This document shows positions 1 to 64,000 of a stretch of DNA of 64,000 bases, piece after piece. The notes beneath the pieces were generated by a model. It did not search any database. It saw only the letters and a list, made by a program, of their open reading frames with translations, and was not told the origin of the DNA. Source of the DNA: Pedobacter aquae (GTDB lineage Bacteria; Bacteroidota; Bacteroidia; Sphingobacteriales; Sphingobacteriaceae); the NCBI RefSeq assembly GCF_008195825.1, contig NZ_CP043329.1, forward strand, positions 3,038,001-3,102,000. The letters are read 5' to 3'. The first letter of the stretch is position 1. Every line of letters starts with the position of its first letter. The position numbers and the translations under genes are program-made.

Positions 1-1
1 C

Positions 2-145
2 CCAAGCTTATTGCTTTTGTTAACCCTGTTAAGCAGTTGCGAAGCTATAGGTACTATTTTTAAAGCTGGTTATTATGTAGGTATATTTGTTGTGGTGATT
101 ATATTGGTCATCATATTTTTTATATACAACAAATTTAGAAGATGA
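2..145 (+). CDS. Small lipoprotein or membrane protein, 5' end missing
   Basis: This open frame enters from the left edge of the window and ends at a TGA at 143-145, so only the last 47 residues are present. They begin with a Leu-rich stretch ending in a lipobox-like L-S-S-C. A short polar linker, one hydrophobic segment of about 18 residues rich in Val and Ile, and a basic end (N-K-F-R-R) follow. This is the layout of a very small lipoprotein or single-pass inner-membrane protein. I recall similar short proteins in Sphingobacteriaceae with unreliable automatic names, so no function is assigned. Its stop overlaps the next start as ATGA, which suggests translational coupling with the oxidoreductase gene. 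Confidence 0.6.
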   Translation, partial: PSLLLLLTLLSSCEAIGTIFKAGYYVGIFVVVIILVIIFFIYNKFRR

Positions 146-1149
146 TGAAAGCTTTAGTGCTTCACGGCATAAAAGAACCCCTTAAATTAGAAGAAGTTAG
201 CAAGCCTACACTTAACGCTGGCGAGGTATTGGTAAAGATAAAAGCAGCAGCTTTTAACCGTAGAGATTACTGGATACAACAAGGTAAATATGCAGGCTTA
301 AAGTTCCCTATTACTTTAGGTTCTGATGGCTGTGGTGTTATAGCAGAAGTTTTTGACGATGCCAACCAACACTGGATAGGCAAAGAAGTAGTTATAAACC
401 CTTCTTTTAACTGGGGCGATGCTCCAAATTATCAAGGAAAAGATTTTAAAATATTGGGTTTGCCAGATGATGGTACTTTTGCAGCATATGTTAAAGTACC
501 TGTAGCACAAGTTTACGAAAAGCCTAAATATCTAAACTATATAGAAGCGGCAGCTTTCCCCTTGGCAGGATTAACCGCATACCGAGCTTTATTTACCAAA
601 GCACAACTTCAAAAAGATGAGAAAGTACTCCTCGTTGGTATAGGTGGTGGCGCAGCTACTTTTGCTTTACTTTGGGCTATTCATGCAGGTGCTGAGGTTT
701 ATGTAACCTCTGGTTCTGATGATAAAATAGCCAAAGCAATTACACTAGGAGCAAAGGGTGGTATAAATTATAAAAGCGAAAGCTATGATACAGATTTACA
801 AGCCTTAGCTGCCGATGGTTTTGATGTGATTATTGATAGCGCTATTGGTGAAGGTTTCGCCAAGCATTTAAACCATGTAAAACCTGGTGCTCGTTTGGTT
901 TTCTTTGGGGCTACAGCCGGAGATTTACCTCCTCTAAATGCCCGTATCATCTTCTGGAAACAACTACAAATTATGGGCACTACTATGGGTACGGCTCAAG
1001 AATTTGAGGATATGCTGCAATTTATGACCAAACATGAAATTAAACCTGTGGTAGAAAGTGTTTTTGCTTGTGAAGATGCAGAGCAAGCTATCCGTTTAAT
1101 GGATCAATCAGACCAGTTTGGAAAGATTGTTATCACATTTAACGATTAA
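142..1149 (+). CDS. Zinc-independent quinone oxidoreductase-like MDR enzyme
   Basis: This 335-residue protein is a medium-chain dehydrogenase/reductase of the quinone oxidoreductase type. The GroES-like substrate domain covers about residues 1-130. The Rossmann domain carries G-I-G-G-G at 166-170 and a later T-S-G-S, which fits NADPH use. The G-H-E zinc motif and the four-Cys structural zinc lobe of true alcohol dehydrogenases are absent, so it should act as a zinc-free NADPH-dependent reductase of quinones or enones in the cytosol. Two ATG codons stand in tandem at 142 and 145; the first overlaps the preceding stop. Its last four bases overlap the convergent response-regulator gene. The substrate cannot be read from the sequence. 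Confidence 0.85.
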   Translation: MMKALVLHGIKEPLKLEEVSKPTLNAGEVLVKIKAAAFNRRDYWIQQGKYAGLKFPITLGSDGCGVIAEVFDDANQHWIGKEVVINPSFNWGDAPNYQGKDFKILGLPDDGTFAAYVKVPVAQVYEKPKYLNYIEAAAFPLAGLTAYRALFTKAQLQKDEKVLLVGIGGGAATFALLWAIHAGAEVYVTSGSDDKIAKAITLGAKGGINYKSESYDTDLQALAADGFDVIIDSAIGEGFAKHLNHVKPGARLVFFGATAGDLPPLNARIIFWKQLQIMGTTMGTAQEFEDMLQFMTKHEIKPVVESVFACEDAEQAIRLMDQSDQFGKIVITFND

Positions 1150-1868
1150 ACATTTCTACTCTCTATAGCTTTAAAAAATCCATCCCGGTAGGTGTCTCCT
1201 ATCGGGATAATTTTATCTCCAATAGTAATCCGGCTACGTTCTATACTTTCAATTTTATCTAAAGCAAGAATATAAGATTTATGTACCCTGATGAATTGAT
1301 GCTCTGGTAAAACATCCTCCATTTTTTTCATGCTTTGTAGGGTAATAATACGTTCTGTTTTGGTATAGATGGAGATATAATCTTTCAAACCCTCTATAAA
1401 CAAAATATCATTCAAGTATATTTTTTGGATTTTATGCTCTGTTTTAACGAAAATAAAATTATTGATGGGGGCTGGAGCAGCATTAGTTTCTACAGGAAGC
1501 GGAGCAGCTACATTACATAACAATTGTTGTGCTTTTTGTGCTGCTTGGTAAAAACGCTCAAAAGCTACTGGCTTTAATAGATAATCAACCACATTAAGTT
1601 CGTAACCTTCTAAAGCATACTCTTGGTAAGCGGTAGTTAAAATAACCTTACACTTTCCGTTAGCAATTTTTAAAAACTGAATGCCTGTAAGTTCTGGCAT
1701 TTGTACATCTAGGAAAACCAAATCAGCTTCGCCATTTTGTACGGCCATTAAAGCTTCAATAGGGTTTTGGTAGCTCTTAACTAAAGTAAGAAAAGGTATT
1801 TTCTCAATATAATCAGAGATTATATCAATAGCCAAAGGCTCGTCATCTACAACAAGGCAGCGTATCAT
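1146..1868 (-). CDS. LytTR-family response regulator
   Basis: A 240-residue cytosolic response regulator of the AlgR/LytR class. The receiver domain (about 1-120) has the acidic pair D-D-E at 8-10, the phospho-acceptor Asp54 in L-D-V-Q-M-P, and Lys99 in L-L-K-P. After a linker rich in Ala and Pro, a LytTR DNA-binding domain fills about 135-236, with the usual F-I-E-G-L-K-D-Y core and V-H-K-S-Y-I segment. It lies two bases downstream of the sensor kinase gene on the same strand and should be its partner. Such pairs in Bacteroidota often control nearby or unlinked genes; the target is not evident here. Confidence 0.93.
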   Translation of the reverse strand: MIRCLVVDDEPLAIDIISDYIEKIPFLTLVKSYQNPIEALMAVQNGEADLVFLDVQMPELTGIQFLKIANGKCKVILTTAYQEYALEGYELNVVDYLLKPVAFERFYQAAQKAQQLLCNVAAPLPVETNAAPAPINNFIFVKTEHKIQKIYLNDILFIEGLKDYISIYTKTERIITLQSMKKMEDVLPEHQFIRVHKSYILALDKIESIERSRITIGDKIIPIGDTYRDGFFKAIESRNV

Positions 1869-1870
1869 GG

Positions 1871-2896
1871 CTATAAATTTAAATATAATTCGCAGAAATA
1901 ATGCTCTTCGCCATCCTCTACGGTAAGTTTATATTGCTGTGGATAGGTGAGGTCTAAACGTCTTTTAACATTTACCATACCTATACCACCAGTTTGATCT
2001 TTGTTTTGCTTATTCTTAAGGTTACGCAAAGTAAAAAGTATAGTATTTTCAAAAAGCGATATATTGATGTAAATAGGGTTACGCTCATCTGTTGCTACAC
2101 CGTGTTTAAAGGCGTTCTCCACAAAAGAGATTAAGATTAAAGGCACAATAACTTGGTCTTTAACTTCGCCCTCTACCTCTAAAACCACATGTGCCCCTTC
2201 TCTAAATCTTAGCTTTTGAAGCTCTATATAACTTTGCAGATAATTAATCTCTTTAGCCAAATTTACCCTGCTATCATTACTCTCGTAGAGCATATAGCGC
2301 ATAATTTCTGATAGTTTTAGAATAGCATTTGGCGTAGCATCAGATTTTTGATAGGCCAAAGAGTAAATATTATTAAGCGAGTTGAACAAGAAGTGTGGGT
2401 TTATTTGCGATTTTAAAAAAGCCAACTCTGCCGATAAACTTTGCTTTTCTAAATCGCTTTTCTCTTTCTCGTTAAAAAACCAATCGACCGTAAATTTATA
2501 AACAGTACTTATGAAGATGAAGAAACCATTGGTTAAGAAAAAAGAAATCATGTTTGCCCAAAACTCTTCATTGGCTATTTTTTTTCCCTCTATGGTGATG
2601 TCTAAATTGCTGAGCTTAAACATATAAAAGCTTTCGGCATATTTAATCAGAGTGAAAAACACAACCACAATAAAGCAGGAGAAAAACCACCAAAAAAACT
2701 TCCTTTTATTTAATGTTGCCGGAATGATGATGTACAGGTTAACGTAAAAAATAATTACGTTAAGGATAGACATATTGATGAAGTGGATGTAAAAACCTTT
2801 GCTAGAGTTAAATCCGCCGGAAGCTACCAAGGTAAACAGGGCTATTAAAAAAGCCCATACCATGCCATGTAGCATTATTTTCTTTCTCCAGTTCAT
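1871..2896 (-). CDS. LytS-type sensor histidine kinase
   Basis: A 341-residue membrane sensor kinase. Four hydrophobic segments lie at about 10-26, 40-60, 68-86 and 115-133, followed by a short coiled linker and the His_kinase domain. The phospho-acceptor is His168 in the diagnostic Q-I-N-P-H-F-L-F-N-S-L-N-N motif. The ATPase part has an N box (S-F-V-E-N-A-F-K-H-G) and a G box (G-I-G-M-V-N-V). No extracellular sensor domain is present, so the signal is probably sensed in or at the membrane. The next gene on this strand encodes the LytTR regulator two bases downstream, a normal operon for this pair. Confidence 0.93.
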   Translation of the reverse strand: MNWRKKIMLHGMVWAFLIALFTLVASGGFNSSKGFYIHFINMSILNVIIFYVNLYIIIPATLNKRKFFWWFFSCFIVVVFFTLIKYAESFYMFKLSNLDITIEGKKIANEEFWANMISFFLTNGFFIFISTVYKFTVDWFFNEKEKSDLEKQSLSAELAFLKSQINPHFLFNSLNNIYSLAYQKSDATPNAILKLSEIMRYMLYESNDSRVNLAKEINYLQSYIELQKLRFREGAHVVLEVEGEVKDQVIVPLILISFVENAFKHGVATDERNPIYINISLFENTILFTLRNLKNKQNKDQTGGIGMVNVKRRLDLTYPQQYKLTVEDGEEHYFCELYLNL

Positions 2897-3117
2897 TTTC
2901 TCTAATGTCTTAAAATTATCGGTTTTTACGCCTTTTTCTAATGCTTTTTTCTACCAACGCCGATATTTTATCTACCAACGGGCATTTCCACTAAAAATGA
3001 CTTTATCTAGCAAAAAGGCTATTCGTCTTTAAATATAGCGGCTTAGTATAATACTTTTTAGGAAGCTAAAAAGATGGTGAATATTTGTTTCAACAAAAAA
3101 GATAAAAACTAAATAAA

Positions 3118-3309
3118 ATGAAAAATATATCAACCTCTGTATCGCCATTTATTATGTTAATAGTTCCTGTAGTTTTAATTTTAGGACTTTCATTAGGATT
3201 AAAACAACAAAAAACAGAAGAAGCTTTTGCAGCAGATCATAAAAGTAAAGCTACTTTATTGGTAGAGGCTAGTGTTTCTTCTTTGGTAAGTGTGATGTTA
3301 AAAAAATAA
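3118..3309 (+). CDS. Small hypothetical membrane protein
   Basis: A 63-residue frame with an ATG start preceded by an A-rich leader, typical of translation starts in this phylum. Residues 10-28 form one hydrophobic segment (P-F-I-M-L-I-V-P-V-V-L-I-L-G), followed by an Ala/Lys-rich stretch and a weakly hydrophobic tail. I do not recognise a family. It stands alone between the divergently transcribed kinase operon and a repeat-rich spacer. Codon composition resembles its neighbours, but its small size leaves some doubt that it is expressed. Confidence 0.45.
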   Translation: MKNISTSVSPFIMLIVPVVLILGLSLGLKQQKTEEAFAADHKSKATLLVEASVSSLVSVMLKK

Positions 3310-3924
3310 AGGCAATTGGGTTTAAGCCTTTTAATATCTTTCAAATCTGTTATATATCTCAAAATTTGGCCTTTACACACAAGGCTTTCCGGCCTCATAG
3401 GCGGCCAACCCTATTTACTTTTTTCTTGAAAAAAAGTGCCCAAAAAACGAGGAACGAGTTCATGAATGCCTAAGAAAAACCATAACCAAAAAATGAATAA
3501 ATCCTGCCTACCGGCAGGCAGGCAAGGCTGATGAATATTTTGTCGTTGCGTCTAAATAAATCTTTATCCACAATCCTGAGTAGTGTGAATGGTTTTACTT
3601 GATGAAAGTATCTACGACACCCGTCGGATTGTTTCCCGATACTGCTTAATAAAAGTTTCTACAAAAGATTTATTTGACTTCGCTTCCAAATCTTCATATG
3701 CCACACTCGTTCTTCGGAAAGATTTTTTTAGTAATTAAAGTTAGTTCCTAAATATCCGACTTAAAAAAGTCTTTCTACTTTCTAATCTGTACTTTCTACT
3801 TTAAGAGGACATTTCACATTCCGCAGGATAACATAAAACCACGTCCATCCTACTAAAGAAACATCAGCCCTTGCAACTGTGGCAATAAACATCGTACTTC
3901 GTAAAGGAACAAAACAAAATTGCC
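3310..3924. repeat. Gene-free spacer with palindromes of dispersed-repeat type
   Basis: This 615-base gap upstream of radA holds no convincing gene. It contains a GC-rich block (3376-3410), a near-palindrome A-C-T6-C-TT-G-A7-G-T at 3417-3437, a near-perfect 20-base palindrome (CCTGCC...GGCAGG) at 3503-3522, and a 12-base inverted pair, AAATAAATCTTT at 3554-3565 and its complement at 3664-3675. The first arm of that pair leads directly into a DnaA-box-like TTATCCACA at 3564-3572. Local GC content is higher and more uneven than in nearby spacers. Such modules recur in intergenic regions of this phylum; membership of a repeat family is inferred from style, not tested. Confidence 0.5.
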
Positions 3925-5307
3925 TTGGCTAAAACTAAATCTTCTTATTTCTGTCAGAGTTGCGGATACGAATCTGCTAAATGGTTAGGTAAATGCCCTT
4001 CATGCCAGCAATGGAACACTTTTGTTGAAGAAGTGGTAGAGAAAAAATCTAGCGGCGTACCCGATTGGAAAAGTGCTGGAACTGCATCACACAGCAGGGT
4101 AAACAAGCCATCAAAAGTTCAAGAAATTGTATATACAGAAGAACACCGTTTGGTTACACCAGATAAAGAACTAAACCGTGTGCTTGGTGGTGGTATTGTT
4201 GGTGGTTCATTGGTATTGATAGGTGGCGAGCCGGGCATAGGTAAATCTACCTTGATGTTGCAATTGGCCCTTATTGTGCCTAAACTAAAAGTACTTTATG
4301 TATCTGGCGAGGAGAGCGAGCAGCAAATCAAGCTCAGGGCAGAGCGTATATTAGCTAAACCGGTGTCAGACTGTTATATCCTCACAGAAACATCAACACA
4401 AAATATATTTAAGCAAATAGAGCTTCTTGAGCCTAATTTGGTGATTATCGATTCTATTCAAACCTTACATTCATCACATATAGAATCTACTCCGGGAAGT
4501 GTTTCGCAGGTGAGAGAATGTACGGCAGAACTTTTACGTTTTGCTAAAGAATCATCAACACCTGTATTTTTAATTGGGCATATTACCAAAGATGGAATGA
4601 TAGCCGGACCAAAAATATTAGAACACATGGTAGATACCGTTCTGCAGTTTGAAGGAGATAGACATCACGTTTACAGAATATTAAGAGCTATTAAAAACAG
4701 ATTTGGCTCGGCATCAGAACTAGGTATTTATGAAATGGAAGGAACAGGGCTTAGAGAAGTTTCTAATCCTTCAGAAATACTGTTATCGCAAAGGGAAGAG
4801 CCTTTAAGTGGCGTTACCATATCGGCCACTATGGAAGGCATGCGCCCTATGCTGATAGAAACCCAGGCATTGGTAAGTACATCGCCTTACGGTACACCAC
4901 AACGTTCCGCAACAGGTTTTGATACCCGCCGTATGAACATGCTTTTAGCCGTTTTAGAGAAAAGATGCGGATTTAAGTTAGGTGCAAAAGATGTTTTCTT
5001 GAATATAGCGGGCGGTATAAGGGTAGAAGATCCTAGTATAGATTTAGGCTTGGTAGCAGCAATAATTTCTTCGCATGAGGATATTCCGGTTTCTTATAAA
5101 ATTTGTTTTGCTGCCGAGGTAGGTTTATCTGGAGAGATTAGAGCCGTTACCCGGATAGAGCAACGTATTGCAGAAGCCCAGAAGCTGGGTTTCGAGCAAA
5201 TTTTCATCTCTAAGTACAACAAAAAAGGTCTAGATATCAGTAAGTTTAAAATCGAGATTAAAACCGTAGCCAAAGTAGAAGAAATGTTTAGCTTGTTGTT
5301 TGGATAG
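3925..5307 (+). CDS. radA: DNA repair protein RadA
   Basis: RadA is a hexameric ATPase that promotes branch migration during recombination. The 460-residue protein has the N-terminal zinc finger (Cys10, Cys13, Cys24, Cys27), a RecA-like core with Walker A G-E-P-G-I-G-K-S-T at 101-109, Walker B L-V-I-I-D-S-I-Q-T, the family-specific K-N-R-F-G at 257-261, and a C-terminal Lon-protease-like domain without catalytic residues. Length is normal for the family. The start is a TTG, chosen because the protein then begins M-A-K-T-K as in other RadA proteins; an AAGGA lies about 15 bases upstream. It is monocistronic, after the repeat-rich spacer. Confidence 0.96.
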   Translation: MAKTKSSYFCQSCGYESAKWLGKCPSCQQWNTFVEEVVEKKSSGVPDWKSAGTASHSRVNKPSKVQEIVYTEEHRLVTPDKELNRVLGGGIVGGSLVLIGGEPGIGKSTLMLQLALIVPKLKVLYVSGEESEQQIKLRAERILAKPVSDCYILTETSTQNIFKQIELLEPNLVIIDSIQTLHSSHIESTPGSVSQVRECTAELLRFAKESSTPVFLIGHITKDGMIAGPKILEHMVDTVLQFEGDRHHVYRILRAIKNRFGSASELGIYEMEGTGLREVSNPSEILLSQREEPLSGVTISATMEGMRPMLIETQALVSTSPYGTPQRSATGFDTRRMNMLLAVLEKRCGFKLGAKDVFLNIAGGIRVEDPSIDLGLVAAIISSHEDIPVSYKICFAAEVGLSGEIRAVTRIEQRIAEAQKLGFEQIFISKYNKKGLDISKFKIEIKTVAKVEEMFSLLFG

Positions 5308-5428
5308 TTAGCTCATCGTAAAAATTTATATTTTTCTTCATCGTTAGGATTTAAATGAGGAAGAAAAAGCCCATTTTTGTTATGCATTATTCTTGTACTA
5401 CCCAAGCAAGAAATCAAATAATTTAAAG

Positions 5429-5914
5429 ATGAAAAGAATATTACTACTCTCTTTTACTGCTGTTTTTGCCATATCATGTAATTCTATATCACAAAAGGTA
5501 GAGTTAAAAGGGCCACAATTAGTTAAAGGCACAACTTATGGCGATTCTGTTTTTGATAATAACATACAAAGTTTAGAAGCTGTTAAATCTGTTGCAGAAA
5601 AATCTGGCGCTACCGAAGCTAAAATTACGGGTGTGGTTACAGAAGTTTGTCAGAAAAAAGGATGCTGGCTAAAAGTAAAATCAGCAGAAGGCGAAGATTT
5701 ACATGTAACCTTTAAAAACTATGCTTTCTTTGTTCCTGAAGATATAGCTGGTAAAACAGTTGTTTTAGATGGTATTGCCAAAATAGATACCGTTTCTGTA
5801 GAAACTCAAAGACATTATGCAGAAGACGCTGGAAAATCTCAAGAAGAAATCAATAAAATAACTACTTCTAAAGTAAAACTTAGCTTTGAAGCTAAGGGAG
5901 TAGTAGTGATGTAA
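5429..5914 (+). CDS. DUF4920-family lipoprotein
   Basis: A predicted lipoprotein of about 161 residues. I place the start at the ATG at 5429 because it gives a clean signal peptide (M-K-R-I-L-L-L-S-F) ending in an A-I-S-C lipobox; an upstream in-frame start at 5393 would add 12 polar residues. The mature part matches the DUF4920 pattern: a C-Q-K-K-G-C-W-L-K motif around the middle and a following H-V-T-F-K-N-Y-A-F-F segment. The Cys pair suggests metal or redox chemistry in the periplasm, but the family's function is unknown. It converges with the next gene across a strong inverted repeat. Confidence 0.8.
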   Translation: MKRILLLSFTAVFAISCNSISQKVELKGPQLVKGTTYGDSVFDNNIQSLEAVKSVAEKSGATEAKITGVVTEVCQKKGCWLKVKSAEGEDLHVTFKNYAFFVPEDIAGKTVVLDGIAKIDTVSVETQRHYAEDAGKSQEEINKITTSKVKLSFEAKGVVVM

Positions 5915-5938
5915 GGTGCTTAGTTTAGTAATAAAAAC

Positions 5939-6062
5939 GAGGCGGTCTCAAAAATCATATTTGTCACATTGAGCGGAGTCGAAATGTTCTCTGATATGCT
6001 CAGAAAAGGCTTCGACTCCGCTCAGCTTGACACAAAGTAGTAGTTTGAGACAGCCCCGTTTT
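5939..6062. repeat. Long imperfect inverted repeat between convergent genes
   Basis: The two arms can form one long hairpin. The best-paired core is TGAGCGGAGTCGAA at 5970-5983 with its exact complement at 6011-6024. The outer parts also match: GGTCTCAAA near 5944 with TTTGAGACAGCCCC near 6043. A T-rich run follows at 6059-6067. It fills the gap between two convergent genes and could terminate both transcripts. The core word resembles dispersed intergenic repeats common in Bacteroidota genomes. Confidence 0.7.
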
Positions 6063-6067
6063 TTATT

Positions 6068-6877
6068 TTACGGCTGTATAGAAACAGTTCTTTCTGTTGG
6101 GTTAAAGGCATTACTAACGGTTTTACCGTTTTTATCTACCAGCTCAATCCTGATTTTTAAATTACCTGCTGGTGCGCCTTTAATAAAATAAGGTGTCCAA
6201 TTATCTACTGTAAAAGAAGTATCGGCAACATTAACCTTTACTTTATAGTCTTTAGCAGAAAGTTTAGCATTGTAAACAAAGAAATCTAACAAGACATTTT
6301 TAGCATCCTGACCTTTATAATCTCCCTTTGGTCTGCTGTAAAATAGCATGGGCTCTTTAGGTGTAGGAAGCGATACAAATTTCCCATTTTCATCAATTTT
6401 AAATTTAATTAAAACAGATGCTTCTGGAGATTTTACCGATAAATGGTAAGACCTAGACAAGAAATTAAGCAAATAATGCTCGCTATTTTTAGCCAATTTA
6501 ACCGTATTGGTTGGCTTGTATAAAGCTTGGTAAGGTTTATTATCTAAAATAAAATGGATGTGTTGCCCTTCAGCAGAGTTAGCACAATGCTCTTCAGGCA
6601 TGTTTTCTGTTTGCTTGGTAAGCTCGTAATTCTTCACATCAAAGTTAAAAGTTACCTTCACAGAGTCGGTACCCAATGGTTCTGTAGTTATATTGCTCAT
6701 GCTAAGTTTTGCATTAGGGAACTCGTTACTTTCTTTAAGCGCTTCTATACTAAGACCTTTATGGTCTTTACCGCTATGTTCTTGATGATTATGGTGTGTT
6801 TGGCTATTGGCAACTGCCAACTGAAGCATTACTGCTGTAGCAGTTAATAAGGTGTGTCTTAAATTTAATTTCATCAT
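6068..6877 (-). CDS. Secreted protein of unknown function with His-rich N-terminus
   Basis: A 269-residue protein with a signal peptide (residues 1-25, ending A-N-S-Q), so probably periplasmic or secreted. The mature N-terminus begins T-H-H-N-H-Q-E-H-S-G-K-D-H, a cluster of His and acidic residues that could bind a metal ion. The rest is a beta-rich sequence with two repeated-looking blocks, ending in a segment (I-R-I-E-L-V-D-K-N-G-K-T-V) like a carbohydrate- or peptide-binding beta domain. I do not recognise a firm family. Two Met codons are in tandem at the start. It is monocistronic and converges with the DUF4920 gene. Confidence 0.7.
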   Translation of the reverse strand: MMKLNLRHTLLTATAVMLQLAVANSQTHHNHQEHSGKDHKGLSIEALKESNEFPNAKLSMSNITTEPLGTDSVKVTFNFDVKNYELTKQTENMPEEHCANSAEGQHIHFILDNKPYQALYKPTNTVKLAKNSEHYLLNFLSRSYHLSVKSPEASVLIKFKIDENGKFVSLPTPKEPMLFYSRPKGDYKGQDAKNVLLDFFVYNAKLSAKDYKVKVNVADTSFTVDNWTPYFIKGAPAGNLKIRIELVDKNGKTVSNAFNPTERTVSIQP

Positions 6878-6929
6878 CGTGATTTTTATGTATGCTATTT
6901 AATATTAAAGATAAAGGGTTTAAAAACAT

Positions 6930-8465
6930 TTATATATCAAATTTTATGCCTTGTGCTAAAGGAAGCTGTGTTGAATAATTGATGGTATTGGTTTGCCTTC
7001 TCATATAGGCTCTCCAAGCATCAGAACCAGATTCTCTACCGCCTCCGGTTTCTTTTTCACCACCAAAAGCACCGCCAATTTCTGCACCAGATGTGCCAAT
7101 ATTTACATTTGCAATACCACAATCAGATCCATTAACGCTTAAAAACAGCTCGGCTTCTCTTAAATTATTCGTCATGATGGCAGATGATAAGCCTTGCGGA
7201 ACATCATTCTGTATAGCTATAGCTTCATCTAAACTTTTGTATTTCATGATATACAAAATAGGCGCAAAAGTTTCTGTTTTTACGATATCAAAATGAGGTT
7301 CTACTTCAGCAATACAAGGTTTAACATAACAACCCGAGGTGTAAACTTCGCCACTTAAAACTCCGCCTTCAACAATAAAATTTCCGCCTTGTGCCTTGCA
7401 TTTTTCTATAGCAGCTAAATAAAGTGCTACGGCTTGCTTATCTATCAACGGACCAACATGATTTTGCTCATCCAAAGGGTTGCCAATTTTAAGTTGCCCA
7501 TAGGCTTTAACGAGTTTTTCTTTAAAAGTATGGTAAACACTTTCGTGGATGATTAACCTACGGGTAGAAGTACATCTTTGTCCGGCTGTACCCACAGCAC
7601 CAAATACTGCCCCTATAAGGCTCATATCTAAATCTGCTTCGGCAGATATGATGATGGCATTATTGCCTCCTAATTCTAATAAATATTTACCCAGTCTAGC
7701 AGCAACAGCCTGCGCAACCGCTTTACCCATTCTGGTAGAACCTGTTGCAGATAATAAAGCAATTTTACTATCACGAGCCAGTTTTTCTCCTAAAATGCTA
7801 TCACCACATAACAAACAAGAAACACCTTCTGGTACTTTATTTTCTTCAAAAACTTTTGAGATAATTTGCTGGCAGGCAATGGCCGTTAAAGGTGTCTTTT
7901 CTGATGGTTTCCAAATACAAACATTACCGCAAACCCATGCTAGGACTGCATTCCAAGTCCAAACTGCAACCGGGAAATTAAAAGCCGAGATGATACCTAC
8001 CGCACCTAAAGGATGCCACTGCTCATACATACGGTGTTGCGGTCTTTCAGAATGCATGGTTAAACCATATAATTGTCTGGATAAGCCAACAGCAAAATCA
8101 CAAATATCTATCATCTCTTGTACTTCTCCCAAACCTTCTTGCAGGCTTTTTCCCATCTCATAAGAAACTAAAGTGCCTAAAGCACTTTTATGCGCTCTTA
8201 AGGCTTCTCCTATTTGTCTTACTATTTCGCCACGTTTGGGTGCTGGCCAATTTCTCCAAATTACAAAAGCCTTTTCTGCTTGTTCAACCGTTTTATCATA
8301 AACCTCTTTAGAGGCAAAACTTACTTTGGCAATCTCTTCGCCATCAACTGGTGAGAAAATACTCGTCAGGTTTTCACCGTAAAACCAATGGCTGCCTGTG
8401 CTACTCCCTTTGTTTATTTCCTTAATATTTAGCAATTGTAAAATATGCTGAATTTTGTTTTCCAT
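6930..8465 (-). CDS. ALDH7-type aldehyde dehydrogenase (aminoadipate semialdehyde-like)
   Basis: A 511-residue NAD-dependent aldehyde dehydrogenase. The catalytic Cys298 sits in G-T-A-G-Q-R-C-T-S-T-R-R-L, the signature of the ALDH7 (antiquitin) branch, which oxidises alpha-aminoadipate semialdehyde in lysine breakdown. The general base is Glu264 in L-E-L-G-G-N-N, and the NAD-site segments W-K-P-S-E-K-T and G-S-T-R-M-G are present. The frame is open upstream to 8525, but the ATG at 8465 gives the family's usual N-terminus (M-E-N-K-I). It is monocistronic and divergent from the TPR gene. No other lysine-catabolism gene is in the window, so the substrate rests on family membership. Confidence 0.88.
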   Translation of the reverse strand: MENKIQHILQLLNIKEINKGSSTGSHWFYGENLTSIFSPVDGEEIAKVSFASKEVYDKTVEQAEKAFVIWRNWPAPKRGEIVRQIGEALRAHKSALGTLVSYEMGKSLQEGLGEVQEMIDICDFAVGLSRQLYGLTMHSERPQHRMYEQWHPLGAVGIISAFNFPVAVWTWNAVLAWVCGNVCIWKPSEKTPLTAIACQQIISKVFEENKVPEGVSCLLCGDSILGEKLARDSKIALLSATGSTRMGKAVAQAVAARLGKYLLELGGNNAIIISAEADLDMSLIGAVFGAVGTAGQRCTSTRRLIIHESVYHTFKEKLVKAYGQLKIGNPLDEQNHVGPLIDKQAVALYLAAIEKCKAQGGNFIVEGGVLSGEVYTSGCYVKPCIAEVEPHFDIVKTETFAPILYIMKYKSLDEAIAIQNDVPQGLSSAIMTNNLREAELFLSVNGSDCGIANVNIGTSGAEIGGAFGGEKETGGGRESGSDAWRAYMRRQTNTINYSTQLPLAQGIKFDI

Positions 8466-8525
8466 GATGTGCTGTTTGATAAGGATTAAATATCGGGCTA
8501 AATTTTTGCATTCTTTAATTAACAA

Positions 8526-8735
8526 TCATAAACTAAAATGTTTAAAAAAATATAGCTCAAAAAAGGCTTTGTATAGCATTAATTATCAATTAATTAAGAT
8601 AGGAGGTGTCTATTTGTTGAAAAATAAATCCTTTAATTAATATCATAAATTATAATTTGAGAGTAATTATGTTCTGTATACTAGGCATTATCCAATACTG
8701 TACAGAAAATTACGTTCTCTATAATATTAACAGTC
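8526..8735. promoter_or_regulatory. Divergent promoter region with a direct repeat
   Basis: This 210-base AT-rich gap separates the dehydrogenase (reverse) and the TPR gene (forward). It holds two near-identical 16-base words, AATTATGTTCTGTATA at 8665-8680 and AATTACGTTCTCTATA at 8708-8723, differing at two positions with starts 43 bases apart. The second ends 12 bases before the TPR start codon. They could be regulator binding sites; no protein can be named. Confidence 0.3.
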
Positions 8736-10142
8736 ATGGAAGAAGAAGAATTTGACTTTGAATTTTCTGAGGATCCAAAACAATCCGTAGAGCGTTATGA
8801 GGAAATGGTTCGTAACCAGGATCAGTATTTTTTTGATGCCCACGTTTTTGAAAATATCATTGATTACTACATAGAGAAAAACGACCCTGTAAAAGCCTTA
8901 CAGGTGATAGATTATGCCGTATTGCAGCATCCTTTTGCGGCAATGTTTTTAATTAAACAGGCACAATTGTATGTTTTTACAAATGAAATTGACAAAGCCT
9001 TTGCTTCTTTAGACAGAGCAGAGTTATTAGAACCCTCAGAAGGTGATATCTACCTCATTAGAGGAAACATCTACGAAAGCTTAGAACGTCATGAAGATGC
9101 TTTAGAAAATCTTTTAAAAGCATTAGAAATGGCCGAATCTAAAGATGAGGTTTTAATGCAAATTGCTTATGTATACCAAAACATGGGCGATTATGATGAG
9201 GCTGTAAATTACCTAAAACGCTGTTTAGAAAATAATATGGAAAACCAAGATGCACTTTACGAGTTGGCATTTTGTTATGATGTATTAGATAAACAAGACG
9301 AAAGCATACAGTTTTATAAGCAATATATTGATAACGAGCCTTACTCTTTTGCTGCTTGGTACAATTTGGGTAACGCTTACCATAAAATTGGCCTTTTTGA
9401 AAAAGCTATTGATGCTTACGATTATGCTATTTTAATTAAAGAAAACTTCTCATCTGCCTACTTTAACAAGGGCAATGCTTTGGTACAATTAGATAAATAT
9501 GCCGAAGCTATAGAAGTTTATAAGCAAACTTTTGAATACGAACCGCCAAATGCCGATACCTATTGCGCTATTGGCGAATGTTACGAGAAGTTAGAGAAAA
9601 TGGATGAAGCCCGTTCTTATTACAAAAAAGCTGTTAAAATGGATACCAAACTGGCTGATGCCTGGTATGGTATTGGCGTTACGCTTGATTTTGAAGAACG
9701 CTATTTTGAATCGCTACATTTCTATAAAAAAGCCCTTAATTTGGATGATCAAAACCCAGATTTTTGGTTCGCTATGGCTGATGCTTACTACAAGTTAAAC
9801 AACTTAGAAGAATCTGTAAAGGCTTATGAAAAAGTGGTTGAGCTTAATCCTTTAGATGTAGAAGCTTGGTTAGATTATTCGTCAATAGTTTTTGAACAGA
9901 GCAATCTTAAGCTTTGTATCGAAATTATTGCAGAAGGCATTAAAAATAATCCAGATTCTGCCGAGCTTTATTACCGCCTGGTAGCCTATTTATTTGCCGA
10001 TGGGCAGTATAATGAGGCTTTAACACAGTTGCAACTGGCATTAAATACAGATATAGATAAACATTATTTATTGTTTGAATATCTGCCTCAGCTGCAAGAC
10101 AACAAGGTTATTATCGATATCATTAACAGATTCTCTAAATAA
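8736..10142 (+). CDS. Tetratricopeptide-repeat protein
   Basis: A 468-residue cytosolic protein made almost wholly of tandem 34-residue TPR units, about 11 to 12 of them, recognisable by the W/Y-x2-L-G-x3-Y and A-x2-A/S-Y pattern (for example Y-N-L-G-N-A-Y-H-K-I-G and I-G-E-C-Y-E-K-L-E-K). It has no signal peptide or membrane segment. The N-terminus is strongly acidic (M-E-E-E-E-F-D-F-E-F). TPR superhelices are scaffolds for protein partners, and the partner is unknown. The gene lies 76 bases before the phosphosulfolactate synthase-like gene, so the genes to gldD may share transcription. Confidence 0.92.
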   Translation: MEEEEFDFEFSEDPKQSVERYEEMVRNQDQYFFDAHVFENIIDYYIEKNDPVKALQVIDYAVLQHPFAAMFLIKQAQLYVFTNEIDKAFASLDRAELLEPSEGDIYLIRGNIYESLERHEDALENLLKALEMAESKDEVLMQIAYVYQNMGDYDEAVNYLKRCLENNMENQDALYELAFCYDVLDKQDESIQFYKQYIDNEPYSFAAWYNLGNAYHKIGLFEKAIDAYDYAILIKENFSSAYFNKGNALVQLDKYAEAIEVYKQTFEYEPPNADTYCAIGECYEKLEKMDEARSYYKKAVKMDTKLADAWYGIGVTLDFEERYFESLHFYKKALNLDDQNPDFWFAMADAYYKLNNLEESVKAYEKVVELNPLDVEAWLDYSSIVFEQSNLKLCIEIIAEGIKNNPDSAELYYRLVAYLFADGQYNEALTQLQLALNTDIDKHYLLFEYLPQLQDNKVIIDIINRFSK

Positions 10143-10218
10143 GATTTCAAGAATTATAAAATCAAAAGCATCTAGTTAATAGAGTTTTGAATTTTTTTTT
10201 GAATTTTTGCACCCGAAT

Positions 10219-10983
10219 ATGAATTACACACTTAAAAATATTCCTGAGCGTACGCAAAAGCCACGTGAGAAAGGATTAACCATGGTCATGGATAAAGGCT
10301 TAAGCCTTCGCCAGGTAGAAGACTTTCTGGAAGTTTCGGGTACACACACAGATATTGTTAAATTAGGATGGGCTACATCTTACGTAACCCCTAATTTAAA
10401 GGAGAAATTAAAACTTTATAAAGATGCCGGCATACCTGTTTACTTTGGCGGTACTTTATTTGAAGCTTTTATCGTAAGAGACCAGTTTGATGATTACCGT
10501 CGTGTTTTAGAACAATACGGTATGCAGTATGTAGAAGTTTCTGATGGTTCTATAGAAATAGAGCAGGATGAAAAGTGCGAATATATTAGAAAGCTAAGTA
10601 AAGATTTTACAGTTATTTCTGAAGTAGGCTCTAAAGATGCTACCAAAATTTTTGCTCCTTATAAATGGATACAACTCATGAAAACCGAAATTGAAGCCGG
10701 TTCATGGAAAGTAATTGCAGAAGCAAGAGAAGGTGGTAATGTAGGTATCTACCGCGATTCTGGAGAAGTAAGACAAGGTTTAGTTGATGAAATACTAACT
10801 CAAATACCAGAAGAAACCATCATCTGGGAAGCTCCTCAAAAAGCGCAACAAGTTTGGTTTATAGAGTTAATAGGTACTAATGTAAATTTAGGAAATATTG
10901 CTCCGGCAGAAGTTATCCCGCTAGAAACCATCAGATTAGGTTTGCGTGGCGATACATTTAGTCATTTTTTGAATAAGAAGTAA
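10219..10983 (+). CDS. Phosphosulfolactate synthase-like (ComA family) protein
   Basis: A 254-residue TIM-barrel protein of the ComA family, which joins sulfite to phosphoenolpyruvate to make phosphosulfolactate. Family features include G-L-T-M-V-M-D-K-G-L-S near the N-terminus, D-I-V-K-L-G-W-A-T-S, P-V-Y-F-G-G-T-L-F-E, V-S-D-G-S-I-E-I and E-A-R-E-G-G-N-V-G-I-Y. The family was defined in archaeal coenzyme M synthesis; in Bacteroidota a plausible use is making sulfolactate or cysteate for sulfonolipids, which is my inference. The ATG at 10219 is preferred over an upstream TTG at 10207. It is followed 34 bases later by aroE. Other ComA-pathway genes are not in the window. Confidence 0.83.
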   Translation: MNYTLKNIPERTQKPREKGLTMVMDKGLSLRQVEDFLEVSGTHTDIVKLGWATSYVTPNLKEKLKLYKDAGIPVYFGGTLFEAFIVRDQFDDYRRVLEQYGMQYVEVSDGSIEIEQDEKCEYIRKLSKDFTVISEVGSKDATKIFAPYKWIQLMKTEIEAGSWKVIAEAREGGNVGIYRDSGEVRQGLVDEILTQIPEETIIWEAPQKAQQVWFIELIGTNVNLGNIAPAEVIPLETIRLGLRGDTFSHFLNKK

Positions 10984-11017
10984 AGGATACGGTTTAAATA
11001 CCGTTCCAGACAGATTG

Positions 11018-11809
11018 ATGAAGAAATTTGGATTAATTGGCTACCCTTTAGGCCACTCTTTTTCTGAGAAATATTTTACAGAAAAATTTGAGAAATTAGG
11101 TTTAGCAGAGCATGAGTATAAGCTTTATCCGCTTCAAAATTTAAGTGATTTTCCGGCGCTACTTAAAGACGATAAAGATATTTGTGGGATAAATGTTACC
11201 ATTCCGCATAAAATAGGCATCATGTATTACCTGGATGAAATAGACCCGGTGGCCAAAGAAGTTGATGCTGTAAATTGTATTAAAGTTACCCATCATCATG
11301 CTGTAGGTTCTTTATTTTCTGGCGAGTTATGCACCATGAATGCGCATAAACCAAAATTAAAAGGTTTTAATACCGATGTTTATGGTTTTGAGCAATCTTT
11401 AAAACCTATGCTAAAAAGCTACCACAAAAAAGCGCTAGTTTTAGGTAATGGTGGCGCTGCAAGAGCCGTTAAATATGTGCTAGAGAAGTTAAAGATAGAT
11501 TACACTTTTGTTTCTCGTAAGCCTTATGGCAATATTATTTCTTATCAGGATTTAGGTAAAGAAGTTGTTAAAGAGCATAAAATCATCATCAATACCAGCC
11601 CGGTTGGTACGTATCCTCATATAGAAGAAGCGCCGGCTATCCCTTATGATTTTATTGATGATAAGCATTTATTTTACGATTTAATTTACAACCCCCAAGA
11701 AACCACCTTCTTAAAAAGAGGTAAAGAAAAAGGGGCTCAAATTAAAAACGGTTATGAAATGTTAGAACTACAAGCAGAGAAATCTTGGGAAATCTGGAAT
11801 TCTAAATAA
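11018..11809 (+). CDS. aroE: Shikimate dehydrogenase
   Basis: AroE reduces 3-dehydroshikimate to shikimate with NADPH in aromatic amino-acid synthesis. The 263-residue cytosolic protein has the substrate-site G-Y-P-L-G-H-S-F-S (8-16), I-N-V-T-I-P-H-K with catalytic Lys65, N-T-D at 118-120 with catalytic Asp120, and the NADP loop G-N-G-G-A-A-R-A at 143-150. The ATG at 11018 is used; a TTG lies just before it. Between N-C-I-K (86-89) and the G-F-N-T-D motif is a stretch of about 25 residues containing T-H-H-H and two Cys, longer than the short hairpin usual there. It precedes gldD by 9 bases. Confidence 0.95.
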   Translation: MKKFGLIGYPLGHSFSEKYFTEKFEKLGLAEHEYKLYPLQNLSDFPALLKDDKDICGINVTIPHKIGIMYYLDEIDPVAKEVDAVNCIKVTHHHAVGSLFSGELCTMNAHKPKLKGFNTDVYGFEQSLKPMLKSYHKKALVLGNGGAARAVKYVLEKLKIDYTFVSRKPYGNIISYQDLGKEVVKEHKIIINTSPVGTYPHIEEAPAIPYDFIDDKHLFYDLIYNPQETTFLKRGKEKGAQIKNGYEMLELQAEKSWEIWNSK

Positions 11810-11818
11810 TTATACCCT

Positions 11819-12400
11819 ATGAGGCTATTAAATGTATGGATTTGTATAAGTTTTGCCGCATTTATACTAGCATGTAATCAGCCTCATTTTAGTCCAAAAC
11901 CAAGAGGATATTTTAGGATAGAATTTCCTGAAAAGCAATATCAAACTTTTTCCTCAACTGCCCCATTTCAATTTGAGTATCCGGTATACGCCAATATGTA
12001 TCCTGATAGTTCTAAAAACGCCCAACCAAATTGGTATAATTTAACGTTTCCTACCTTTAATGCTAGGTTGCATATTAGCTATTACCCTATTGTTTCTCAG
12101 CAAGAGTTTATACAACTCACAGAAGACTCAAGAAAATTAGCCTTTAAGCATACGGTTAAAGCTACCGGAATAGATGAAGCTTTAATCACCAATAAACAAG
12201 ATCAAGTTTACGGCATTTATTACACTATAAGCGGTAATACAGCATCAGCCAACCAATTTTTCTTAACAGATAGTAGCCGCCATTATCTTAGGGCAGCTTT
12301 GTATTTTAACGAAAAGCCCCAGCAAGACTCTATACAACCCGTGATAGATTTTATCAAAAAAGATATGGATAAAATGATTAAGACTTTTAAGTGGAGATAG
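11819..12400 (+). CDS. gldD: GldD-like gliding-motility lipoprotein
   Basis: A 193-residue lipoprotein with a signal peptide and lipobox L-A-C at residues 17-19. The mature protein starts with the GldD pattern: P-R-G-Y-F-R-I-E-F-P-E-K, then F-E-Y-P-V-Y-A, W-Y-N-L-T-F-P and L-H-I-S-Y-Y-P-I. GldD is required for gliding motility and type IX secretion in Flavobacterium; homologues also occur in non-gliding Bacteroidota, so motility is not implied. It starts 9 bases after aroE, giving a likely shared transcript, while no other gld gene is nearby. A 148-base AT-rich gap follows. Confidence 0.85.
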   Translation: MRLLNVWICISFAAFILACNQPHFSPKPRGYFRIEFPEKQYQTFSSTAPFQFEYPVYANMYPDSSKNAQPNWYNLTFPTFNARLHISYYPIVSQQEFIQLTEDSRKLAFKHTVKATGIDEALITNKQDQVYGIYYTISGNTASANQFFLTDSSRHYLRAALYFNEKPQQDSIQPVIDFIKKDMDKMIKTFKWR

Positions 12401-12499
12401 AAATTACTTTAACTTTATTAGAAATATTTGATTTCTAAAAGCAAATACAGGAAACTTAAATATCTTTAAAAGACATTAATTTATTTTTATAAAAATGTA

Positions 12500-12529
12500 T
12501 TTGTATTATAGATTAAATTTATAGTTTAG
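12500..12529 (+). promoter_or_regulatory. Candidate Bacteroidota promoter for the TM2 cluster
   Basis: TTTG at 12500-12503 and TAGTTTAG at 12522-12529, with an 18-base spacer, resemble the primary sigma factor pattern TTTG...TAnnTTTG with one mismatch in the downstream box. It ends 19 bases before the TM2 start codon. No experimental support is available from sequence. Confidence 0.35.
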
Positions 12530-12548
12530 CCTTAATAAACTTAATTTT

Positions 12549-13001
12549 ATGAAAAAAATAATTTTTACTCTATTAACAGCGGTTTTAATTACGCTAACAT
12601 TTAATCAAACTAGGGCTGCTTTTCCTGTAGCACAAAAAACAAACGATGCTTCTAAAATAATCAACACTGTTACTCCAGTAACTGTTGAAGAAAAAGTTGC
12701 TAGTACAGAAGCTGTAAAAGAAAACCTTAAAGCAGACACTAAAAAGAAGGTAAAAAAAGAAAAGAAATCTTTTGTTGAACGTGTTATGGCAGCAGGTGGT
12801 AAAAGCCAGCTTGTAGCTTTATTACTAGCGTTCTTTGTTGGTGGTTTAGGTATCCATCGTTTTTACCTAGGCTATACTTGGCAAGGCGTTGTTCAACTAT
12901 TAACTTTAGGTGGTTGTGGTATTTGGTCGTTAATTGATTTTATTAGAATTATTTTAGGAGATCTTCAGCCAAAGAATGGTCCTTATGACAAAACTTTATA
13001 A
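12549..13001 (+). CDS. TM2-domain membrane protein
   Basis: A 150-residue protein. Residues 1-23 form a signal peptide (ending T-R-A-A-F), residues 24-75 are a polar linker ending in a very Lys-rich stretch, and about 79-140 form a TM2 domain: two hydrophobic helices joined by G-G-L-G-I-H-R-F-Y-L-G-Y with G-C-G-I-W-S-L-I-D in the second. TM2 proteins are small membrane proteins of poorly known role in bacteria. The gene opens an overlapping cluster: the DUF2752 frame starts inside its last 17 to 26 bases. A promoter-like sequence lies immediately upstream. Confidence 0.88.
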   Translation: MKKIIFTLLTAVLITLTFNQTRAAFPVAQKTNDASKIINTVTPVTVEEKVASTEAVKENLKADTKKKVKKEKKSFVERVMAAGGKSQLVALLLAFFVGGLGIHRFYLGYTWQGVVQLLTLGGCGIWSLIDFIRIILGDLQPKNGPYDKTL

Positions 13002-13317
13002 GTTAAAGCATAACAAATATTTTTTAGCCGCTAAGTTAATTTGCTTAGCGGCTTTTCCTTTGTGGCTTATTTCTATTCCTAAAACATCATTTGATGACCA
13101 TAGTCAAACCTTATGTCTATTTACCTTATTAACTGATATAGAGTGCTACGGTTGTGGCTTAACAAGAGCCTGTATCAGATTAATAAATTTAGATTTTGTA
13201 GGCGCTTGGAACTTTAACAAAGTTTCTTTTATAGTTTTCCCTATTTTGTGCTTCTTGCTACTTCAAGAATTCATCGTTACAAGCAAGAAATTTTTAAAGC
13301 TTATCAATCTTAAATGA
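12985..13317 (+). CDS. DUF2752 membrane protein
   Basis: A protein of about 110 residues with two hydrophobic segments (about 14-28 and 70-90 in this reading) flanking the DUF2752 signature C-L-F-T-L-L-T-D-I-E-C-Y-G-C-G-L-T-R-A. The C-x-G-C-G-L-T-R core is conserved in the family; its function is unknown, and the Cys residues suggest metal or redox binding at the membrane face. The ATG at 12985 is preferred, with an alternative at 12976; both overlap the TM2 gene. Its TGA overlaps the next start as ATGA. TM2 and DUF2752 genes are commonly adjacent in Bacteroidota, which supports a joint role. Confidence 0.85.
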   Translation: MTKLYKLKHNKYFLAAKLICLAAFPLWLISIPKTSFDDHSQTLCLFTLLTDIECYGCGLTRACIRLINLDFVGAWNFNKVSFIVFPILCFLLLQEFIVTSKKFLKLINLK

Positions 13318-14136
13318 AATCCATAATATCTTTTTTTTAGCTCTTTCCCTTTTCAACACCTTTTCTTATGCTGATAGTATTGAAGAAGAATATCTAGGAA
13401 CTATAACTGTTAAAGGTATAGGAGACTATACCTATAAATTAAACCTATTAATAAATGGGGAGAAATTACTAGGAACATCAGTAACTAATATTGGTAATAA
13501 GGATGAAGCTGTTGTTAACATTTTAGGTTCTGTTAATCAAGAAGGGACAATAAGATTCAAAGAAACCAGTATTATTAAAACAAAAATAAAGGAAGATAAA
13601 TCTATTATTTGTTTTATTGAGGCTACTTTAAATAGAAAAAATGTTGATGGTATAGATTTTCTAGAGGGTACTTTTACAGGGAGAGATAAAAGAAAAAACA
13701 TTTGTGGCAGTGGAACTATTAGATTAATAAAAAAGATTTCTAATATTCAACAATTGTCTAACAGCTTTACCATTGCGAATACCACTACCTCTATAGAGAG
13801 ATTATCAAATCATTTAGTTAACATTATACCATGTACTAGCAATAAAGTAAAAGTTAGAATTTTTGATAATGGTAAATTAGATGGTGATGAACTTAAAGTT
13901 ATTTACAATAATAAAGTATTAAGAGAAAGAATAAACCTTAACAATGAAGGGAATATTTTTGAGCTAGAGTTAGCTCAAAACACCAATAATTTAATGCAGG
14001 TATTTGTTCTAAGTGAAGGAAATTACCCCCAAATACTGCAACTATAGAAGTTACTTCAAATAACCAGGTAAGGGTTTATCAGCTAAACTCTTTATTGAAA
14101 ACCATGATTAATATCAAATTTGAATTGATAAACTAA
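13314..14136 (+). pseudogene. Secreted hypothetical protein, broken by two one-base frameshifts
   Basis: The ATG at 13314 overlaps the DUF2752 stop (ATGA). It begins M-K-S-I-I-S-F-F but hits TAG after a run of eight T (13331-13338). One extra T restores a signal peptide (L-A-L-S-L-F-N-T-F-S-Y-A) and a long frame through to 14047. There a second break at C5 (14026-14030) needs one extra base to continue to TAA at 14134-14136, adding P-N-T-A-T-I-E-V. The repaired product is about 274 residues, secreted, with no family I recognise. Both breaks are missing single bases in homopolymers, as in four other genes here, so a sequence error is more likely than true decay. Confidence 0.72.
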
Positions 14137-14137
14137 A

Positions 14138-14167
14138 AAAGGGGAAAGAAATTAATCTTCCCCCTTT
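14138..14167. terminator. Bidirectional terminator
   Basis: AAAGGGGAAAGA at 14138-14149 pairs imperfectly with TCTTCCCCCTTT at 14156-14167. On the reverse strand the stem is followed by a T run (complement of 14135-14140). It lies between the forward TM2 cluster and the reverse SusD gene and fits a terminator for both. Confidence 0.6.
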
Positions 14168-14189
14168 ACTAACCTAACCCAACCAAATT

Positions 14190-15953
14190 TTAATTATATC
14201 CCGGATTTTGTCCGAATTCTTCTGCATTTAATAAAGCATTTAACTCTTCTTGCCTAATTGGGCGTAAGCGGTGGAAAGGTTGTACCTGCGTAATATCAGG
14301 GTTTTGTGCTTTTATAAAATCAACAAAAGCTTGTCCGTTATTAGCACCTAACATCCTCTTTAAATCAAACCAACGAAGATGCTCACCTGCCAATTCTCTT
14401 GCCCTTTCTTTCAGTATAAAATCCTCATTGATATTTGCAGCGCTGACCTGCATAGCTGATGTTTGGTTAACCGGAGTTTTTCTGGCAGCTCTGGTTCTTA
14501 AAACATTGATATAATTTGCGGCAGCACCTGGGTTATTTAACTTCCACTCCGCCTCAGCAGCTATTAAATACATTTCTGCCAAACGCATTACAATAACATC
14601 TTTAAAACCTGGCTGCGCATTAGCTGCAGTACGGTCTGGGTCTCTAAATTTCCTGAAATTAACATAATCTGCGCCTGTAATAATAGTTCCATTGGCATTG
14701 TAAACGCTATCTCTATCAATAACGATATAAGGTCTTAACCGATGATTAGGCACTACTTTTTTAGTGATTAATAAAGCGGTATCAATACCTGCCCTAATAA
14801 CTCTTCCAATAACGCTTGGGTGTTTACGATGGGTAGCCGCTAATGATGCCGTCCAAGTAAAATTGGTATTTGCAATCCACATTTCCTGAAAAGAAGCATC
14901 GTAACGGCTATCTATATTTTCATTAAAATAATCTAAAAAGCTTAATGTTGGCATCAAACGTCTGCTATTTTCAAAGCCGTACTCTAAACTTTGTACCAAA
15001 CCTGGTTTGCCATTATAACGAGCTTGAAAAACTTGATATAAACGGTTACCATTAAGATCATAATTAATAGTTTGGTTAGTAGAATTACTTACCACATAAA
15101 GCGCTTCCCTATTACGCTTGTTGTTAGCAGGGTTCCACATATCAGCATAATTTGCCCAAAGTTCTACTTCCAAAGCTGCTCTGTTATCAATTACGGCTTT
15201 AGCAGCGTCTCTGGCTCTGGTAAAATAGGTTTGAGCTTCTGCACCCGTTGAATAATAAGCTCTTGATAGTAAGGTTCTCGCTAAAAAGCCCATGGCAGAT
15301 TTCCTGCTTGCTCTACTGTACTCATTCCCCCACGCACTTTGTAAAGGAAGGTTTGCAACTGCAAACTCTAAATCTGAAATCATGAGGTTATAAAAATCTT
15401 CAACCGGACTTCTAGTGGCTGTTAGTAATGGTGTTTTAGTTTCCTCTGTACGTAACATCACCCCTCCAAAAGTTTCAACAATATGCCAATAATAAAAAGC
15501 TCTTAAAAAGCGTAGCTCGCCCTCTCTTCTGTTTTTTTCGGTCTGGTTGGTGAAGCCAGCATTGTTAATCCGGTTTATGCCGGCATTACATATATTAATG
15601 GCTTTCCATAAGTCTCGCCATACGGCTCTTACAGGGTTTCCTTGTAAGGGTGTTAAGCCTGCATACTGTGATAATTGCCCTGCGTAAGTATTTTTATCTC
15701 GGTTAAACCATATATCAGTGCCAGATTCTGACATGAAAATACCATCTTCTCTGCCATACCAGGCTCTTTGTTCTGAGTAAGCTGCATTTACATTGGTAAC
15801 AAAGCCTTCTGGGGTAGACCATACAGCATCTGCAGTTGCGCCAGAGGGATTATATTCTTCTAGTTTATTACAAGATATGCTTAAAGTAATACTTGCTGCT
15901 AAACAGCTTAATGTTAAATATCTTTTAGTTCTCATCTTTTTCCTGTTTATCAT
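14190..15953 (-). CDS. SusD/RagB-family nutrient-binding lipoprotein
   Basis: SusD-type lipoproteins sit on the outer surface and form the lid of the SusC channel. The 587-residue protein has a signal peptide and lipobox (S-I-S-C, about residues 25-28), the early P-S-G and A-V-W-S-T-P-E-G-F segments, helical TPR-like repeats, and the conserved C-terminal R-L-A-E-M-Y-L-I-A-A-E-A, I-N-V-L-R-T-R-A and L-K-E-R-A-R-E-L-A-G-E-H-L-R-W-F-D-L-K-R. The SusC stop and this start share a base (TAATG), so they are coupled. A second Met at residue 7 is an alternative start. The ligand is unknown. Confidence 0.94.
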   Translation of the reverse strand: MINRKKMRTKRYLTLSCLAASITLSISCNKLEEYNPSGATADAVWSTPEGFVTNVNAAYSEQRAWYGREDGIFMSESGTDIWFNRDKNTYAGQLSQYAGLTPLQGNPVRAVWRDLWKAINICNAGINRINNAGFTNQTEKNRREGELRFLRAFYYWHIVETFGGVMLRTEETKTPLLTATRSPVEDFYNLMISDLEFAVANLPLQSAWGNEYSRASRKSAMGFLARTLLSRAYYSTGAEAQTYFTRARDAAKAVIDNRAALEVELWANYADMWNPANNKRNREALYVVSNSTNQTINYDLNGNRLYQVFQARYNGKPGLVQSLEYGFENSRRLMPTLSFLDYFNENIDSRYDASFQEMWIANTNFTWTASLAATHRKHPSVIGRVIRAGIDTALLITKKVVPNHRLRPYIVIDRDSVYNANGTIITGADYVNFRKFRDPDRTAANAQPGFKDVIVMRLAEMYLIAAEAEWKLNNPGAAANYINVLRTRAARKTPVNQTSAMQVSAANINEDFILKERARELAGEHLRWFDLKRMLGANNGQAFVDFIKAQNPDITQVQPFHRLRPIRQEELNALLNAEEFGQNPGYN

Positions 15954-18900
15954 TAAAAACCAACATTTAAACCAAATACAAAAGTTCTGCTTAGTGGGCT
16001 GTTTTCTGCACCGCCACGCTCTGGATCATAATTTCTTATCAGCGGACTTCGAGCTACAGTAAGCAAGTTGTTTGCGGTAGCATAAACCCTAACACGGTTG
16101 TAAAAAGATGCTCCAGATTTTATTTTAGGTAAAGTATAGCCTAACGTTAAATTTTTAAGCTTGAAAAAAGAGCCATCAACAAAATTTAAAGCTTGGTAGC
16201 CGGTATAGCCCGGATATGAGCTTAGCGTGGTCCCTCTTCTTGGCCTAGGAAAATCATTAGTAGGGTTTTCTGGTGTCCAATAGTCTAATATTTCTGGTCC
16301 GTTTCCTGTCCCACCTGGGTTAAACCTGCCTAAAAACTCAGCATCTATAGTTTGACCATAACGGGCAATTAAGAAAACTCCTAAATCAAAGTTTTTGTAG
16401 GTGAAATTATTTTGTAAACCTGCTATCCAATTTGGTACTGTAGACCCTACATAAGTTAAATCAGAAGCATTAATTAAAAAATCACCGTTAATATCTCTAA
16501 CTTTTATATCTCCCGGCTGGAAGGTATGGTTACCAACTTTATATAAAGCTGCTTCTGCTGCTTCATCTAATTGCCAGATACCTTGTTTATCAAAAGTATA
16601 AAATGAGGTGATTGGACGACCAAGTAGTAAAGAGCTTCTTTCAAAACCACTGCTAGGGAAAATATCTCTACCATCAATCAATTCAGTAATTTTCTCTCTT
16701 TTTCTATTATAAGTAAGCGTAGAAGACCACGTGAAATTTTTAGTTTGGATATTTCTACTGGTAATTTCTAGCTCAATACCATTGTTTTTAGTACTCGCAA
16801 TATTTTGGGTAACATCAATCATCCCGGTAGAGAGTGGCAAAGTTCTGCTTAATAAAATGTCTGATGTACGAGCCTCATACCATTGAACGGAACCACTGAT
16901 ACGGTTATTAAAGAAGCCGAAATCCAAGCCAATATCTAAAGAAGCTGTTTTTTCCCAACCTAGATTAGTGTTGCCTACAGTACCCTGAAGATGAATGAAT
17001 TTACAGGAACATCACCAAAACTCATATTAGATGCAGAGTTTAATGTGTTTTGTGTGCTATAAACTCCAATATTATAATTTCCACTTACGCCATAACTAGC
17101 TCTTAGTTTAAGATTATTTACCTGGCGGATGTTTTTCATGAAAGATTCCTCAAAAATATTCCATCCTATAGCTGCTGACGGGAAGAAATCCCATTTATTT
17201 CCCGGTGATAATCTGGAAGCGCCATCATACCTGCCTGATGCAGTAAATAAATATTTGCCTTTGTAACTATAATTAATCCTAGCAGCATAAGCCATATTGC
17301 TCCAACCTTCGTAAGCAGAACCTATGGACCTTGTGATAGAAGTGCTAGAAGAATTTAAATCATAAAAAAGCTGTGAGGCTAATATTTGCCCTTGTCCAGA
17401 AGCAGATAAACGATCTACATCACTTTGCTGATAACTAGTAATACCCGTTAAAACCAAATTATGGTCATTGATATTTTTGGTATAGGTTAAGATATTATCC
17501 CAGTTGATGTAACGGTTAAACGCCGTGTTTTGCGATGCCACAGAAATGCGTGGTCCGTTTTGTGCTAAAGATGTTCTATCGTTAAAAATACCTTGTCTAG
17601 AGTTATTAAAATTAGTACCAATATTAGACCTGAAATTTAATCCCTTTAAAGGAGAAACTGATACATATGCATTAGCTACAATGTTATTTCTAAGATTATT
17701 GTTTCTAGCAATAAACTCACTACGCTCATCAGCAAGCGGACTTATCGTTGTTCCATCTGGTAAAGGAAATAACCTTATAGTACCATCCTCATTAAATGGA
17801 GTACCTAAAGGGCTAATTTGTGTGGCTTGCCCTAATGGATTTTGACGGTTATTAGTTGCTGAGTAAACAATTTGTGTATTAAAACCCACTTTCATCCAAT
17901 TATTAACCGTTTGGTCTAAATTTAACCTCATGTTGTAGCGGTTAAAATCATTCCCTCTTAACATGCCATCTTCTTTAAAATATCCGGCAGAACCAAATAC
18001 AGATGTTTTCTCTGAACCTCCGGTGATAGAAACATTGTGACTTTGTTGTGAGCCGTCTCTAATCACTAAATCCATCCAGTCTACAAACTCTCCTGCTTGT
18101 ACAGCATCTAATTCGCCCGGACCATCAAAAATAAGCTGATCATCTGTCATACCAATAGTTCTTGCGGCTTCGCGTCTAAGTTTCACATAACTTTCGCCAG
18201 TTCTTGATGCAGGAAAATCGTAAGTATTGATACCATAGTAGGCATCATAATTAACTTTAACTTTTCCGGCCGTTCCCTTTTTTGTGGTCACGATAATTAC
18301 ACCATTTGCACCTTGTGCACCATAAATAGCAGTTGAAGATGCGTCTTTTAACACTTCTATAGACTCAATATCATTAGGATTGATAGCATCAATACTATTT
18401 CCTTGAAAACCGTCTACAATTATAAGAGGACCATTTCTATTGCTGATATCGTCTCTATTACTGGTTATAGATCTGTTACCTCTAATCACAATGTTAGAGT
18501 TGCCTCCAGCAGCACCAGTATTTCTAACAATATCGGCCCCAGCCACTCTACCTTGTAAAGCTTCAATAGCATTATGGGTTGGTGTTCTTACAATATCTTC
18601 TGCTTTTACAGATGATACAGACCCTGTTAAATCTCTTTTTCTTACAGTTCCGTAACCAATTACAACAACTTCGTCAAGTTCAGAAGCATCGGCGGCTAAA
18701 ACAATATTTACCGTAGTTTGTCCACTGTTAACAGTAATTTCTTGTTGTTTAAAACCTAAATAAGTGACCACTAATGTTGTAGCCTGTTGACCCTGAATAT
18801 TGATACTAAATTTACCATCTATATTAGTTAAAGTACCATTGGTAGTCCCTTTAATGGTAACCGAAGCACCTGGTAAGGGCAAACCTTGCGCATCCACGAT

Positions 18901-19289
18901 GGTTCCGTTAACCACATAATCAACCGCGGCGATAGATGCAGGTTTTATCACAATCATATCGTCTATCAAATCAAAAACCAAGGCTTGGTTTTGTAAGACT
19001 TGTTTCATTACTGTTTTGATATCGGCATTTTCTGCGATAACTTTTATTTTTTGTTAAGGTTAACCTGGTCTTGCCTAAAGAAAATACTGTATTTACTTTC
19101 TTTTTCAATTTTCTGAAACATCTGTTTAACAGTAATATCTATTTCATTGAGGTTAAAACTTTGAGAATACACCGCAGCATGTAGCTGCATGATACCCGCA
19201 AATACTAAAATGGTCATTAGCTTCATAGCGATAAGCATTTTTAGCCAATAAGAGTTGGCAAATAGAATTTTTCTATTTAAAAAAGTCAT
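15953..19289 (-). pseudogene. SusC/RagA TonB-dependent receptor with STN domain, two frameshifts
   Basis: Three consecutive frames make one receptor of about 1112 residues. Part 1 (19289-19044) has a signal peptide and the start of an STN domain (F-N-L-N-E-I-D-I-T-V-K-Q-M-F). Part 2 (to 16975) has the end of STN, a carboxypeptidase-like domain (V-N-G-T-I-V-D-A-Q-G-L-P-L-P-G-A), a TonB-box-like D-E-V-V-V-I-G-Y-G-T, and the plug. Part 3 (16927-15953) is the end of the barrel, finishing G-L-N-V-G-F. The breaks lie at T6 (19047-19052) and C3 (16983-16985); one added base at each restores continuity (N-K-K-I-K-V-I-A-E and G-T-V-G-N-T-N-L-G-W-E-K). The STN domain fits signalling to the upstream FecR. 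Confidence 0.9.
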
Positions 19290-19357
19290 AATTTTGGTTT
19301 ATTAGTTAATACTAGGCTTCCCCAAGCTTATAGGGTATTAGCTATATTCATTTGATT

Positions 19358-19387
19358 ACCGGGATGTTACAAGCGTCCCGGTTTTTT
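19358..19387. terminator. Hairpin with forward T run between FecR and SusC genes
   Basis: ACCGGGA at 19358-19364 pairs with TCCCGGT at 19376-19382, followed on the forward strand by six T residues (19382-19387). The T run is on the wrong side for the reverse-strand operon, so it may be an RNA hairpin that dampens readthrough between fecR and susC rather than a classic terminator. Confidence 0.4.
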
Positions 19388-19417
19388 ATGTTCTATGTCT
19401 CTCTTCTATTTCATAAA

Positions 19418-20473
19418 TCAGGGTTTAGGTTTTTGATGATACAATTGGTTAGTATTTTTCACAATAATGCGCTTTTCTTGAAGCGTATAGGTTATAGGGG
19501 TAGTTTCTTTGATGATTTGCAAAACAGTAAAAACATCGGCACTAGGTTTAAAAGTACCTGTGTAATAATAGCTCCCTAATTCTGGGTCTTCCAAAACAAT
19601 TTCCACATTAAATCTTCTTTCTAAAGTGTTGATGATTTCTTGAAAACTGTTGTTCTCAAACATCAAAAGGTTGTTTTGCCAGCCATTGTATTCTTCTAGG
19701 TAAGCAGGTTTAACATCAGTAATCATTAAAGGCGTATGAACTTTTTTGGCTTGATGTAACTCACTTTGCTTCTTAAGATTTATTTTTAAAAGTTGGTTGG
19801 CATTGATGAATACCTTACCTTCTTCACCATCCTGTTGATTGAGTTTCCCTTCTACAGAAATCTTACCTTCTTTAACTGCGGTTTCAAAAATACCGTCTTC
19901 CTGATAAGCTTTTACATTAAAAGCTGTCCCAATATCTCTTACCGTAAAACCTGCCGCATGTATGATAAAAGGAATATCTGTTTTACTTTTGGCGATGTCA
20001 AAAAAAGCCTCCCCATCTAGGAAGACCGTTCTTTCTGTTGAGCCAAAATCTTTATTATAGCTGAGTTTTGTACCTGCATTTAGGATGACTAAAGTACCAT
20101 CAGGCAACGTAATTTTTTGTGTTTTTCCACGTGGAACACTAAGCTCCTGATAAGCTATTTTAATATTTCTTTGCTGATAGATATAAGCAGACAGCGTAAT
20201 AGCACATAACAAAAATATACTAGCAGCGTATTTTAGCCATGTATAAGATGTTTTTACTGGTATATTTTCTTCTACAAACCTATCGTAGGCTTTATGGGTA
20301 TCTATTATGGTGTACTGTTGCGCTAATTGTTGGTGCCAATTTTCATAAAGCCTTGCAAAAGCTTTTTCTTGAGCCTCGTTTTCAGCAATCCATTGTTTTG
20401 CCAAATGCTTTTCTTCATCAGAAGCATTACCTGCAATGTATTTAATTAATATTCCTTTGATGCGATTTTCCAT
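19418..20473 (-). CDS. FecR-type anti-sigma factor
   Basis: A 351-residue inner-membrane regulator. The cytosolic N-terminus (1-80) contains the sigma-binding W-x(n)-W type region; one membrane helix lies at about 82-100. The periplasmic FecR domain follows with V-P-R-G-K-T-Q-K-I-T-L-P-D-G-T, L-N-A-G-T-K-L-S-Y and V-F-L-D-G-E-A-F-F-D-I. The DUF4974 domain at the C-terminus (about 265-340) interacts with STN domains in this family. By analogy with FecIRA it receives a signal from the SusC STN domain and frees the sigma factor encoded just upstream. The sigma stop and this start are 61 bases apart. Confidence 0.93.
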   Translation of the reverse strand: MENRIKGILIKYIAGNASDEEKHLAKQWIAENEAQEKAFARLYENWHQQLAQQYTIIDTHKAYDRFVEENIPVKTSYTWLKYAASIFLLCAITLSAYIYQQRNIKIAYQELSVPRGKTQKITLPDGTLVILNAGTKLSYNKDFGSTERTVFLDGEAFFDIAKSKTDIPFIIHAAGFTVRDIGTAFNVKAYQEDGIFETAVKEGKISVEGKLNQQDGEEGKVFINANQLLKINLKKQSELHQAKKVHTPLMITDVKPAYLEEYNGWQNNLLMFENNSFQEIINTLERRFNVEIVLEDPELGSYYYTGTFKPSADVFTVLQIIKETTPITYTLQEKRIIVKNTNQLYHQKPKP

Positions 20474-20534
20474 CCCTTATAATATGATATACAACTGTAA
20501 AAGACTTTACCCCCAAAGTGGGGATTCATTTTTT

Positions 20535-21068
20535 CTAGAAAAAAAATAAGGCAATGAAAGAAAGTAAGTGCTGTAGCTTAAAACGAAGTTTTTCAAGAGC
20601 AATAGTCATTTGTCTTTCTACCGTTTTAGGAGAAATATGAAGTTGTTGGGCTATCTCTTTATTCCTGAGTTCTTCAAACCGGCTAAGCTTAAAAACCTCT
20701 TTACATCTTTGAGGCAGGTTTTCTATAGCTTCTTTGATATAATATTCAAATTCTTTATAGCAGACAGGATTTTCTTCGAAAGCGGGTGTTTCAGAAAGTA
20801 AATTATTTTTTTGTAGATAGCTTACATATTCATTTTCTATCTTTTTATGTTTCAAGTAATTAAAAGCCCTGTTTTGTACCATTTTATACAAATAACCCTT
20901 AAAATCTGCATCAAATTGGTACTGCTCTTTACGCTCCCACAAAAAGCTAAAAGCATCAGAAACTATTTCTTCTGCCGCATGCAAATCGTTCACATACCTA
21001 TTGGCAAAAAAGATAAGCTTAGCATAATAAGCTTTAAAAATAGCTTCAAAACCATTTGCAGTTTGCAT
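20535..21068 (-). CDS. ECF-family RNA polymerase sigma factor
   Basis: A 177-residue sigma factor. Region 2 lies at about 10-75 (A-Y-Y-A-K-L-I-F-F-A-N-R-Y, then A-A-E-E-I-V-S-D-A-F-S-F-L-W) and region 4 at about 115-165 (L-P-Q-R-C-K-E-V-F, N-K-E-I-A-Q-Q-L-H-I-S-P-K-T-V-E). It belongs to the Bacteroidota group that partners FecR and SusC genes, and it heads the sigma-FecR-SusC-SusD cluster. It presumably drives expression of that cluster when the receptor is loaded. The C-terminus ends in a short hydrophobic tail (F-I-A-L-F-F-F). Confidence 0.94.
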   Translation of the reverse strand: MQTANGFEAIFKAYYAKLIFFANRYVNDLHAAEEIVSDAFSFLWERKEQYQFDADFKGYLYKMVQNRAFNYLKHKKIENEYVSYLQKNNLLSETPAFEENPVCYKEFEYYIKEAIENLPQRCKEVFKLSRFEELRNKEIAQQLHISPKTVERQMTIALEKLRFKLQHLLSFIALFFF

Positions 21069-21343
21069 AGTGTTAGTTAAACAAAATTCTATTTTTTCTA
21101 GGGCGATTTCTTACAGCTAAATGCTTCTTTAGCTTAAAAAAATCTTAATTGGCTTTTTACCATCAGTAAAAAATTAAAGTTATTGCTAGCTATAATAATA
21201 TTTCTGTATTATCCTTTCAGAAGTTTATAGGATTTTAGCAATTGTTAATGGTAGAGCTAAATCGAAAAATTAAAGAGAACCAAACCCTAGTATTTAGCAA
21301 CAGAATTGAAAATCTTTACGTAATTTTCTACAAATCATTCATC

Positions 21344-21892
21344 ATGAATAAGAAAATTAACTACCGTAGCATCCTCGAAACCAGTGATGGCAATCTTACT
21401 AAACTGCATAATATTGTTTTAAAGGCATTAGAGGAAGAAGAATTGATATCTGAAAAATTAAAAAACAATCAGGATTTAAGTTTGGGAGAAAAAATGGCCG
21501 ACGGTGTAGCTTCCTTTGGTGGTAGTTGGCGATTTATCATCCTCTTTAGCGTCATAATATTTGTTTGGATTGCTATAAATACCTTCTGGTTTCATAACCG
21601 AGGTTTTGACCCTTATCCCTTTATTTTATTAAACTTGATGCTTTCTTGTATTGCGGCCTTACAAGCGCCTATCATCATGATGAGCCAAAACAGAAAAGAA
21701 GAACGAGACAGACTAAGAGCCGAACAAGATTATATGGTGAATCTTAAAGCAGAAATTGAAATCAGAACGCTACATGATAAAATAGATTTATTGATTACCG
21801 AGCAAATGAAAAACCTATTCGACATCCAAAAGGTACAAATGGAAAGTATGGATAAACTGAGCAAAACGCTACATGAGCATCTTAAAAAATAA
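21344..21892 (+). CDS. DUF1003 membrane protein
   Basis: A 182-residue protein if started at the ATG at 21344 (M-N-K-K-I-N-Y); the open frame extends 102 bases upstream, but those residues look non-coding. The DUF1003 core has L-G-E-K-M-A-D-G-V-A-S-F-G-G-S-W-R-F-I, one membrane helix, then F-D-P-Y-P-F-I-L-L-N-L and a second helix with A-A-L-Q-A-P-I-I-M-M-S-Q-N-R. A charged coiled-coil tail follows. The family is linked to the inner membrane with no known activity. The gene stands alone and converges with the Zn peptidase gene over a shared terminator. Confidence 0.87.
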   Translation: MNKKINYRSILETSDGNLTKLHNIVLKALEEEELISEKLKNNQDLSLGEKMADGVASFGGSWRFIILFSVIIFVWIAINTFWFHNRGFDPYPFILLNLMLSCIAALQAPIIMMSQNRKEERDRLRAEQDYMVNLKAEIEIRTLHDKIDLLITEQMKNLFDIQKVQMESMDKLSKTLHEHLKK

Positions 21893-21959
21893 TCCACGGA
21901 CCCTATATTTAAGGCAAGACGCTATAAAAGCTAAAGCTTCATCAAAAATCCCAAAAACA

Positions 21960-21992
21960 AAAAAGGAGCATTCTAAAAAAATGCTCCTTTTT
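21960..21992. terminator. Bidirectional rho-independent terminator
   Basis: AAAAAGGAGCAT at 21960-21971 is the exact complement of ATGCTCCTTTTT at 21981-21992, with a 9-base loop. The A and T runs flank the stem on both strands, so it can end both the DUF1003 and the Zn peptidase transcripts. Confidence 0.85.
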
Positions 21993-22015
21993 CTATAATC
22001 CTTTTTAAGGAAATA

Positions 22016-22702
22016 TTAGTCTCTTCTGCCGAATAGCATCATTGCATAATACATTAAAGTAGCTAATGATGATAATGCCGCAACAACATAAGTCATGGCT
22101 GCCCACCATAAAGCGTTTTTAGCTTGGTCATGCTCTACGCTAGTTTGCATAATGCCTTTATTAGTTTGTAACCAAACTAATGCTCTTTTACTAGCATCAA
22201 ACTCTACAGGTAAAGTAACAAAACTAAATACCGTTAAAATGGCTAAAGCACCTACGCCAACAGCTAAAACAATTGGGTTGTTACCAAAAGCCATCAGCAT
22301 AACACCAATTAATAATACCCATTGTACCAGATTAGAAGCTACACTTACCACGGGCACCATAGCAGACCTAAATTGCAGCCAGCTATAAGCTCGGGCATGT
22401 TGCACAGCGTGGCCACACTCGTGTGCTGCTACTGCTGCTGCTGCAATGCTTCTACCGTGGTAAACATCCGGAGAAAGGTTTACAGTTCTATCTGCCGGGT
22501 TATAATGGTCTGTTAACTGGCCGTCAACAGATATAATTTCTACATCGTTTATACCGTGGTCTGCAAGCATTTTCCTAGCTATCTCGGCTCCGCTTAAGGC
22601 AGAACTCAAAGCAATTTCTGAGTATTGTTTAAACTTGCTTTTAAATCTCCATTGTACTATAAAACTTATAATAGCAATGCCTATAAAAAGTATTAATCCC
22701 AT
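22016..22702 (-). CDS. Membrane zinc metallopeptidase (YugP type)
   Basis: A 228-residue integral membrane protein of the neutral zinc metallopeptidase family (Zn_peptidase_2). The active-site motif is A-A-H-E-C-G-H-A-V-Q-H, a H-E-x-x-H variant, after the conserved L-S-P-D-V-Y-H-G-R-S segment. A helix lies at the N-terminus and three hydrophobic helices follow the motif; the conserved P-V-E-F-D-A-S-K-R-A supplies the likely third ligand region. Substrates are unknown. It is a single gene with a 150-base AT-rich upstream gap. Confidence 0.9.
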   Translation of the reverse strand: MGLILFIGIAIISFIVQWRFKSKFKQYSEIALSSALSGAEIARKMLADHGINDVEIISVDGQLTDHYNPADRTVNLSPDVYHGRSIAAAAVAAHECGHAVQHARAYSWLQFRSAMVPVVSVASNLVQWVLLIGVMLMAFGNNPIVLAVGVGALAILTVFSFVTLPVEFDASKRALVWLQTNKGIMQTSVEHDQAKNALWWAAMTYVVAALSSLATLMYYAMMLFGRRD

Positions 22703-22858
22703 TTTCTATATATTTTGGTTTAAATTAATCAAATTGTATTCCTAAACAACATTAGAAATGTTTTTATTACAAAACGCTGAATTTTTATATTTGTTCTGCT
22801 CTAAATACCGTCAAAATTGTCTTATACTGTTAATAGAAGCAAGAAAATACCTGCCACT

Positions 22859-23353
22859 TTAACAGTCGGCGTCTTCTATATGCCTTTCCATGATATAATC
22901 ATTCAGTATAAAATCATAATATGGAATATCTACTTCTTCGGCAATTTGAAAGCCTAGCCTTTGGTAAAAATGTAAAGCAGGATTATTTCTATTTACGTTT
23001 AAACGTAATAAAGTAGCCCCATGCACAAAAGCCTCTGCGCCAATATAATTCATGATTTGTTTGCCGGCGCCCATCCCCTGTAAAGCTGGTAAAATATACA
23101 ATTTATGGATTTTACAAACCGTCTGCGAAAAAGAATAACTGCTAAATCCTACTGCTTTTTCATCCTGATAAAGGAGAATAAAAGAATGCCCTTCGGCCAT
23201 TTGAGCTTTTAAAGCGTCTAATTGGTAAATCTGCGTAAGCATAAAGCTAATTTGCGCCTCACTGATATAAGCCTTATAAGTTGGCCACCAAATGTCTTGA
23301 GCCAGCTGTTGTATAAGAGGTAAATCTTGTAAAGCTGCTTTTCTAATTTCCAT
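22859..23353 (-). CDS. GNAT-family N-acetyltransferase
   Basis: A 164-residue cytosolic acetyltransferase. The acetyl-CoA site is visible as L-Y-I-L-P-A-L-Q-G-M-G-A-G-K-Q, followed by L-N-V-N-R-N-N-P-A-L-H-F-Y-Q-R-L-G-F near the C-terminus, the usual GNAT motif A and B order. The substrate cannot be told. Its start overlaps the stop of the upstream gene by one base (TAATG), so it is translationally coupled to the thiamin-linked genes, although no thiamin role is implied. Confidence 0.9.
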   Translation of the reverse strand: MEIRKAALQDLPLIQQLAQDIWWPTYKAYISEAQISFMLTQIYQLDALKAQMAEGHSFILLYQDEKAVGFSSYSFSQTVCKIHKLYILPALQGMGAGKQIMNYIGAEAFVHGATLLRLNVNRNNPALHFYQRLGFQIAEEVDIPYYDFILNDYIMERHIEDADC

Positions 23354-23925
23354 TATAAATCTTCAGCAATAAATATAAAAGGTTGTTGAAAAGATAAGCT
23401 ATAAAAGCCATCTTTCTCTGTTTGATAATGGTTATTTGCTATCAAATTTAAACCTTTTGTGCTTAATTGCACAGCTTCCTGCAAAATGTAAATATTTTCT
23501 TGGGCTGGCTTCCACTTGCTAAACTCGGGTTTCACGGGGAAAATCTTTTTACCATCAGCAAAAACTACCAAGTCTAAATAATCAACAAAGAACAAATAAT
23601 CTTTAGCTAAAAAGGTATCGGTAATGATATTTACCGATGGATATTCATGAGCCACCAGATATTTTAATACGGCTGTAGTCACATCATCATCGCCGCAAGG
23701 AATAATTTTTATATGCTCTTGAAGCGCAAAAGAAACATCTTCTTTGCTTACCACAACATCTATTTTAATTCCTAAAGAAACCACATGGTCATAAATGGGG
23801 GCATGTACAATAACGGTTGGAGACCATTCTAACAACTGCCCCAAATATTCCTCATCAAAGCCACTCATGTTTAAAATAAACAAGGCTGGTTCTTGCTTTT
23901 CGCGGATGATATGATGAGAAGACAT
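23353..23925 (-). CDS. Thiamin pyrophosphokinase-like protein, motif degenerate
   Basis: A 190-residue cytosolic protein with alternating hydrophobic strands (P-A-L-F-I-L-N, T-V-I-V-H-A-P, K-I-D-V-V-V-S, V-N-I-I-T-D) like the N-terminal domain of thiamin pyrophosphokinase. An acidic C-G-D-D-D-V-T-T-A-V-L-K-Y-L stands where functional enzymes have a D-x-D-x-T-D-type segment, and the usual D-G-D-x-D-S motif is not obvious. The C-terminal half has the short beta segments of the thiamin-binding domain. It lies 3 bases after thiE, which supports a thiamin link. The assignment is tentative, and activity is doubtful until compared with relatives. Confidence 0.5.
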   Translation of the reverse strand: MSSHHIIREKQEPALFILNMSGFDEEYLGQLLEWSPTVIVHAPIYDHVVSLGIKIDVVVSKEDVSFALQEHIKIIPCGDDDVTTAVLKYLVAHEYPSVNIITDTFLAKDYLFFVDYLDLVVFADGKKIFPVKPEFSKWKPAQENIYILQEAVQLSTKGLNLIANNHYQTEKDGFYSLSFQQPFIFIAEDL

Positions 23926-23928
23926 ATA

Positions 23929-24561
23929 TTAATGTAATAGGTTATAAAATTGTTTAAAGGCTTCTGCCTGATGTGCTGCTTTATTGACTGCTGCAGATAC
24001 CGCAACACCTTTAATGCCAGTTTTTAGCAAATCTGCTACATCATTTAAACCGACTCCTCCTGCTGCAATCAGAGGAAAATCAATTCCGGCTTGCTTTAAA
24101 GCGGCAACAGCTTCTGCATAACCTTGTATACCCCAATGTTGGCAATTATTGGGTTTAGTTTTGGTATGGCCAAAAGGACCACAGCCTATATAATCTGCCC
24201 CGTTTTGGATATGTTTAAGGATGGTAGCTAAATCATTGGCAGATGCGCCTAAGGTTTTATCATCACCAATTTGTGCTCTTACCAGAGAAATATCAGCATC
24301 CATATCTTCGATATGAACACCTTGTATATCTGCCTGATGCACTAAGTGAATATGGTTGGTAACGATTAAAGTTGTGCCCCAATCATCACAAATACTAGCT
24401 ATTGGGTGGATTTCTGCCAGCATCTCCTCATCAGATTTAGATAAACAACGGTATTGTACCCATTTTGCACCTTGCGAACAGGCTATTTCTACCTGCGCTA
24501 TATGGCTGATATGAGGTAAATCTTGTGTTAAATAATGAAAGGTATCAACAAATTTCTTCAT
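23929..24561 (-). CDS. thiE: Thiamine phosphate synthase
   Basis: ThiE joins the pyrimidine diphosphate and thiazole phosphate to form thiamin phosphate. The 210-residue TIM barrel has Q-Y-R-C-L at the second strand (compare the usual Q-x-R-x-K), V-H-I-E-D-M-D-A, L-G-A-S-A-N-D, G-A-D-Y-I-G-C-G-P-F-G-H-T-K-T-K and A-A-G-G-V near the C-terminus. It begins one base after the phosphatase stop and is followed three bases later by the pyrophosphokinase-like gene. No other thi genes are adjacent; thiL lies about 30 kb away in the window. Confidence 0.9.
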   Translation of the reverse strand: MKKFVDTFHYLTQDLPHISHIAQVEIACSQGAKWVQYRCLSKSDEEMLAEIHPIASICDDWGTTLIVTNHIHLVHQADIQGVHIEDMDADISLVRAQIGDDKTLGASANDLATILKHIQNGADYIGCGPFGHTKTKPNNCQHWGIQGYAEAVAALKQAGIDFPLIAAGGVGLNDVADLLKTGIKGVAVSAAVNKAAHQAEAFKQFYNLLH

Positions 24562-24562
24562 G

Positions 24563-26212
24563 TTATTTTAAAGCTTCGGTAACCACATCTCCAATATTAC
24601 CATTAGGTTCTTGTATGCGTAGTAAAGCAGACAGGGTAGGCGCAATATCGCTCATAGAAACCGTTCTGTTGCTGATGCCTTGTTTAATGCCCCATCCCAT
24701 AAAAACCATTGGGATATGCGTATCATAAGGGTTCCAAACACCATGCGATGTTCCGGTTATGCCATAGCCTTGAAACCACGCTGGGTCTAATACAATTTGT
24801 AACTCGCCACTTCTTTTGATATGATAAGCGTTGATGATTTTCTCTCGCAACTTAGCTGGTACAGCGCCTTCGTTAACATTGGATAAATCGACCACAAAAG
24901 ATACACCTTCTTGCTTTTTAAGGAAATTGATACAGTCTTTTTTAAGGTCGTCTATATCAATTTTACTAGCCTCAATAGCTTGGTAATTAAAGTTAACTTG
25001 ATAATTGGTAATGGCTCTTATCAAACCTTTAGCTTGGTATTTGTTTAACAAAAGCTCGTTCAACTGCTTGCTGATGTTTTTGGTATTGAAATAGCCTGCG
25101 TTAATCTTGTTATCAATTAAAAAATTAGGATTATGCGCAGCGCCATGATCTGCACTTAAGAAAAAAGTATAATTTCCTTTGCCTACGGTATTATCCAAAT
25201 AAGTCAAAAACACTGCTAAATCTTTATCTAACCTTAAATAAGTGTCTTCTATTTCTATCGAGTTTGGTCCAAACTGATGACCAATATAATCTGTACTGGA
25301 TAAGCTTACGGCTAATAAATCGGTAATGTCATCGGCGCCAAGCTTTTCTTCTTTTATGGTAGCTTTTGCAAAATCTAAAGTTAAGGTATTGGCAAAAGGC
25401 GTATTTCTGATGGTGTTAAAATCAGATCCTTTTATTTGAGGTATCTGATGCGGAAAAACTGGTTTTGCTTCGCCCTTAAATTTACCTTCATACTTATTAT
25501 CATCTACACTGCTTTGTACATAAGTGTTAATTGGATAAAGGGTATTCCAATCTTGTGTTAAGTATTTATCTACCAATTTTTGGCTGTTAAAAGTTTTTAC
25601 CCACGCTGGTAAATCTTGCATATAATAGGTAGAACTTATCCAAGAGCCAGTTAAATCATCAAACCAATAAGCGGCATTGGCGCTATGACCTGCTGGAAGA
25701 ATTCCTCCTCTATCTTTTAAAGCGATGCCAATAACTTTAGATCTGAAATTGGTAGCTAGTTTTAATTCATCACCAATGGTAGAACTTAACAGGTTTTTAG
25801 GCGACATTTTACCAGCATCTGATGTACTACCTACCGTATTTACCGTGGTATCTTCTGTACAGTACATATCATAACCACTATTTTGTTCTATCCAATTGTT
25901 AGCTGTTATACCATTTATAGCAGGTACAGAGCCTGTGTAAATACTAGCATGACCACAAGCAGTTTGTGTAGTTGCGTATCCAATATGCGCATTCTCGCAA
26001 GAAAAACCTTCTTTCAATAATCTTTTAAACCCTCCTTCTCCATAACGGGATGCATAACGATAAAGATAATCCCAACGCATTTGGTCTACTACCAAACCAA
26101 CTACTAGTTTTGGACGGGCAGGGTTGCTGGCTGCTACTGTACTTTTAGCTTTTTGCTGGCTGTAGCCGTTTAAAACAATAAATAAGAGGATTAAGGTTTT
26201 AAAGATTTTCAT
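24563..26212 (-). CDS. pafA: PafA-type alkaline phosphatase
   Basis: A 549-residue periplasmic phosphatase with a signal peptide (1-18). The nucleophile is probably Thr84 in T-Q-T-A-C-G-H-A-S-I-Y-T-G, as in PafA, the calcium-activated and phosphate-irrepressible enzyme of Bacteroidota. Metal ligands are visible as V-V-D-Q-M-R-W-D near 42-48, S-S-T-D-Y-I-G-H-Q-F-G-P, S-A-D-H-G-A-A-H and a late G-T-S-H-G-V-W. The length agrees with PafA. It heads a tightly packed reverse operon with thiE and the pyrophosphokinase-like gene, an odd grouping; it might release free thiamin or phosphate outside the cell, but this is inference. Confidence 0.88.
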   Translation of the reverse strand: MKIFKTLILLFIVLNGYSQQKAKSTVAASNPARPKLVVGLVVDQMRWDYLYRYASRYGEGGFKRLLKEGFSCENAHIGYATTQTACGHASIYTGSVPAINGITANNWIEQNSGYDMYCTEDTTVNTVGSTSDAGKMSPKNLLSSTIGDELKLATNFRSKVIGIALKDRGGILPAGHSANAAYWFDDLTGSWISSTYYMQDLPAWVKTFNSQKLVDKYLTQDWNTLYPINTYVQSSVDDNKYEGKFKGEAKPVFPHQIPQIKGSDFNTIRNTPFANTLTLDFAKATIKEEKLGADDITDLLAVSLSSTDYIGHQFGPNSIEIEDTYLRLDKDLAVFLTYLDNTVGKGNYTFFLSADHGAAHNPNFLIDNKINAGYFNTKNISKQLNELLLNKYQAKGLIRAITNYQVNFNYQAIEASKIDIDDLKKDCINFLKKQEGVSFVVDLSNVNEGAVPAKLREKIINAYHIKRSGELQIVLDPAWFQGYGITGTSHGVWNPYDTHIPMVFMGWGIKQGISNRTVSMSDIAPTLSALLRIQEPNGNIGDVVTEALK

Positions 26213-26292
26213 ATTTTTTCTTGTAAAAATGCGAATATTTAAAGCTTAACGTTTTAAATTAACATGATGGTATTGTAAAATTTTTAAAGCAT

Positions 26293-27477
26293 TTAAGGTG
26301 CTGTTCTTCTACTCCCATCGTACAATTCATACTCTAACAATCTACAATCTAGTTTACCGTTGTAAAATTCTATCCTTTTAGATGCTCTTAAGCCTATTTT
26401 TTTAGCTAAATCTGGGTTTCCAGTAAAAATGTATCCATTATACCCTTTACACTCTTTCTTCATGAAATCACCAATTCTAGCGTAAGTAGCCTCTAGTTTG
26501 CTGTGTATACCTAAACGTTCGCCATACTCGGGGTTAAACATAATCACCCCCGCTTCATCCTGAGGGATTCTGGTATCGGCAAAATCGCAAGCATAAAACT
26601 CAATCAATTGGTCTACACCAGCGGTTTTAGCATTCTTTTTACTGATGTCTATAGCATCCTCAGAAATATCTGTAGCAATAATTTTTAAATCTTGATTTTT
26701 AACTACTTGGTCTTTTAGCTTTCTTCTTTCGGTAAAGAAAACCTCTTCCTCATAACCTAAAATATGCATAAAAGCATAATTCATTCTTAACAAACCAGGC
26801 GTTCTGCCTGTTGCAATTAAGGCCGCTTCTATGGCTAAAGTTCCAGAACCGCACATCGGGTTTATAAAAGGAGATTTAAAATCCCACTGTGTAGCTAAAA
26901 TGGTTGAGGCTGCAAGCGCTTCTAACATGGGTGCTTTGCCAGGTATTTTCCTATAGCTGTGTTTAGCTAAAGTTTCTCCTGATGTGTCTAAAAAGATTTC
27001 TGCCTTTTCATTTTTCCAATATAAATGCACTACTGTTTTAGTGTAATCCGGACCAGAGTTTGGTCTTATTTTATGTACAGATTTAATCCTATCTGCAATA
27101 GCATCTTTAACTTTTAAATTGGCAAACAAAGGTGTGGTAATGGTAGAATTATCCACATTTGAGGTTACAGAGAAATATCCACTAAAATCTATCAATTTCT
27201 CCCACTCTATGGCGGTAACTTTTTGATACAGCTCTTCGCCATTTTCAGCATCAAATTCTTGAAGGCTGTAAAGCACCTGACTGGCGCATCTGAGGTTGAG
27301 ATTCAGCCTGATACAATCATTTAAACTTACTTTAAGCTCTAGTCCTGTAGAAAAAATTCTAACAGGTTTAAAACCTAAGTTTTTCACTTCTAATTCAAGA
27401 TATGGCGACAATCTTTTGTTGCAGGTTATGATAACCTTTGATGGGGTGTTGAAAACTTGATGCATAAGAATGCGCAA
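26293..27477 (-). CDS. THUMP-domain RNA methyltransferase (RlmL/TrmN-like)
   Basis: A 394-residue class I SAM-dependent methyltransferase. The N-terminal half (about 1-165) holds a ferredoxin-like plus THUMP RNA-binding region, with a D-T-S-G-E-T-L-A-K-H-S-Y-R junction that marks this family. The catalytic domain has P-M-C-G-S-G-T-L-A-I-E-A (SAM loop), I-I-A-T-D-I-S-E-D-A-I and the active motif N-P-E-Y-G-E-R-L, where other members have N-P-P-Y-G. The Tyr is kept and one Pro is replaced by Glu, as seen in many Bacteroidota homologues. It methylates guanosine in rRNA or tRNA in the known members. It is divergent from the DUF3127 gene. Confidence 0.87.
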   Translation of the reverse strand: MRILMHQVFNTPSKVIITCNKRLSPYLELEVKNLGFKPVRIFSTGLELKVSLNDCIRLNLNLRCASQVLYSLQEFDAENGEELYQKVTAIEWEKLIDFSGYFSVTSNVDNSTITTPLFANLKVKDAIADRIKSVHKIRPNSGPDYTKTVVHLYWKNEKAEIFLDTSGETLAKHSYRKIPGKAPMLEALAASTILATQWDFKSPFINPMCGSGTLAIEAALIATGRTPGLLRMNYAFMHILGYEEEVFFTERRKLKDQVVKNQDLKIIATDISEDAIDISKKNAKTAGVDQLIEFYACDFADTRIPQDEAGVIMFNPEYGERLGIHSKLEATYARIGDFMKKECKGYNGYIFTGNPDLAKKIGLRASKRIEFYNGKLDCRLLEYELYDGSRRTAP

Positions 27478-27530
27478 TTTAATGATAAAAATATAGAGAT
27501 TTGATTTTAGTTATTTAAAAACCCGTTGAA

Positions 27531-27902
27531 ATGGAGATAAAAGGAAAAGTTCATGAAGTATCTGAAGTCATGAACGTTACTGATACATTTAGAAAAAGAG
27601 AGCTTGTTGTTGAATTTGCCGAAAACCCTCAGTACCCGGAATACGTAAAATTTGAAGCAATACAAGACAGGGTTTCATTAATGGATAATCTTAAAGTTGG
27701 TGATGATGTTGAGGTTGCCTTCAATTTAAAAGGAAGACCCTGGACAGATAAATCAGGTAAGAAACAATATTTCAATACTTTACAAGTTTGGAAAGTAACC
27801 GTATTAGGTGCTGATGCAGGTGCTCCTGCTCAAACACCACAATTTGCAGCACCAGTTGATATTAGTGCGGCACCAGAGGCAGATGACGATTTGCCGTTTT
27901 AA
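27531..27902 (+). CDS. DUF3127 protein with SSB-like acidic tail
   Basis: A 123-residue cytosolic protein of the Bacteroidota DUF3127 family. Residues 1-98 look like a single beta-barrel domain (M-E-I-K-G-K-V-H-E-V, E-L-V-V-E-F-A-E-N-P, G-D-D-V-E-V-A-F-N-L-K-G-R-P-W), similar in layout to an OB fold. A flexible Ala/Pro-rich linker follows, ending in D-D-D-L-P-F at the very C-terminus. That tip closely matches the D-D-D-I-P-F tip that bacterial SSB uses to recruit repair proteins. A single-strand-binding or SSB-partner role is my inference. A terminator follows. Confidence 0.85.
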   Translation: MEIKGKVHEVSEVMNVTDTFRKRELVVEFAENPQYPEYVKFEAIQDRVSLMDNLKVGDDVEVAFNLKGRPWTDKSGKKQYFNTLQVWKVTVLGADAGAPAQTPQFAAPVDISAAPEADDDLPF

Positions 27903-27930
27903 AGAGCCTATTTTCTGATTACAATGCGAT

Positions 27931-27967
27931 AAAAAGCGGCACCGATCCCAAAGGTTGACCGCTTTTT
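27931..27967 (+). terminator. Rho-independent terminator after the DUF3127 gene
   Basis: AAAAAGCGG at 27931-27939 is complementary to CCGCTTTTT at 27959-27967, and further T residues follow on the forward strand. It lies 28 bases after the stop codon. The A run on the other side could let it work in reverse too, but no reverse gene ends here. Confidence 0.7.
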
Positions 27968-28037
27968 TTATGCCTTCATCCTAAACAGTGGCATAAACTT
28001 TGATTTTCTTTTTTATACACCTATAAAAACATTTGTT

Positions 28038-28142
28038 ATGATTATTCCCATCTTATTCGGTATTTTATTTCTCATTCTAATCATTGTATTTTTTGTAGTT
28101 AAGAAAAAAAGAAATAATAAAGACATACATCCAAATAGTTGA
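28038..28142 (+). CDS. Small single-pass membrane peptide
   Basis: A 34-codon frame from ATG at 28038 to TGA at 28142. It encodes one hydrophobic helix (I-I-P-I-L-F-G-I-L-F-L-I-L-I-I-V-F-F-V-V) followed by a basic tail (K-K-K-R-N-N-K), a positive-inside arrangement typical of small membrane peptides. It sits between a terminator and the histidine kinase gene. Chance cannot be excluded for a frame this short in AT-rich DNA. Confidence 0.4.
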   Translation: MIIPILFGILFLILIIVFFVVKKKRNNKDIHPNS

Positions 28143-28220
28143 ATTTTATCTGCTTTACGCTTGTTAAATAATGTTAAACTAGCTCTTTCTTAGAGATTTG
28201 CTATTTATATTTGATTTGAG

Positions 28221-30087
28221 ATGAGGCGTAAAAGTATATCGGTTATTATTGGTTTAATGAGTTTCGCATTGCTGGGCGTAATGGCCATGCAGTATTATTT
28301 CTTAAAGGAATCTTATCAACTAAAAACTCAGATTTTTGATAGTGCCGTAAACGATGCCTTAAAAAGTGTAGCTTATAAATTAGAAAAAAATGAGGCCGCT
28401 ACCTTTTTGGCTCAAAAAGCTGATAACGATAAAAAAATCAGAGCGCTTGATAAGCTTTCCCAAGACATGAGGCTTACGCAAAAAACCATAAAAACACTTC
28501 CTTCAGAAAAAACAAATCCCAAAGAAAATCCTTCTCTAGCCTTTATCAGACAGCTTAAAAAAATCAAGAAAAATCTGATAGTATTTTTAGGGTTAGAGAT
28601 AGTATTTTAAGAAATAAATACCCTAATATCTTAGTTTACAATGGCCCTGCGCAACAAGAAGCGCCAGATAATGTGATTGCGGGTGTAAGGTTTGATTTTG
28701 AAGAAGTTACTGATGAATTTGGCGTAAGACAAAACCTAGTTAAACAGGTATATACAGAACGAGGTCCTCAGAGAAAAAAACCAAGAAGAGGTAATGTTGT
28801 AGTAGACTCTATCAAACAATATGTTATTGTAGACCCTGTCTTAGGCCCTGTTGTGCGCACCATTGGCAAGCCAAATTACTTATCAGAAATAAGTGAAACA
28901 GAGCTTGCAGCAGCAGAAAAAACCATCAACAATAAAGAAAAAGTAAAAGATGTTAAGCTTTACCTAGACTCGGTACAAAAAATCAGTAATAAAAAGAGAT
29001 TTTAGACGACTTAGCTTCAGAATTTCAGCAGGCAAATGTGCCCCTACATAAACGTATTAAACCAGAACTTTTAGACTCTTTATTACTTATAGAACTGGCT
29101 AATAACGGCATCATGCTGAAATATAGCTACCAAATAAGCTCTAATAAAAACTCTAGAATTTTATTCAGAAATGCATCATATAATAACCTGGATTTTGAGC
29201 CAGAAAACACCTATAAAGCAGCCTTATTCCCTAAAGATATGGTGCGTGAGGGCGGTTATTTAATGGTAAGTTTTCCAGAGAAAAATAGTCTCATTCTCAA
29301 AAACATGAACTCTATTTTGGCTTCATCCATAGGTTTATTATTGATTTTAACCGGAAGCTTCGCTTATACCATTTTCTCTATTTTAAGGCAGAAAAAGATC
29401 TCAGAGATGAAAACAGATTTCATCAATAATATGACACACGAGTTTAAAACTCCGGTAGCCACCATCATGATAGCTAGCGAAGCTTTAAGAGACCCAGATG
29501 TTAATGAAGACCGTAAGCGGGTAAGTAAGTTAGCAGGTATCATTTACGATGAAAATATACGCCTAGGAGATCATATAGAAAGGGTTTTAAACATTGCCCG
29601 CATAGAAAAAGACGATTTAAAAATAGAACGTAAAGAAGTTAATATTCATGATTTAATTCATGCCGTTTCTGATAGCATGAGCTTACAGCTACAAAAGAAA
29701 AATGCTAAAATCAACATGAACCTTTTGGCTACAAAATCAACTATCTTAGGCGATGAGTTACACCTTTCTAATGTATTTTATAATCTTATTGATAATGCTA
29801 TAAAATACAGCAAAGAAGCGCCAGAAATTACCATTAACAGCAATAATACCCATGCTGATTTTGTGATTACTGTTACCGATAACGGTATAGGTATGGGAAG
29901 AGACCAACAAAAGAAAATTTTTGAGCAATTTTACCGCATACCAACAGGTAACTTGCATGATGTAAAAGGTTTTGGACTAGGCTTAAGCTATGTGAATAAT
30001 ATGGTGAAAAGAATGGGCGGAACTATAAAAGTGAAAAGCGAAAAAGATAAAGGCTCTGAATTTGAGCTTAGATTTCCATTAGCGTAA
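28221..30087 (+). pseudogene. Sensor histidine kinase, two one-base frameshifts
   Basis: Three frames join into one kinase of about 622 residues. The first part (28221-28610) has an N-terminal membrane helix; the middle (to 29005) is extracytoplasmic. The third has the second helix (S-I-G-L-L-L-I-L-T-G-S-F-A-Y), HisKA with the phospho-acceptor in N-M-T-H-E-F-K-T-P, the N box N-L-I-D-N-A-I-K-Y-S, and G boxes D-N-G-I-G-M-G and G-F-G-L-G-L-S. The breaks lie at A7 (28557-28563) and A5 (28991-28995); one A added at each gives N-Q-E-K-S-D-S-I and K-K-E-I-L-D-D-L-A without loss. It pairs with the OmpR-type regulator 11 bases downstream. Confidence 0.88.
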
Positions 30088-30098
30088 TATCAAGATAT

Positions 30099-30800
30099 AT
30101 GAGTGCGAAAAAGATTCTTTTAGTAGAAGACGACCCTAATTTGGGGATGATTTTAGAAGATTACCTTTCTTTAAAAGGAAAGTTTGATGTTACGCTTTGT
30201 GATGATGGAGAAGAAGGCTTAAAAGCATTTACATCTGCCGCTTATGATATTTGCATTTTAGATGTGATGATGCCTAAAAAGGATGGCTTTACATTGGCAA
30301 AAGACATCAGAAAGATAAACAAACACATACCTATTATTTTTGCTACTGCCAAAGGCATGATGGAAGATAAAACCGAAGCTTTTGGTTTAGGCGGCGATGA
30401 TTATATTACCAAACCTTTTAAAATTGAGGAGCTTTTATTACGCATTAACGCACTTTTAAAAAGAGCTGGCAACCAAGAAAAAGTTGAAGAAGAGAAGCCA
30501 AAGATTTTCACCATAGGGAAATATACTTTTGATTATCAGCATCAAACCATCATCAATGGCGAAGAGCAACAAAAGTTAAGCACTAAAGAGGCAGAATTAC
30601 TAAGATTATTATGTCTTAAAATGAATGATGTGTTAACCCGTGAAGAAGCCCTCTTACAAATTTGGCATGATGATAACTACTTTAACGGCCGTAGTATGGA
30701 TGTTTTCTTAAGTAAATTACGTAAATACCTTAAAGAAGATAGCCGAGTAGAAATCATCAACGTACACGGAAAAGGGTATAAACTCTTGGTAAATCAATAA
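30099..30800 (+). CDS. OmpR-family response regulator
   Basis: A 233-residue regulator. The receiver domain has E-D-D-P-N near the N-terminus, phospho-acceptor Asp in C-I-L-D-V-M-M-P, and Lys in I-T-K-P-F-K. A winged-helix DNA-binding domain fills about 135-230, with the usual L-S-T-K-E-A-E-L-L-R-L-L, R-S-M-D-V-F-L-S-K-L-R-K-Y-L and N-V-H-G-K-G-Y-K-L. It follows its kinase gene by 11 bases and precedes a DUF4153 gene by 34 bases, so all three may be co-transcribed. Targets are unknown; the membrane context suggests an envelope signal. Confidence 0.94.
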   Translation: MSAKKILLVEDDPNLGMILEDYLSLKGKFDVTLCDDGEEGLKAFTSAAYDICILDVMMPKKDGFTLAKDIRKINKHIPIIFATAKGMMEDKTEAFGLGGDDYITKPFKIEELLLRINALLKRAGNQEKVEEEKPKIFTIGKYTFDYQHQTIINGEEQQKLSTKEAELLRLLCLKMNDVLTREEALLQIWHDDNYFNGRSMDVFLSKLRKYLKEDSRVEIINVHGKGYKLLVNQ

Positions 30801-30834
30801 GTAAAAGCTAATTTCATAAGAAATAAAGTTTCCT

Positions 30835-32645
30835 ATGAAGTTTCCTTCGCTTAAACAAATTGTTTATACGGCACTAGCAGTATTTCAAAGGTTCCCCATC
30901 CCGCTATTGTTTGCGGTTTTAGCAACCAGCTCTTTAATTGCGCTTACCGTAAAAGATCTTAACAATATTTATAACGAAGATCTCGTAAAGGGCGCTTATA
31001 TAGGCAATTTAGGTCTCGCACTTACCTTAGCTTTTGCATTATTTGCAGAAAGGCGTAAACTTAAAAATTCCATTAAAATAGGCGTTAATACAGCGCTTAT
31101 AGCTTTCCTGTTTTCTTTAAGTTTTATCTTAAATCCTTTTGAAAAAGCAGCACATATTTTAATTCTCCTCATTCTTGCCTTTGCTTTTCATTTATTAGTT
31201 TCTGTTGCTGCTTTTCATAAAACAGAAGATAATCAAGCTTTTTGGCAACTTAACAAGAGCTTATTTTTACGCTTCTTAACTTCTGCATTGTACAGCGCTG
31301 TATTATTTATAGGTCTTAGTATAGCTATTCTAAGCATTCAAGTTTTGTTTGATACTAAATGGAGCGAATCTATCTACCTACGCTTATGGCTTTTTATTGT
31401 GGGTATATTTAATACACTATTTTTCTTATCAGGAGTTCCTAAACCCTTAGAAACACTAGAAGAAGAACAGTCTTACCCAAAAGGACTTAAAATTTTCACG
31501 CAATATGTATTAATCCTTTAGCTAGTATTTATTTGCTTATCCTTTTAGCTTATGAAGGGAAAATCTTAGTTGAGTGGCATTTACCAAACGGCTTTGTATC
31601 TATACTGATATTAGGCTATGCTGTTTTTGGGATGCTTTCTCTATTGTTGGTTCATCCGCTTAGAAATTTAGAAGAAAACAAATGGATAAAGCTCTTTAGT
31701 AAAAGCTTCTACCTGTTTTTAATTCCTCTTATTGTTCTTTTGGTTCTTGCGGTTTATACCCGTGTCTCTGATTATGGCATAACAGAAAGTAGATATGTTT
31801 TAATCGTTCTTACCCTTTGGCTGGGCTTTATAACGCTTTATTTTCTAATTAAAGGGCAAGAACAAATCCGGATGATTCCCATCAGCCTTTGTGTAATAGC
31901 AATAATCATTTCTTTTGGACCATGGGGTTTACAAAGCATTTCAAGAAACTCGCAACAAAAAAGATTAAGCACTCTTTTAACAGCCAAGGCCGATAAAGAA
32001 AGAGACCAAGAAATTAGAAATATTGTTGATTATTTACATGATTATCATGGTATAATGGCTCTACAGCCCTTTACTAAAGCATCGCTTAGCGATATTAAAA
32101 CCTTTTTTAAGAATAAGAATAAAAAGGATTCTTTAAACCAGTATCAAAGTTATCAAACAAAAGAAAACACCAAAGATTCTGTATTAAAGCTTTTAGGACT
32201 TAACCCTATGTACAACCCAAGTATGCAAGGGAATTTTCACAACTTTAGTAATATAGAAAAAGAAGTCTTAAATATAGAACAGGCCAGCGTTTTGGTCACC
32301 ATAGAAAATCAATCTTCTTTTAGAGACGATGAATGCAAAGAAATAACCGCATTTGGAAAAGCTTTTAAAATTTGTAAAGAGAAAGAACAAGAGTTATACT
32401 TGGTTTCGGGTAAAGAAAAGCTTTCTTTACAGCTTTACAAACTAGGGAAGCAACTATTAAAACGAAGCTATCCTATTGCTGATAAGCAGAACAACTATTT
32501 TGAAGTTCCCAATAAAGATTTAACGCTTACCCAGCAATGGAAGGGTTTAAACATCACCACCAGAGTAGAAGAAATGGGTATAGAAGAAGAAAATCAAAAA
32601 ACCACTATTACCCATTATAAAGTTTATGTACTGATAACGCCATGA
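30835..32645 (+). pseudogene. DUF4153 membrane protein, one frameshift
   Basis: Two frames form one protein of about 603 residues. The first (30835-31521) has about seven hydrophobic helices and stops at Y-V-L-I-L. Adding one base at the C pair 31515-31516, or in the adjacent T run, gives Q-Y-V-L-I-P-L-A-S-I-Y-L-L-I-L-L-A-Y, which reads straight into the second frame (to 32645). That frame adds more helices and a soluble C-terminal domain. The family is a multi-helix inner-membrane protein of unknown function. It follows the kinase-regulator pair and may be their target or sensor partner. Confidence 0.83.
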
Positions 32646-32670
32646 ACTCTATAAAAAAGAACGCATAAAA

Positions 32671-32701
32671 AAAGCCTTTCAGAAAATTACTGAAAGGCTT
32701 T
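32671..32701. terminator. Bidirectional rho-independent terminator
   Basis: AAAGCCTTTCAG at 32671-32682 is the exact complement of CTGAAAGGCTTT at 32690-32701, with a 7-base loop and flanking A and T runs. It separates the forward DUF4153 gene and the reverse rplS gene and can serve both. Confidence 0.88.
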
Positions 32702-32718
32702 TTTTTATTTTGAGATAA

Positions 32719-33066
32719 TTAAACTCTTTTAGATTTGATACGAGCTGCTTTACCAGTAAGCTCACGTAAGTAGAATAATTTTGCTCTACGAACTTTACCA
32801 ACATTATTAACTTCGATTTTATCGATGTTTGGAGAATTCACAGGAAATATACGCTCTACACCAACACCATTAGACATTTTTCTTACGGTAAAGGTTTCTG
32901 TAGAACCAGCACTATTTCTCTGGATAACTACACCTTGATAAACCTGAATACGCTCTTTATTTCCTTCACGAATTTTATAGTGAACGCTTATGGTATCTCC
33001 AGATTTAAATGCAGGTAACTGTTTTTTCTCTACAACCTGCTCTTCTACAAATTTTACTAAATCCAT
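32719..33066 (-). CDS. rplS: 50S ribosomal protein L19
   Basis: L19 sits at the interface of the ribosomal subunits. The 115-residue basic protein shows the family pattern [42 protein letters not shown] and R-R-A-K-L-F-Y-L-R. It lies downstream of rimM and trmD on the same strand but is separated by 285 bases that include a leader hairpin, so it probably has its own promoter. The usual rpsP partner is not in this cluster. Confidence 0.97.
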
Positions 33067-33107
33067 GATTTTATGCTGTTAAATTACGATTGAGATAAAT
33101 ACCAACC

Positions 33108-33127
33108 GCACCGAAATTTCGGAGTGC
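33108..33127 (-). promoter_or_regulatory. Leader hairpin upstream of rplS
   Basis: GCACCGAAATTTCGGAGTGC contains a perfect 12-base palindrome (CCGAAATTTCGG at 33111-33122) with partly pairing flanks. It lies about 42 bases before the rplS start codon on the reverse strand, in the expected 5' leader. Ribosomal protein leaders often fold to bind the protein itself; that role here is a guess. The wider gap 33067-33351 shows no gene. Confidence 0.35.
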
Positions 33128-33351
33128 AATATTAGGGATAATTTTTGATAATAAAAAACATAATTAAAATTTTCCACAATTGACAGCTTATCTACATCTG
33201 AAGCCCATACTAGCTGTGGATGAACAGTTTAGCTGTTTTTTCCTTTAAAAGATGTCTTATTTATTTGAAGAATTGTGCTTTATTTCGTCTTAAAAAAAGA
33301 AAAATAATTGCTTTTTGTAGTTCATCAATTAAAAAAACTTCCATTATAGGC

Positions 33352-34026
33352 TTATTCTAGCAAATCTGGTCGGCGTTTTTTGGTACGTTCTAAAGCTTGT
33401 TCATAACGCCATTGTTCTATTTTAGCTTGGTCTCCACTCAATAAAATATTGGGAACTTGGTGGCCTCGCCAATCAGCCGGTCTTGAGTAAACTGGTGCGT
33501 CTAACAAGTCGCCCTGAAAAGAATCAGACAAAGCCGATGTTTCGTCTGATAAAACACCAGGTATTAATCTTACCACAGCATCAACAATTAAAGCAGCGGG
33601 TAACTCGCCACCAGAAAGCACAAAATCTCCAACAGAAATCTCTCTTGTTACAAATACATCTCTAATTCTTTGGTCTATACCTTTATAATGCCCACAAAGA
33701 ATCATGATATTACCTTTAATAGAAAGCTCGTTAGCCACTTCTTGTTTAAAAGTAACGCCATCTGGTGTCATAAAGATAATCTCATCATAAACCCTGTCGG
33801 CCTGTAATTTTTCTATGCAAGCGGCAAAAGGTTCTATCTGCATAACCATACCGCTACCGCCACCGTATGGATAATCATCAATACTTTTGTGTTTATTGCT
33901 TGCGTAGTCTCTTAAATTATGAATATGAATTTCTGCCAGACCTTTTTTTTGCGCTCTTTGCATAATAGAATGCGCAAAAGGACTTTCTAGTAAAGCTGGT
34001 AAAACGGTTATGATATCAAATCTCAT
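33352..34026 (-). CDS. trmD: tRNA (guanine37-N1)-methyltransferase
   Basis: TrmD methylates G37 next to the anticodon, which prevents +1 frameshifts. The 224-residue SPOUT protein has the knotted SAM site ([21 protein letters not shown] and [15 protein letters not shown]) and the early [12 protein letters not shown]. Its length is near the family norm of about 225-250. It lies 6 bases after rimM, and the pair forms a conserved translation operon. Confidence 0.97.
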
Positions 34027-34032
34027 AGCTCA

Positions 34033-34560
34033 TTAATCTTGAAGATAAACATCCAGCAAACCATCCGGAAGGTTAATATTTAAAACTTGCTTATCTATAT
34101 CAATACCTAATATTAAATCCTCTGATAAGGGAAATAACACTTCTTTTTCTTGATACATAACCGTGGCTAGAAATTGCTGTGGGTATTCTCTTACTTCTAT
34201 AATTTCTCCCAGTTCGCCATGTTGTTCATCAATAGCGGTAAAACCTTTTAAATCTTTATAAGTGAACTCTTCTTTACTTCTTTTAGGCATCAGCCTTTTA
34301 GCTAGAAAAATTTTCTTTTTTGCCAAGGGCTGTGCCTTGTCTATATGATTAATATCTTCAAATAAAAAGTAGCCCAATTGCTTTTGTGATAGTTTAAACT
34401 GCGAAACAAAATAAGGCACCATTTTACCACCAATTTCTATATAAACAGATTTAAGCTTTAATTTCTCGGGTTCATCATAACTAAATGCTACCTGAAGCTC
34501 GCCTTTTAAACCGTGGGTTTTGGTAATAAAACCTATTTCTACATAATCGCCCGTACTCAT
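34033..34560 (-). CDS. rimM: 16S rRNA processing protein RimM
   Basis: RimM assists late maturation of the 30S subunit head. The 175-residue protein starts with the family motif I-G-F-I-T-K-T-H-G-L-K-G-E-L and has an N-terminal beta-barrel (about 1-90) and a C-terminal PRC-barrel (about 95-170) with L-F-P-L-S-E-D-L-I-L-G-I-D. It heads the rimM-trmD operon. Divergent from it, 97 bases away, is the phosphodiesterase-like gene. Confidence 0.95.
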   Translation of the reverse strand: MSTGDYVEIGFITKTHGLKGELQVAFSYDEPEKLKLKSVYIEIGGKMVPYFVSQFKLSQKQLGYFLFEDINHIDKAQPLAKKKIFLAKRLMPKRSKEEFTYKDLKGFTAIDEQHGELGEIIEVREYPQQFLATVMYQEKEVLFPLSEDLILGIDIDKQVLNINLPDGLLDVYLQD

Positions 34561-34657
34561 GCTTTTTATTTTATAAACTCTTGCAAAAGTAAAGTTTTTA
34601 TGATGAGTTGATTTATAATCGTTTGATTAATTCAACTCTTCTGTTTTTTGATTATTA

Positions 34658-35719
34658 TTGATGATGCCTAAAAAGATTTTATTATCCTTTTTGATGTTTC
34701 TACAATTTGCTGCTGTTGCGCAAACAGAAAGCAAAGTGGTTTTGGTTACCATAGATGGTTTACGCTGGCAAGAATTATTTAGAGGAGCAGATTCTTCGCT
34801 CATTTACAGCCGTTACAACAACCAAAAAGATTATCTATTTAAAAAATTCTGGCATAAAGATGTACATAAAAGAAGGGCGCTATTGATGCCTTTTGTATGG
34901 AGCCAGATTGTTAAAAACGGTCAAATTATAGGCAATAGAGATTTAAAAAGTTATGCGGCAGTAAGTAATCTAGCCAAGTTTTCTTACCCTGGGTATGCCG
35001 AGCTTTTTTCTGGTTTTGTGGATAGCAGTATCGTAAATAACAATAGAGTTTACAACAAAAACCAAAATGTATTAAGATGGCTAAACCAGCAAGAAGGATT
35101 TAAAAATAAAGTAGCTTCTTTTTCTTCTTGGGACGTCTTTAACTATATTCTAGATGATTCTGTTGGAGATTTTGTGATAAATGCAGGCATAGAAGATTTA
35201 GAAATTCCAGAAATGGATGAAAGCTTTAATGCATTAAATGAGATGCAGCGCTTAGCTCCTCCTTTTATATCTGATAAAGTGAGGTTGGATGTGATTACCT
35301 ATCAGTTAGCTAAACAATATTTAAAGTTTTATAAGCCTAAATTCTTACATATAGGTTTTGATGAAACAGATGATATGGCACACGCTGCTGATTATAAATT
35401 TTACATAGAGCAAGCCCGTAAAAGCGATGATATGATTGCTGATTTATGGAATTATCTACAAAACGATGATTTTTATAAGAACCAAACCACTTTAGTGATT
35501 ACCACAGACCATGGCCGTGGCGAGGTTCCTTTTGGAAATTGGACCAGTCATGGTAAAAGCATACCCGGCTCAGAACAGGTTTGGATAGCAGCTATAGGGC
35601 CAACTATAACCGCAAAAGGCGAAGTAAAAAATTCTGATGAAATATTTACCAAGCAAATAGCAGGTACACTGGCTAAACTATTAGGCTTAAATTTCAATAA
35701 AGACAATGTGTTTAAATAA
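34658..35719 (+). CDS. Alkaline phosphatase superfamily protein (phosphodiesterase-like)
   Basis: A 353-residue exported protein with a signal peptide (1-22, ending V-A-Q). Early V-V-L-V-T-I-D-G-L-R-W carries the first metal Asp, and later H-I-G-F-D-E-T-D-D-M-A-H and I-T-T-D-H-G-R-G-E supply the Asp/His ligands of the alkaline phosphatase superfamily. The nucleophile is likely a Ser or Thr near F-S-Y-P-G-Y-A-E-L-F-S-G, where the family has T/S-x-P-x-H-x-x-x-x-T-G; the usual His is Tyr here. Substrate and activity are uncertain. It may be a periplasmic phosphodiesterase or phosphatase. A hairpin follows. Confidence 0.78.
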   Translation: MMMPKKILLSFLMFLQFAAVAQTESKVVLVTIDGLRWQELFRGADSSLIYSRYNNQKDYLFKKFWHKDVHKRRALLMPFVWSQIVKNGQIIGNRDLKSYAAVSNLAKFSYPGYAELFSGFVDSSIVNNNRVYNKNQNVLRWLNQQEGFKNKVASFSSWDVFNYILDDSVGDFVINAGIEDLEIPEMDESFNALNEMQRLAPPFISDKVRLDVITYQLAKQYLKFYKPKFLHIGFDETDDMAHAADYKFYIEQARKSDDMIADLWNYLQNDDFYKNQTTLVITTDHGRGEVPFGNWTSHGKSIPGSEQVWIAAIGPTITAKGEVKNSDEIFTKQIAGTLAKLLGLNFNKDNVFK

Positions 35720-35750
35720 ACGAGGCGAGAAAAATCCCGCCTTGTTTTCC
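35717..35750. terminator. Terminator between convergent genes
   Basis: AAACGAGGCG...CGCCTTGTTT forms an imperfect stem around a short A-rich loop (about 35718-35749), followed by T residues. It separates the phosphodiesterase-like gene and msrA, which converge. Confidence 0.5.
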
Positions 35751-35757
35751 GCCCTCA

Positions 35758-36411
35758 TCAATACCCCTTCTTCAATTTTCCTTTGTATGTTTTCTTAAAC
35801 TTCTCGAACCTTGGAATAGAAACCGCCCTTACATAAGATTGGTTTGGGTTATGTTCTATAAAATCTTGATGGTATTCTTCTGCCCTGTAAAAGGCTTTTA
35901 AAGCCGCAAGCTCTGTAACTATTGGCTTACTAAACCTGTTGCTGCTGCTTATTTTCTTAATAGCATTCATAGCGATGGTTTTCTCCGCATCGGTTTGATA
36001 GAATAAAACCGAACGGTATGAAGAACCTCTATCTGGACCTTGCTGGTTTGGCGTTGTAGGGTCATGCGAAGAGAAAAACACTTCAACCAATTCATCGTAA
36101 CTTACTACAGTAGGGTTGTAATAAACCAAAACGGTTTCTGCATGACCAGTGGTTTCTGTATTTACCAATTCATAAGTTGGGTTAACAGCGGTACCTCCGG
36201 CATAACCAGAAACGGCAGAATCTACACCAACAACAGCTTCAAAAATATGTTCTGAACACCAAAAACAGCCCGATGCAAAAGCAGCAATAGCCTTACCTTT
36301 TGGCGCCGCTAGCTTTACTGCATTATTTTTACGTACTTGTCCGTTGGTATTGCAGGCTATTATAAATAAAGCAAAAATGCTAGTGCTTAATATTTTTACA
36401 AACTTCATCAT
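35758..36411 (-). CDS. msrA: Peptide methionine-S-sulfoxide reductase, lipoprotein form
   Basis: MsrA repairs S-methionine sulfoxide in proteins. The 217-residue protein has a signal peptide and lipobox (I-I-A-C, Cys20), so it acts in the periplasm or on an outer membrane. The catalytic motif G-C-F-W-C is at 48-52, followed by the family's G-Y-A-G-G and G-H-A-E-T-V-L-V-Y-Y. Later S-Y-R-S-V-L-F-Y and E-Y-H-Q-D-F are typical too. No MsrB domain is fused. It is monocistronic, and the tandem Met start is at 36411. Confidence 0.95.
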   Translation of the reverse strand: MMKFVKILSTSIFALFIIACNTNGQVRKNNAVKLAAPKGKAIAAFASGCFWCSEHIFEAVVGVDSAVSGYAGGTAVNPTYELVNTETTGHAETVLVYYNPTVVSYDELVEVFFSSHDPTTPNQQGPDRGSSYRSVLFYQTDAEKTIAMNAIKKISSSNRFSKPIVTELAALKAFYRAEEYHQDFIEHNPNQSYVRAVSIPRFEKFKKTYKGKLKKGY

Positions 36412-36473
36412 CTTACAATTTTAATCATTAACGAAATTTATGATAAAATGATTGTAAGTTTTAAGTCATGCTT

Positions 36474-38014
36474 TTAACCCGCCCAGCTTTCGCGGTCTAA
36501 GCTTCTAAAATGTATAGCTTCTGCTAAATGCTCTATGCCAATATCATCGCTTCCGGCAAGGTCTGCAATGGTTCTGGCTACTTTCAAAATTCTATCATAA
36601 GCTCGGGCAGATAAGCCTAACTTTTCCATAGCTGTTTTTAGCAGTTGCTGCCCGGCATCAGAAACTATGCAAATAGCTCTTACCATTTGCGGACTCATTT
36701 CTGCATTTGCGTTAATACCTTGATGCTCTTTAAACCTTTCGGTTTGCATTAAACGAGCTTTAATTACTCTTTCTCTAATCAACTCGCTAGGTTCTGATTT
36801 TCTTTCTGAAGCCAGTTCATCAAAATTTACAGGTGTAACTTCCACATGTAAATCTATACGGTCTAATAAGGGGCCACTTACTTTACTGAGATACTTTTGT
36901 ACCACACCAGGACCACAAACGCATTCCTTTTCGGGATGATTGTAATAACCACATGGGCAAGGGTTCATGGCCGCTATTAACATAAAACTAGAAGGATAAT
37001 CTACAGACATTCTGGCTCTAGCCACTGTAACACGCCTTTCTTCTAAAGGCTGACGCATAACTTCTAAAACGGTTCTTTTAAACTCTGGTAATTCATCCAA
37101 AAACAACACACCATTATGCGCCAAAGAGATTTCGCCAGGTTGAGGGTTGCTTCCGCCACCTACCAAAGCTACGTCTGAAACTGTATGGTGTGGAGAGCGG
37201 AATGGCCTTGTAGTAATTAAAGCATCGGAAGCCGAAAGCTTACCTGCTACCGAATGTATTTTAGTTGTTTCTAAGGCTTCGTACAAATTTAATGGCGGCA
37301 AAATGGTAGGTAAGCGTTTTGCCAACATGGTTTTACCTGCCCCTGGCGGACCAATCAGAATAGCATTATGGCCACCAGCTGCTGCAATTTCTAAAGACCT
37401 TTTGATATTTTCTTGTCCTCTTACATCGGCAAAATCAGCATCGTAATTGTTAATGGCTTTAAAAAACTCGTCTCGGGTATCCACAACAGTTAAAGGTGGT
37501 TTCTTTTGCGCTTTAAAAAAATCTACAATTTCTGAGAGATGACTTACTCCATAAACCTCTAGTTTACTTACAATGGCAGCCTCTCTAGCGTTTTGACTTG
37601 GTAAAATAAAGCCTTTGATGTTTTCTTTCTGAGCATTTATAGCGATAGGTAAAGCGCCTTTAATAGGCTTTACTTGTCCGTCTAAGGAAAGCTCGCCCAT
37701 GATGAGGTAATTGCCTAAATCATCTTCATCAATTTGCCCAGAGGCAGCTAAAATGCCGGTTGCTATGGTTAAATCGTAAGCAGAGCCTTCTTTACGGATA
37801 TCGGCTGGAGCCATATTTACCACAATTTTTGGCGAGGCATACGAAAACCGCTGTTTGTTAAAGCGCTTTCTATCCTCAATAAACTCTCGCGAACAGCATT
37901 ATCGGGCAAACCCACAATTAAATAAGCGGCTTTACCTCCAGAAATATTAACTTCAATGGTGATGGTTTGAGCTTCTACCCCATAAACGGCGCTCCCAAAT
38001 GTTTTTACAGGCAT
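36474..38014 (-). pseudogene. comM: Mg chelatase-like/ComM (YifB) AAA+ ATPase, one frameshift
   Basis: Two frames form one ComM protein of about 513 residues, the usual length. The N-terminal part (38014-37817) holds F-G-S-A-V-Y-G-V-E-A and V-G-L-P-D-N-A-V-R-E-S and ends at R-Q-K-L-W. One base added to T5 at 37826-37830 (A5 on the coding strand) gives R-Q-K-I-V-V-N-M-A-P-A-D-I-R-K-E-G and runs on to 36474. The rest has Walker A G-P-P-G-A-G-K-T-M, F-L-D-E-L-P-E-F and the Mg-chelatase C-domain S-A-R-A-Y-D-R-I-L-K. ComM is a branch-migration helicase for natural transformation. The break is probably a sequence error. Confidence 0.9.
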
Positions 38015-38198
38015 ACATAAAAATTTGTCGGAAAATTAAAAAAAATTACATCATCTTCAATATCTGAGTTAAAATATGAGCAGAAGATTTTCATTTTCTA
38101 GCTAAAAGAAGGTTTGTTTTTAATTTTATCCTATAATAAAATCATTATTAAAGGGTTAAATGTTATATTTCCACTGTGCTTAATATTCCTTCATTTTT

Positions 38199-41100
38199 AT
38201 GGATTACGCTGGCTTTTTAAAAAAGATAGACGATTTCATCAGGAAATATTACCTCAATAAAATTATTAGAGGCTTAATATGGCTATGCGCTATTTTTTTA
38301 GTCGTTTTTTTATTGGTGATTACGGCAGAATATTACAGCTATTTTAATCCGCTTACTAAAACCATTCTTTTTTATTTGTTCCTTATCAGCCAGCTTGCGT
38401 TAGCTTGGTTTCTGGTTGGTAAATACTTACTAAAATATTTAAAACTAGGCGCTTTTATTAATCACGAACAAGCATCTATCATTATAGGAAACCATTTTCC
38501 TGATGTAAAAGACAAACTGCTTAACACCTTACAACTACAGAAAGCTTTAACTGATAAGCCTGAACATGAGGCTTTAATTTTGGCCAGTATTAACCAAAGG
38601 GTTAAGCAATTACAGCCTATTCCGTTTGTATCGGCCATAAAAATTAGTGAAAACAAGAAATATCTGCGCTATGCTATTGTTCCTGCTATGGTGATGCTGG
38701 TTTTAGCTTTTACTACACCCGCCATTATTACCGATGGTACCAGCAGAATTATCAAACATAACCAACGCTTTGTTAAAAAAGCTCCTTTTAATTTCGAGGT
38801 TTTAAACAAGAACTTATCTGGTGTGCAAGGCGAAGATTTTGAGCTTCAAATTAAGCTTAGCGGAACAGAAATACCTCAGGAAGTTTATATAGAAGATGGC
38901 CTTAACAGCTTTAAATTAACACAGGAAGATATTATCCACTTTAACCATACTTTTAAAAACTTACAAGAAGATGTTAGTTTTAGGTTTAAAGCTGGCGAGT
39001 TTTATTCTGATACTTATACTTTAAAAATTAGTAAGAAACCAAGTATTTTAGGTGTTAGGCTATTTTTAACTTATCCGGCTTACCTAAAAAAGCAAAACGA
39101 AGTTTTAGAAAACCCCGGAGATATTAGCTTACCCGAAGGAACGGTTGTGAAATGGTTAATTGGTGCAGAAAACACTACTACACTAAACTTCCATTATTTA
39201 AAAAACAACATCAGGTTAACACCTCATAAAGAAAACCAGTTTAGCTATCAGCTTAAGCTAACAAAAAGTGCCTTATATAGCTTAAAGCCTCAGAACAATT
39301 GGGTTGTACAAGATGCTTTAAATTATCAGATAGAGGTTTTACCAGATGCTTTTCCACAAATTGAGGCTACAGAAAAACCCGATTCGCTGAATAGCCAAGT
39401 ATTATATTTTATTGGAAAAGCTAGCGACGATTATGGTTTAAACAGCTTAAGTTTTCACTATAAGATTACATCATCTAAAGATAAAAACAGATTAGGAAAG
39501 CAGTTTAAGGCTCCAGTAAAACTTCAAAAAGGCAGTTTAGAAAGTAGTTTCTTTTATTTCTGGCCCATTAGTAATACGGGTATAAAGGCTGGTGAAGAAA
39601 TTGCTTATTATTTTGAAGTTACTGATAATGATGGTGTAAACGGGCCTAAAAGCAGCAGAACAAGTCTTAAAACTTACAGGCTTTTAAGCAAAGCTGAGCT
39701 TGTAGAAAAAGTAGAGGAAAGCACCCAAAATGTTAAGCAAAAAATTTCTGATGCCATAAAGCAGGCTCAGAAAATACAAGATGAAGCCCGAAAGCTAAAC
39801 CAAGAGTTGTTAAATACTAAGAGTATGGATTATACTCAGCAAAAACAAGCACAAGAATTGCTAGATAAACAACAAAAGCTAGAAGAGTTGCTTAAAGAAA
39901 TAAGTAAAGAAAATCAGAAGAATTTGCTAGAGCGCAACCAGCTGGATAATAACAAAGAACTTCTAGAAAAGCAAAAACAGATACAAGATCTATTTGATAA
40001 TGTATTGGATGAGAAGACTAAATCTTTATTGAAAGAAATTCAGAAAATGTTGGAGCAAAAGCTTAGTGATGTTCCTAACCAAGAGCTAAAGCAGGTGCAA
40101 AGCGACCAAAAGTCGCTAAAAAAAGAATTAGACCGTATTCTTGAGCTTTACAAGCAACTAGAGGTTGAACAAAAAATAAATCAGGCTATAGATAAACTGG
40201 AAGGCCTTACAAAAAAACAAGAGGAAAACATTACTAAACCAGATATAAATCAACAAAAAGAAATTAAAAAAGAGTTTAATACACTTAAAGAAGATTTAAA
40301 AGAAATAGCGGAAAAAAATCAGCTTTTAGAGCAGCCAGAAAATTTTGATCAACAAAAAGAACAACAACAAGCTATTGAAAAGAAACTTCAAGAGGCAGAA
40401 GAGAACTTAACGCAAAACCGCAAGCAAAAAGCCAATGAAGCGCAAAAAGATGCTGCTTCTGAAATGCAAAAAATGGCTAATGAGCTAAAAGAAATGCAAA
40501 ACGAAGAAGAAGCGCAAGAAAACCAAGTTGATGCACAGGCTTTAAGGCAAATTTTACAAAACTTGTTAAAAAGCTCTTTCGACCAAGAAAAATTGATGCT
40601 TGATCTTAAGAATACCAACATTAACGACCCCAGGTTTAATGAAATTGGGCAGAAACAAAGAAATATAAAGGATAATTTAAAGCTGGTAGAAGATAGCTTA
40701 TATAGTTTAAGCAAACGGGTTCCGCAAATATCGGCTACGGTAAATAAAGAGATAAGCCAAATTAACCAACAAATTGCAGAAGCTTTGCAAAACCTTACAG
40801 AACGTAAAATTGCTGAGGTAAATAGAAATCAGCAATATGCTTTAACGGCTATCAATAATTTGTCTTTAATGCTTAGCGAAGCCTTAGAACAGTTGCAAAA
40901 TGCGATGAAGAATGCTAAATCTGGCGGTAAAGGAAAACCTAAACCGGGGATGTCTCAACTATCCAAGATGCAGCAGGAGCTTAATAAAAACATGCAAAAG
41001 GCAAAAGAGCAAATGCAGCAGCAAGGTATCCCACAAGGGCAAAAAGGCAATAAACAAATGAGCCAGCAGTTTTCTGAAATGGCACAGCAACAACAAATGA

Positions 41101-41489
41101 TTAGGCAAGCTTTACAAGAGCTTAATCAACAATTGAATAAAGACGGGAAAGGTAAATTAGGGAATCTGGAAAAAATCATGAAAGACATGGAACAAACAGA
41201 AACTGATCTCGTAAACAAACGTATAACACAAGAGGCTATTAACAGGCAGCAAGACATACAAAGTAGGCTTTTAGAAGCAGAAAAAGCCGAAAGAGAAAGA
41301 GAACAGGACACGCAAAAAGAAAGTAAAGCCGGAAAACAATTTGCACCAAATTATAATTTAGTGCTTAAAGAATATGAAAAAATAAAAGAAAATGAGGCTG
41401 AAATGCTAAAAACAGTATCTCCAGCGTTAAATAATTTTTATAAGTCAAAAATTAGTGATTACTTTAAAAAATTAAATAAGAGGAAATAG
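38199..41489 (+). CDS. DUF4175-type membrane protein with long coiled coil
   Basis: A 1096-residue protein. Three hydrophobic helices lie in the first 190 residues (about 24-46, 56-78 and 150-170), followed by a beta-rich region (about 190-500) and then a very long Lys/Gln/Glu-rich coiled coil, with Q-Q-x-x-x-x-x-Q-K heptads, to near the C-terminus. This matches the DUF4175-like family common in Bacteroidota, of unknown function. It follows divergently from comM and is joined two bases later by an RsbW-like gene, then ybeY. The Gln-rich coil suggests an envelope-spanning or scaffold role. Confidence 0.8.
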   Translation: MDYAGFLKKIDDFIRKYYLNKIIRGLIWLCAIFLVVFLLVITAEYYSYFNPLTKTILFYLFLISQLALAWFLVGKYLLKYLKLGAFINHEQASIIIGNHFPDVKDKLLNTLQLQKALTDKPEHEALILASINQRVKQLQPIPFVSAIKISENKKYLRYAIVPAMVMLVLAFTTPAIITDGTSRIIKHNQRFVKKAPFNFEVLNKNLSGVQGEDFELQIKLSGTEIPQEVYIEDGLNSFKLTQEDIIHFNHTFKNLQEDVSFRFKAGEFYSDTYTLKISKKPSILGVRLFLTYPAYLKKQNEVLENPGDISLPEGTVVKWLIGAENTTTLNFHYLKNNIRLTPHKENQFSYQLKLTKSALYSLKPQNNWVVQDALNYQIEVLPDAFPQIEATEKPDSLNSQVLYFIGKASDDYGLNSLSFHYKITSSKDKNRLGKQFKAPVKLQKGSLESSFFYFWPISNTGIKAGEEIAYYFEVTDNDGVNGPKSSRTSLKTYRLLSKAELVEKVEESTQNVKQKISDAIKQAQKIQDEARKLNQELLNTKSMDYTQQKQAQELLDKQQKLEELLKEISKENQKNLLERNQLDNNKELLEKQKQIQDLFDNVLDEKTKSLLKEIQKMLEQKLSDVPNQELKQVQSDQKSLKKELDRILELYKQLEVEQKINQAIDKLEGLTKKQEENITKPDINQQKEIKKEFNTLKEDLKEIAEKNQLLEQPENFDQQKEQQQAIEKKLQEAEENLTQNRKQKANEAQKDAASEMQKMANELKEMQNEEEAQENQVDAQALRQILQNLLKSSFDQEKLMLDLKNTNINDPRFNEIGQKQRNIKDNLKLVEDSLYSLSKRVPQISATVNKEISQINQQIAEALQNLTERKIAEVNRNQQYALTAINNLSLMLSEALEQLQNAMKNAKSGGKGKPKPGMSQLSKMQQELNKNMQKAKEQMQQQGIPQGQKGNKQMSQQFSEMAQQQQMIRQALQELNQQLNKDGKGKLGNLEKIMKDMEQTETDLVNKRITQEAINRQQDIQSRLLEAEKAEREREQDTQKESKAGKQFAPNYNLVLKEYEKIKENEAEMLKTVSPALNNFYKSKISDYFKKLNKRK

Positions 41490-41491
41490 TT

Positions 41492-41920
41492 ATGAGTAAT
41501 CTTTCAGGGATAATGGATAAAGGGCTCTATTCTCTTCAACTTCCTTCTAATGAGAATAGTGTGGCTGTAGTTGAAAATTTTGTTGATGATCTTGTTGCTA
41601 CTTTAAATATAGGGGATGATGTTTACGCTAATTTAATGACTTGCCTTAACGAAGCGGTTACAAACGCCATTTTTCATGGTAATAAGCAAAATCCAAATAA
41701 ATTGGTTTACTTAAATTTAGAAATTATCAATCAAAAAAGATTGGTTTTTACAATTGCAGACCAAGGTGAAGGTTTTAATTTTAATAACCTGCCAGACCCA
41801 ACAGCACCAGAAAATTTAGAGAATTTAAGCGGTAGAGGTGTTTTTATTATGAAACAACTGGCAGACCAATGTATTTTTAATACAAAAGGTAATGAAGTAG
41901 AGCTACATTTTAAGTTCTAA
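41492..41920 (+). CDS. RsbW-like serine kinase / anti-sigma regulatory factor
   Basis: A 142-residue GHKL-fold ATP-binding protein. The N box reads N-E-A-V-T-N-A-I-F-H-G-N, the G1 box D-Q-G-E-G-F-N and the G2 box G-R-G-V-F-I-M-K, all as in RsbW and SpoIIAB. Such proteins usually bind a sigma factor or phosphorylate an anti-anti-sigma partner. No STAS-domain partner or matching sigma is next to it, so the partner is unknown; Bacteroidota lack sigma B. It starts two bases after the DUF4175 gene and 28 bases before ybeY. Confidence 0.88.
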   Translation: MSNLSGIMDKGLYSLQLPSNENSVAVVENFVDDLVATLNIGDDVYANLMTCLNEAVTNAIFHGNKQNPNKLVYLNLEIINQKRLVFTIADQGEGFNFNNLPDPTAPENLENLSGRGVFIMKQLADQCIFNTKGNEVELHFKF

Positions 41921-41948
41921 TCTTCATCTTTGCATAAACAAAGATTTG

Positions 41949-42389
41949 ATGAAAAAACTGCCCATAAATTTTTTTGAAGAAGATACTACCTATGCTCTTA
42001 AACAGAAAAATGCAGTTAGAAACTGGATAAACGCTACCATAGAAGAAGAAAATCATCAGTTACGAGAACTCAATTTTATATTTTGTTCTGATCATTATTT
42101 GTTAAGCATCAATAAGCAATACTTAAACCATGATACCTTTACAGATATCATCACTTTTGATCATAGCGAGGAAAAGGGAATTATTTATGGTGATATTTTT
42201 ATCAGTATTGACAGGGTAAAAGAAAATGCCAAAACCTTTAAAGTTGCTGTAAGCGATGAATTGCACAGGGTTATCATACACGGCACACTACACCTTTTGG
42301 GTTACCCCGATAAGAAAAAAGAAGAAAAGGCTAAAATGACTGAGAAAGAAGATTTTTATTTGGCTAAGAGAGCATTTATAAAGGGTTAA
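41949..42389 (+). CDS. ybeY: Endoribonuclease YbeY
   Basis: YbeY is a zinc-dependent RNase in 16S rRNA maturation and ribosome quality control. The 146-residue protein has the motif R-V-I-I-H-G-T-L-H-L-L-G-Y with two of the zinc His residues. The third ligand position, usually D-H after G-Y, reads P-D-K here, as in related Bacteroidota sequences. The ATG at 41949 is chosen over a TTG three bases earlier. It ends the DUF4175-RsbW-YbeY run and overlaps a terminator stem. Confidence 0.92.
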   Translation: MKKLPINFFEEDTTYALKQKNAVRNWINATIEEENHQLRELNFIFCSDHYLLSINKQYLNHDTFTDIITFDHSEEKGIIYGDIFISIDRVKENAKTFKVAVSDELHRVIIHGTLHLLGYPDKKKEEKAKMTEKEDFYLAKRAFIKG

Positions 42390-42411
42390 AGTTTTCAGTT
42401 TAACCCTTTTT
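42380..42411. terminator. Bidirectional terminator overlapping the ybeY stop
   Basis: AAAGGGTTAAA at 42380-42390 is the exact complement of TTTAACCCTTT at 42399-42409, with T residues after it and A residues before it. The ybeY TAA stop lies inside the stem. It divides the forward ybeY and the reverse pirin gene. Confidence 0.8.
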
Positions 42412-42416
42412 TATCA

Positions 42417-43130
42417 TTAAGCCATTGGAACCTCAATCACCAAAAGCTTGGTGTCTAAATGAGCTTTTACAACTACTGATGTTGTATCGTAAACACCAAT
42501 AGCATCTCTGTTATCTAAAACATGTTCTGCCACGCTTAACTGACCCTGTAATACAAAAATATATACTCCGCTAGCATTCCCTTTTAAATCATACTGAAGC
42601 TCTTTATCAGCGTCTAAATTAGCTAAAGAGAACCAGGCATCTTGGTTAATCCAAACAGCTTGCTCGTTTTCTTGGTCAGGAGAAACAACTGTTAAAAACT
42701 GATTATGTTTATCTGCTTCCTCAAATGACTTTTGCGCATACCTAGGCGCTATGTTGTATTGCTTAGGAAAAACCCAAATCTGTAAAAATTTTACTGCTTC
42801 AGATTTACTTCCATTAAATTCTGCATGCCTGATACCTGTTCCGGCACTCATAATTTGTACATCGCCCGTTTTTATTACAGCATCGTTACCCATACTATCT
42901 TGATGGTTTAAGGAACCATAAAGCGGAATACTTACAATCTCCATATTTTCATGGCCATGCATGCCAAAACCCATTCCTGGCTCTACATAATCATCATTTA
43001 AAACCCTCAACAAGCCAAAACTCATTTTATTTGGGTCTTGATAATCGCCAAAACTGAAAGAATGGTAGCTTTTTAACCAGCTAATTTGTTTCGCTCCTCT
43101 ATCAGAAGCTTTGTGTATTATCGTTTTCAT
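42417..43130 (-). CDS. Pirin-family protein (YhaK type)
   Basis: A 237-residue bicupin of the pirin family. The N-terminal cupin has G-M-H-G-H-E-N-M-E-I-V-S-I-P-L-Y-G-S-L-N-H-Q-D-S-M-G with the metal-binding His and Glu residues, then M-S-A-G-T-G-I-R-H-A-E. The second cupin (about 130-235) is weaker. Some members have quercetinase activity in vitro and respond to redox state; the biological role is unclear. The gene stands alone and is divergent from the NAD(P)-binding gene across a gap containing the palindrome ATGTTTAAACAT (43178-43189). Confidence 0.9.
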   Translation of the reverse strand: MKTIIHKASDRGAKQISWLKSYHSFSFGDYQDPNKMSFGLLRVLNDDYVEPGMGFGMHGHENMEIVSIPLYGSLNHQDSMGNDAVIKTGDVQIMSAGTGIRHAEFNGSKSEAVKFLQIWVFPKQYNIAPRYAQKSFEEADKHNQFLTVVSPDQENEQAVWINQDAWFSLANLDADKELQYDLKGNASGVYIFVLQGQLSVAEHVLDNRDAIGVYDTTSVVVKAHLDTKLLVIEVPMA

Positions 43131-43218
43131 CTTGAAATATTTCTAAATACTACTTGTCTTTTTATATAAAAAATTACATGTTTAAACATACAATATTTAT
43201 TCCAAAGATACAAATGCG

Positions 43219-43226
43219 TACTTTTG
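43219..43226 (+). promoter_or_regulatory. Candidate -7 box TACTTTTG
   Basis: TACTTTTG matches the TAnnTTTG box of Bacteroidota promoters and ends 19 bases before the start codon at 43246. A clear TTTG upstream box is not seen at the expected distance, so this is a moderate candidate. Confidence 0.35.
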
Positions 43227-43245
43227 CAGATTGATTTTAGATAAA

Positions 43246-43902
43246 ATGGCTAAAAAAGCAATTATAATTGGTGCAAGCGGACTTATTGGCAGTGAATTAC
43301 TGTCGGTATTATTACATGAGCCTGCTTATACTGAAGTTATTACGCTGGTAAGAAAGTCTTTAAATACCTATCATCCAAAACTTAAAGAAATAATTACAGA
43401 TTTTTCTAACCTTTCGGAGATCAAAGAACACATCAAAGCAGATGTTATTTTTTCTTGTATAGGAACTACCAGAGCTAAAACACCAGATTTATCGAACTAT
43501 AGAAAAATTGATCACGATATCCCTATTGAAATAGGGAAAATTGCTGTAGAAAATCAGGTTAAACAATATCATTTGGTTTCTGCATTGGGTGCTAATGCTC
43601 AATCATCAAATTTTTATAGTAAAATTAAAGGCGAAACAGAAGATGATCTAAAAGCGCTAAACATCCCTGCTATACATATTTACCAACCATCCCTTTTGAG
43701 AGGGGAAAGAAAAGAAAAACGTGTTGGAGAAAAAATAGCTTTAGTATTGATGCAAGCCATAGACCCGCTGTTAGTAGGCTCTTTAAAAAAATATAGAAGT
43801 ATTAAAACATCGGTTATTGCGTTAGCCATGTATCAACAATCATTAAAAGAAGATCAGGGAATTTTTACCTATCCATCAGATATCATAAAAGAAATAGTGT
43901 GA
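43246..43902 (+). CDS. NAD(P)-binding oxidoreductase, HTATIP2-like
   Basis: A 218-residue short-chain/atypical reductase with an N-terminal Rossmann motif I-I-G-A-S-G-L-I-G-S-E-L-L (about 6-18) and a V-I-F-S-C-I-G-T-T segment after the third strand. The Y-x-x-x-K catalytic pair may be F-Y-S-K-I-K-G-E after the V-S-A-L-G-A-N segment. The P-S-L-L-R-G segment matches HTATIP2-type oxidoreductases. The substrate is unknown. The ATG at 43246 is used rather than a TTG 15 bases upstream. The stop overlaps the next start (GTGA), so it is coupled to the ABC-F gene. Confidence 0.83.
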   Translation: MAKKAIIIGASGLIGSELLSVLLHEPAYTEVITLVRKSLNTYHPKLKEIITDFSNLSEIKEHIKADVIFSCIGTTRAKTPDLSNYRKIDHDIPIEIGKIAVENQVKQYHLVSALGANAQSSNFYSKIKGETEDDLKALNIPAIHIYQPSLLRGERKEKRVGEKIALVLMQAIDPLLVGSLKKYRSIKTSVIALAMYQQSLKEDQGIFTYPSDIIKEIV

Positions 43903-45764
43903 GTATAGTATCAGCAGAACAATTAGGCCATGCCTTTAACGATTATTGGCTTTTCAGAAATTTAACTTTTGGCATACAGCAAGGACAAAGAGTAGCTTTA
44001 GTAGGTATTAATGGAGCCGGAAAATCTACCCTATTGAAATTGCTAGCAGAAAGAATATTACCTAGCGAAGGAAAAGTAGTAAAGGCAAAAGATATCAGAT
44101 TTGGTTATTTAGAACAAGATCCTAAATTTAGTGCGGACGCTAGCATCAGCGATTTTATTTTTAGTTTAGATAACAGGCAGCAACAAATCATTAGAGAGTA
44201 TGAAGAACTCTTGGAAGAAGAAAACCCAGACTTAGACAAAATAAACGAACTTACAGAAGAGCTCAGTAACCTTGATGCTTGGGAATATGAACATCAAATC
44301 AAAACCATTTTAGGAAGATTAGGTATTCATGATTTACATCAGAAAATATCTAACCTTTCTGGTGGACAAAAAAAGAGGTTAAGTTTAGCTAAGCTCTTGA
44401 TAGATGAGCCAGATGTATACGTATTAGACGAGCCAACCAACCATTTAGATATTGATACCATAGAGTGGTTAGAGAGTTTCTTGAATACTGGTGGTAAAAC
44501 TATTTTAATGGTTACCCACGATCGTTATTTTTTAGATAACGTTTGTAATGAAATTATTGAGCTAGACAATGGTCAGGTTTTTTCTTATAAAGGTAAATAC
44601 GCTTATTATTTAGAAAAGAAATCGGAAAAAGATGCTTCTGACCAAGCTACTTTAGCGAAGAACAGAAACCTCTTGAAAAAAGAGTTAGAATGGATGAGAA
44701 GGCAGCCACAAGCAAGGGCTACAAAATCTAAAGCTAGAATAGATGCTTTTTATGATTTAGAAGAGCGCTCTAGAGGAAACGGCGCTAAAGAGCAAGTTAA
44801 GTTAGAAGTTAAAGTAAGCAGACAAGGAAATCAGATTCTGGAGATAGAACATATTTATAAAACATTTAACCATGTAGCTATTATTGAAGATTTTTCTTAC
44901 ACCTTTAAAAAGGGAGATAAAATTGGCTTAACGGGAAAGAATGGAACGGGAAAATCTACTTTCTTAAATTTGATTACCGGAGAGCTAAAAGAGGATGCTG
45001 GAACCATTAAAAAAGGCGAGACCACAGTTTTTGGGTATTACCATCAATCGGGTTTAAGCTTTCAGGAAGATGAACGTGTTATTGATGTTGTTAAGAATAT
45101 TGCCGAATATATAACCTTGGCAGATGGCAGTGTGATAACAGCTTCTCAATTGCTTACACTTTTCTTATTCCCACCAAAAAAACAACATGGCTTTGTAAGC
45201 TTATTAAGTGGAGGCGAAAAGAAAAGATTACACCTCATGAAAGTATTAATTAAAAACCCAAACTTTTTAATACTGGATGAGCCCACTAATGATCTTGATA
45301 TTGATACTTTAAACGTTTTAGAGGAGTTCTTAGAAAACTATCCGGGTGTTTTAATTTTAGTTTCACACGATAGATATTTGGTAGATAAATTAACCGAACA
45401 GCTTTTTATATTAGAAGGTAACGGCAAAATCAGAATCTACAACGGCAATTATTCTTCGTATAGAGAAGAACAGGAAATGCTTAAACAAATAGAAAAAGAG
45501 CAAGCCAAAAAACAACAAACAAAAATAGAGAGTCCTGCTCCTGCTAAAGAAAAAGCAAAGCTTTCTTTTAAAGAGAAGCAAGAACTGGAAAACTTAAATA
45601 AAGAAATAGAAGCTTTAGAAAACAACATCAAGAATTTAACAGATAGCTTAAATAGCATCTCTAATCCTGATGAGATTATTAAAACTTCACATTTAATCGA
45701 GGAAAAGCAAAGAGAGTTAGATAATAAATCTATGCGCTGGCTAGAATTATCTGAGCTAGCATAA
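43899..45764 (+). CDS. ABC-F family ATPase
   Basis: A 621-residue soluble protein with two ABC domains and no membrane part. Walker A motifs are G-I-N-G-A-G-K-S-T (about 36-44) and G-K-N-G-T-G-K-S-T (about 346-354); the signatures are L-S-G-G-Q-K-K-R and L-S-G-G-E-K-K-R; Walker B is L-D-E-P-T-N in both. A linker (about 235-300) and a C-terminal Lys/Glu coiled coil match the Uup/YdiF group, which acts on the ribosome. The start is GTG, overlapping the preceding TGA. Antibiotic resistance is not implied. Confidence 0.93.
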   Translation: MSIVSAEQLGHAFNDYWLFRNLTFGIQQGQRVALVGINGAGKSTLLKLLAERILPSEGKVVKAKDIRFGYLEQDPKFSADASISDFIFSLDNRQQQIIREYEELLEEENPDLDKINELTEELSNLDAWEYEHQIKTILGRLGIHDLHQKISNLSGGQKKRLSLAKLLIDEPDVYVLDEPTNHLDIDTIEWLESFLNTGGKTILMVTHDRYFLDNVCNEIIELDNGQVFSYKGKYAYYLEKKSEKDASDQATLAKNRNLLKKELEWMRRQPQARATKSKARIDAFYDLEERSRGNGAKEQVKLEVKVSRQGNQILEIEHIYKTFNHVAIIEDFSYTFKKGDKIGLTGKNGTGKSTFLNLITGELKEDAGTIKKGETTVFGYYHQSGLSFQEDERVIDVVKNIAEYITLADGSVITASQLLTLFLFPPKKQHGFVSLLSGGEKKRLHLMKVLIKNPNFLILDEPTNDLDIDTLNVLEEFLENYPGVLILVSHDRYLVDKLTEQLFILEGNGKIRIYNGNYSSYREEQEMLKQIEKEQAKKQQTKIESPAPAKEKAKLSFKEKQELENLNKEIEALENNIKNLTDSLNSISNPDEIIKTSHLIEEKQRELDNKSMRWLELSELA

Positions 45765-45773
45765 TAAAAAAAA

Positions 45774-45801
45774 CCTTTATGTTCCACGTGGAACATAAAG
45801 G
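45774..45801. promoter_or_regulatory. parS: parS site 1, perfect 28-base palindrome
   Basis: The 16-base core TGTTCCACGTGGAACA at 45780-45795 fits the ParB consensus TGTTNCACGTGNAACA exactly. The palindrome extends without mismatch to 28 bases (45774-45801). It lies between the ABC-F stop and mnmG. ParB bound to parS organises origin segregation with ParA and SMC. The longer palindrome could also act as a transcription stop. Confidence 0.85.
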
Positions 45802-45814
45802 TAAAAAAGAAAAT

Positions 45815-45830
45815 TGTTTCACGTGAAACA
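45815..45830. promoter_or_regulatory. parS: parS site 2, perfect 16-base palindrome
   Basis: TGTTTCACGTGAAACA at 45815-45830 is identical to the classic bacterial parS site. It lies 19 bases after the first core and 8 bases before the mnmG start codon. A tandem pair this close strongly supports real ParB sites. Spreading of ParB from here could also affect mnmG transcription. Confidence 0.88.
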
Positions 45831-45838
45831 TTAAATAT

Positions 45839-47701
45839 ATGTTTGAAAAATACGATGTAATTGTAGTTGGTGCGGGACACGCAGGATGCGAAGCGGCAAC
45901 AGCGGCAGCAAACTTAGGGTCAAAAACACTGCTTATAACCATGAATATGGGCACTATAGCCCAAATGAGTTGTAATCCCGCTATGGGTGGTGTAGCCAAA
46001 GGGCAAATAGTAAGAGAAATAGATGCTATGGGTGGTAAATCGGGTATTATAGCTGATAAATCTACCATACAATTTAGAATGCTTAACCGCTCTAAAGGTC
46101 CCGCAATGTGGTCTCCGCGTACGCAGAATGATAGAATGCGCTTTGCAGAAGAATGGAGGTTAACCTTAGAGGGCACACCAAATTTAGATCTTTGGCAAGA
46201 CATGGCAAGCGGCATTATTGTAAAAGATAATAAGGTCTGTGGTGTTAAAACATCCTTAGGAATTGAGATCATGGCAGAAGCTGTAGTCTTAACCAACGGA
46301 ACTTTTTTAAACGGGGTTATCCATATTGGCGAGAAAAAAATGGGAGGCGGCAGAACAGGAGAAAAATCTGCAACTGGCATTACAGAACAATTGGTAGAAA
46401 TGGGTTTTGAAGCTGGAAGAATGAAGACAGGAACACCGCCGCGGGTTGATGGTAGGTCATTAGATTATACTAAAATGGAAGAACAATGGGGTGATGAAGA
46501 AAGAGGAAAATTCTCTTTTACAGATACTCCTACTCCTACCGAACAAAGATGTTGCTGGATAACTTATACCAATAGCGAAGTACACGAAACTTTAAAACTA
46601 GGTTTTGAAAAATCACCTATGTTTACTGGAAGAATTAAAGGTTTAGGACCTAGATATTGCCCTTCCATTGAGGATAAAATTAACCGCTTTGCCGAAAGAG
46701 AAAGACATCAAATTTTTGTAGAGCCAGAAGGCTGGAACACTGTAGAAATCTATGTAAATGGTTTCTCTACATCTTTACCAGAAGACATTCAGCACAAAGC
46801 ATTAAGATTAATACCTGGCTTTGAAAACGCCAAAATGTTTAGACCCGGGTATGCCATAGAATATGACTTCTTCCCTCCTACACAACTAAGTTTAACCTTA
46901 GAAACTAAATTGATAAAAAATCTATTCTTTGCTGGGCAAATAAACGGAACTACAGGATACGAAGAAGCGGCAGCACAAGGTTTTGTTGCAGGAATAAACG
47001 CACACCAAAAAGTACATGATAAACATGAATTGATACTGAAAAGATCAGAATCATACATAGGCGTTTTAATTGATGATTTGGTTACTAAAGGAACCGAAGA
47101 ACCTTATAGAATGTTTACTTCCAGAGCAGAACATAGGCTACTTCTAAGACAAGATAATGCCGACGAAAGACTCTCTCCTATTGGTTACGAATTAGGCTTG
47201 ATAAGTGAAGACCGTTTAAACCTAGTGAAAGAGAAAATTAAAAATGCTCAAGATATTATAGCCCTCGCAAAAGAAATTAAAATAGATAAAGAAATTGCTA
47301 ACCCAATATTAGAAGAATTAGGAACAAGCAGTATCAGTCAAAGCTATAAACTACACAATCTACTTGGCAGGCCTCAGTTAGAAATGAAAGACCTTAGAAG
47401 AATGAGTAAGCATTTTGACGAGGCTTTAAATAAGTACAATAAAGAAACTATTGAGCAAGCCGAAATAAAAATCAAATACGAAAGTTATTTTGATAAAGAA
47501 ATGGAGATTGTAGAGAAAATGAAAAAAATGGAAGACAGAGAAATTAATCCTGACTTTAATTATCACTCCTTAAATTCTATATCAAAAGAGGCAAGAGAAA
47601 AATTAATGAAGATAAAACCAAGAACTTTAGGTCAAGCTTCAAGAATTTCAGGAGTTTCACCATCTGACGTTTCGGTATTAATGGTTCACATGAATAAGTA
47701 A
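45839..47701 (+). CDS. mnmG: tRNA uridine-5-carboxymethylaminomethyl modification enzyme MnmG (GidA)
   Basis: MnmG, with MnmE, installs the cmnm5 group on wobble U34 of several tRNAs, using FAD and methylene-THF. The 620-residue protein has the FAD-binding [11 protein letters not shown] near the N-terminus, [16 protein letters not shown]-like G-R-T-G-E-K-S, T-G-T-P-P-R-V, and [16 protein letters not shown]. Length is standard. It follows the paired parS sites; the old name gidA reflects its origin-proximal place in many bacteria. Confidence 0.97.
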
Positions 47702-47821
47702 TTGATTATCAGTATTTTAACATAAAAAAGTACAGATTTAAAATATTTGATATAAACGACTTTTTTAAATTTTTAATGATAATATTCATAAAAATGATAA
47801 AATGTCTTAAATCGCATAAAA

Positions 47822-49450
47822 ATGCTTTTAAATAAAAAGGTGGTAAAAAATATACATTTCATCGTTCTATCTTGGATGATTTTACTTATCCAAGCTTGTG
47901 CAAGTATGCAAACACCACAAGGCGGACCAAAAGATGAGCAAGCACCAAAGGTTTTAAAAGAAACACCAAAAAATTTATCAACCAACTTTATCAATAAAAA
48001 AATACTGATTGAATTTGATGAATATTTTAAACTAAATAATGAGTTTACGGAAATTGCGATTTCGCCAGCACAAGAAAACCCTCCTGTTTTTAAAATAAAA
48101 CAAAAAAGTTTAGAGATAGAACTGAAAGATACTTTAGAAGCTAATACTACTTACACGATAAACTTTGGTAATGCTATTACAGATGTAAACGAAAGTAATA
48201 AACTTCTAAATTACAGTTACGTATTTTCTACAGGCCCACAAATAGATTCTTTACAAATTTCTGGTAAGGTTTTAAATTCAGATGATAACTTGCCATTTAA
48301 AGGAGCTACAGTTTTTATTTTTCCCATAGAGCGAGATACCTTATTTGGTAAAAAAAGACCTGCTATTTTTACAACTACAGATTCATCTGGCGTATTTGCT
48401 ATCAAAAACTTAAAAGAAGCAACTTATAAAATATATGCACTTAAAGAAGAATCTGGAGATAGGATTTACAACTCGCCTAAAGAAGAAATAGCATTTTTAG
48501 GTAATCCCTTAACACTCAATAAAGATACGGCTAACATCGTCTTAAAACTGTTTAAAGAAGTACCAGAGAAATTTAGGGTATTAGATAAAAAAATAGAATC
48601 TGATGGAAGAATAACCCTTATTTTTAATAAAGCTATTAAAAAGCCATCTATCAGATTTTTAGATAATACGATTAAAAATCCCATCATATCATATTCAAAA
48701 AACGCCGATACAACTTTAATCTGGTTAAGAGAAATAACTTTTGATTCGCTTAAACTAGCCGTAAGTGAAAACAATAAAGTTCTGGACACCATTAAGTTAA
48801 CCAGAAACAAAAAAGATAATTATACCAGAACAATAAAGTTTGAAAATAACCTGATATCAGGAAAAATTAAACCTGGTACATCTTTAGAACTTAGCTCTAA
48901 CCTGCCTTTAGCTAGTATTAATAAATCTTTAGTACAAGTACTGGTTGACTCTGTGGCACAAACCAATTTTAGCTTTGATATCATTGATGCTAATAATAGG
49001 GTTGTACGAGTTAATTATCCTTGGCGGATAAAGAAAAGATATAGTCTGGTATTTAAAGAAAATGCAATTACAGATATTTACGGAACAAAAAATAAAGAAA
49101 TAAGCCTTGATATTGAGTTGGATGAAATAGAAAATTACGGCAACTTAACGCTTAACGTAGACAGAGCAGATACAAGTAAAAATTATATTGTTCAGTTATT
49201 AAACGAGAAAAAACAAGTTTTAAAAGAGACACCCCTTAATGCTAATTCTCTATTAAGTTATAACACCATTAGCAACGGCAAATATTATGTTAAGGTGGTA
49301 GAAGACCTCAATAAAAACGAGCTCTATGATACTGGAAATGTTAAAAATAACATCCAACCAGAAAAAGTATGGCTTTATGATAAAGAATTGATTATCAGAC
49401 CTAATTGGGACAGAGAAGAGAAAATAACAATTCCTAAAGAGTTTCCTTAA
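47822..49450 (+). CDS. Ig-like (Big_5) domain lipoprotein
   Basis: A 542-residue lipoprotein with a signal peptide and lipobox I-Q-A-C at residues 23-26. The first domain (about 40-140) is Big_5-like, starting P-Q-G-G-P-K-D-E-Q-A-P-K-V and ending T-T-Y-T-I-N-F-G-N-A-I-T-D. Several more beta-sandwich segments and a late P-E-K-V-W-L-Y-D follow. This combination is widespread in Bacteroidota, and its function is unknown; a cell-surface or periplasmic structural role is likely. Its last 17 bases overlap the convergent carbonic anhydrase-like gene. Confidence 0.85.
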   Translation: MLLNKKVVKNIHFIVLSWMILLIQACASMQTPQGGPKDEQAPKVLKETPKNLSTNFINKKILIEFDEYFKLNNEFTEIAISPAQENPPVFKIKQKSLEIELKDTLEANTTYTINFGNAITDVNESNKLLNYSYVFSTGPQIDSLQISGKVLNSDDNLPFKGATVFIFPIERDTLFGKKRPAIFTTTDSSGVFAIKNLKEATYKIYALKEESGDRIYNSPKEEIAFLGNPLTLNKDTANIVLKLFKEVPEKFRVLDKKIESDGRITLIFNKAIKKPSIRFLDNTIKNPIISYSKNADTTLIWLREITFDSLKLAVSENNKVLDTIKLTRNKKDNYTRTIKFENNLISGKIKPGTSLELSSNLPLASINKSLVQVLVDSVAQTNFSFDIIDANNRVVRVNYPWRIKKRYSLVFKENAITDIYGTKNKEISLDIELDEIENYGNLTLNVDRADTSKNYIVQLLNEKKQVLKETPLNANSLLSYNTISNGKYYVKVVEDLNKNELYDTGNVKNNIQPEKVWLYDKELIIRPNWDREEKITIPKEFP

Positions 49451-49955
49451 ACCAACTAGAGTACAAAATATAATTATTTGGTAATTTATCTAATAAAGCC
49501 CTTTGCTTATCTGTTAAGGGCTTTATTTTTTTAGCTGGCATTCCGGCATATAAATAACCAGATTCACACAGCATATTCTCTAAAACCACAGCTCCGGCCG
49601 CAATAATTACATACTCTTCAACCACAGCATTATCCATAACTATAGCGCCCATACCTACCAAGACTTTGTCTTTTAAAGTACAACCATGTACCAAAGCATT
49701 ATGCCCAATAGAAACTTGATTACCAATAGTAGTAGATGCTTTTAAATAAGTTGCATGAATTACAGCACCATCTTGAATATTGGTATCATGACCAATGGTG
49801 ATGCTGTTCACATCGCCACGTATAACTGCATTAAACCAAACTGAGCAATTATTACCCATTTTAACATCTCCAACGATGGTAGCATTTGGTGCAATAAAAC
49901 AATCGTTACCCCATTTGGGTAATTTTCCTAAAACTGGCAATATCAATGGTTCCAT
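49434..49955 (-). CDS. Gamma carbonic anhydrase-like protein
   Basis: A 173-residue left-handed beta-helix protein made of hexapeptide repeats (V-W-F-N-A-V-I-R-G-D-V, I-G-H-D-T-N-I-Q-D-G-A-V-I-H, I-G-N-Q-V-S-I-G-H-N-A-L-V-H-G). The three His residues in A-V-I-H, I-G-H-N and L-V-H-G match the metal ligands of YrdA/PaaY-type trimeric enzymes. Such proteins may be carbonic anhydrases or thioesterases. Its start shares a base with the nadB stop (49955), and its end overlaps the lipoprotein gene. Confidence 0.9.
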   Translation of the reverse strand: MEPLILPVLGKLPKWGNDCFIAPNATIVGDVKMGNNCSVWFNAVIRGDVNSITIGHDTNIQDGAVIHATYLKASTTIGNQVSIGHNALVHGCTLKDKVLVGMGAIVMDNAVVEEYVIIAAGAVVLENMLCESGYLYAGMPAKKIKPLTDKQRALLDKLPNNYILYSSWFKETL

Positions 49956-51544
49956 TATAATACGGTATCTTTTAGTTCTTTTGCATGCTGAGGATAATCT
50001 GTTGTATAATGTAATCCTCTACTTTCTTTACGCTCTGTAGCTGACTTTATGACAATGTAGGAAACTTGTATTAAATTTCTTAATTCGCACAATTTAACAG
50101 AAAGTTTAGTTCTCTTATAAAACTCTTCCGTTTCTTCATATAAAAGTCGCAACCTTCTCATGGCTCTTTCTAATCTAAAATCAGAACGAACAATACCCAC
50201 ATAGTCGCTCATCATCTTCTGCATCTCGCGGATATTATGGGTTACCAAAATATCTTCATTAGAAAGTTGTGTGTTTTGATCATTCCAATCTGGAATATGA
50301 GTAGGAACATTAAACTCATTTAACCTATCCTTAGCATCTAAATAAATCCTATGAGAATAAACCAATGCCTCCAATAAAGAGTTAGAAGCCAAACGATTAG
50401 CACCATGCAAACCAGTAGAAGTAACCTCGCCACAAGCATATAAACCTTTAATAGATGAGCGTCCAAATTCATCAACTAAAACACCACCACACATATAATG
50501 GCAAGCGGGCGTAACAGGTATCATATCTTTTGTCATATCTATCCCAATAGATAAACACTTAGCGTAGATATTTGGAAAATGAGAAAGTAAATCTTCTTTT
50601 TTACGATGTCTGATATCCAAATAAACAAAATCATCACCAGACTTTTTCATCTCTGCATCAATAGCTCTTGCTACAATATCCCGAGGAGCTAAAGAACCAC
50701 GCTCATCATATTCATACATAAATTCATCCCCATTTCTTCTTTTTAAAACACCTCCAAAACCTCTTACAGCCTCTGAAATTAAAAAAGAAGGATACTCGCC
50801 AGGATTATACAATGCAGTAGGATGAAATTGTATGAACTCCATATTTCTAACTTTAGCCTTAGCCCTGTAAGCCATAGCAATACCATCACCAGTTGCTATG
50901 GTTGGGTTTGTGGTAGAACTATAAATATGGCCAGCACCGCCAGCAGCTAATACCGTAATTTTTGATGTAATTTTTTCTATAGTATTATCGGCAGTATTTA
51001 GAGCATAAATTCCGTAACATTCAATATTATCAGAATGTCTGTTAACAAACTCACCTGTATGATGTTGGGTAATTAAATCGACCGCAAAATAATGCGTAAG
51101 TATTTCTATATTAGGGTTTTGATGTATTTCTTCTAATAAAGAACGTTCTATTTCGAAACCTGTAATATCCTTATAATGTAATACACGATGTTCTGAATGC
51201 CCACCTTCTTTAGCTAAATCATAAAATCCTGTTTTATCTTTATCAAACTTAGCTCCGTATTCAATAATTTCAGAAATTCTATCTGGACCTTCAGTAACAA
51301 CAATCTCTACAATGTTCTTATCGCACAAACCATCACCAGCAATTAAGGTATCATTAATATGTTTTTCAAAAGAATCTTCTTTATTATCCACAACTACAGC
51401 AACACCACCTTGTGCATACTTCGTGTTAGATTCGTCTTCATTAGATTTTGTAACTATCAGAACTTTACCATGCTTTGCAGCCTTAAGGGCAAAACTTAAA
51501 CCAGCAATACCAGATCCTATAACCAGGAAATCAACATTTCTCAT
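49955..51544 (-). CDS. nadB: L-aspartate oxidase
   Basis: NadB oxidises L-aspartate to iminoaspartate, the first step of NAD synthesis, and passes it to NadA. The 529-residue flavoprotein has V-I-G-S-G-I-A-G-L-S-F at 7-17, N-T-K-Y-A-Q-G-G-V-A-V, the catalytic-face H-P-T-A-L-Y-N-P-G, S-E-A-V-R-G-F-G-G, and A-C-H-Y-M-C-G-G-V with a following G-L-H-G-A-N-R-L-A-S-N-S-L-L-E. It is divergent from nadA across a 452-base AT-rich gap. A DnaA-box word lies inside it at 51384-51392. Confidence 0.96.
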   Translation of the reverse strand: MRNVDFLVIGSGIAGLSFALKAAKHGKVLIVTKSNEDESNTKYAQGGVAVVVDNKEDSFEKHINDTLIAGDGLCDKNIVEIVVTEGPDRISEIIEYGAKFDKDKTGFYDLAKEGGHSEHRVLHYKDITGFEIERSLLEEIHQNPNIEILTHYFAVDLITQHHTGEFVNRHSDNIECYGIYALNTADNTIEKITSKITVLAAGGAGHIYSSTTNPTIATGDGIAMAYRAKAKVRNMEFIQFHPTALYNPGEYPSFLISEAVRGFGGVLKRRNGDEFMYEYDERGSLAPRDIVARAIDAEMKKSGDDFVYLDIRHRKKEDLLSHFPNIYAKCLSIGIDMTKDMIPVTPACHYMCGGVLVDEFGRSSIKGLYACGEVTSTGLHGANRLASNSLLEALVYSHRIYLDAKDRLNEFNVPTHIPDWNDQNTQLSNEDILVTHNIREMQKMMSDYVGIVRSDFRLERAMRRLRLLYEETEEFYKRTKLSVKLCELRNLIQVSYIVIKSATERKESRGLHYTTDYPQHAKELKDTVL

Positions 51545-51996
51545 ATTAAAATGGCTATGTTTTAAACAAGCCTTTGTTTTATGTGTATAAAAGTATAAAA
51601 GATGTTAGTTTAATGTATGTAATAAATCAAAAGTATTTGAAAATGTTAACAAAGTAGCTAAAACTAAAAATCTACATTAACTTATCACTTACTTACTAGT
51701 AACAAATCAACATTTATTAACGTTTTAAAAATACTTAATATTAAACAGAATAATTATATAATATTTTTGTTGCTAATTATAAGAATACTGATAATCAATT
51801 AGATAAATACTTATAAATGTTAATAAATTGTTAGTATTATTAAAGTAAGTCAAAAATCAATATTAATCTCTTTAAAGATATACACCAAACTAACACCTTA
51901 ATAAACAATAAGAATTTTATATATAAATAATTAGTTATTATTAGAAAGTGGAGAAACCATTATTTTGAAATTTATACCTTTGGATAAGGAAAAAAA
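51545..51996. other. 452-base AT-rich gene-free region between nadB and nadA
   Basis: The gap has very few G or C bases and no coding frame. It contains recurring TGTTAAYAAA words (near 51645, 51713 on the reverse strand, and 51819) and long A/T tracts. It holds the promoters of both nad genes and is the longest AT-rich spacer in the window. With a TTATCCACA word nearby and parS 6 kb away it is a weak candidate for the replication origin. Confidence 0.4.
51975..51982 (+). promoter_or_regulatory. Candidate -7 box of nadA
   Basis: TACCTTTG matches TAnnTTTG exactly and lies 14 bases before the nadA start codon, implying a very short leader that includes AAGGA at 51985-51990. No TTTG upstream box is seen at the usual distance. 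Confidence 0.4.
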
Positions 51997-52989
51997 ATGA
52001 ACGTACTAGAAGAGATTAACATAAAAGGTTTTGTTGATGAGTATATTGACCCAACCTTAGACTTATTCGCAGAAATAGAGCGATTAAAAAAAGAAAAAAA
52101 TGCAGTAATTCTTGCACATTACTATCAAGATGCTGATATACAAGATATTGCAGATTATATTGGTGATAGTTTAGGCTTATCTCAAGAAGCTGCTAAAACA
52201 GATGCTGCCATTATTGTTTTTGCTGGTGTACATTTTATGGCAGAAACAGCCAAAATATTATCGCCAAATAAAAAAGTATTATTACCAGACAGTAAAGCAG
52301 GTTGTTCTTTATCTGATAGCTGTCCGCCGCACTTATTTAAGAAATTTAAAGAGAAATATCCAGACCATTTAGTTATTACTTATGTAAACTGTACGGCAGA
52401 ATTAAAAGCTTTAAGTGATATTGTTTGTACATCTAGCAATGCAGTACAAATTGTAGAAAGCTTACCAAAAGATCAGAAAATCATTTTCGGGCCTGATAAA
52501 AATTTGGGTGCTTACGTGATGAAGAAAACAGGTAGAGATATGGTTTTATGGAATGGTGCTTGTATGGTTCATGAGATTTTTGCTCATGAAAAAATTACCA
52601 AATTAAAGGAGCGCCATCCGCAAGCTAAATTTATTGCACACCCAGAATGTGAAGATCATATTTTAGCTATGGCCGATTATATTGGCTCTACTACTGGTTT
52701 ATTAAATTATACCATTAAGAATGAAGCAAAAGAGTTTATTGTAGCTACAGAATCAGGAATTATCCATCAAATGGCTAAAGCAAATCCTGATAAAACTTTT
52801 ATTCCGGCACCACCAAACAATACTTGTGCTTGTAATGATTGTCCGCATATGAAGCGTAATACTTTAGAAAAACTGTATTTATGTTTAAAAAACGAATTAC
52901 CTGAAGTAGATGTTCCACGTGAAATTATAGAAAGAGCAAGACTGCCCATTGAAAGAATGCTAGATATATCAGCCAAATTAGGTCTTTAA
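51997..52989 (+). CDS. nadA: Quinolinate synthase
   Basis: NadA condenses iminoaspartate with dihydroxyacetone phosphate to quinolinate using a [4Fe-4S] cluster. The 330-residue protein has [14 protein letters not shown] near the N-terminus, [21 protein letters not shown] near the second third, and C-A-C-N-D-C-P-H-M near residue 270-280. The Cys residues in V-N-C, G-A-C-M or H-P-E-C and the C-terminal cluster supply the ligands. The end contains a parS-like word (52911-52926). A weak hairpin follows at 53002-53029. Confidence 0.96.
52911..52926. promoter_or_regulatory. Possible degenerate parS-like site inside nadA
   Basis: TGTTCCACGTGAAATT agrees with TGTTNCACGTGNAACA at all but the last two positions. 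It encodes D-V-P-R-E, so it could arise by chance from codon choice. parS sites do occur within genes, and its distance from the pair is about 7 kb. Confidence 0.3.
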
Positions 52990-53001
52990 AAAAATAAAAT
53001 G

Positions 53002-53029
53002 GCGTCAATAGCAGAAATGTTATTAACGC
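53002..53029 (+). terminator. Weak terminator after nadA
   Basis: GCGTCAATA at 53002-53010 pairs, with one mismatch, with TATTAACGC at 53021-53029, and a short T-rich run follows. It lies just after the nadA stop and 22 bases before the next gene's start. Confidence 0.4.
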
Positions 53030-53051
53030 TTTCTCTCTACATTAAACTAAA

Positions 53052-54530
53052 ATGATGAAAATCTTGAAATTATTCATGCTATCTGCTATAGTTTTGATGG
53101 TTTCATGTATATCTAAAAAAGAGTATAATCAAGCTTTAAGTATTAAACATCCTGTTGAAGCATTAAAAAAAGATTATCAAATTCTAAAAACATCTTTAAT
53201 AGAAGCACATCCTGGTATTTATTGGTATATAGATGCTGCTGTTTTAAATCATAAGTTTGATAGTGTTGAAAACCTGCTGCATAAACCTTTAACTTCTTTA
53301 GAGTTTTATAGATACGTTGCTCCATTAATAACAGAAATTAAATGCGGACATACACGTTTGGTTTATCCTAATAAGAAATACACTGTAGCAGAAAAACATA
53401 TATTAAAAGCAAAAGGAGTTCATCCTTTTAATCAGTTTAAAATAGCTTTAGATGATGATAAAGTTTGGATTAAATCTGTAAGAGATTCTTCAAATCATAG
53501 GCTTAAACCTAAAATGCAAATCTTAAGTATTGATGGTTATCCTATAGATAGTATCGTTAAAAAAGCAAATCAATTATTTAGTTCTGATGGTTTTAATAAA
53601 ACTTTATATCCGTATATCGTAGAAAATAATTTTGGTTATTACTATCAATTAAACTTTATAAAAAGCGATAGCATCCAATTAAAAATTAAAGAAGATACAC
53701 TGGTAAAAAATATCACTTTAGGGTTTAATAAAATTAAATCATCATCAAAGAAAGTAAACAAAAAACTAGCTTATTTAGGTAAAGATGCTGATGGTAAACC
53801 CATATTAAATTTAAAAATAGATAGCCTAAACAAAATAGCTACTTTAAAAGTTGGTAGCTTTAGTTTTGAGCAAGCTAATTTTAGTAAGTTTTATAGGCAA
53901 TCATTTAAAAAGCTTAAAGAACAAGAAATTAACAGTTTAATTCTTGATTTAAGAGGAAATACAGGCGGAAAATTAAGTGCTTGCAATAAATTATTTAAGT
54001 ATTTATATGATAAAGCAGCCATATTTAACCAAAGGGTTGAGGTTAAAGAAAGGTATATATCTACCCGTAAATATTTCCAAAATTCATGGTTTTATAACTT
54101 CCCTTTTCCACATTTAACCATAAAAAAAGATACAGCTGGTTTTTATACGGCTTTAAGAACTCATAAAGCTTTAAACCCAAAAAAGAACGTTTACAAAAAT
54201 GATTTATATGTATTGATAAACGGCTTATCATACTCTGCAACTTCTTTATTGGCAGCAAACTTACAAGGTGTAAAACGAGGAATTTTTATTGGCGAAGAAA
54301 CTGGTGGCGCTTATAACCAATGTACAGCAGGAACAATACCGTATGTTAACCTACCAAATACTAAACTAAAATTGCGTTTACCTTTAAAAGTTATCAAACC
54401 AAATACCTCACAAAATATAGTTGGGAGAGGTGTTTTTCCTCAGTATGAAGTAATTAACACTTTCGTGGATGAGCTAAATGGTAAAGATTATCAGCTAGAA
54501 AAAGCCTTACAACTGATAAAGACCAGGTAA
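53052..54530 (+). CDS. S41-family peptidase, lipoprotein
   Basis: A 492-residue exported protease with a signal peptide and lipobox V-S-C (about residues 17-19). The C-terminal-processing-peptidase fold is seen in L-I-L-D-L-R-G-N-T-G-G near 297-307, the nucleophile region L-I-N-G-L-S-Y-S-A-T-S-L-L-A, and I-G-E-E-T-G-G. The PDZ-like region sits at about 125-180 (M-Q-I-L-S-I-D-G-Y-P-I-D). The Ser in S-Y-S-A-T is the likely nucleophile. It is a single gene between nadA and thiL. The substrate is unknown. Confidence 0.87.
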   Translation: MMKILKLFMLSAIVLMVSCISKKEYNQALSIKHPVEALKKDYQILKTSLIEAHPGIYWYIDAAVLNHKFDSVENLLHKPLTSLEFYRYVAPLITEIKCGHTRLVYPNKKYTVAEKHILKAKGVHPFNQFKIALDDDKVWIKSVRDSSNHRLKPKMQILSIDGYPIDSIVKKANQLFSSDGFNKTLYPYIVENNFGYYYQLNFIKSDSIQLKIKEDTLVKNITLGFNKIKSSSKKVNKKLAYLGKDADGKPILNLKIDSLNKIATLKVGSFSFEQANFSKFYRQSFKKLKEQEINSLILDLRGNTGGKLSACNKLFKYLYDKAAIFNQRVEVKERYISTRKYFQNSWFYNFPFPHLTIKKDTAGFYTALRTHKALNPKKNVYKNDLYVLINGLSYSATSLLAANLQGVKRGIFIGEETGGAYNQCTAGTIPYVNLPNTKLKLRLPLKVIKPNTSQNIVGRGVFPQYEVINTFVDELNGKDYQLEKALQLIKTR

Positions 54531-54580
54531 AACTTAATGAGTAATTTTTTGCACTTTTGTATCTCAAAAAGAATTTAAGC

Positions 54581-55630
54581 ATGTTCGAGAATACGCAGAA
54601 GACAGAAATAGCAAATTTAGGAGAGTTTGGTTTAATAGACCATTTAACAAAAAATATAAAATTAAACCTTGATACCACTATTAAAGGCGCTGGTGATGAC
54701 GCAGCTGTTCTAGATTTTAAAGATAAAAAAACCTTAATTTCTACCGATTTACTTCTAGAAAACATACATTTTGATTTAGCTTTTACACCTTTAAAACACT
54801 TGGGTTATAAAGCTATCCAAGTTAACTTAAGTGATATTTATGCCATGAATGGGATGGCATCTCATGTTACCGTATCATTAGGATTTTCTAGTAAATTTCC
54901 ATTAGAAGCTATAGAAGAATTATATGCTGGTATGTTACTGGCTTGTGATAAATATCAAATTGATTTAATTGGCGGAGACACCACTTCTTCCAGACAGGGT
55001 TTAGTTATCAGCGTTACCAGTATCGGTTATGCTGATGAAAGTGATATTGTTTACCGTAATGGCGCACAAGAAGGAGATTTAATTTGCGTTTCTGGCGATT
55101 TAGGTGGCGCTTATGTAGGTTTACAATTGTTAGAAAGAGAGAAACAAGTTTTTTTAGCAAATCCTAAAATTCAGCCCGATTTAGAAGGTAAAGATTATAT
55201 CATAGAACGCCAGTTAAAACCAGAAGCAAGATTAGATATTGTTGATTTATTGAAGAAGATGGAAATTAAACCAACTTCTATGATAGATATATCAGACGGT
55301 TTAGCTTCCGAAGTATTACATATTACCAAACAATCTAAAAAAGGTTGTAAGTTGTATGAAGAAAAATTTCCTATAGACCCACAAACTGTAGAAATGGCTC
55401 GCGATTTTGGTTTAGATCCAACCGTGTGTGCTTTAAATGGCGGAGAAGATTATGAACTATTATTTACCATAAAACAAGCAGATTACGACCGCTTAAAACA
55501 CGATGTTGATATTTCTGTCATTGGTTATATCACAGAAGAAAACGCTGGTAATTACTTAATCACTCGGTCTGGAAATGCACATGAATTAAAAGCTCAAGGT
55601 TGGAACGCTTTTAAATCTACAGAAAGCTAA
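54581..55630 (+). CDS. thiL: Thiamine-monophosphate kinase
   Basis: ThiL phosphorylates thiamin phosphate to the active pyrophosphate. The 349-residue protein of the PurM/ThiL fold has the N-terminal G-A-G-D-D-A-A-V-L-D, S-T-D-L-L-L-E-N-I-H-F-D, S-D-I-Y-A-M-N-G, and L-I-G-G-D-T-T-S-S near 137-145. Late D-I-S-D-G-L-A-S-E and L-N-G-G-E-D-Y-E-L-L are also typical. I use the ATG at 54581; an upstream in-frame start adds only eight residues. If ThiL makes thiamin pyrophosphate directly, the pyrophosphokinase-like protein would serve salvage only. Confidence 0.94.
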   Translation: MFENTQKTEIANLGEFGLIDHLTKNIKLNLDTTIKGAGDDAAVLDFKDKKTLISTDLLLENIHFDLAFTPLKHLGYKAIQVNLSDIYAMNGMASHVTVSLGFSSKFPLEAIEELYAGMLLACDKYQIDLIGGDTTSSRQGLVISVTSIGYADESDIVYRNGAQEGDLICVSGDLGGAYVGLQLLEREKQVFLANPKIQPDLEGKDYIIERQLKPEARLDIVDLLKKMEIKPTSMIDISDGLASEVLHITKQSKKGCKLYEEKFPIDPQTVEMARDFGLDPTVCALNGGEDYELLFTIKQADYDRLKHDVDISVIGYITEENAGNYLITRSGNAHELKAQGWNAFKSTES

Positions 55631-56154
55631 TGATGTTTATTAGAAAAGGTTCTTTAGCAGATAAAGAAGCACTTTTTAATTTGTATCTGGATGTTTCTAA
55701 AAAACAAAATGGCATCGCCAGAGCGCCAGAAGAAATTGATATCCTTTTTATTGATGATGTTTTTAACAATATCATTAAAAAAGAAGGTTTATTATTCTTA
55801 GGTGAAGAAAGAACAACAGAAAAAGTTATTGCTGCAATTCATGCTCATAAATACGGTATAGGAATATTTGATCATGTTTTAACCCATTTAACCATTTTGG
55901 TACATCGAGATTATCAACATCAGGGATTAGGGACTGAACTTTTTCAAAGGTTTTTAAGTGAAATAGAAAAACACCGACCAGATATTAAAAGAGTAGAGCT
56001 AGAATCAAGAGCATCTAACAAAAAAGCCTTAAGAATTTATCAAAAAATGGGTTTTAAACATGAGGGCGTCTTGCATCAAAAAACAAGAAATATAGACGGC
56101 TCTTTTGAGGATAGTTATGTTTTTGCTTGGGAGAATAAAAACTTCTTGTACTAA
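55630..56154 (+). CDS. GNAT-family N-acetyltransferase
   Basis: A 174-residue acetyltransferase with the acetyl-CoA motif V-H-R-D-Y-Q-H-Q-G-L-G-T-E-L and the following E-S-R-A-S-N-K-K-A-L-R-I-Y-Q-K-M-G-F. The late N-I-D-G-S-F-E-D-S-Y is common in RimJ/RimL-like or YhhY-type enzymes. The substrate is unknown. The thiL stop and this start share one base (TAATG), so they are coupled. Its last four bases overlap the convergent M16 peptidase gene. Confidence 0.9.
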   Translation: MMFIRKGSLADKEALFNLYLDVSKKQNGIARAPEEIDILFIDDVFNNIIKKEGLLFLGEERTTEKVIAAIHAHKYGIGIFDHVLTHLTILVHRDYQHQGLGTELFQRFLSEIEKHRPDIKRVELESRASNKKALRIYQKMGFKHEGVLHQKTRNIDGSFEDSYVFAWENKNFLY

Positions 56155-57386
56155 TTTTCTTCCTCTGGTTTAAACATCAAAAGGTTTAACAAATTAGGGT
56201 TAAAAACTTCATTAGCAATTTCTAAAATTTCTGATGCGCTAACAGCATTTAATTTAGCAAATACCTCTTCTAAAGAATCTACCCTATTAAAATCTATTAA
56301 ACTTTTTGCCATAGAAATTAAAACACCCATGCGGTTTTCTTCTCCTAAAGCAATTTGGCCAATAAATTTTTGTTTAGCTTGTTGTAACTGTACTACACCT
56401 AATTTTTGTTCTCTTACTTTTTTTAGTTCTTTATGTACAAGTTTTAAAGCTTTATTTGCCTTCTCTTCATCGGTACCAAAATAAATAGAGAAAATACCAG
56501 AATCACTAAAAGCGGTATAATTAGACTCAATAGTATAAGCAATGCCGTACTTTTCTCTTATTTCTAAATTTAACCTCGAGCTCATTCCGTTACCACCAAG
56601 AAGATTATTTAACAGTAATAAACCATGTTTTTTATCATCATGAAAAGAATAAGCATGGCTACCTAAAATACAATGTGTTTGGTTTATAGGTTTAGTAATG
56701 ATAAGTTCTTGTTTAGGATTAGGAATTGGTTTTAAACGCTGTTTTTCTTTTTTATTCTCTGGGATGATACCAAAATATTTATCGCATAAAGCCCAAACTC
56801 TGCCTGCTTTATAATTTCCGCTAATAGCGAAAACTATTTCATGTGTGTTATAAGTTCTAGCTATAAAATTTAAAATATCTGTTTTTTTGAAAGCAGACAC
56901 AGAATCTTTAGTTCCTAAAATATTTTCGCCTAAAGTATTTCCTTTAAATAACAAGCTTTCAAAGTCATCATTTATAGCTTCCTCTGGTTGGTCTTCATAG
57001 CTTAATATTTCATCAATAATAACGCCTTTTTCTTTTTCCATTTCTACTTCCGGAAACGTAGAAAAAAAGGCAATATCTTGTAATAAGTCTATAGAGCGCT
57101 CTAAATGTTCATGTAAAAATGAAGCATGTAAGCAAGTATATTCTTTAGTTGTGTAAGCGTTTAAATCTGCCCCTACAACTTCTAAACGATTTAAAATTTG
57201 GTTGGTATTACGTTTTTTAGTGCCTTTAAATAGTAAATGCTCAATAAAATGAGCTAAACCTGGTTTACCTTCTTCTTCATCTCTTGCTCCAGCATTAATA
57301 ATTAAGCAACAATGCCCAATAGGCGAAACCGTTGGTTTCAATAATATCCTAATGCCGTTTTTTAATCTGTAAACTTCGTGATCCAT
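56151..57386 (-). CDS. M16-family zinc peptidase
   Basis: A 411-residue protease of the pitrilysin/insulinase family. The inverted zinc motif H-x-x-E-H reads H-F-I-E-H-L-L-F-K-G-T (about 46-56), with the third ligand Glu some 75 residues later in V-I-I-D-E-I. The second domain has G-N-G-M-S-S-R-L-N and E-K-Y-G-I-A-Y-T-I, as in active family members. No signal peptide is seen, so it probably works in the cytosol, like PqqL or YmxG homologues. It is monocistronic. Confidence 0.92.
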   Translation of the reverse strand: MDHEVYRLKNGIRILLKPTVSPIGHCCLIINAGARDEEEGKPGLAHFIEHLLFKGTKKRNTNQILNRLEVVGADLNAYTTKEYTCLHASFLHEHLERSIDLLQDIAFFSTFPEVEMEKEKGVIIDEILSYEDQPEEAINDDFESLLFKGNTLGENILGTKDSVSAFKKTDILNFIARTYNTHEIVFAISGNYKAGRVWALCDKYFGIIPENKKEKQRLKPIPNPKQELIITKPINQTHCILGSHAYSFHDDKKHGLLLLNNLLGGNGMSSRLNLEIREKYGIAYTIESNYTAFSDSGIFSIYFGTDEEKANKALKLVHKELKKVREQKLGVVQLQQAKQKFIGQIALGEENRMGVLISMAKSLIDFNRVDSLEEVFAKLNAVSASEILEIANEVFNPNLLNLLMFKPEEEN

Positions 57387-57436
57387 AAAAGAGTCACAAA
57401 GATAATTAATAAATAGAGCAATTGATTTTTAAAATA

Positions 57437-57466
57437 AAAGAGCATTTGAAATTTCAAATGCTCTTT
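57437..57466 (-). terminator. Terminator of the small lipoprotein gene
   Basis: AAAGAGCATTTGAAATTTCAAATGCTCTTT is a perfect 30-base palindrome. On the reverse strand it is followed by a T-rich run, six bases after the stop at 57472. It can form a stable hairpin. Confidence 0.75.
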
Positions 57467-57471
57467 AGCAC

Positions 57472-57714
57472 TTAATTAGATTGTGGAGGAGTAGTTGTAG
57501 TGCCACCTCCGCCGCTACCACCATTTGGTGTAGTTGAAGTAGTGTCTGTTGTGGTACCAGTTCCGTTCATTCCGCCAGTGCCAGATTGGTTTGTAGTACC
57601 TGTTGTTCCTGTAGAATCTGTAGTGCTTGTTGAGTCTTTGGTAGAGCTACATCCTGTAGCCACGGCTCCAACAATTGCAAAGCCCATAACCATTTTAAAA
57701 AATTTGTTTTTCAT
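57472..57714 (-). CDS. Small Thr/Gly-rich lipoprotein
   Basis: An 80-residue lipoprotein. The signal peptide ends with the lipobox A-T-G-C (residues 19-22). The mature part is nearly all Ser, Thr, Gly, Asn and Asp, in low-complexity tracts, and ends P-P-Q-S-N. It is probably unstructured and exposed at the cell surface or periplasm. No family is recognised. It is followed by a perfect palindromic terminator. The opposite strand is also open here but reads as unrealistic Val/Pro repeats. Confidence 0.72.
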   Translation of the reverse strand: MKNKFFKMVMGFAIVGAVATGCSSTKDSTSTTDSTGTTGTTNQSGTGGMNGTGTTTDTTSTTPNGGSGGGGTTTTPPQSN

Positions 57715-57763
57715 ATCTTCATTAATTTTAATAGATATGAATGCTAGGCTAATTTAATGCCAA

Positions 57764-58222
57764 TTAGATAAAATGGTATAAGAAAACGGCCTCTCCAGTA
57801 AAAGCAGCTTTCTTTTGGTCTTTAATTTCTAAGGTTATGCCAATGGTTGCTTTTGTAACACCACGTAAATTGGCAATATCAACCAATGTAACCACCAATC
57901 TTACTTCGCTATTTACTGTTACAGCTTGTGCAAAACGCAATTTTTCTATCCCATAATTAATTTCCATTTTCAGGTTTTGGATATCAACAATTTGTTTCCA
58001 TAAGTATGGGATTAAAGATAAAGTAAGATAACCATGAGCAATAGTTGCTTTAAACGGACTTTCTGTTTTTACCCTTTCTGTATCGGTATGTATCCATTGA
58101 TGGTCTAAAGTAGCATCAGAGAATAAGTTTATTTGCTCTTGGGTGATGGTATGATAATCAGAAAAACCTAGTTCTTTTCCTAAATGAGACGCAAACTCGT
58201 CGTGGCTCTTAATTACTAACAT
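57764..58222 (-). CDS. MaoC-like hot-dog dehydratase family protein
   Basis: A 152-residue protein of the R-hydratase/MaoC hot-dog family. I use the ATG at 58222 (M-L-V-I-K); the frame is open upstream but reads as non-coding. The motif is F-S-D-A-T-L-D-H-Q-W-I-H-T-D, with catalytic Asp and His in the usual D-x(4)-H spacing, and a later A-H-G-Y-L-T-L-S. Members hydrate enoyl-thioesters, though substrates vary. It is divergent from hpt, with about 115 bases between start codons. Confidence 0.85.
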   Translation of the reverse strand: MLVIKSHDEFASHLGKELGFSDYHTITQEQINLFSDATLDHQWIHTDTERVKTESPFKATIAHGYLTLSLIPYLWKQIVDIQNLKMEINYGIEKLRFAQAVTVNSEVRLVVTLVDIANLRGVTKATIGITLEIKDQKKAAFTGEAVFLYHFI

Positions 58223-58315
58223 GGTATAAATTTTAGATAAATAAAATTTGAATATACAGATTATATAAAATCTAATAGATGAATTATAAAACAATAATAA
58301 ATGCATTTTTAAAAT

Positions 58316-58323
58316 TAAATTTG
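58316..58323 (+). promoter_or_regulatory. Candidate -7 box of hpt
   Basis: TAAATTTG fits TAnnTTTG and lies 14 bases before the hpt start codon. The upstream TTTG box is not clear, so confidence is limited. Confidence 0.35.
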
Positions 58324-58337
58324 TTGAAACAAGCCAC

Positions 58338-58886
58338 ATGATGAATTTAACCATAGACGATAAAACCTTCGAGCCTTTTATAGACGCTAACATGATAGAA
58401 AAGCGTGTGCGCTTATTAGGTATACAAATGAATGTTGATTATGAAGAGAAGGTTCCTATTTTTATTGGGGTTTTAAATGGCAGCTTTTTATTCATGGCAG
58501 ATTTGATGAAGGAAATCAACATCAGTTGTGAAATGGCTTTTGTAAAAGTTTCTTCTTACCATGGCGAAACACAATCTTCAGGTAACATCATAGAAGAGTA
58601 TCCTTTAAGTGTAGATATAGAAAATAGAGATATTATTCTGGTTGAGGATATTATAGATACCGGAAGAACCTTGAATTATTTGATAGAAAAGTTTAAAACT
58701 AAAAATCCGGCAAGCATTAAAGTTGCCAGTTTACTACTAAAACCAGAAGCCTTACAAGTTAAAATAGACGAGATAGCATACATAGGTTTTGAAATAGCTA
58801 ACGACTTTGTGGTAGGTTATGGTTTAGATTATAAAGGACTAGGAAGAAACACGAAGGATATTTATAGGTTGTGTAGTGATTTATAA
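58338..58886 (+). CDS. hpt: Hypoxanthine phosphoribosyltransferase
   Basis: Hpt salvages hypoxanthine or guanine with PRPP in the cytosol. The 182-residue protein has the PRPP-binding motif L-V-E-D-I-I-D-T-G-R-T-L around residues 97-108 and the earlier G-V-L-N-G-S-F-L-F-M. The late D-F-V-V-G-Y-G-L-D-Y is the purine-site segment. The length agrees with the family. Its last six bases overlap the convergent DUF5615 gene. Confidence 0.95.
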   Translation: MMNLTIDDKTFEPFIDANMIEKRVRLLGIQMNVDYEEKVPIFIGVLNGSFLFMADLMKEINISCEMAFVKVSSYHGETQSSGNIIEEYPLSVDIENRDIILVEDIIDTGRTLNYLIEKFKTKNPASIKVASLLLKPEALQVKIDEIAYIGFEIANDFVVGYGLDYKGLGRNTKDIYRLCSDL

Positions 58887-59243
58887 TGGAAGAACTCTTA
58901 TTCTCATTTTATAATCGTCTATAATAATCATTGCGCCTTTCTCTAACCAATTATTATACTCTTTTATAGTAGGGATAACTTTTTCACTTAAATGTTTAAC
59001 AGTTACATTCTGAGTCCTAACCTGTATAACGCTTGGTTTTTCAGCTTTATTTAAGGCTAATGCTGTACCAAAATCTAAATCATGGGTAAAAATTATATAA
59101 TTATTATCCTTGGCCCACTTTATCAATTCTACATCTTGAGCATCGAACTTTCCAACACTAGACCAATGTACAGCGTGTATATTTTTTAAATTGAACTCAT
59201 CAACCCAATGAGGCGATAAATTCATATCAATTAAAATTTTCAT
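58881..59243 (-). CDS. DUF5615 PIN-like toxin
   Basis: A 120-residue PIN-like protein. The acidic residues D-M-N-L-S-P near the N-terminus, D-A-Q-D in the middle, and H-D-L-D-F-G-T (about 54-60) are the likely metal-binding sites of this nuclease-like family. It starts inside the stop of the DUF433 gene (ATGA), an arrangement typical of toxin-antitoxin pairs where DUF433 is the antitoxin. The activity is inferred from family and gene order. No promoter unlike its neighbours is seen. Confidence 0.85.
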   Translation of the reverse strand: MKILIDMNLSPHWVDEFNLKNIHAVHWSSVGKFDAQDVELIKWAKDNNYIIFTHDLDFGTALALNKAEKPSVIQVRTQNVTVKHLSEKVIPTIKEYNNWLEKGAMIIIDDYKMRIRVLPL

Positions 59244-59470
59244 GCAGTAGCTAGAGGAGCTTCAAATTCTTCAGAACGCCATGCAGCATAAGCAAGAGCC
59301 TCTTTTAAATCCTCTTCAACTAAGTAAGGATACATTTCCAAAACATCTTTAAAAGAAAGGCCAGACGCTAAAAGACCAATAAGTGTACCTACAGTAACCC
59401 TTAAACCTTTAATGCATGGCTTTCCGCCCATAACATTAGGATCTAAAACTATTCTTGTTAGTTTTTTCAT
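59240..59470 (-). CDS. DUF433 antitoxin
   Basis: A 76-residue protein of the DUF433 family, with the family's D-P-x-V-x-x-G-K-P-C-I-K-G-L-R-V-T-V-G and L-L-A-S-G-L-S-F-K-D-V-L-E-M-Y-P-Y-L near the middle and E-D-L-K-E-A-L-A-Y-A-A after it. It has a helix-turn-helix-like fold and probably binds its own promoter and the DUF5615 protein. Stop and start of the pair overlap by four bases. Together they form a likely type II toxin-antitoxin module. Confidence 0.87.
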   Translation of the reverse strand: MKKLTRIVLDPNVMGGKPCIKGLRVTVGTLIGLLASGLSFKDVLEMYPYLVEEDLKEALAYAAWRSEEFEAPLATA

Positions 59471-59591
59471 TTGCTGATATTTTCATTTGATAAGTAAATA
59501 TACGAAATATAAAATTGCTCAAAACCCTCCTCAAACTCTTATATTTTCACTTTAGAGGCTCTAATAAAGCAAACACTTTCATAAGATTTTT

Positions 59592-59599
59592 TATCTTCG
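59592..59599 (+). promoter_or_regulatory. Candidate -7 box of aspS
   Basis: TATCTTCG resembles TAnnTTTG with one change. It lies 28 bases upstream of the aspS start codon, which fits a short leader. No other strong candidate is seen in this gap. Confidence 0.3.
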
Positions 59600-59627
59600 T
59601 GTCCTACATTAAAATAAATCAAAGAAA

Positions 59628-61403
59628 ATGCATAGAACTCATACGTGTGGCGAATTAACGATTGCCGATTTGGGAACTCAGGTTGTGTTAAGTGGTTGGG
59701 TACAAAAATCCAGAGACTTAGGAGGCATGACTTTTATTGATGTTAGAGATAGATACGGTATTACCCAATTGGTTTTTAATGCTGATGATAATGCCGAAAT
59801 GAGAGCAAAAGCCCGCGAATTAGGAAGAGAGTTTGTGATAAAAGTAAGCGGTACGGTTATAGAAAGAACCAGTAAAAATCCTAAAATAGCCACCGGAGAT
59901 ATTGAAATTAAAGTTTCTGAGTTAGAAATTTTAAACGCTGCAAAGCTCCCTCCTTTCATGATAGAAGATGAAACCGATGGTGGAGACGAGCTAAGAATGA
60001 AATATCGTTACCTAGATTTAAGAAGAAATCCGGTACGTAATAATTTAGTACTGCGTCACAAAATGGCTCAGGAAATCAGAAAATATTTAGATGCGCAAAA
60101 CTTTTTAGAAGTAGAAACACCTGTTTTAATAAAATCTACACCAGAAGGCGCCAGAGATTTTGTGGTACCAAGTCGTATGAACCCAGGCGAGTTTTATGCC
60201 TTGCCTCAATCTCCGCAAACCTTTAAGCAATTATTAATGGTTTCTGGTTTTGATAGGTATTTCCAAATTGTAAAATGTTTTAGAGATGAGGATTTAAGAG
60301 CCGATAGACAGCCTGAGTTTACCCAAATAGACTGTGAAATGGCATTTATCGAGCAAGAAGATATCCTAAATTTATTTGAAGGCTTGGTACGCCACATGTT
60401 TAAAAACGTAAAAAATCTGGATATTCAAGATTTCCCAAGAATGTCTTATGATGATGCTATGCGTTTGTATGGTTCTGATAAGCCAGATACCCGTTTTGGG
60501 ATGCAGTTTGTGAGCCTCACCCCGACCCTCTCCGAAGGAGAGGGAGAAGACCTAGTTAAGGGCAAAGGTTTTCCAGTTTTTGATAATGCAGGTTTAGTTG
60601 TTGGTATCAATGCGAAAGGTTGCGCTTCTTATACACGTAAGCAAATAGATGAATTAACAGACTTTGTTAAACGTCCGCAAATTGGCGCTACAGGCTTAAT
60701 TTACATGCGCCATAACGAGGATGGTACTTTAAAATCATCAGTAGATAAATTCTTTAACGAAGAAGAATTACAAAAATGGTCGGTAGCATTTGCTACAGAA
60801 CCTGGCGATTTAGTATTAATTCTTGCTGGAGAAAACCCTGATAAAGTACGTAAACAGTTAAACGAGTTACGTTTAGAAATGGGTAACCGTTTAGGTTTAA
60901 GAGATAAAAATAAATTTGCACCACTTTGGGTATTAGATTTTCCTTTATTAGAGTGGGACGAAGAAACAGAGCGTTACCACGCCATGCACCATCCTTTTAC
61001 ATCGCCAAAACCAGACGATATTGCTAAATTAGATACAGACCCAGCAGCTGTTAGAGCCAATGCTTACGATTTGGTTATTAACGGTACCGAAATTGGTGGT
61101 GGTTCTATCCGTATACACGATAGAGCGTTACAATCACTCATGTTTAAGCATTTAGGCTTTAGCCCAGAAGAAGCTCAAAAACAATTTGGTTTTTTAATGG
61201 AAGCCTTTGAGTATGGCGCACCTCCGCATGGTGGTATTGCTTTTGGTTTTGATAGATTGGTATCCATCTTTGCAGGTTTAGACACTATACGTGATGTTAT
61301 TGCATTCCCTAAAAATAACTCGGGAAGAGATGTCATGATAGATTCTCCTTCTACCATAGATGATAAACAAAAGGTAGAATTACATATCAAAACAACAGTA
61401 TAA
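59628..61403 (+). CDS. aspS: Aspartyl-tRNA synthetase with palindrome-encoded insertion
   Basis: AspRS charges tRNA-Asp. The 591-residue class II enzyme has an OB-fold anticodon domain (1-105), motif 2 [15 protein letters not shown] near 220-234, the bacterial GAD insertion (about 285-410), and motif 3 G-F-D-R-L near the C-terminus. After G-M-Q-F-V, where homologues run straight into a short E/D-x-x-D-L-V, the sequence reads [12 protein letters not shown] before D-L-V-K-G-K. These residues are encoded by a repeat whose core is a perfect stem at 60526-60544. The frame is kept, so the enzyme is probably active. Confidence 0.95.
60513..60550. repeat. Small palindromic repeat inserted in aspS
   Basis: CCCTCTCC at 60526-60533 and GGAGAGGG at 60537-60544 are exact complements with a GAA loop. 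Flanking bases extend the GC-rich block (CCTCACCCCGA before, AGAAGA after). The composition is unlike the surrounding gene. The encoded [11 protein letters not shown] string is one I have seen in unrelated bacterial proteins, which suggests a mobile palindromic element. The exact ends are not certain. Confidence 0.75.
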
Positions 61404-61411
61404 AACTAGAG

Positions 61412-61450
61412 TGCCCCCAAAAAGTTAGACACTTTCTTGAGGGCATTTTT
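61412..61450 (+). terminator. Terminator after aspS
   Basis: TGCCCCCAAAAAGT at 61412-61425 pairs imperfectly with ACTTTCTTGAGGGCA at 61431-61445, and a T run follows at 61446-61450. It lies eight bases after the aspS stop. It may also serve the converging receptor gene. Confidence 0.7.
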
Positions 61451-61469
61451 ATGATAAAGAAAAATCCTA

Positions 61470-63944
61470 TTAAAACTTAGCGCTTAAGCTTAGCAAGAAA
61501 TTAGTTCCAGCTTGCGGGTAGTAATAATTTTCTGTGATTAAGTTATTATCTAGAATATATCCAAAAGTATATCCGTTACTTTCAAACTTTTCGTTAAAGA
61601 TATTATTAACCAATAAACTTAGGTTTACATTTTTAACACCTCTAAAATTAAGATTATGACTCAATCTTAAATCGTTAACAAAGAAAGCATCTAATTTGCG
61701 AGCATTATTACTGGTATTATCTAAATATTGATCACTTACATATTTGGTTAACAAAGCAATTTCCAAAGCTTTAATAGGTTTGTAAGCAAACTCATTAGAG
61801 GCAATAAAAGAAGGCGAAAAGGCAATATCCGTATTGGTGTATTGGTTTTCTCTTTGTCCCAGATAATCAAAACTAGCATCGTAAACATCAAAAAACTCGC
61901 TAAACCTTTTAATTCTATTTTGGCTTAAAGTGGCTGTGGTTGCCCAACTTAGCTGATTAGATATTTGCCATTTAGCGTCAAACTCGGCACCTATACGGTA
62001 GCTTCTATCAACATTATCTCTTACATAAGCGCCAACATCATTTACCTCGCCCGTTAAAATCAATTGGTCTTTGTAAAACATCCCGTAAAGGTTAAAACCT
62101 GCTGTTACATTTTTTCTTAGGTAACGATAGCCTATTTCTACGTTATCTAATCTTTCTGCCAAGGGTCTGCTGCCTGGCGTAGACTCGGTATAATCATCTC
62201 TATTAGGTTCTTTGTTGGCCCTAGCAAAAGATGCATAAACATTACTTATTTTATCTATTTGATAGGTTAAACCCAATTTTGGATTGAAAAAGTTTAGGAT
62301 ATCCCTTTGCTGTACATTATTGCCTGCATTATTAAAACCTAAGAAAGAGTAATTTACTCTTCTGTATTGTAAATCGGTATAAATACTAAAATTATTGAGA
62401 CTGTAAGTTGCTTTACCAAAAACGTTAAAGTCTGTTTTAGTAGCATCGTTATCATAATAACGTTGTTTGTTATTGTCTAGCTGGGCAAATCTGGCCCAAA
62501 TAACTTCGCCAAAATGTGCTCCTTTGTATTCATTATAAGCACCGCCTAAAGTAAAATCTAAAGCTTTACTTGGCTTATAATTTAAAGAATAAGTTAATCC
62601 GTAAAAATCATTATCTAACCAACGGCGTCTTATTAAATCTGTTTTATCAATAGTTTCTGCACCAATCAGAAAAGGCGCAAAACCATAATCTTCAAAATCT
62701 TCTTGATGTTTAAACTCTTCATAATAACCTCTACCACGTGTATAATGTAAAGCTCCGTTAAAAGATAACTGGCTATTTATTTCTTTTGCATATAGCAATT
62801 GATAATGGTCTTGCTGATAATTATCAGTCTGATTATCATACAAATAACTATTATACTTACGTGGATTTGAGTTAAAAAGATTTAAAGAATCTTGCTGTGT
62901 AAAATAAGTTGAACCTAGATTATTAAAATAATGCGTTAATAAATCTGCTTGGCTTCCTCTTAATTTAGCCTCCGGTACACCGTACCAAGATTGGTAAGTT
63001 TGCTCGGCCCCAGAAAATACATTGGCTCTTAAAATACTTGATTTGCCATAATAAGCCCCAGAAACGTAAAAAGACTTTAAATCAGAAAATCCTCTATCAA
63101 TAAAACCATCAGATTTAATTCTTGATAAACGACCATCAATACTAAACTTACCATTGATAAGACCTGTACCCACTTTTAAAGTATTTTTAATGGTCCCGAA
63201 AGAACCAATAGAATTATTAACCTCGGCAAAAGCAGAATCGTAACGGGTTGAGGTTTGGATATTTAAGCTTGCACCAAAAGCTCCCGCTCCGTTGGTAGAA
63301 GTTCCAACACCTCTCTGTATTTGGATATTATCTACTGATGAAGCAAAATCTGGTAAGTTTACCCAAAAAGTACCTTGGCTTTCGGTATCATTATAAGGAA
63401 TACCGTTAATCGTAACGTTGATACGTGTGGCATCAGAACCACGAATACGGATACCTGTATAGCCAATACCCGCACCTGCATCTGATGTTACCACAACAGA
63501 TGGCGTTTGGTTAAGTAGGAAAGGTAAATCTTGTCCTAAATTATTCTTTTCAATATCGGCTTTGCTTAAGTTTTTATAGGTAGTTGCCGAGTTTGCCGAT
63601 GCTCTGGTAGCACTTACAATAACCTCATCAGCCAAAAACAAAGCTTTCTCTAAAGCTAAATCAACTTGTGTATCGTCTTTTATGCTGATGGCTTTTACTA
63701 AGGGCTTGAAACCTAAAAAAGTAATCTGCACTTGGTAATTTCCGTTTCTTAGTTTATTGAAGCTAAAACTTCCATTTGCATCAGTTTGGGTTTGTAAATT
63801 GTAATCTAATAAAGTAACCGTTGCACCTGCCATGGCTTCTTTAGTGGCAGCATCGGTTATTTTACCTTTTAAAATAGCATTTTGGGCAGCCACCCACAAT
63901 GGAGCAGCAATTGCCATAAGAACTGTTAATGTAAATTTTCTCAA
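61470..63944 (-). CDS. TonB-dependent receptor with carboxypeptidase-like N-domain
   Basis: A receptor of about 824 residues. The signal peptide (L-T-V-L-M-A-I-A-A-P-L-W-V-A-A-Q) is followed by a carboxypeptidase-like beta domain (I-L-K-G-K-I-T-D-A-A-T-K-E-A-M-A-G-A), then a plug (D-L-P-F-L-L-N-Q-T-P-S-V-V, I-R-I-R-G-S-D-A-T-R-I-N-V-T-I-N-G-I) and a 22-strand barrel ending in L-L-S-L-S-A-K-F. No STN domain is present. I take a TTG at 63944 as start; the frame stays open to 63995, so the start is uncertain. It resembles siderophore or vitamin receptors rather than SusC. The substrate is unknown. Confidence 0.85.
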   Translation of the reverse strand: MRKFTLTVLMAIAAPLWVAAQNAILKGKITDAATKEAMAGATVTLLDYNLQTQTDANGSFSFNKLRNGNYQVQITFLGFKPLVKAISIKDDTQVDLALEKALFLADEVIVSATRASANSATTYKNLSKADIEKNNLGQDLPFLLNQTPSVVVTSDAGAGIGYTGIRIRGSDATRINVTINGIPYNDTESQGTFWVNLPDFASSVDNIQIQRGVGTSTNGAGAFGASLNIQTSTRYDSAFAEVNNSIGSFGTIKNTLKVGTGLINGKFSIDGRLSRIKSDGFIDRGFSDLKSFYVSGAYYGKSSILRANVFSGAEQTYQSWYGVPEAKLRGSQADLLTHYFNNLGSTYFTQQDSLNLFNSNPRKYNSYLYDNQTDNYQQDHYQLLYAKEINSQLSFNGALHYTRGRGYYEEFKHQEDFEDYGFAPFLIGAETIDKTDLIRRRWLDNDFYGLTYSLNYKPSKALDFTLGGAYNEYKGAHFGEVIWARFAQLDNNKQRYYDNDATKTDFNVFGKATYSLNNFSIYTDLQYRRVNYSFLGFNNAGNNVQQRDILNFFNPKLGLTYQIDKISNVYASFARANKEPNRDDYTESTPGSRPLAERLDNVEIGYRYLRKNVTAGFNLYGMFYKDQLILTGEVNDVGAYVRDNVDRSYRIGAEFDAKWQISNQLSWATTATLSQNRIKRFSEFFDVYDASFDYLGQRENQYTNTDIAFSPSFIASNEFAYKPIKALEIALLTKYVSDQYLDNTSNNARKLDAFFVNDLRLSHNLNFRGVKNVNLSLLVNNIFNEKFESNGYTFGYILDNNLITENYYYPQAGTNFLLSLSAKF

Positions 63945-64000
63945 TGTTATCAATTTAAAAATTAAACAAAAGCAGCTAGGGGCTACACTACTCAAAAAAA

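Follow-up and report, generated by a model that had tools for sequence, protein, structure and literature searches.

The gene at 27531..27902 (+) of the window, i.e. of the whole 64,000-nucleotide stretch of Pedobacter aquae DNA analyzed here, encodes a protein of the DUF3127 family, which is probably a strongly diverged protein of the single-strand binding (SSB) type: it is expected to coat single-stranded DNA (ssDNA) and to dock partner enzymes, acting as the SSB in phages and, in hosts, in a role beside SSB. The open reading frame starts with ATG and codes for 123 aa ending in EADDDLPF; the coordinates include the stop. The Pfam profile of the family (PF11325) matches residues 2–89 with positions 1–84 of its 85 (E 4.6e-26; 91.3 bits against a cut-off of 27), and this is the single DUF3127 gene of the genome (3.85 Mb, one contig).

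The core of the protein is predicted to fold as an OB barrel. AlphaFold2, given an alignment of 65 sequences (the window protein and related loci), returns a model with a mean pLDDT of 84.1, about 94 in the core and 54–64 per block in residues 91–123. The barrel, residues 1–93 (27531..27809, +; block pLDDT 88–95 over residues 1–90), features five strands (residues 2–10, 21–29, 37–44, 59–72 and 78–92), with one helix (45–51) between strands three and four. When the model is compared by Foldseek to the PDB, SSBs make up all of the best 50 among 1048 matches (lowest E 3.4e-6, with a TM of 0.73 by target length); VIA-align, applied to the Foldseek candidates, places the SSB of Salinibacter ruber at the top (Z 12.1, with 91 residues at an rmsd of 2.5), mitochondrial SSBs and PriB being within 1 Z of it. 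An OB chain of the T7 gp2.5 / DUF2815 type is not found among the Foldseek and VIA-align matches listed. The preliminary description had supposed an OB-like core, and a confident predicted OB barrel, with SSBs as its nearest solved folds, agrees with it; a non-OB fold, which would have spoken against it, did not occur.

PriB shares the SSB-like fold; fold alone, therefore, does not confer SSB function, and the prediction supports an SSB-type barrel which, by itself, does not separate SSB from PriB. The protein might thus be a PriB-like primosomal factor, of SSB fold, mainly aiding PriA in fork restart, with a tip added. PriB structures are present among the VIA-align matches, tied with SSBs (1woc, Z 11.4; 3klw, 11.5), PriA is encoded in the same genome, and PriB with a fused SSB tail is described as having higher ssDNA affinity and PriA stimulation (PMC8509808). 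This alternative is unlikely: PriB, as described in the same source, does not have an SSB tail, while one is found in the window protein and a PF end in 131 of the 133 family members surveyed; the 50 best Foldseek matches mentioned above are SSBs, and several phage copies of DUF3127 sit in recombination and primase modules.

An SSB-type protein is also indicated by sequence comparisons. With BLASTP, the window protein and the SSB of its own genome align over 131 positions at 27% (E 3e-7, calculated for this one comparison, to which the tip contributes), and phmmer, against the sequences of solved structures, finds the D. radiodurans SSB first (E 4.5e-4), followed by the E. coli one (0.013) and by other SSBs. 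In PHROGs, a full-length match, tip included, is obtained to phrog_4932, "single strand DNA binding protein" (E 8e-29). PF00436, the canonical SSB family, shows no match to the window protein at E up to 1, and in NCBIfam only SSB models match it, with 12–14 bits against cut-offs of 54–260; since both the Pfam and the NCBIfam SSB models stay below cut-off, the protein is SSB-like, and is not filed as a PF00436 SSB. When profiles are compared after removal of the tail, DUF3127 matches SSB with E 4.5e-6 (3.1e-6 for the wider family), the match being confined to one hairpin within residues 52–91; comparisons anchored on the more divergent copies L012 and L017 are weak (E 0.0014 and 0.0016, probability 16–18%). 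The profile match to SSB is therefore good only when anchored on the subfamily of the window protein, and on one hairpin; it is not family-wide.

Four aromatic residues of SSB stack on ssDNA: Trp40, Trp54, Phe60 and Trp88 (PMC3991886, PMC5945547). In the phmmer alignment, Trp54 of the E. coli protein corresponds to Tyr35 (27633..27635, +), Phe60 to Phe41 (27651..27653, +) and Trp88 to Trp71 (27741..27743, +), located in the hairpin GRPWTDKSGKKQYF, the one that carries the tail-free profile match to SSB; Trp40 has no alignable counterpart in DUF3127. The Tyr35 position is Y or F in all 65 alignment members and aromatic in 127 of the 133 survey copies; at the Trp71 position, 64 of 65 members have W or Y, and 127 of 133 copies have W, Y or F. 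Position 41 is F in 39 of 65 and 42 of 133, and otherwise mostly aliphatic. Well-conserved aromatic counterparts are found, as a result, for only two of the four E. coli stacking positions.

The barrel is followed by an Ala/Pro-rich linker, residues 94–117 (27810..27881, +), predicted to be disordered (pLDDT about 54–61) and of high entropy in the family, and by an SSB-type C-terminal tip, DDDLPF, residues 118–123 (27882..27899, +), assigned by sequence and by family conservation. The DDDLPF end after a flexible Ala/Pro linker, as first read, is therefore present, residues 91–123 as a whole being rich in Ala and Pro. Conservation of the tip was evaluated on 133 DUF3127 copies from 130 genomes across the phylum, part of 218 positive genomes: best-scoring copies were chosen, one or few per genus, together with the lowest-scoring ones listed; the copy under study, three second copies and the apparently broken L135 are included, while a copy cut by a contig end (G257) and unlisted rows are excluded. 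131 of the 133 copies end in PF, and the loss of conservation that would have counted against the early reading of the tip did not occur. The last two residues are P in 98% and F in 98% of the copies, with an entropy of 0.1 bit each; linker positions -9 to -25, in the same copies, have 3.1–3.9 bits each. The commonest end is DDLPF (77 of 133), and PF preceded by two or more acidic residues within positions -4 to -8 is found in 130 of 133; position -3 is other than L in a quarter of the copies. A DLPF end is present in all 80 titled genome loci (the best 80 of 590 confirmed, mostly from Sphingobacteriales), and a PF end in 71 of 79 complete IMG/VR viral copies (from the best 80 of 570 confirmed, not dereplicated) and in 9 of 10 copies from named phages.

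Exceptions are few. In the survey set they are L060 and L124, both of family f13 and the only copies of that family examined, which keep acidic ends, P-F being absent; the canonical SSB of one f13 genome (G006, L338) keeps DDDLPF, so that a natural tip loss is seen in its DUF3127. Among viral copies, an identical pair (L237/L238) and the copy of Polaribacter phage Freya_1 (L307, 3989-4273), the exception among named phages, which stops at the barrel end, are 90–94 aa long, without linker or tip; six further viral copies end otherwise than in PF. Taken together, these copies indicate that the tip is not essential everywhere. In L135 (G077:C4:116703-116967), the DUF3127 match falls into two adjoining pieces, as if frameshifted.

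The family tip may also be compared with that of the SSBs of the same bacteria. In the phylum survey, the 30 canonical SSBs with the best scores (L313–L342) all end in DDLPF, and the published SSB of F. psychrophilum ends in DLPF, as given in PMC3991886; since the SSB of the genome under study shares this end, the tip of DUF3127 agrees with the SSB tip of these bacteria, and not just with that of E. coli. The same ending could, instead of or besides docking, act as a tag for degradation by ClpXP: in S. mutans, SsbA ending in LPF is reported to be degraded by ClpXP, and a C-terminal LPF sufficed for the degradation of GFP (PMC5143411). The same report describes LPF recognition as absent in S. 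gordonii and S. sanguinis, and as shown for only some S. mutans strains; in DUF3127, moreover, the acidic residues of the tip, needless for recognition of LPF alone, are kept, and L at -3 is replaced in a quarter of the copies. A degradation tag is thus very improbable, and docking is the preferred role of the tip.

A Pfam profile search identifies two PF00436 SSBs in the genome under study. One (L002), taken here as the host SSB, lies beside a mutY-like gene, so named by reading its sequence, and ends in DPVDDDLPF. The other (L003 1489-1827, -; C1 near 3821990) is 112 aa long and has neither linker nor tip. When the DNA pattern for D-D-[FLIMV]-P-F-stop is searched genome-wide, over 3.85 Mb, three places are found, against one for a reversed control pattern: the mutY-adjacent SSB, the DUF3127 gene, and a 96-aa protein without a Pfam match. 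The last (L136 1228-1518, +; C1 near 338367) ends in EDDDLPF and overlaps the end of a DUF2779 ORF; it may be a mimic of the SSB tip, or a partner. The preliminary description held that the DUF3127 tip nearly equals an SSB tip: the likeness is real, and in its own genome the two are identical, not merely near. It also spoke of a second SSB-type hub; this stands in that DUF3127 is the second tip-bearing SSB-like protein, and is to be amended in the count of genes, because two PF00436 SSBs, one tipped and one tipless, make it the third SSB-like gene. RecO and PriA are both encoded in this genome.

Of 392 genomes sampled across the phylum, 218 have DUF3127; for the class of the window, the count is 102 of 105: 12 of the same family, the genome under study included, and 90 others, with three misses. 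Canonical SSB is found in 381 of 384 sampled phylum genomes, a sample overlapping, not identical to, the former; SSB being near-universal, DUF3127 as a rule adds to the host SSB rather than replacing it. The named close relatives belong to Sphingobacteriales, e.g. Mucilaginibacter and Pedobacter. Location in chromosome or prophage was checked for the 80 titled genome loci. A plasmid gene in general is ruled out, DUF3127 being present in 2 of 72,556 plasmid records.

In the window, the divergent neighbor of the gene is an ORF at 26293..27477 (-), a putative RlmL-like methyltransferase, so named from Pfam matches of upstream neighbors at other loci (5 of 48); it is reported for context only, as it lies outside the system. 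A divergent RlmL-like gene is found directly upstream in 73 of 80 genome loci (the best 80 of 590) versus none of 80 viral ones (the best 80 of 570), a pattern suggesting that, in Sphingobacteriales, DUF3127 is a core gene inherited vertically. Just 3' of the DUF3127 gene, an inverted repeat (AAAAAGCGG / CCGCTTTTT; 27931..27967, +), whose arms are separated by 19 nt and which has a T-run, is a possible terminator; a terminator scan around the gene, which accepts loops of 3–8 only, reports none, and a promoter scan around it is uninformative. Further downstream, the region 28221-30087 (+) reads, by its sequence, like a histidine kinase; it is divided into three ORFs in three frames (28221-28610, 28673-29005 and 29038-30087), so that the gene may be broken or hold sequence errors.

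In other lineages, the neighbors are tRNA synthetase domains, dnaN, aat and others; they vary by family, and most are not DNA-repair genes. In family f11 (L004, L010, L015, L022), DUF3127 is divergent from dnaN, the sliding-clamp gene. A conserved host operon was sought in 49 loci, chosen from L004–L063, and rejected: among the first 25 of 44 upstream and of 58 downstream Pfam families, none exceeds 5 of the 48 ORFs upstream or 3 of the 49 downstream. Host neighbors are therefore lineage-specific and do not point to a pathway. RNA-binding proteins often have OB folds, and some of these neighbors are compatible with an RNA-binding OB protein of translation or RNA maintenance, whose acidic tail would be an autoinhibitory mimic of DNA or RNA: RlmL-like methyltransferases (5 of 48 upstream), threonyl/alanyl-tRNA synthetase domains (5 of 48) and leucyl/phenylalanyl-tRNA transferase (3 of 49). 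Such a protein is quite unlikely: these RNA-linked neighbors differ between lineages, DNA SSBs come out best in both structure and sequence comparisons, exonucleases and annealases accompany the viral copies, and a mimic tail would need no invariant P-F end.

When searched by tblastn, DUF3127 is found in 119 phage records at E up to 0.01, 79 of them from Flavobacterium phages and 17 from Polaribacter ones, many near-identical. Gene context was inspected in ten records of named phages. P12024L features the order Erf, YqaJ exonuclease, DUF3127, with a primase three genes on. DUF3127 accompanies RecT in phi18:3, GDF21 and Freya_1, a helicase and a primase in mymlan6-1, a primase/helicase and NinG in morran9-1, and RusA and replication genes in Fpv7; NinG is found close by in Gundel_1 and further off in Harreka_1. 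For LoVEphage, the annotation shows no recombination or replication neighbor of DUF3127. The GenBank record of Tenacibaculum phage Gundel_1 (MT732474.1, 68927-69289) labels the DUF3127 protein "DUF3134", likely a slip.

A wider neighbor scan covered 150 of 163 ORFs around 44 viral loci, 13 having been dropped by hand. Exonucleases and Erf annealases lead the tally: phrog_5715 (12 ORFs), phrog_149 (10), exonuclease VIII (6) and the RecE-like phrog_434 (6) among the former, two families with 5 matches each, one of them phrog_155, among the latter; one ORF can match several phrogs. Integrases (3 and 3) and a structural-protein family (4) are also present. The corresponding Pfam matches include the PDDEXK family DUF3799 (6), ERF (5) and YqaJ (5). 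Canonical SSB, searched as PF00436 over cut-off, is found in none of the 49 viral records bearing DUF3127 (10 named, 39 from IMG/VR, many viral contigs being fragments), hence DUF3127 appears to be the phage's SSB there. The 12 weak PF00436 matches in these records all correspond to the DUF3127 gene itself, the best scoring 22.2 bits against a cut-off of 26. Conversely, DUF3127 is found in none of four Bacteroidales phages with canonical SSB; these share an alike gene order around ssb, and the sample is consequently close to one observation. In phages, DUF3127 is most likely the SSB of an annealase-exonuclease or replication module. In a tree of 178 rows and 118 columns, where many forks are weak, viral and genome copies are interleaved, with 23 label changes, at least 6 of which are forced by supported branches.

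The tip of E. coli SSB is described in structural terms in PMC10164576: its final Phe lies buried in a hydrophobic pocket, the carboxylate being held by a basic lip and the Asp residues by a basic ridge; partners no longer bind once the Phe is lost, and RecG, too, binds the tip. DUF3127 keeps these features of the peptide, from which we infer that its barrel coats ssDNA and that its tip docks the same enzymes. The barrel would oligomerize and bind ssDNA through Tyr35, Trp71 and neighboring aromatics; the DDDLPF tip would enter the hydrophobic-pocket and basic-ridge sites of partners used by the host SSB tip, and these enzymes would thereby be brought to DUF3127-coated ssDNA. The host copy would work beside canonical SSB, perhaps in recombination or repair rather than in bulk replication; this choice of process is a guess, and the least certain step. 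The phage context favors recombination and repair as the process served.

A broader hypothesis, for which the chances seem to us slightly below even, is that an alternative SSB lineage is common to Bacteroidota and their phages: the only SSB of the phages and, in most of the class of the window, a second tip-bearing hub, competing with canonical SSB for partner pockets and switching repair and recombination enzymes between two ssDNA filaments, with repeated gene exchange between phage and host. For the phage copies, an SSB identity is already on record, as PHROGs and many RefSeq records carry the label. Literature searches on DUF3127, PF11325 and related terms, most subscription papers being outside their reach, found no description of a second SSB of this family that is encoded by a Bacteroidota host and bears the tip. 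Should the SSB-type reading be right, a family of unknown function would become a second ssDNA-binding hub of a bacterial class (102 of 105 sampled genomes), and studies of replication restart and RecO-type recombination considering ssb alone would miss a possible competitor with the same tip. Partner choice between two identically tipped proteins could be tested directly, and phage SSB-like proteins missed by the Pfam SSB model might be useful for annealase-based genome editing in Bacteroidota.

Among known systems, PHROG_4932 and the RefSeq phage "SSB" proteins are phage members of the DUF3127 family; their label is an annotation, while the copy in the window is a gene of a bacterial genome. 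Pantoea phage AAS23 gp25 is reported, by sequence and HHpred, as an SSB with an SSB-type OB domain and a DUF3127 superfamily domain (PMC8004638). Enc34 ORF6, a DUF2815 phage SSB, is a precedent, in that a phage DUF was demonstrated to be an SSB that has an OB fold and an unstructured, acidic C-terminus; its OB fold is of the T7 gp2.5 type, and its family is another than DUF3127, according to PMC5686142. PriB resembles DUF3127 in having an SSB-like OB fold without being the main SSB; it differs, in the description of PMC8509808, by the absence of an SSB tail and by its primosome function. SsbB and SsbC of Firmicutes, like DUF3127, are extra SSBs beside the main one (PMC5945547). As given there, SsbC is near SSB in sequence, sharing 33–38% identity with its paralogues and with E. 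coli SSB, and S. aureus SsbC and several SsbB, unlike DUF3127, do not have the acidic tip. Canonical SSB itself (PF00436; E. coli and the host L002) differs in having a core of about 108 residues in the host protein, against about 93 in DUF3127; the latter is encoded at a separate locus, coexists with it, scores under the PF00436 cut-off and is without the Trp40 position. The two share a predicted OB barrel of the same type, a flexible linker, an aromatic residue at the Trp88 position and, for the host SSB, an identical DDDLPF tip.
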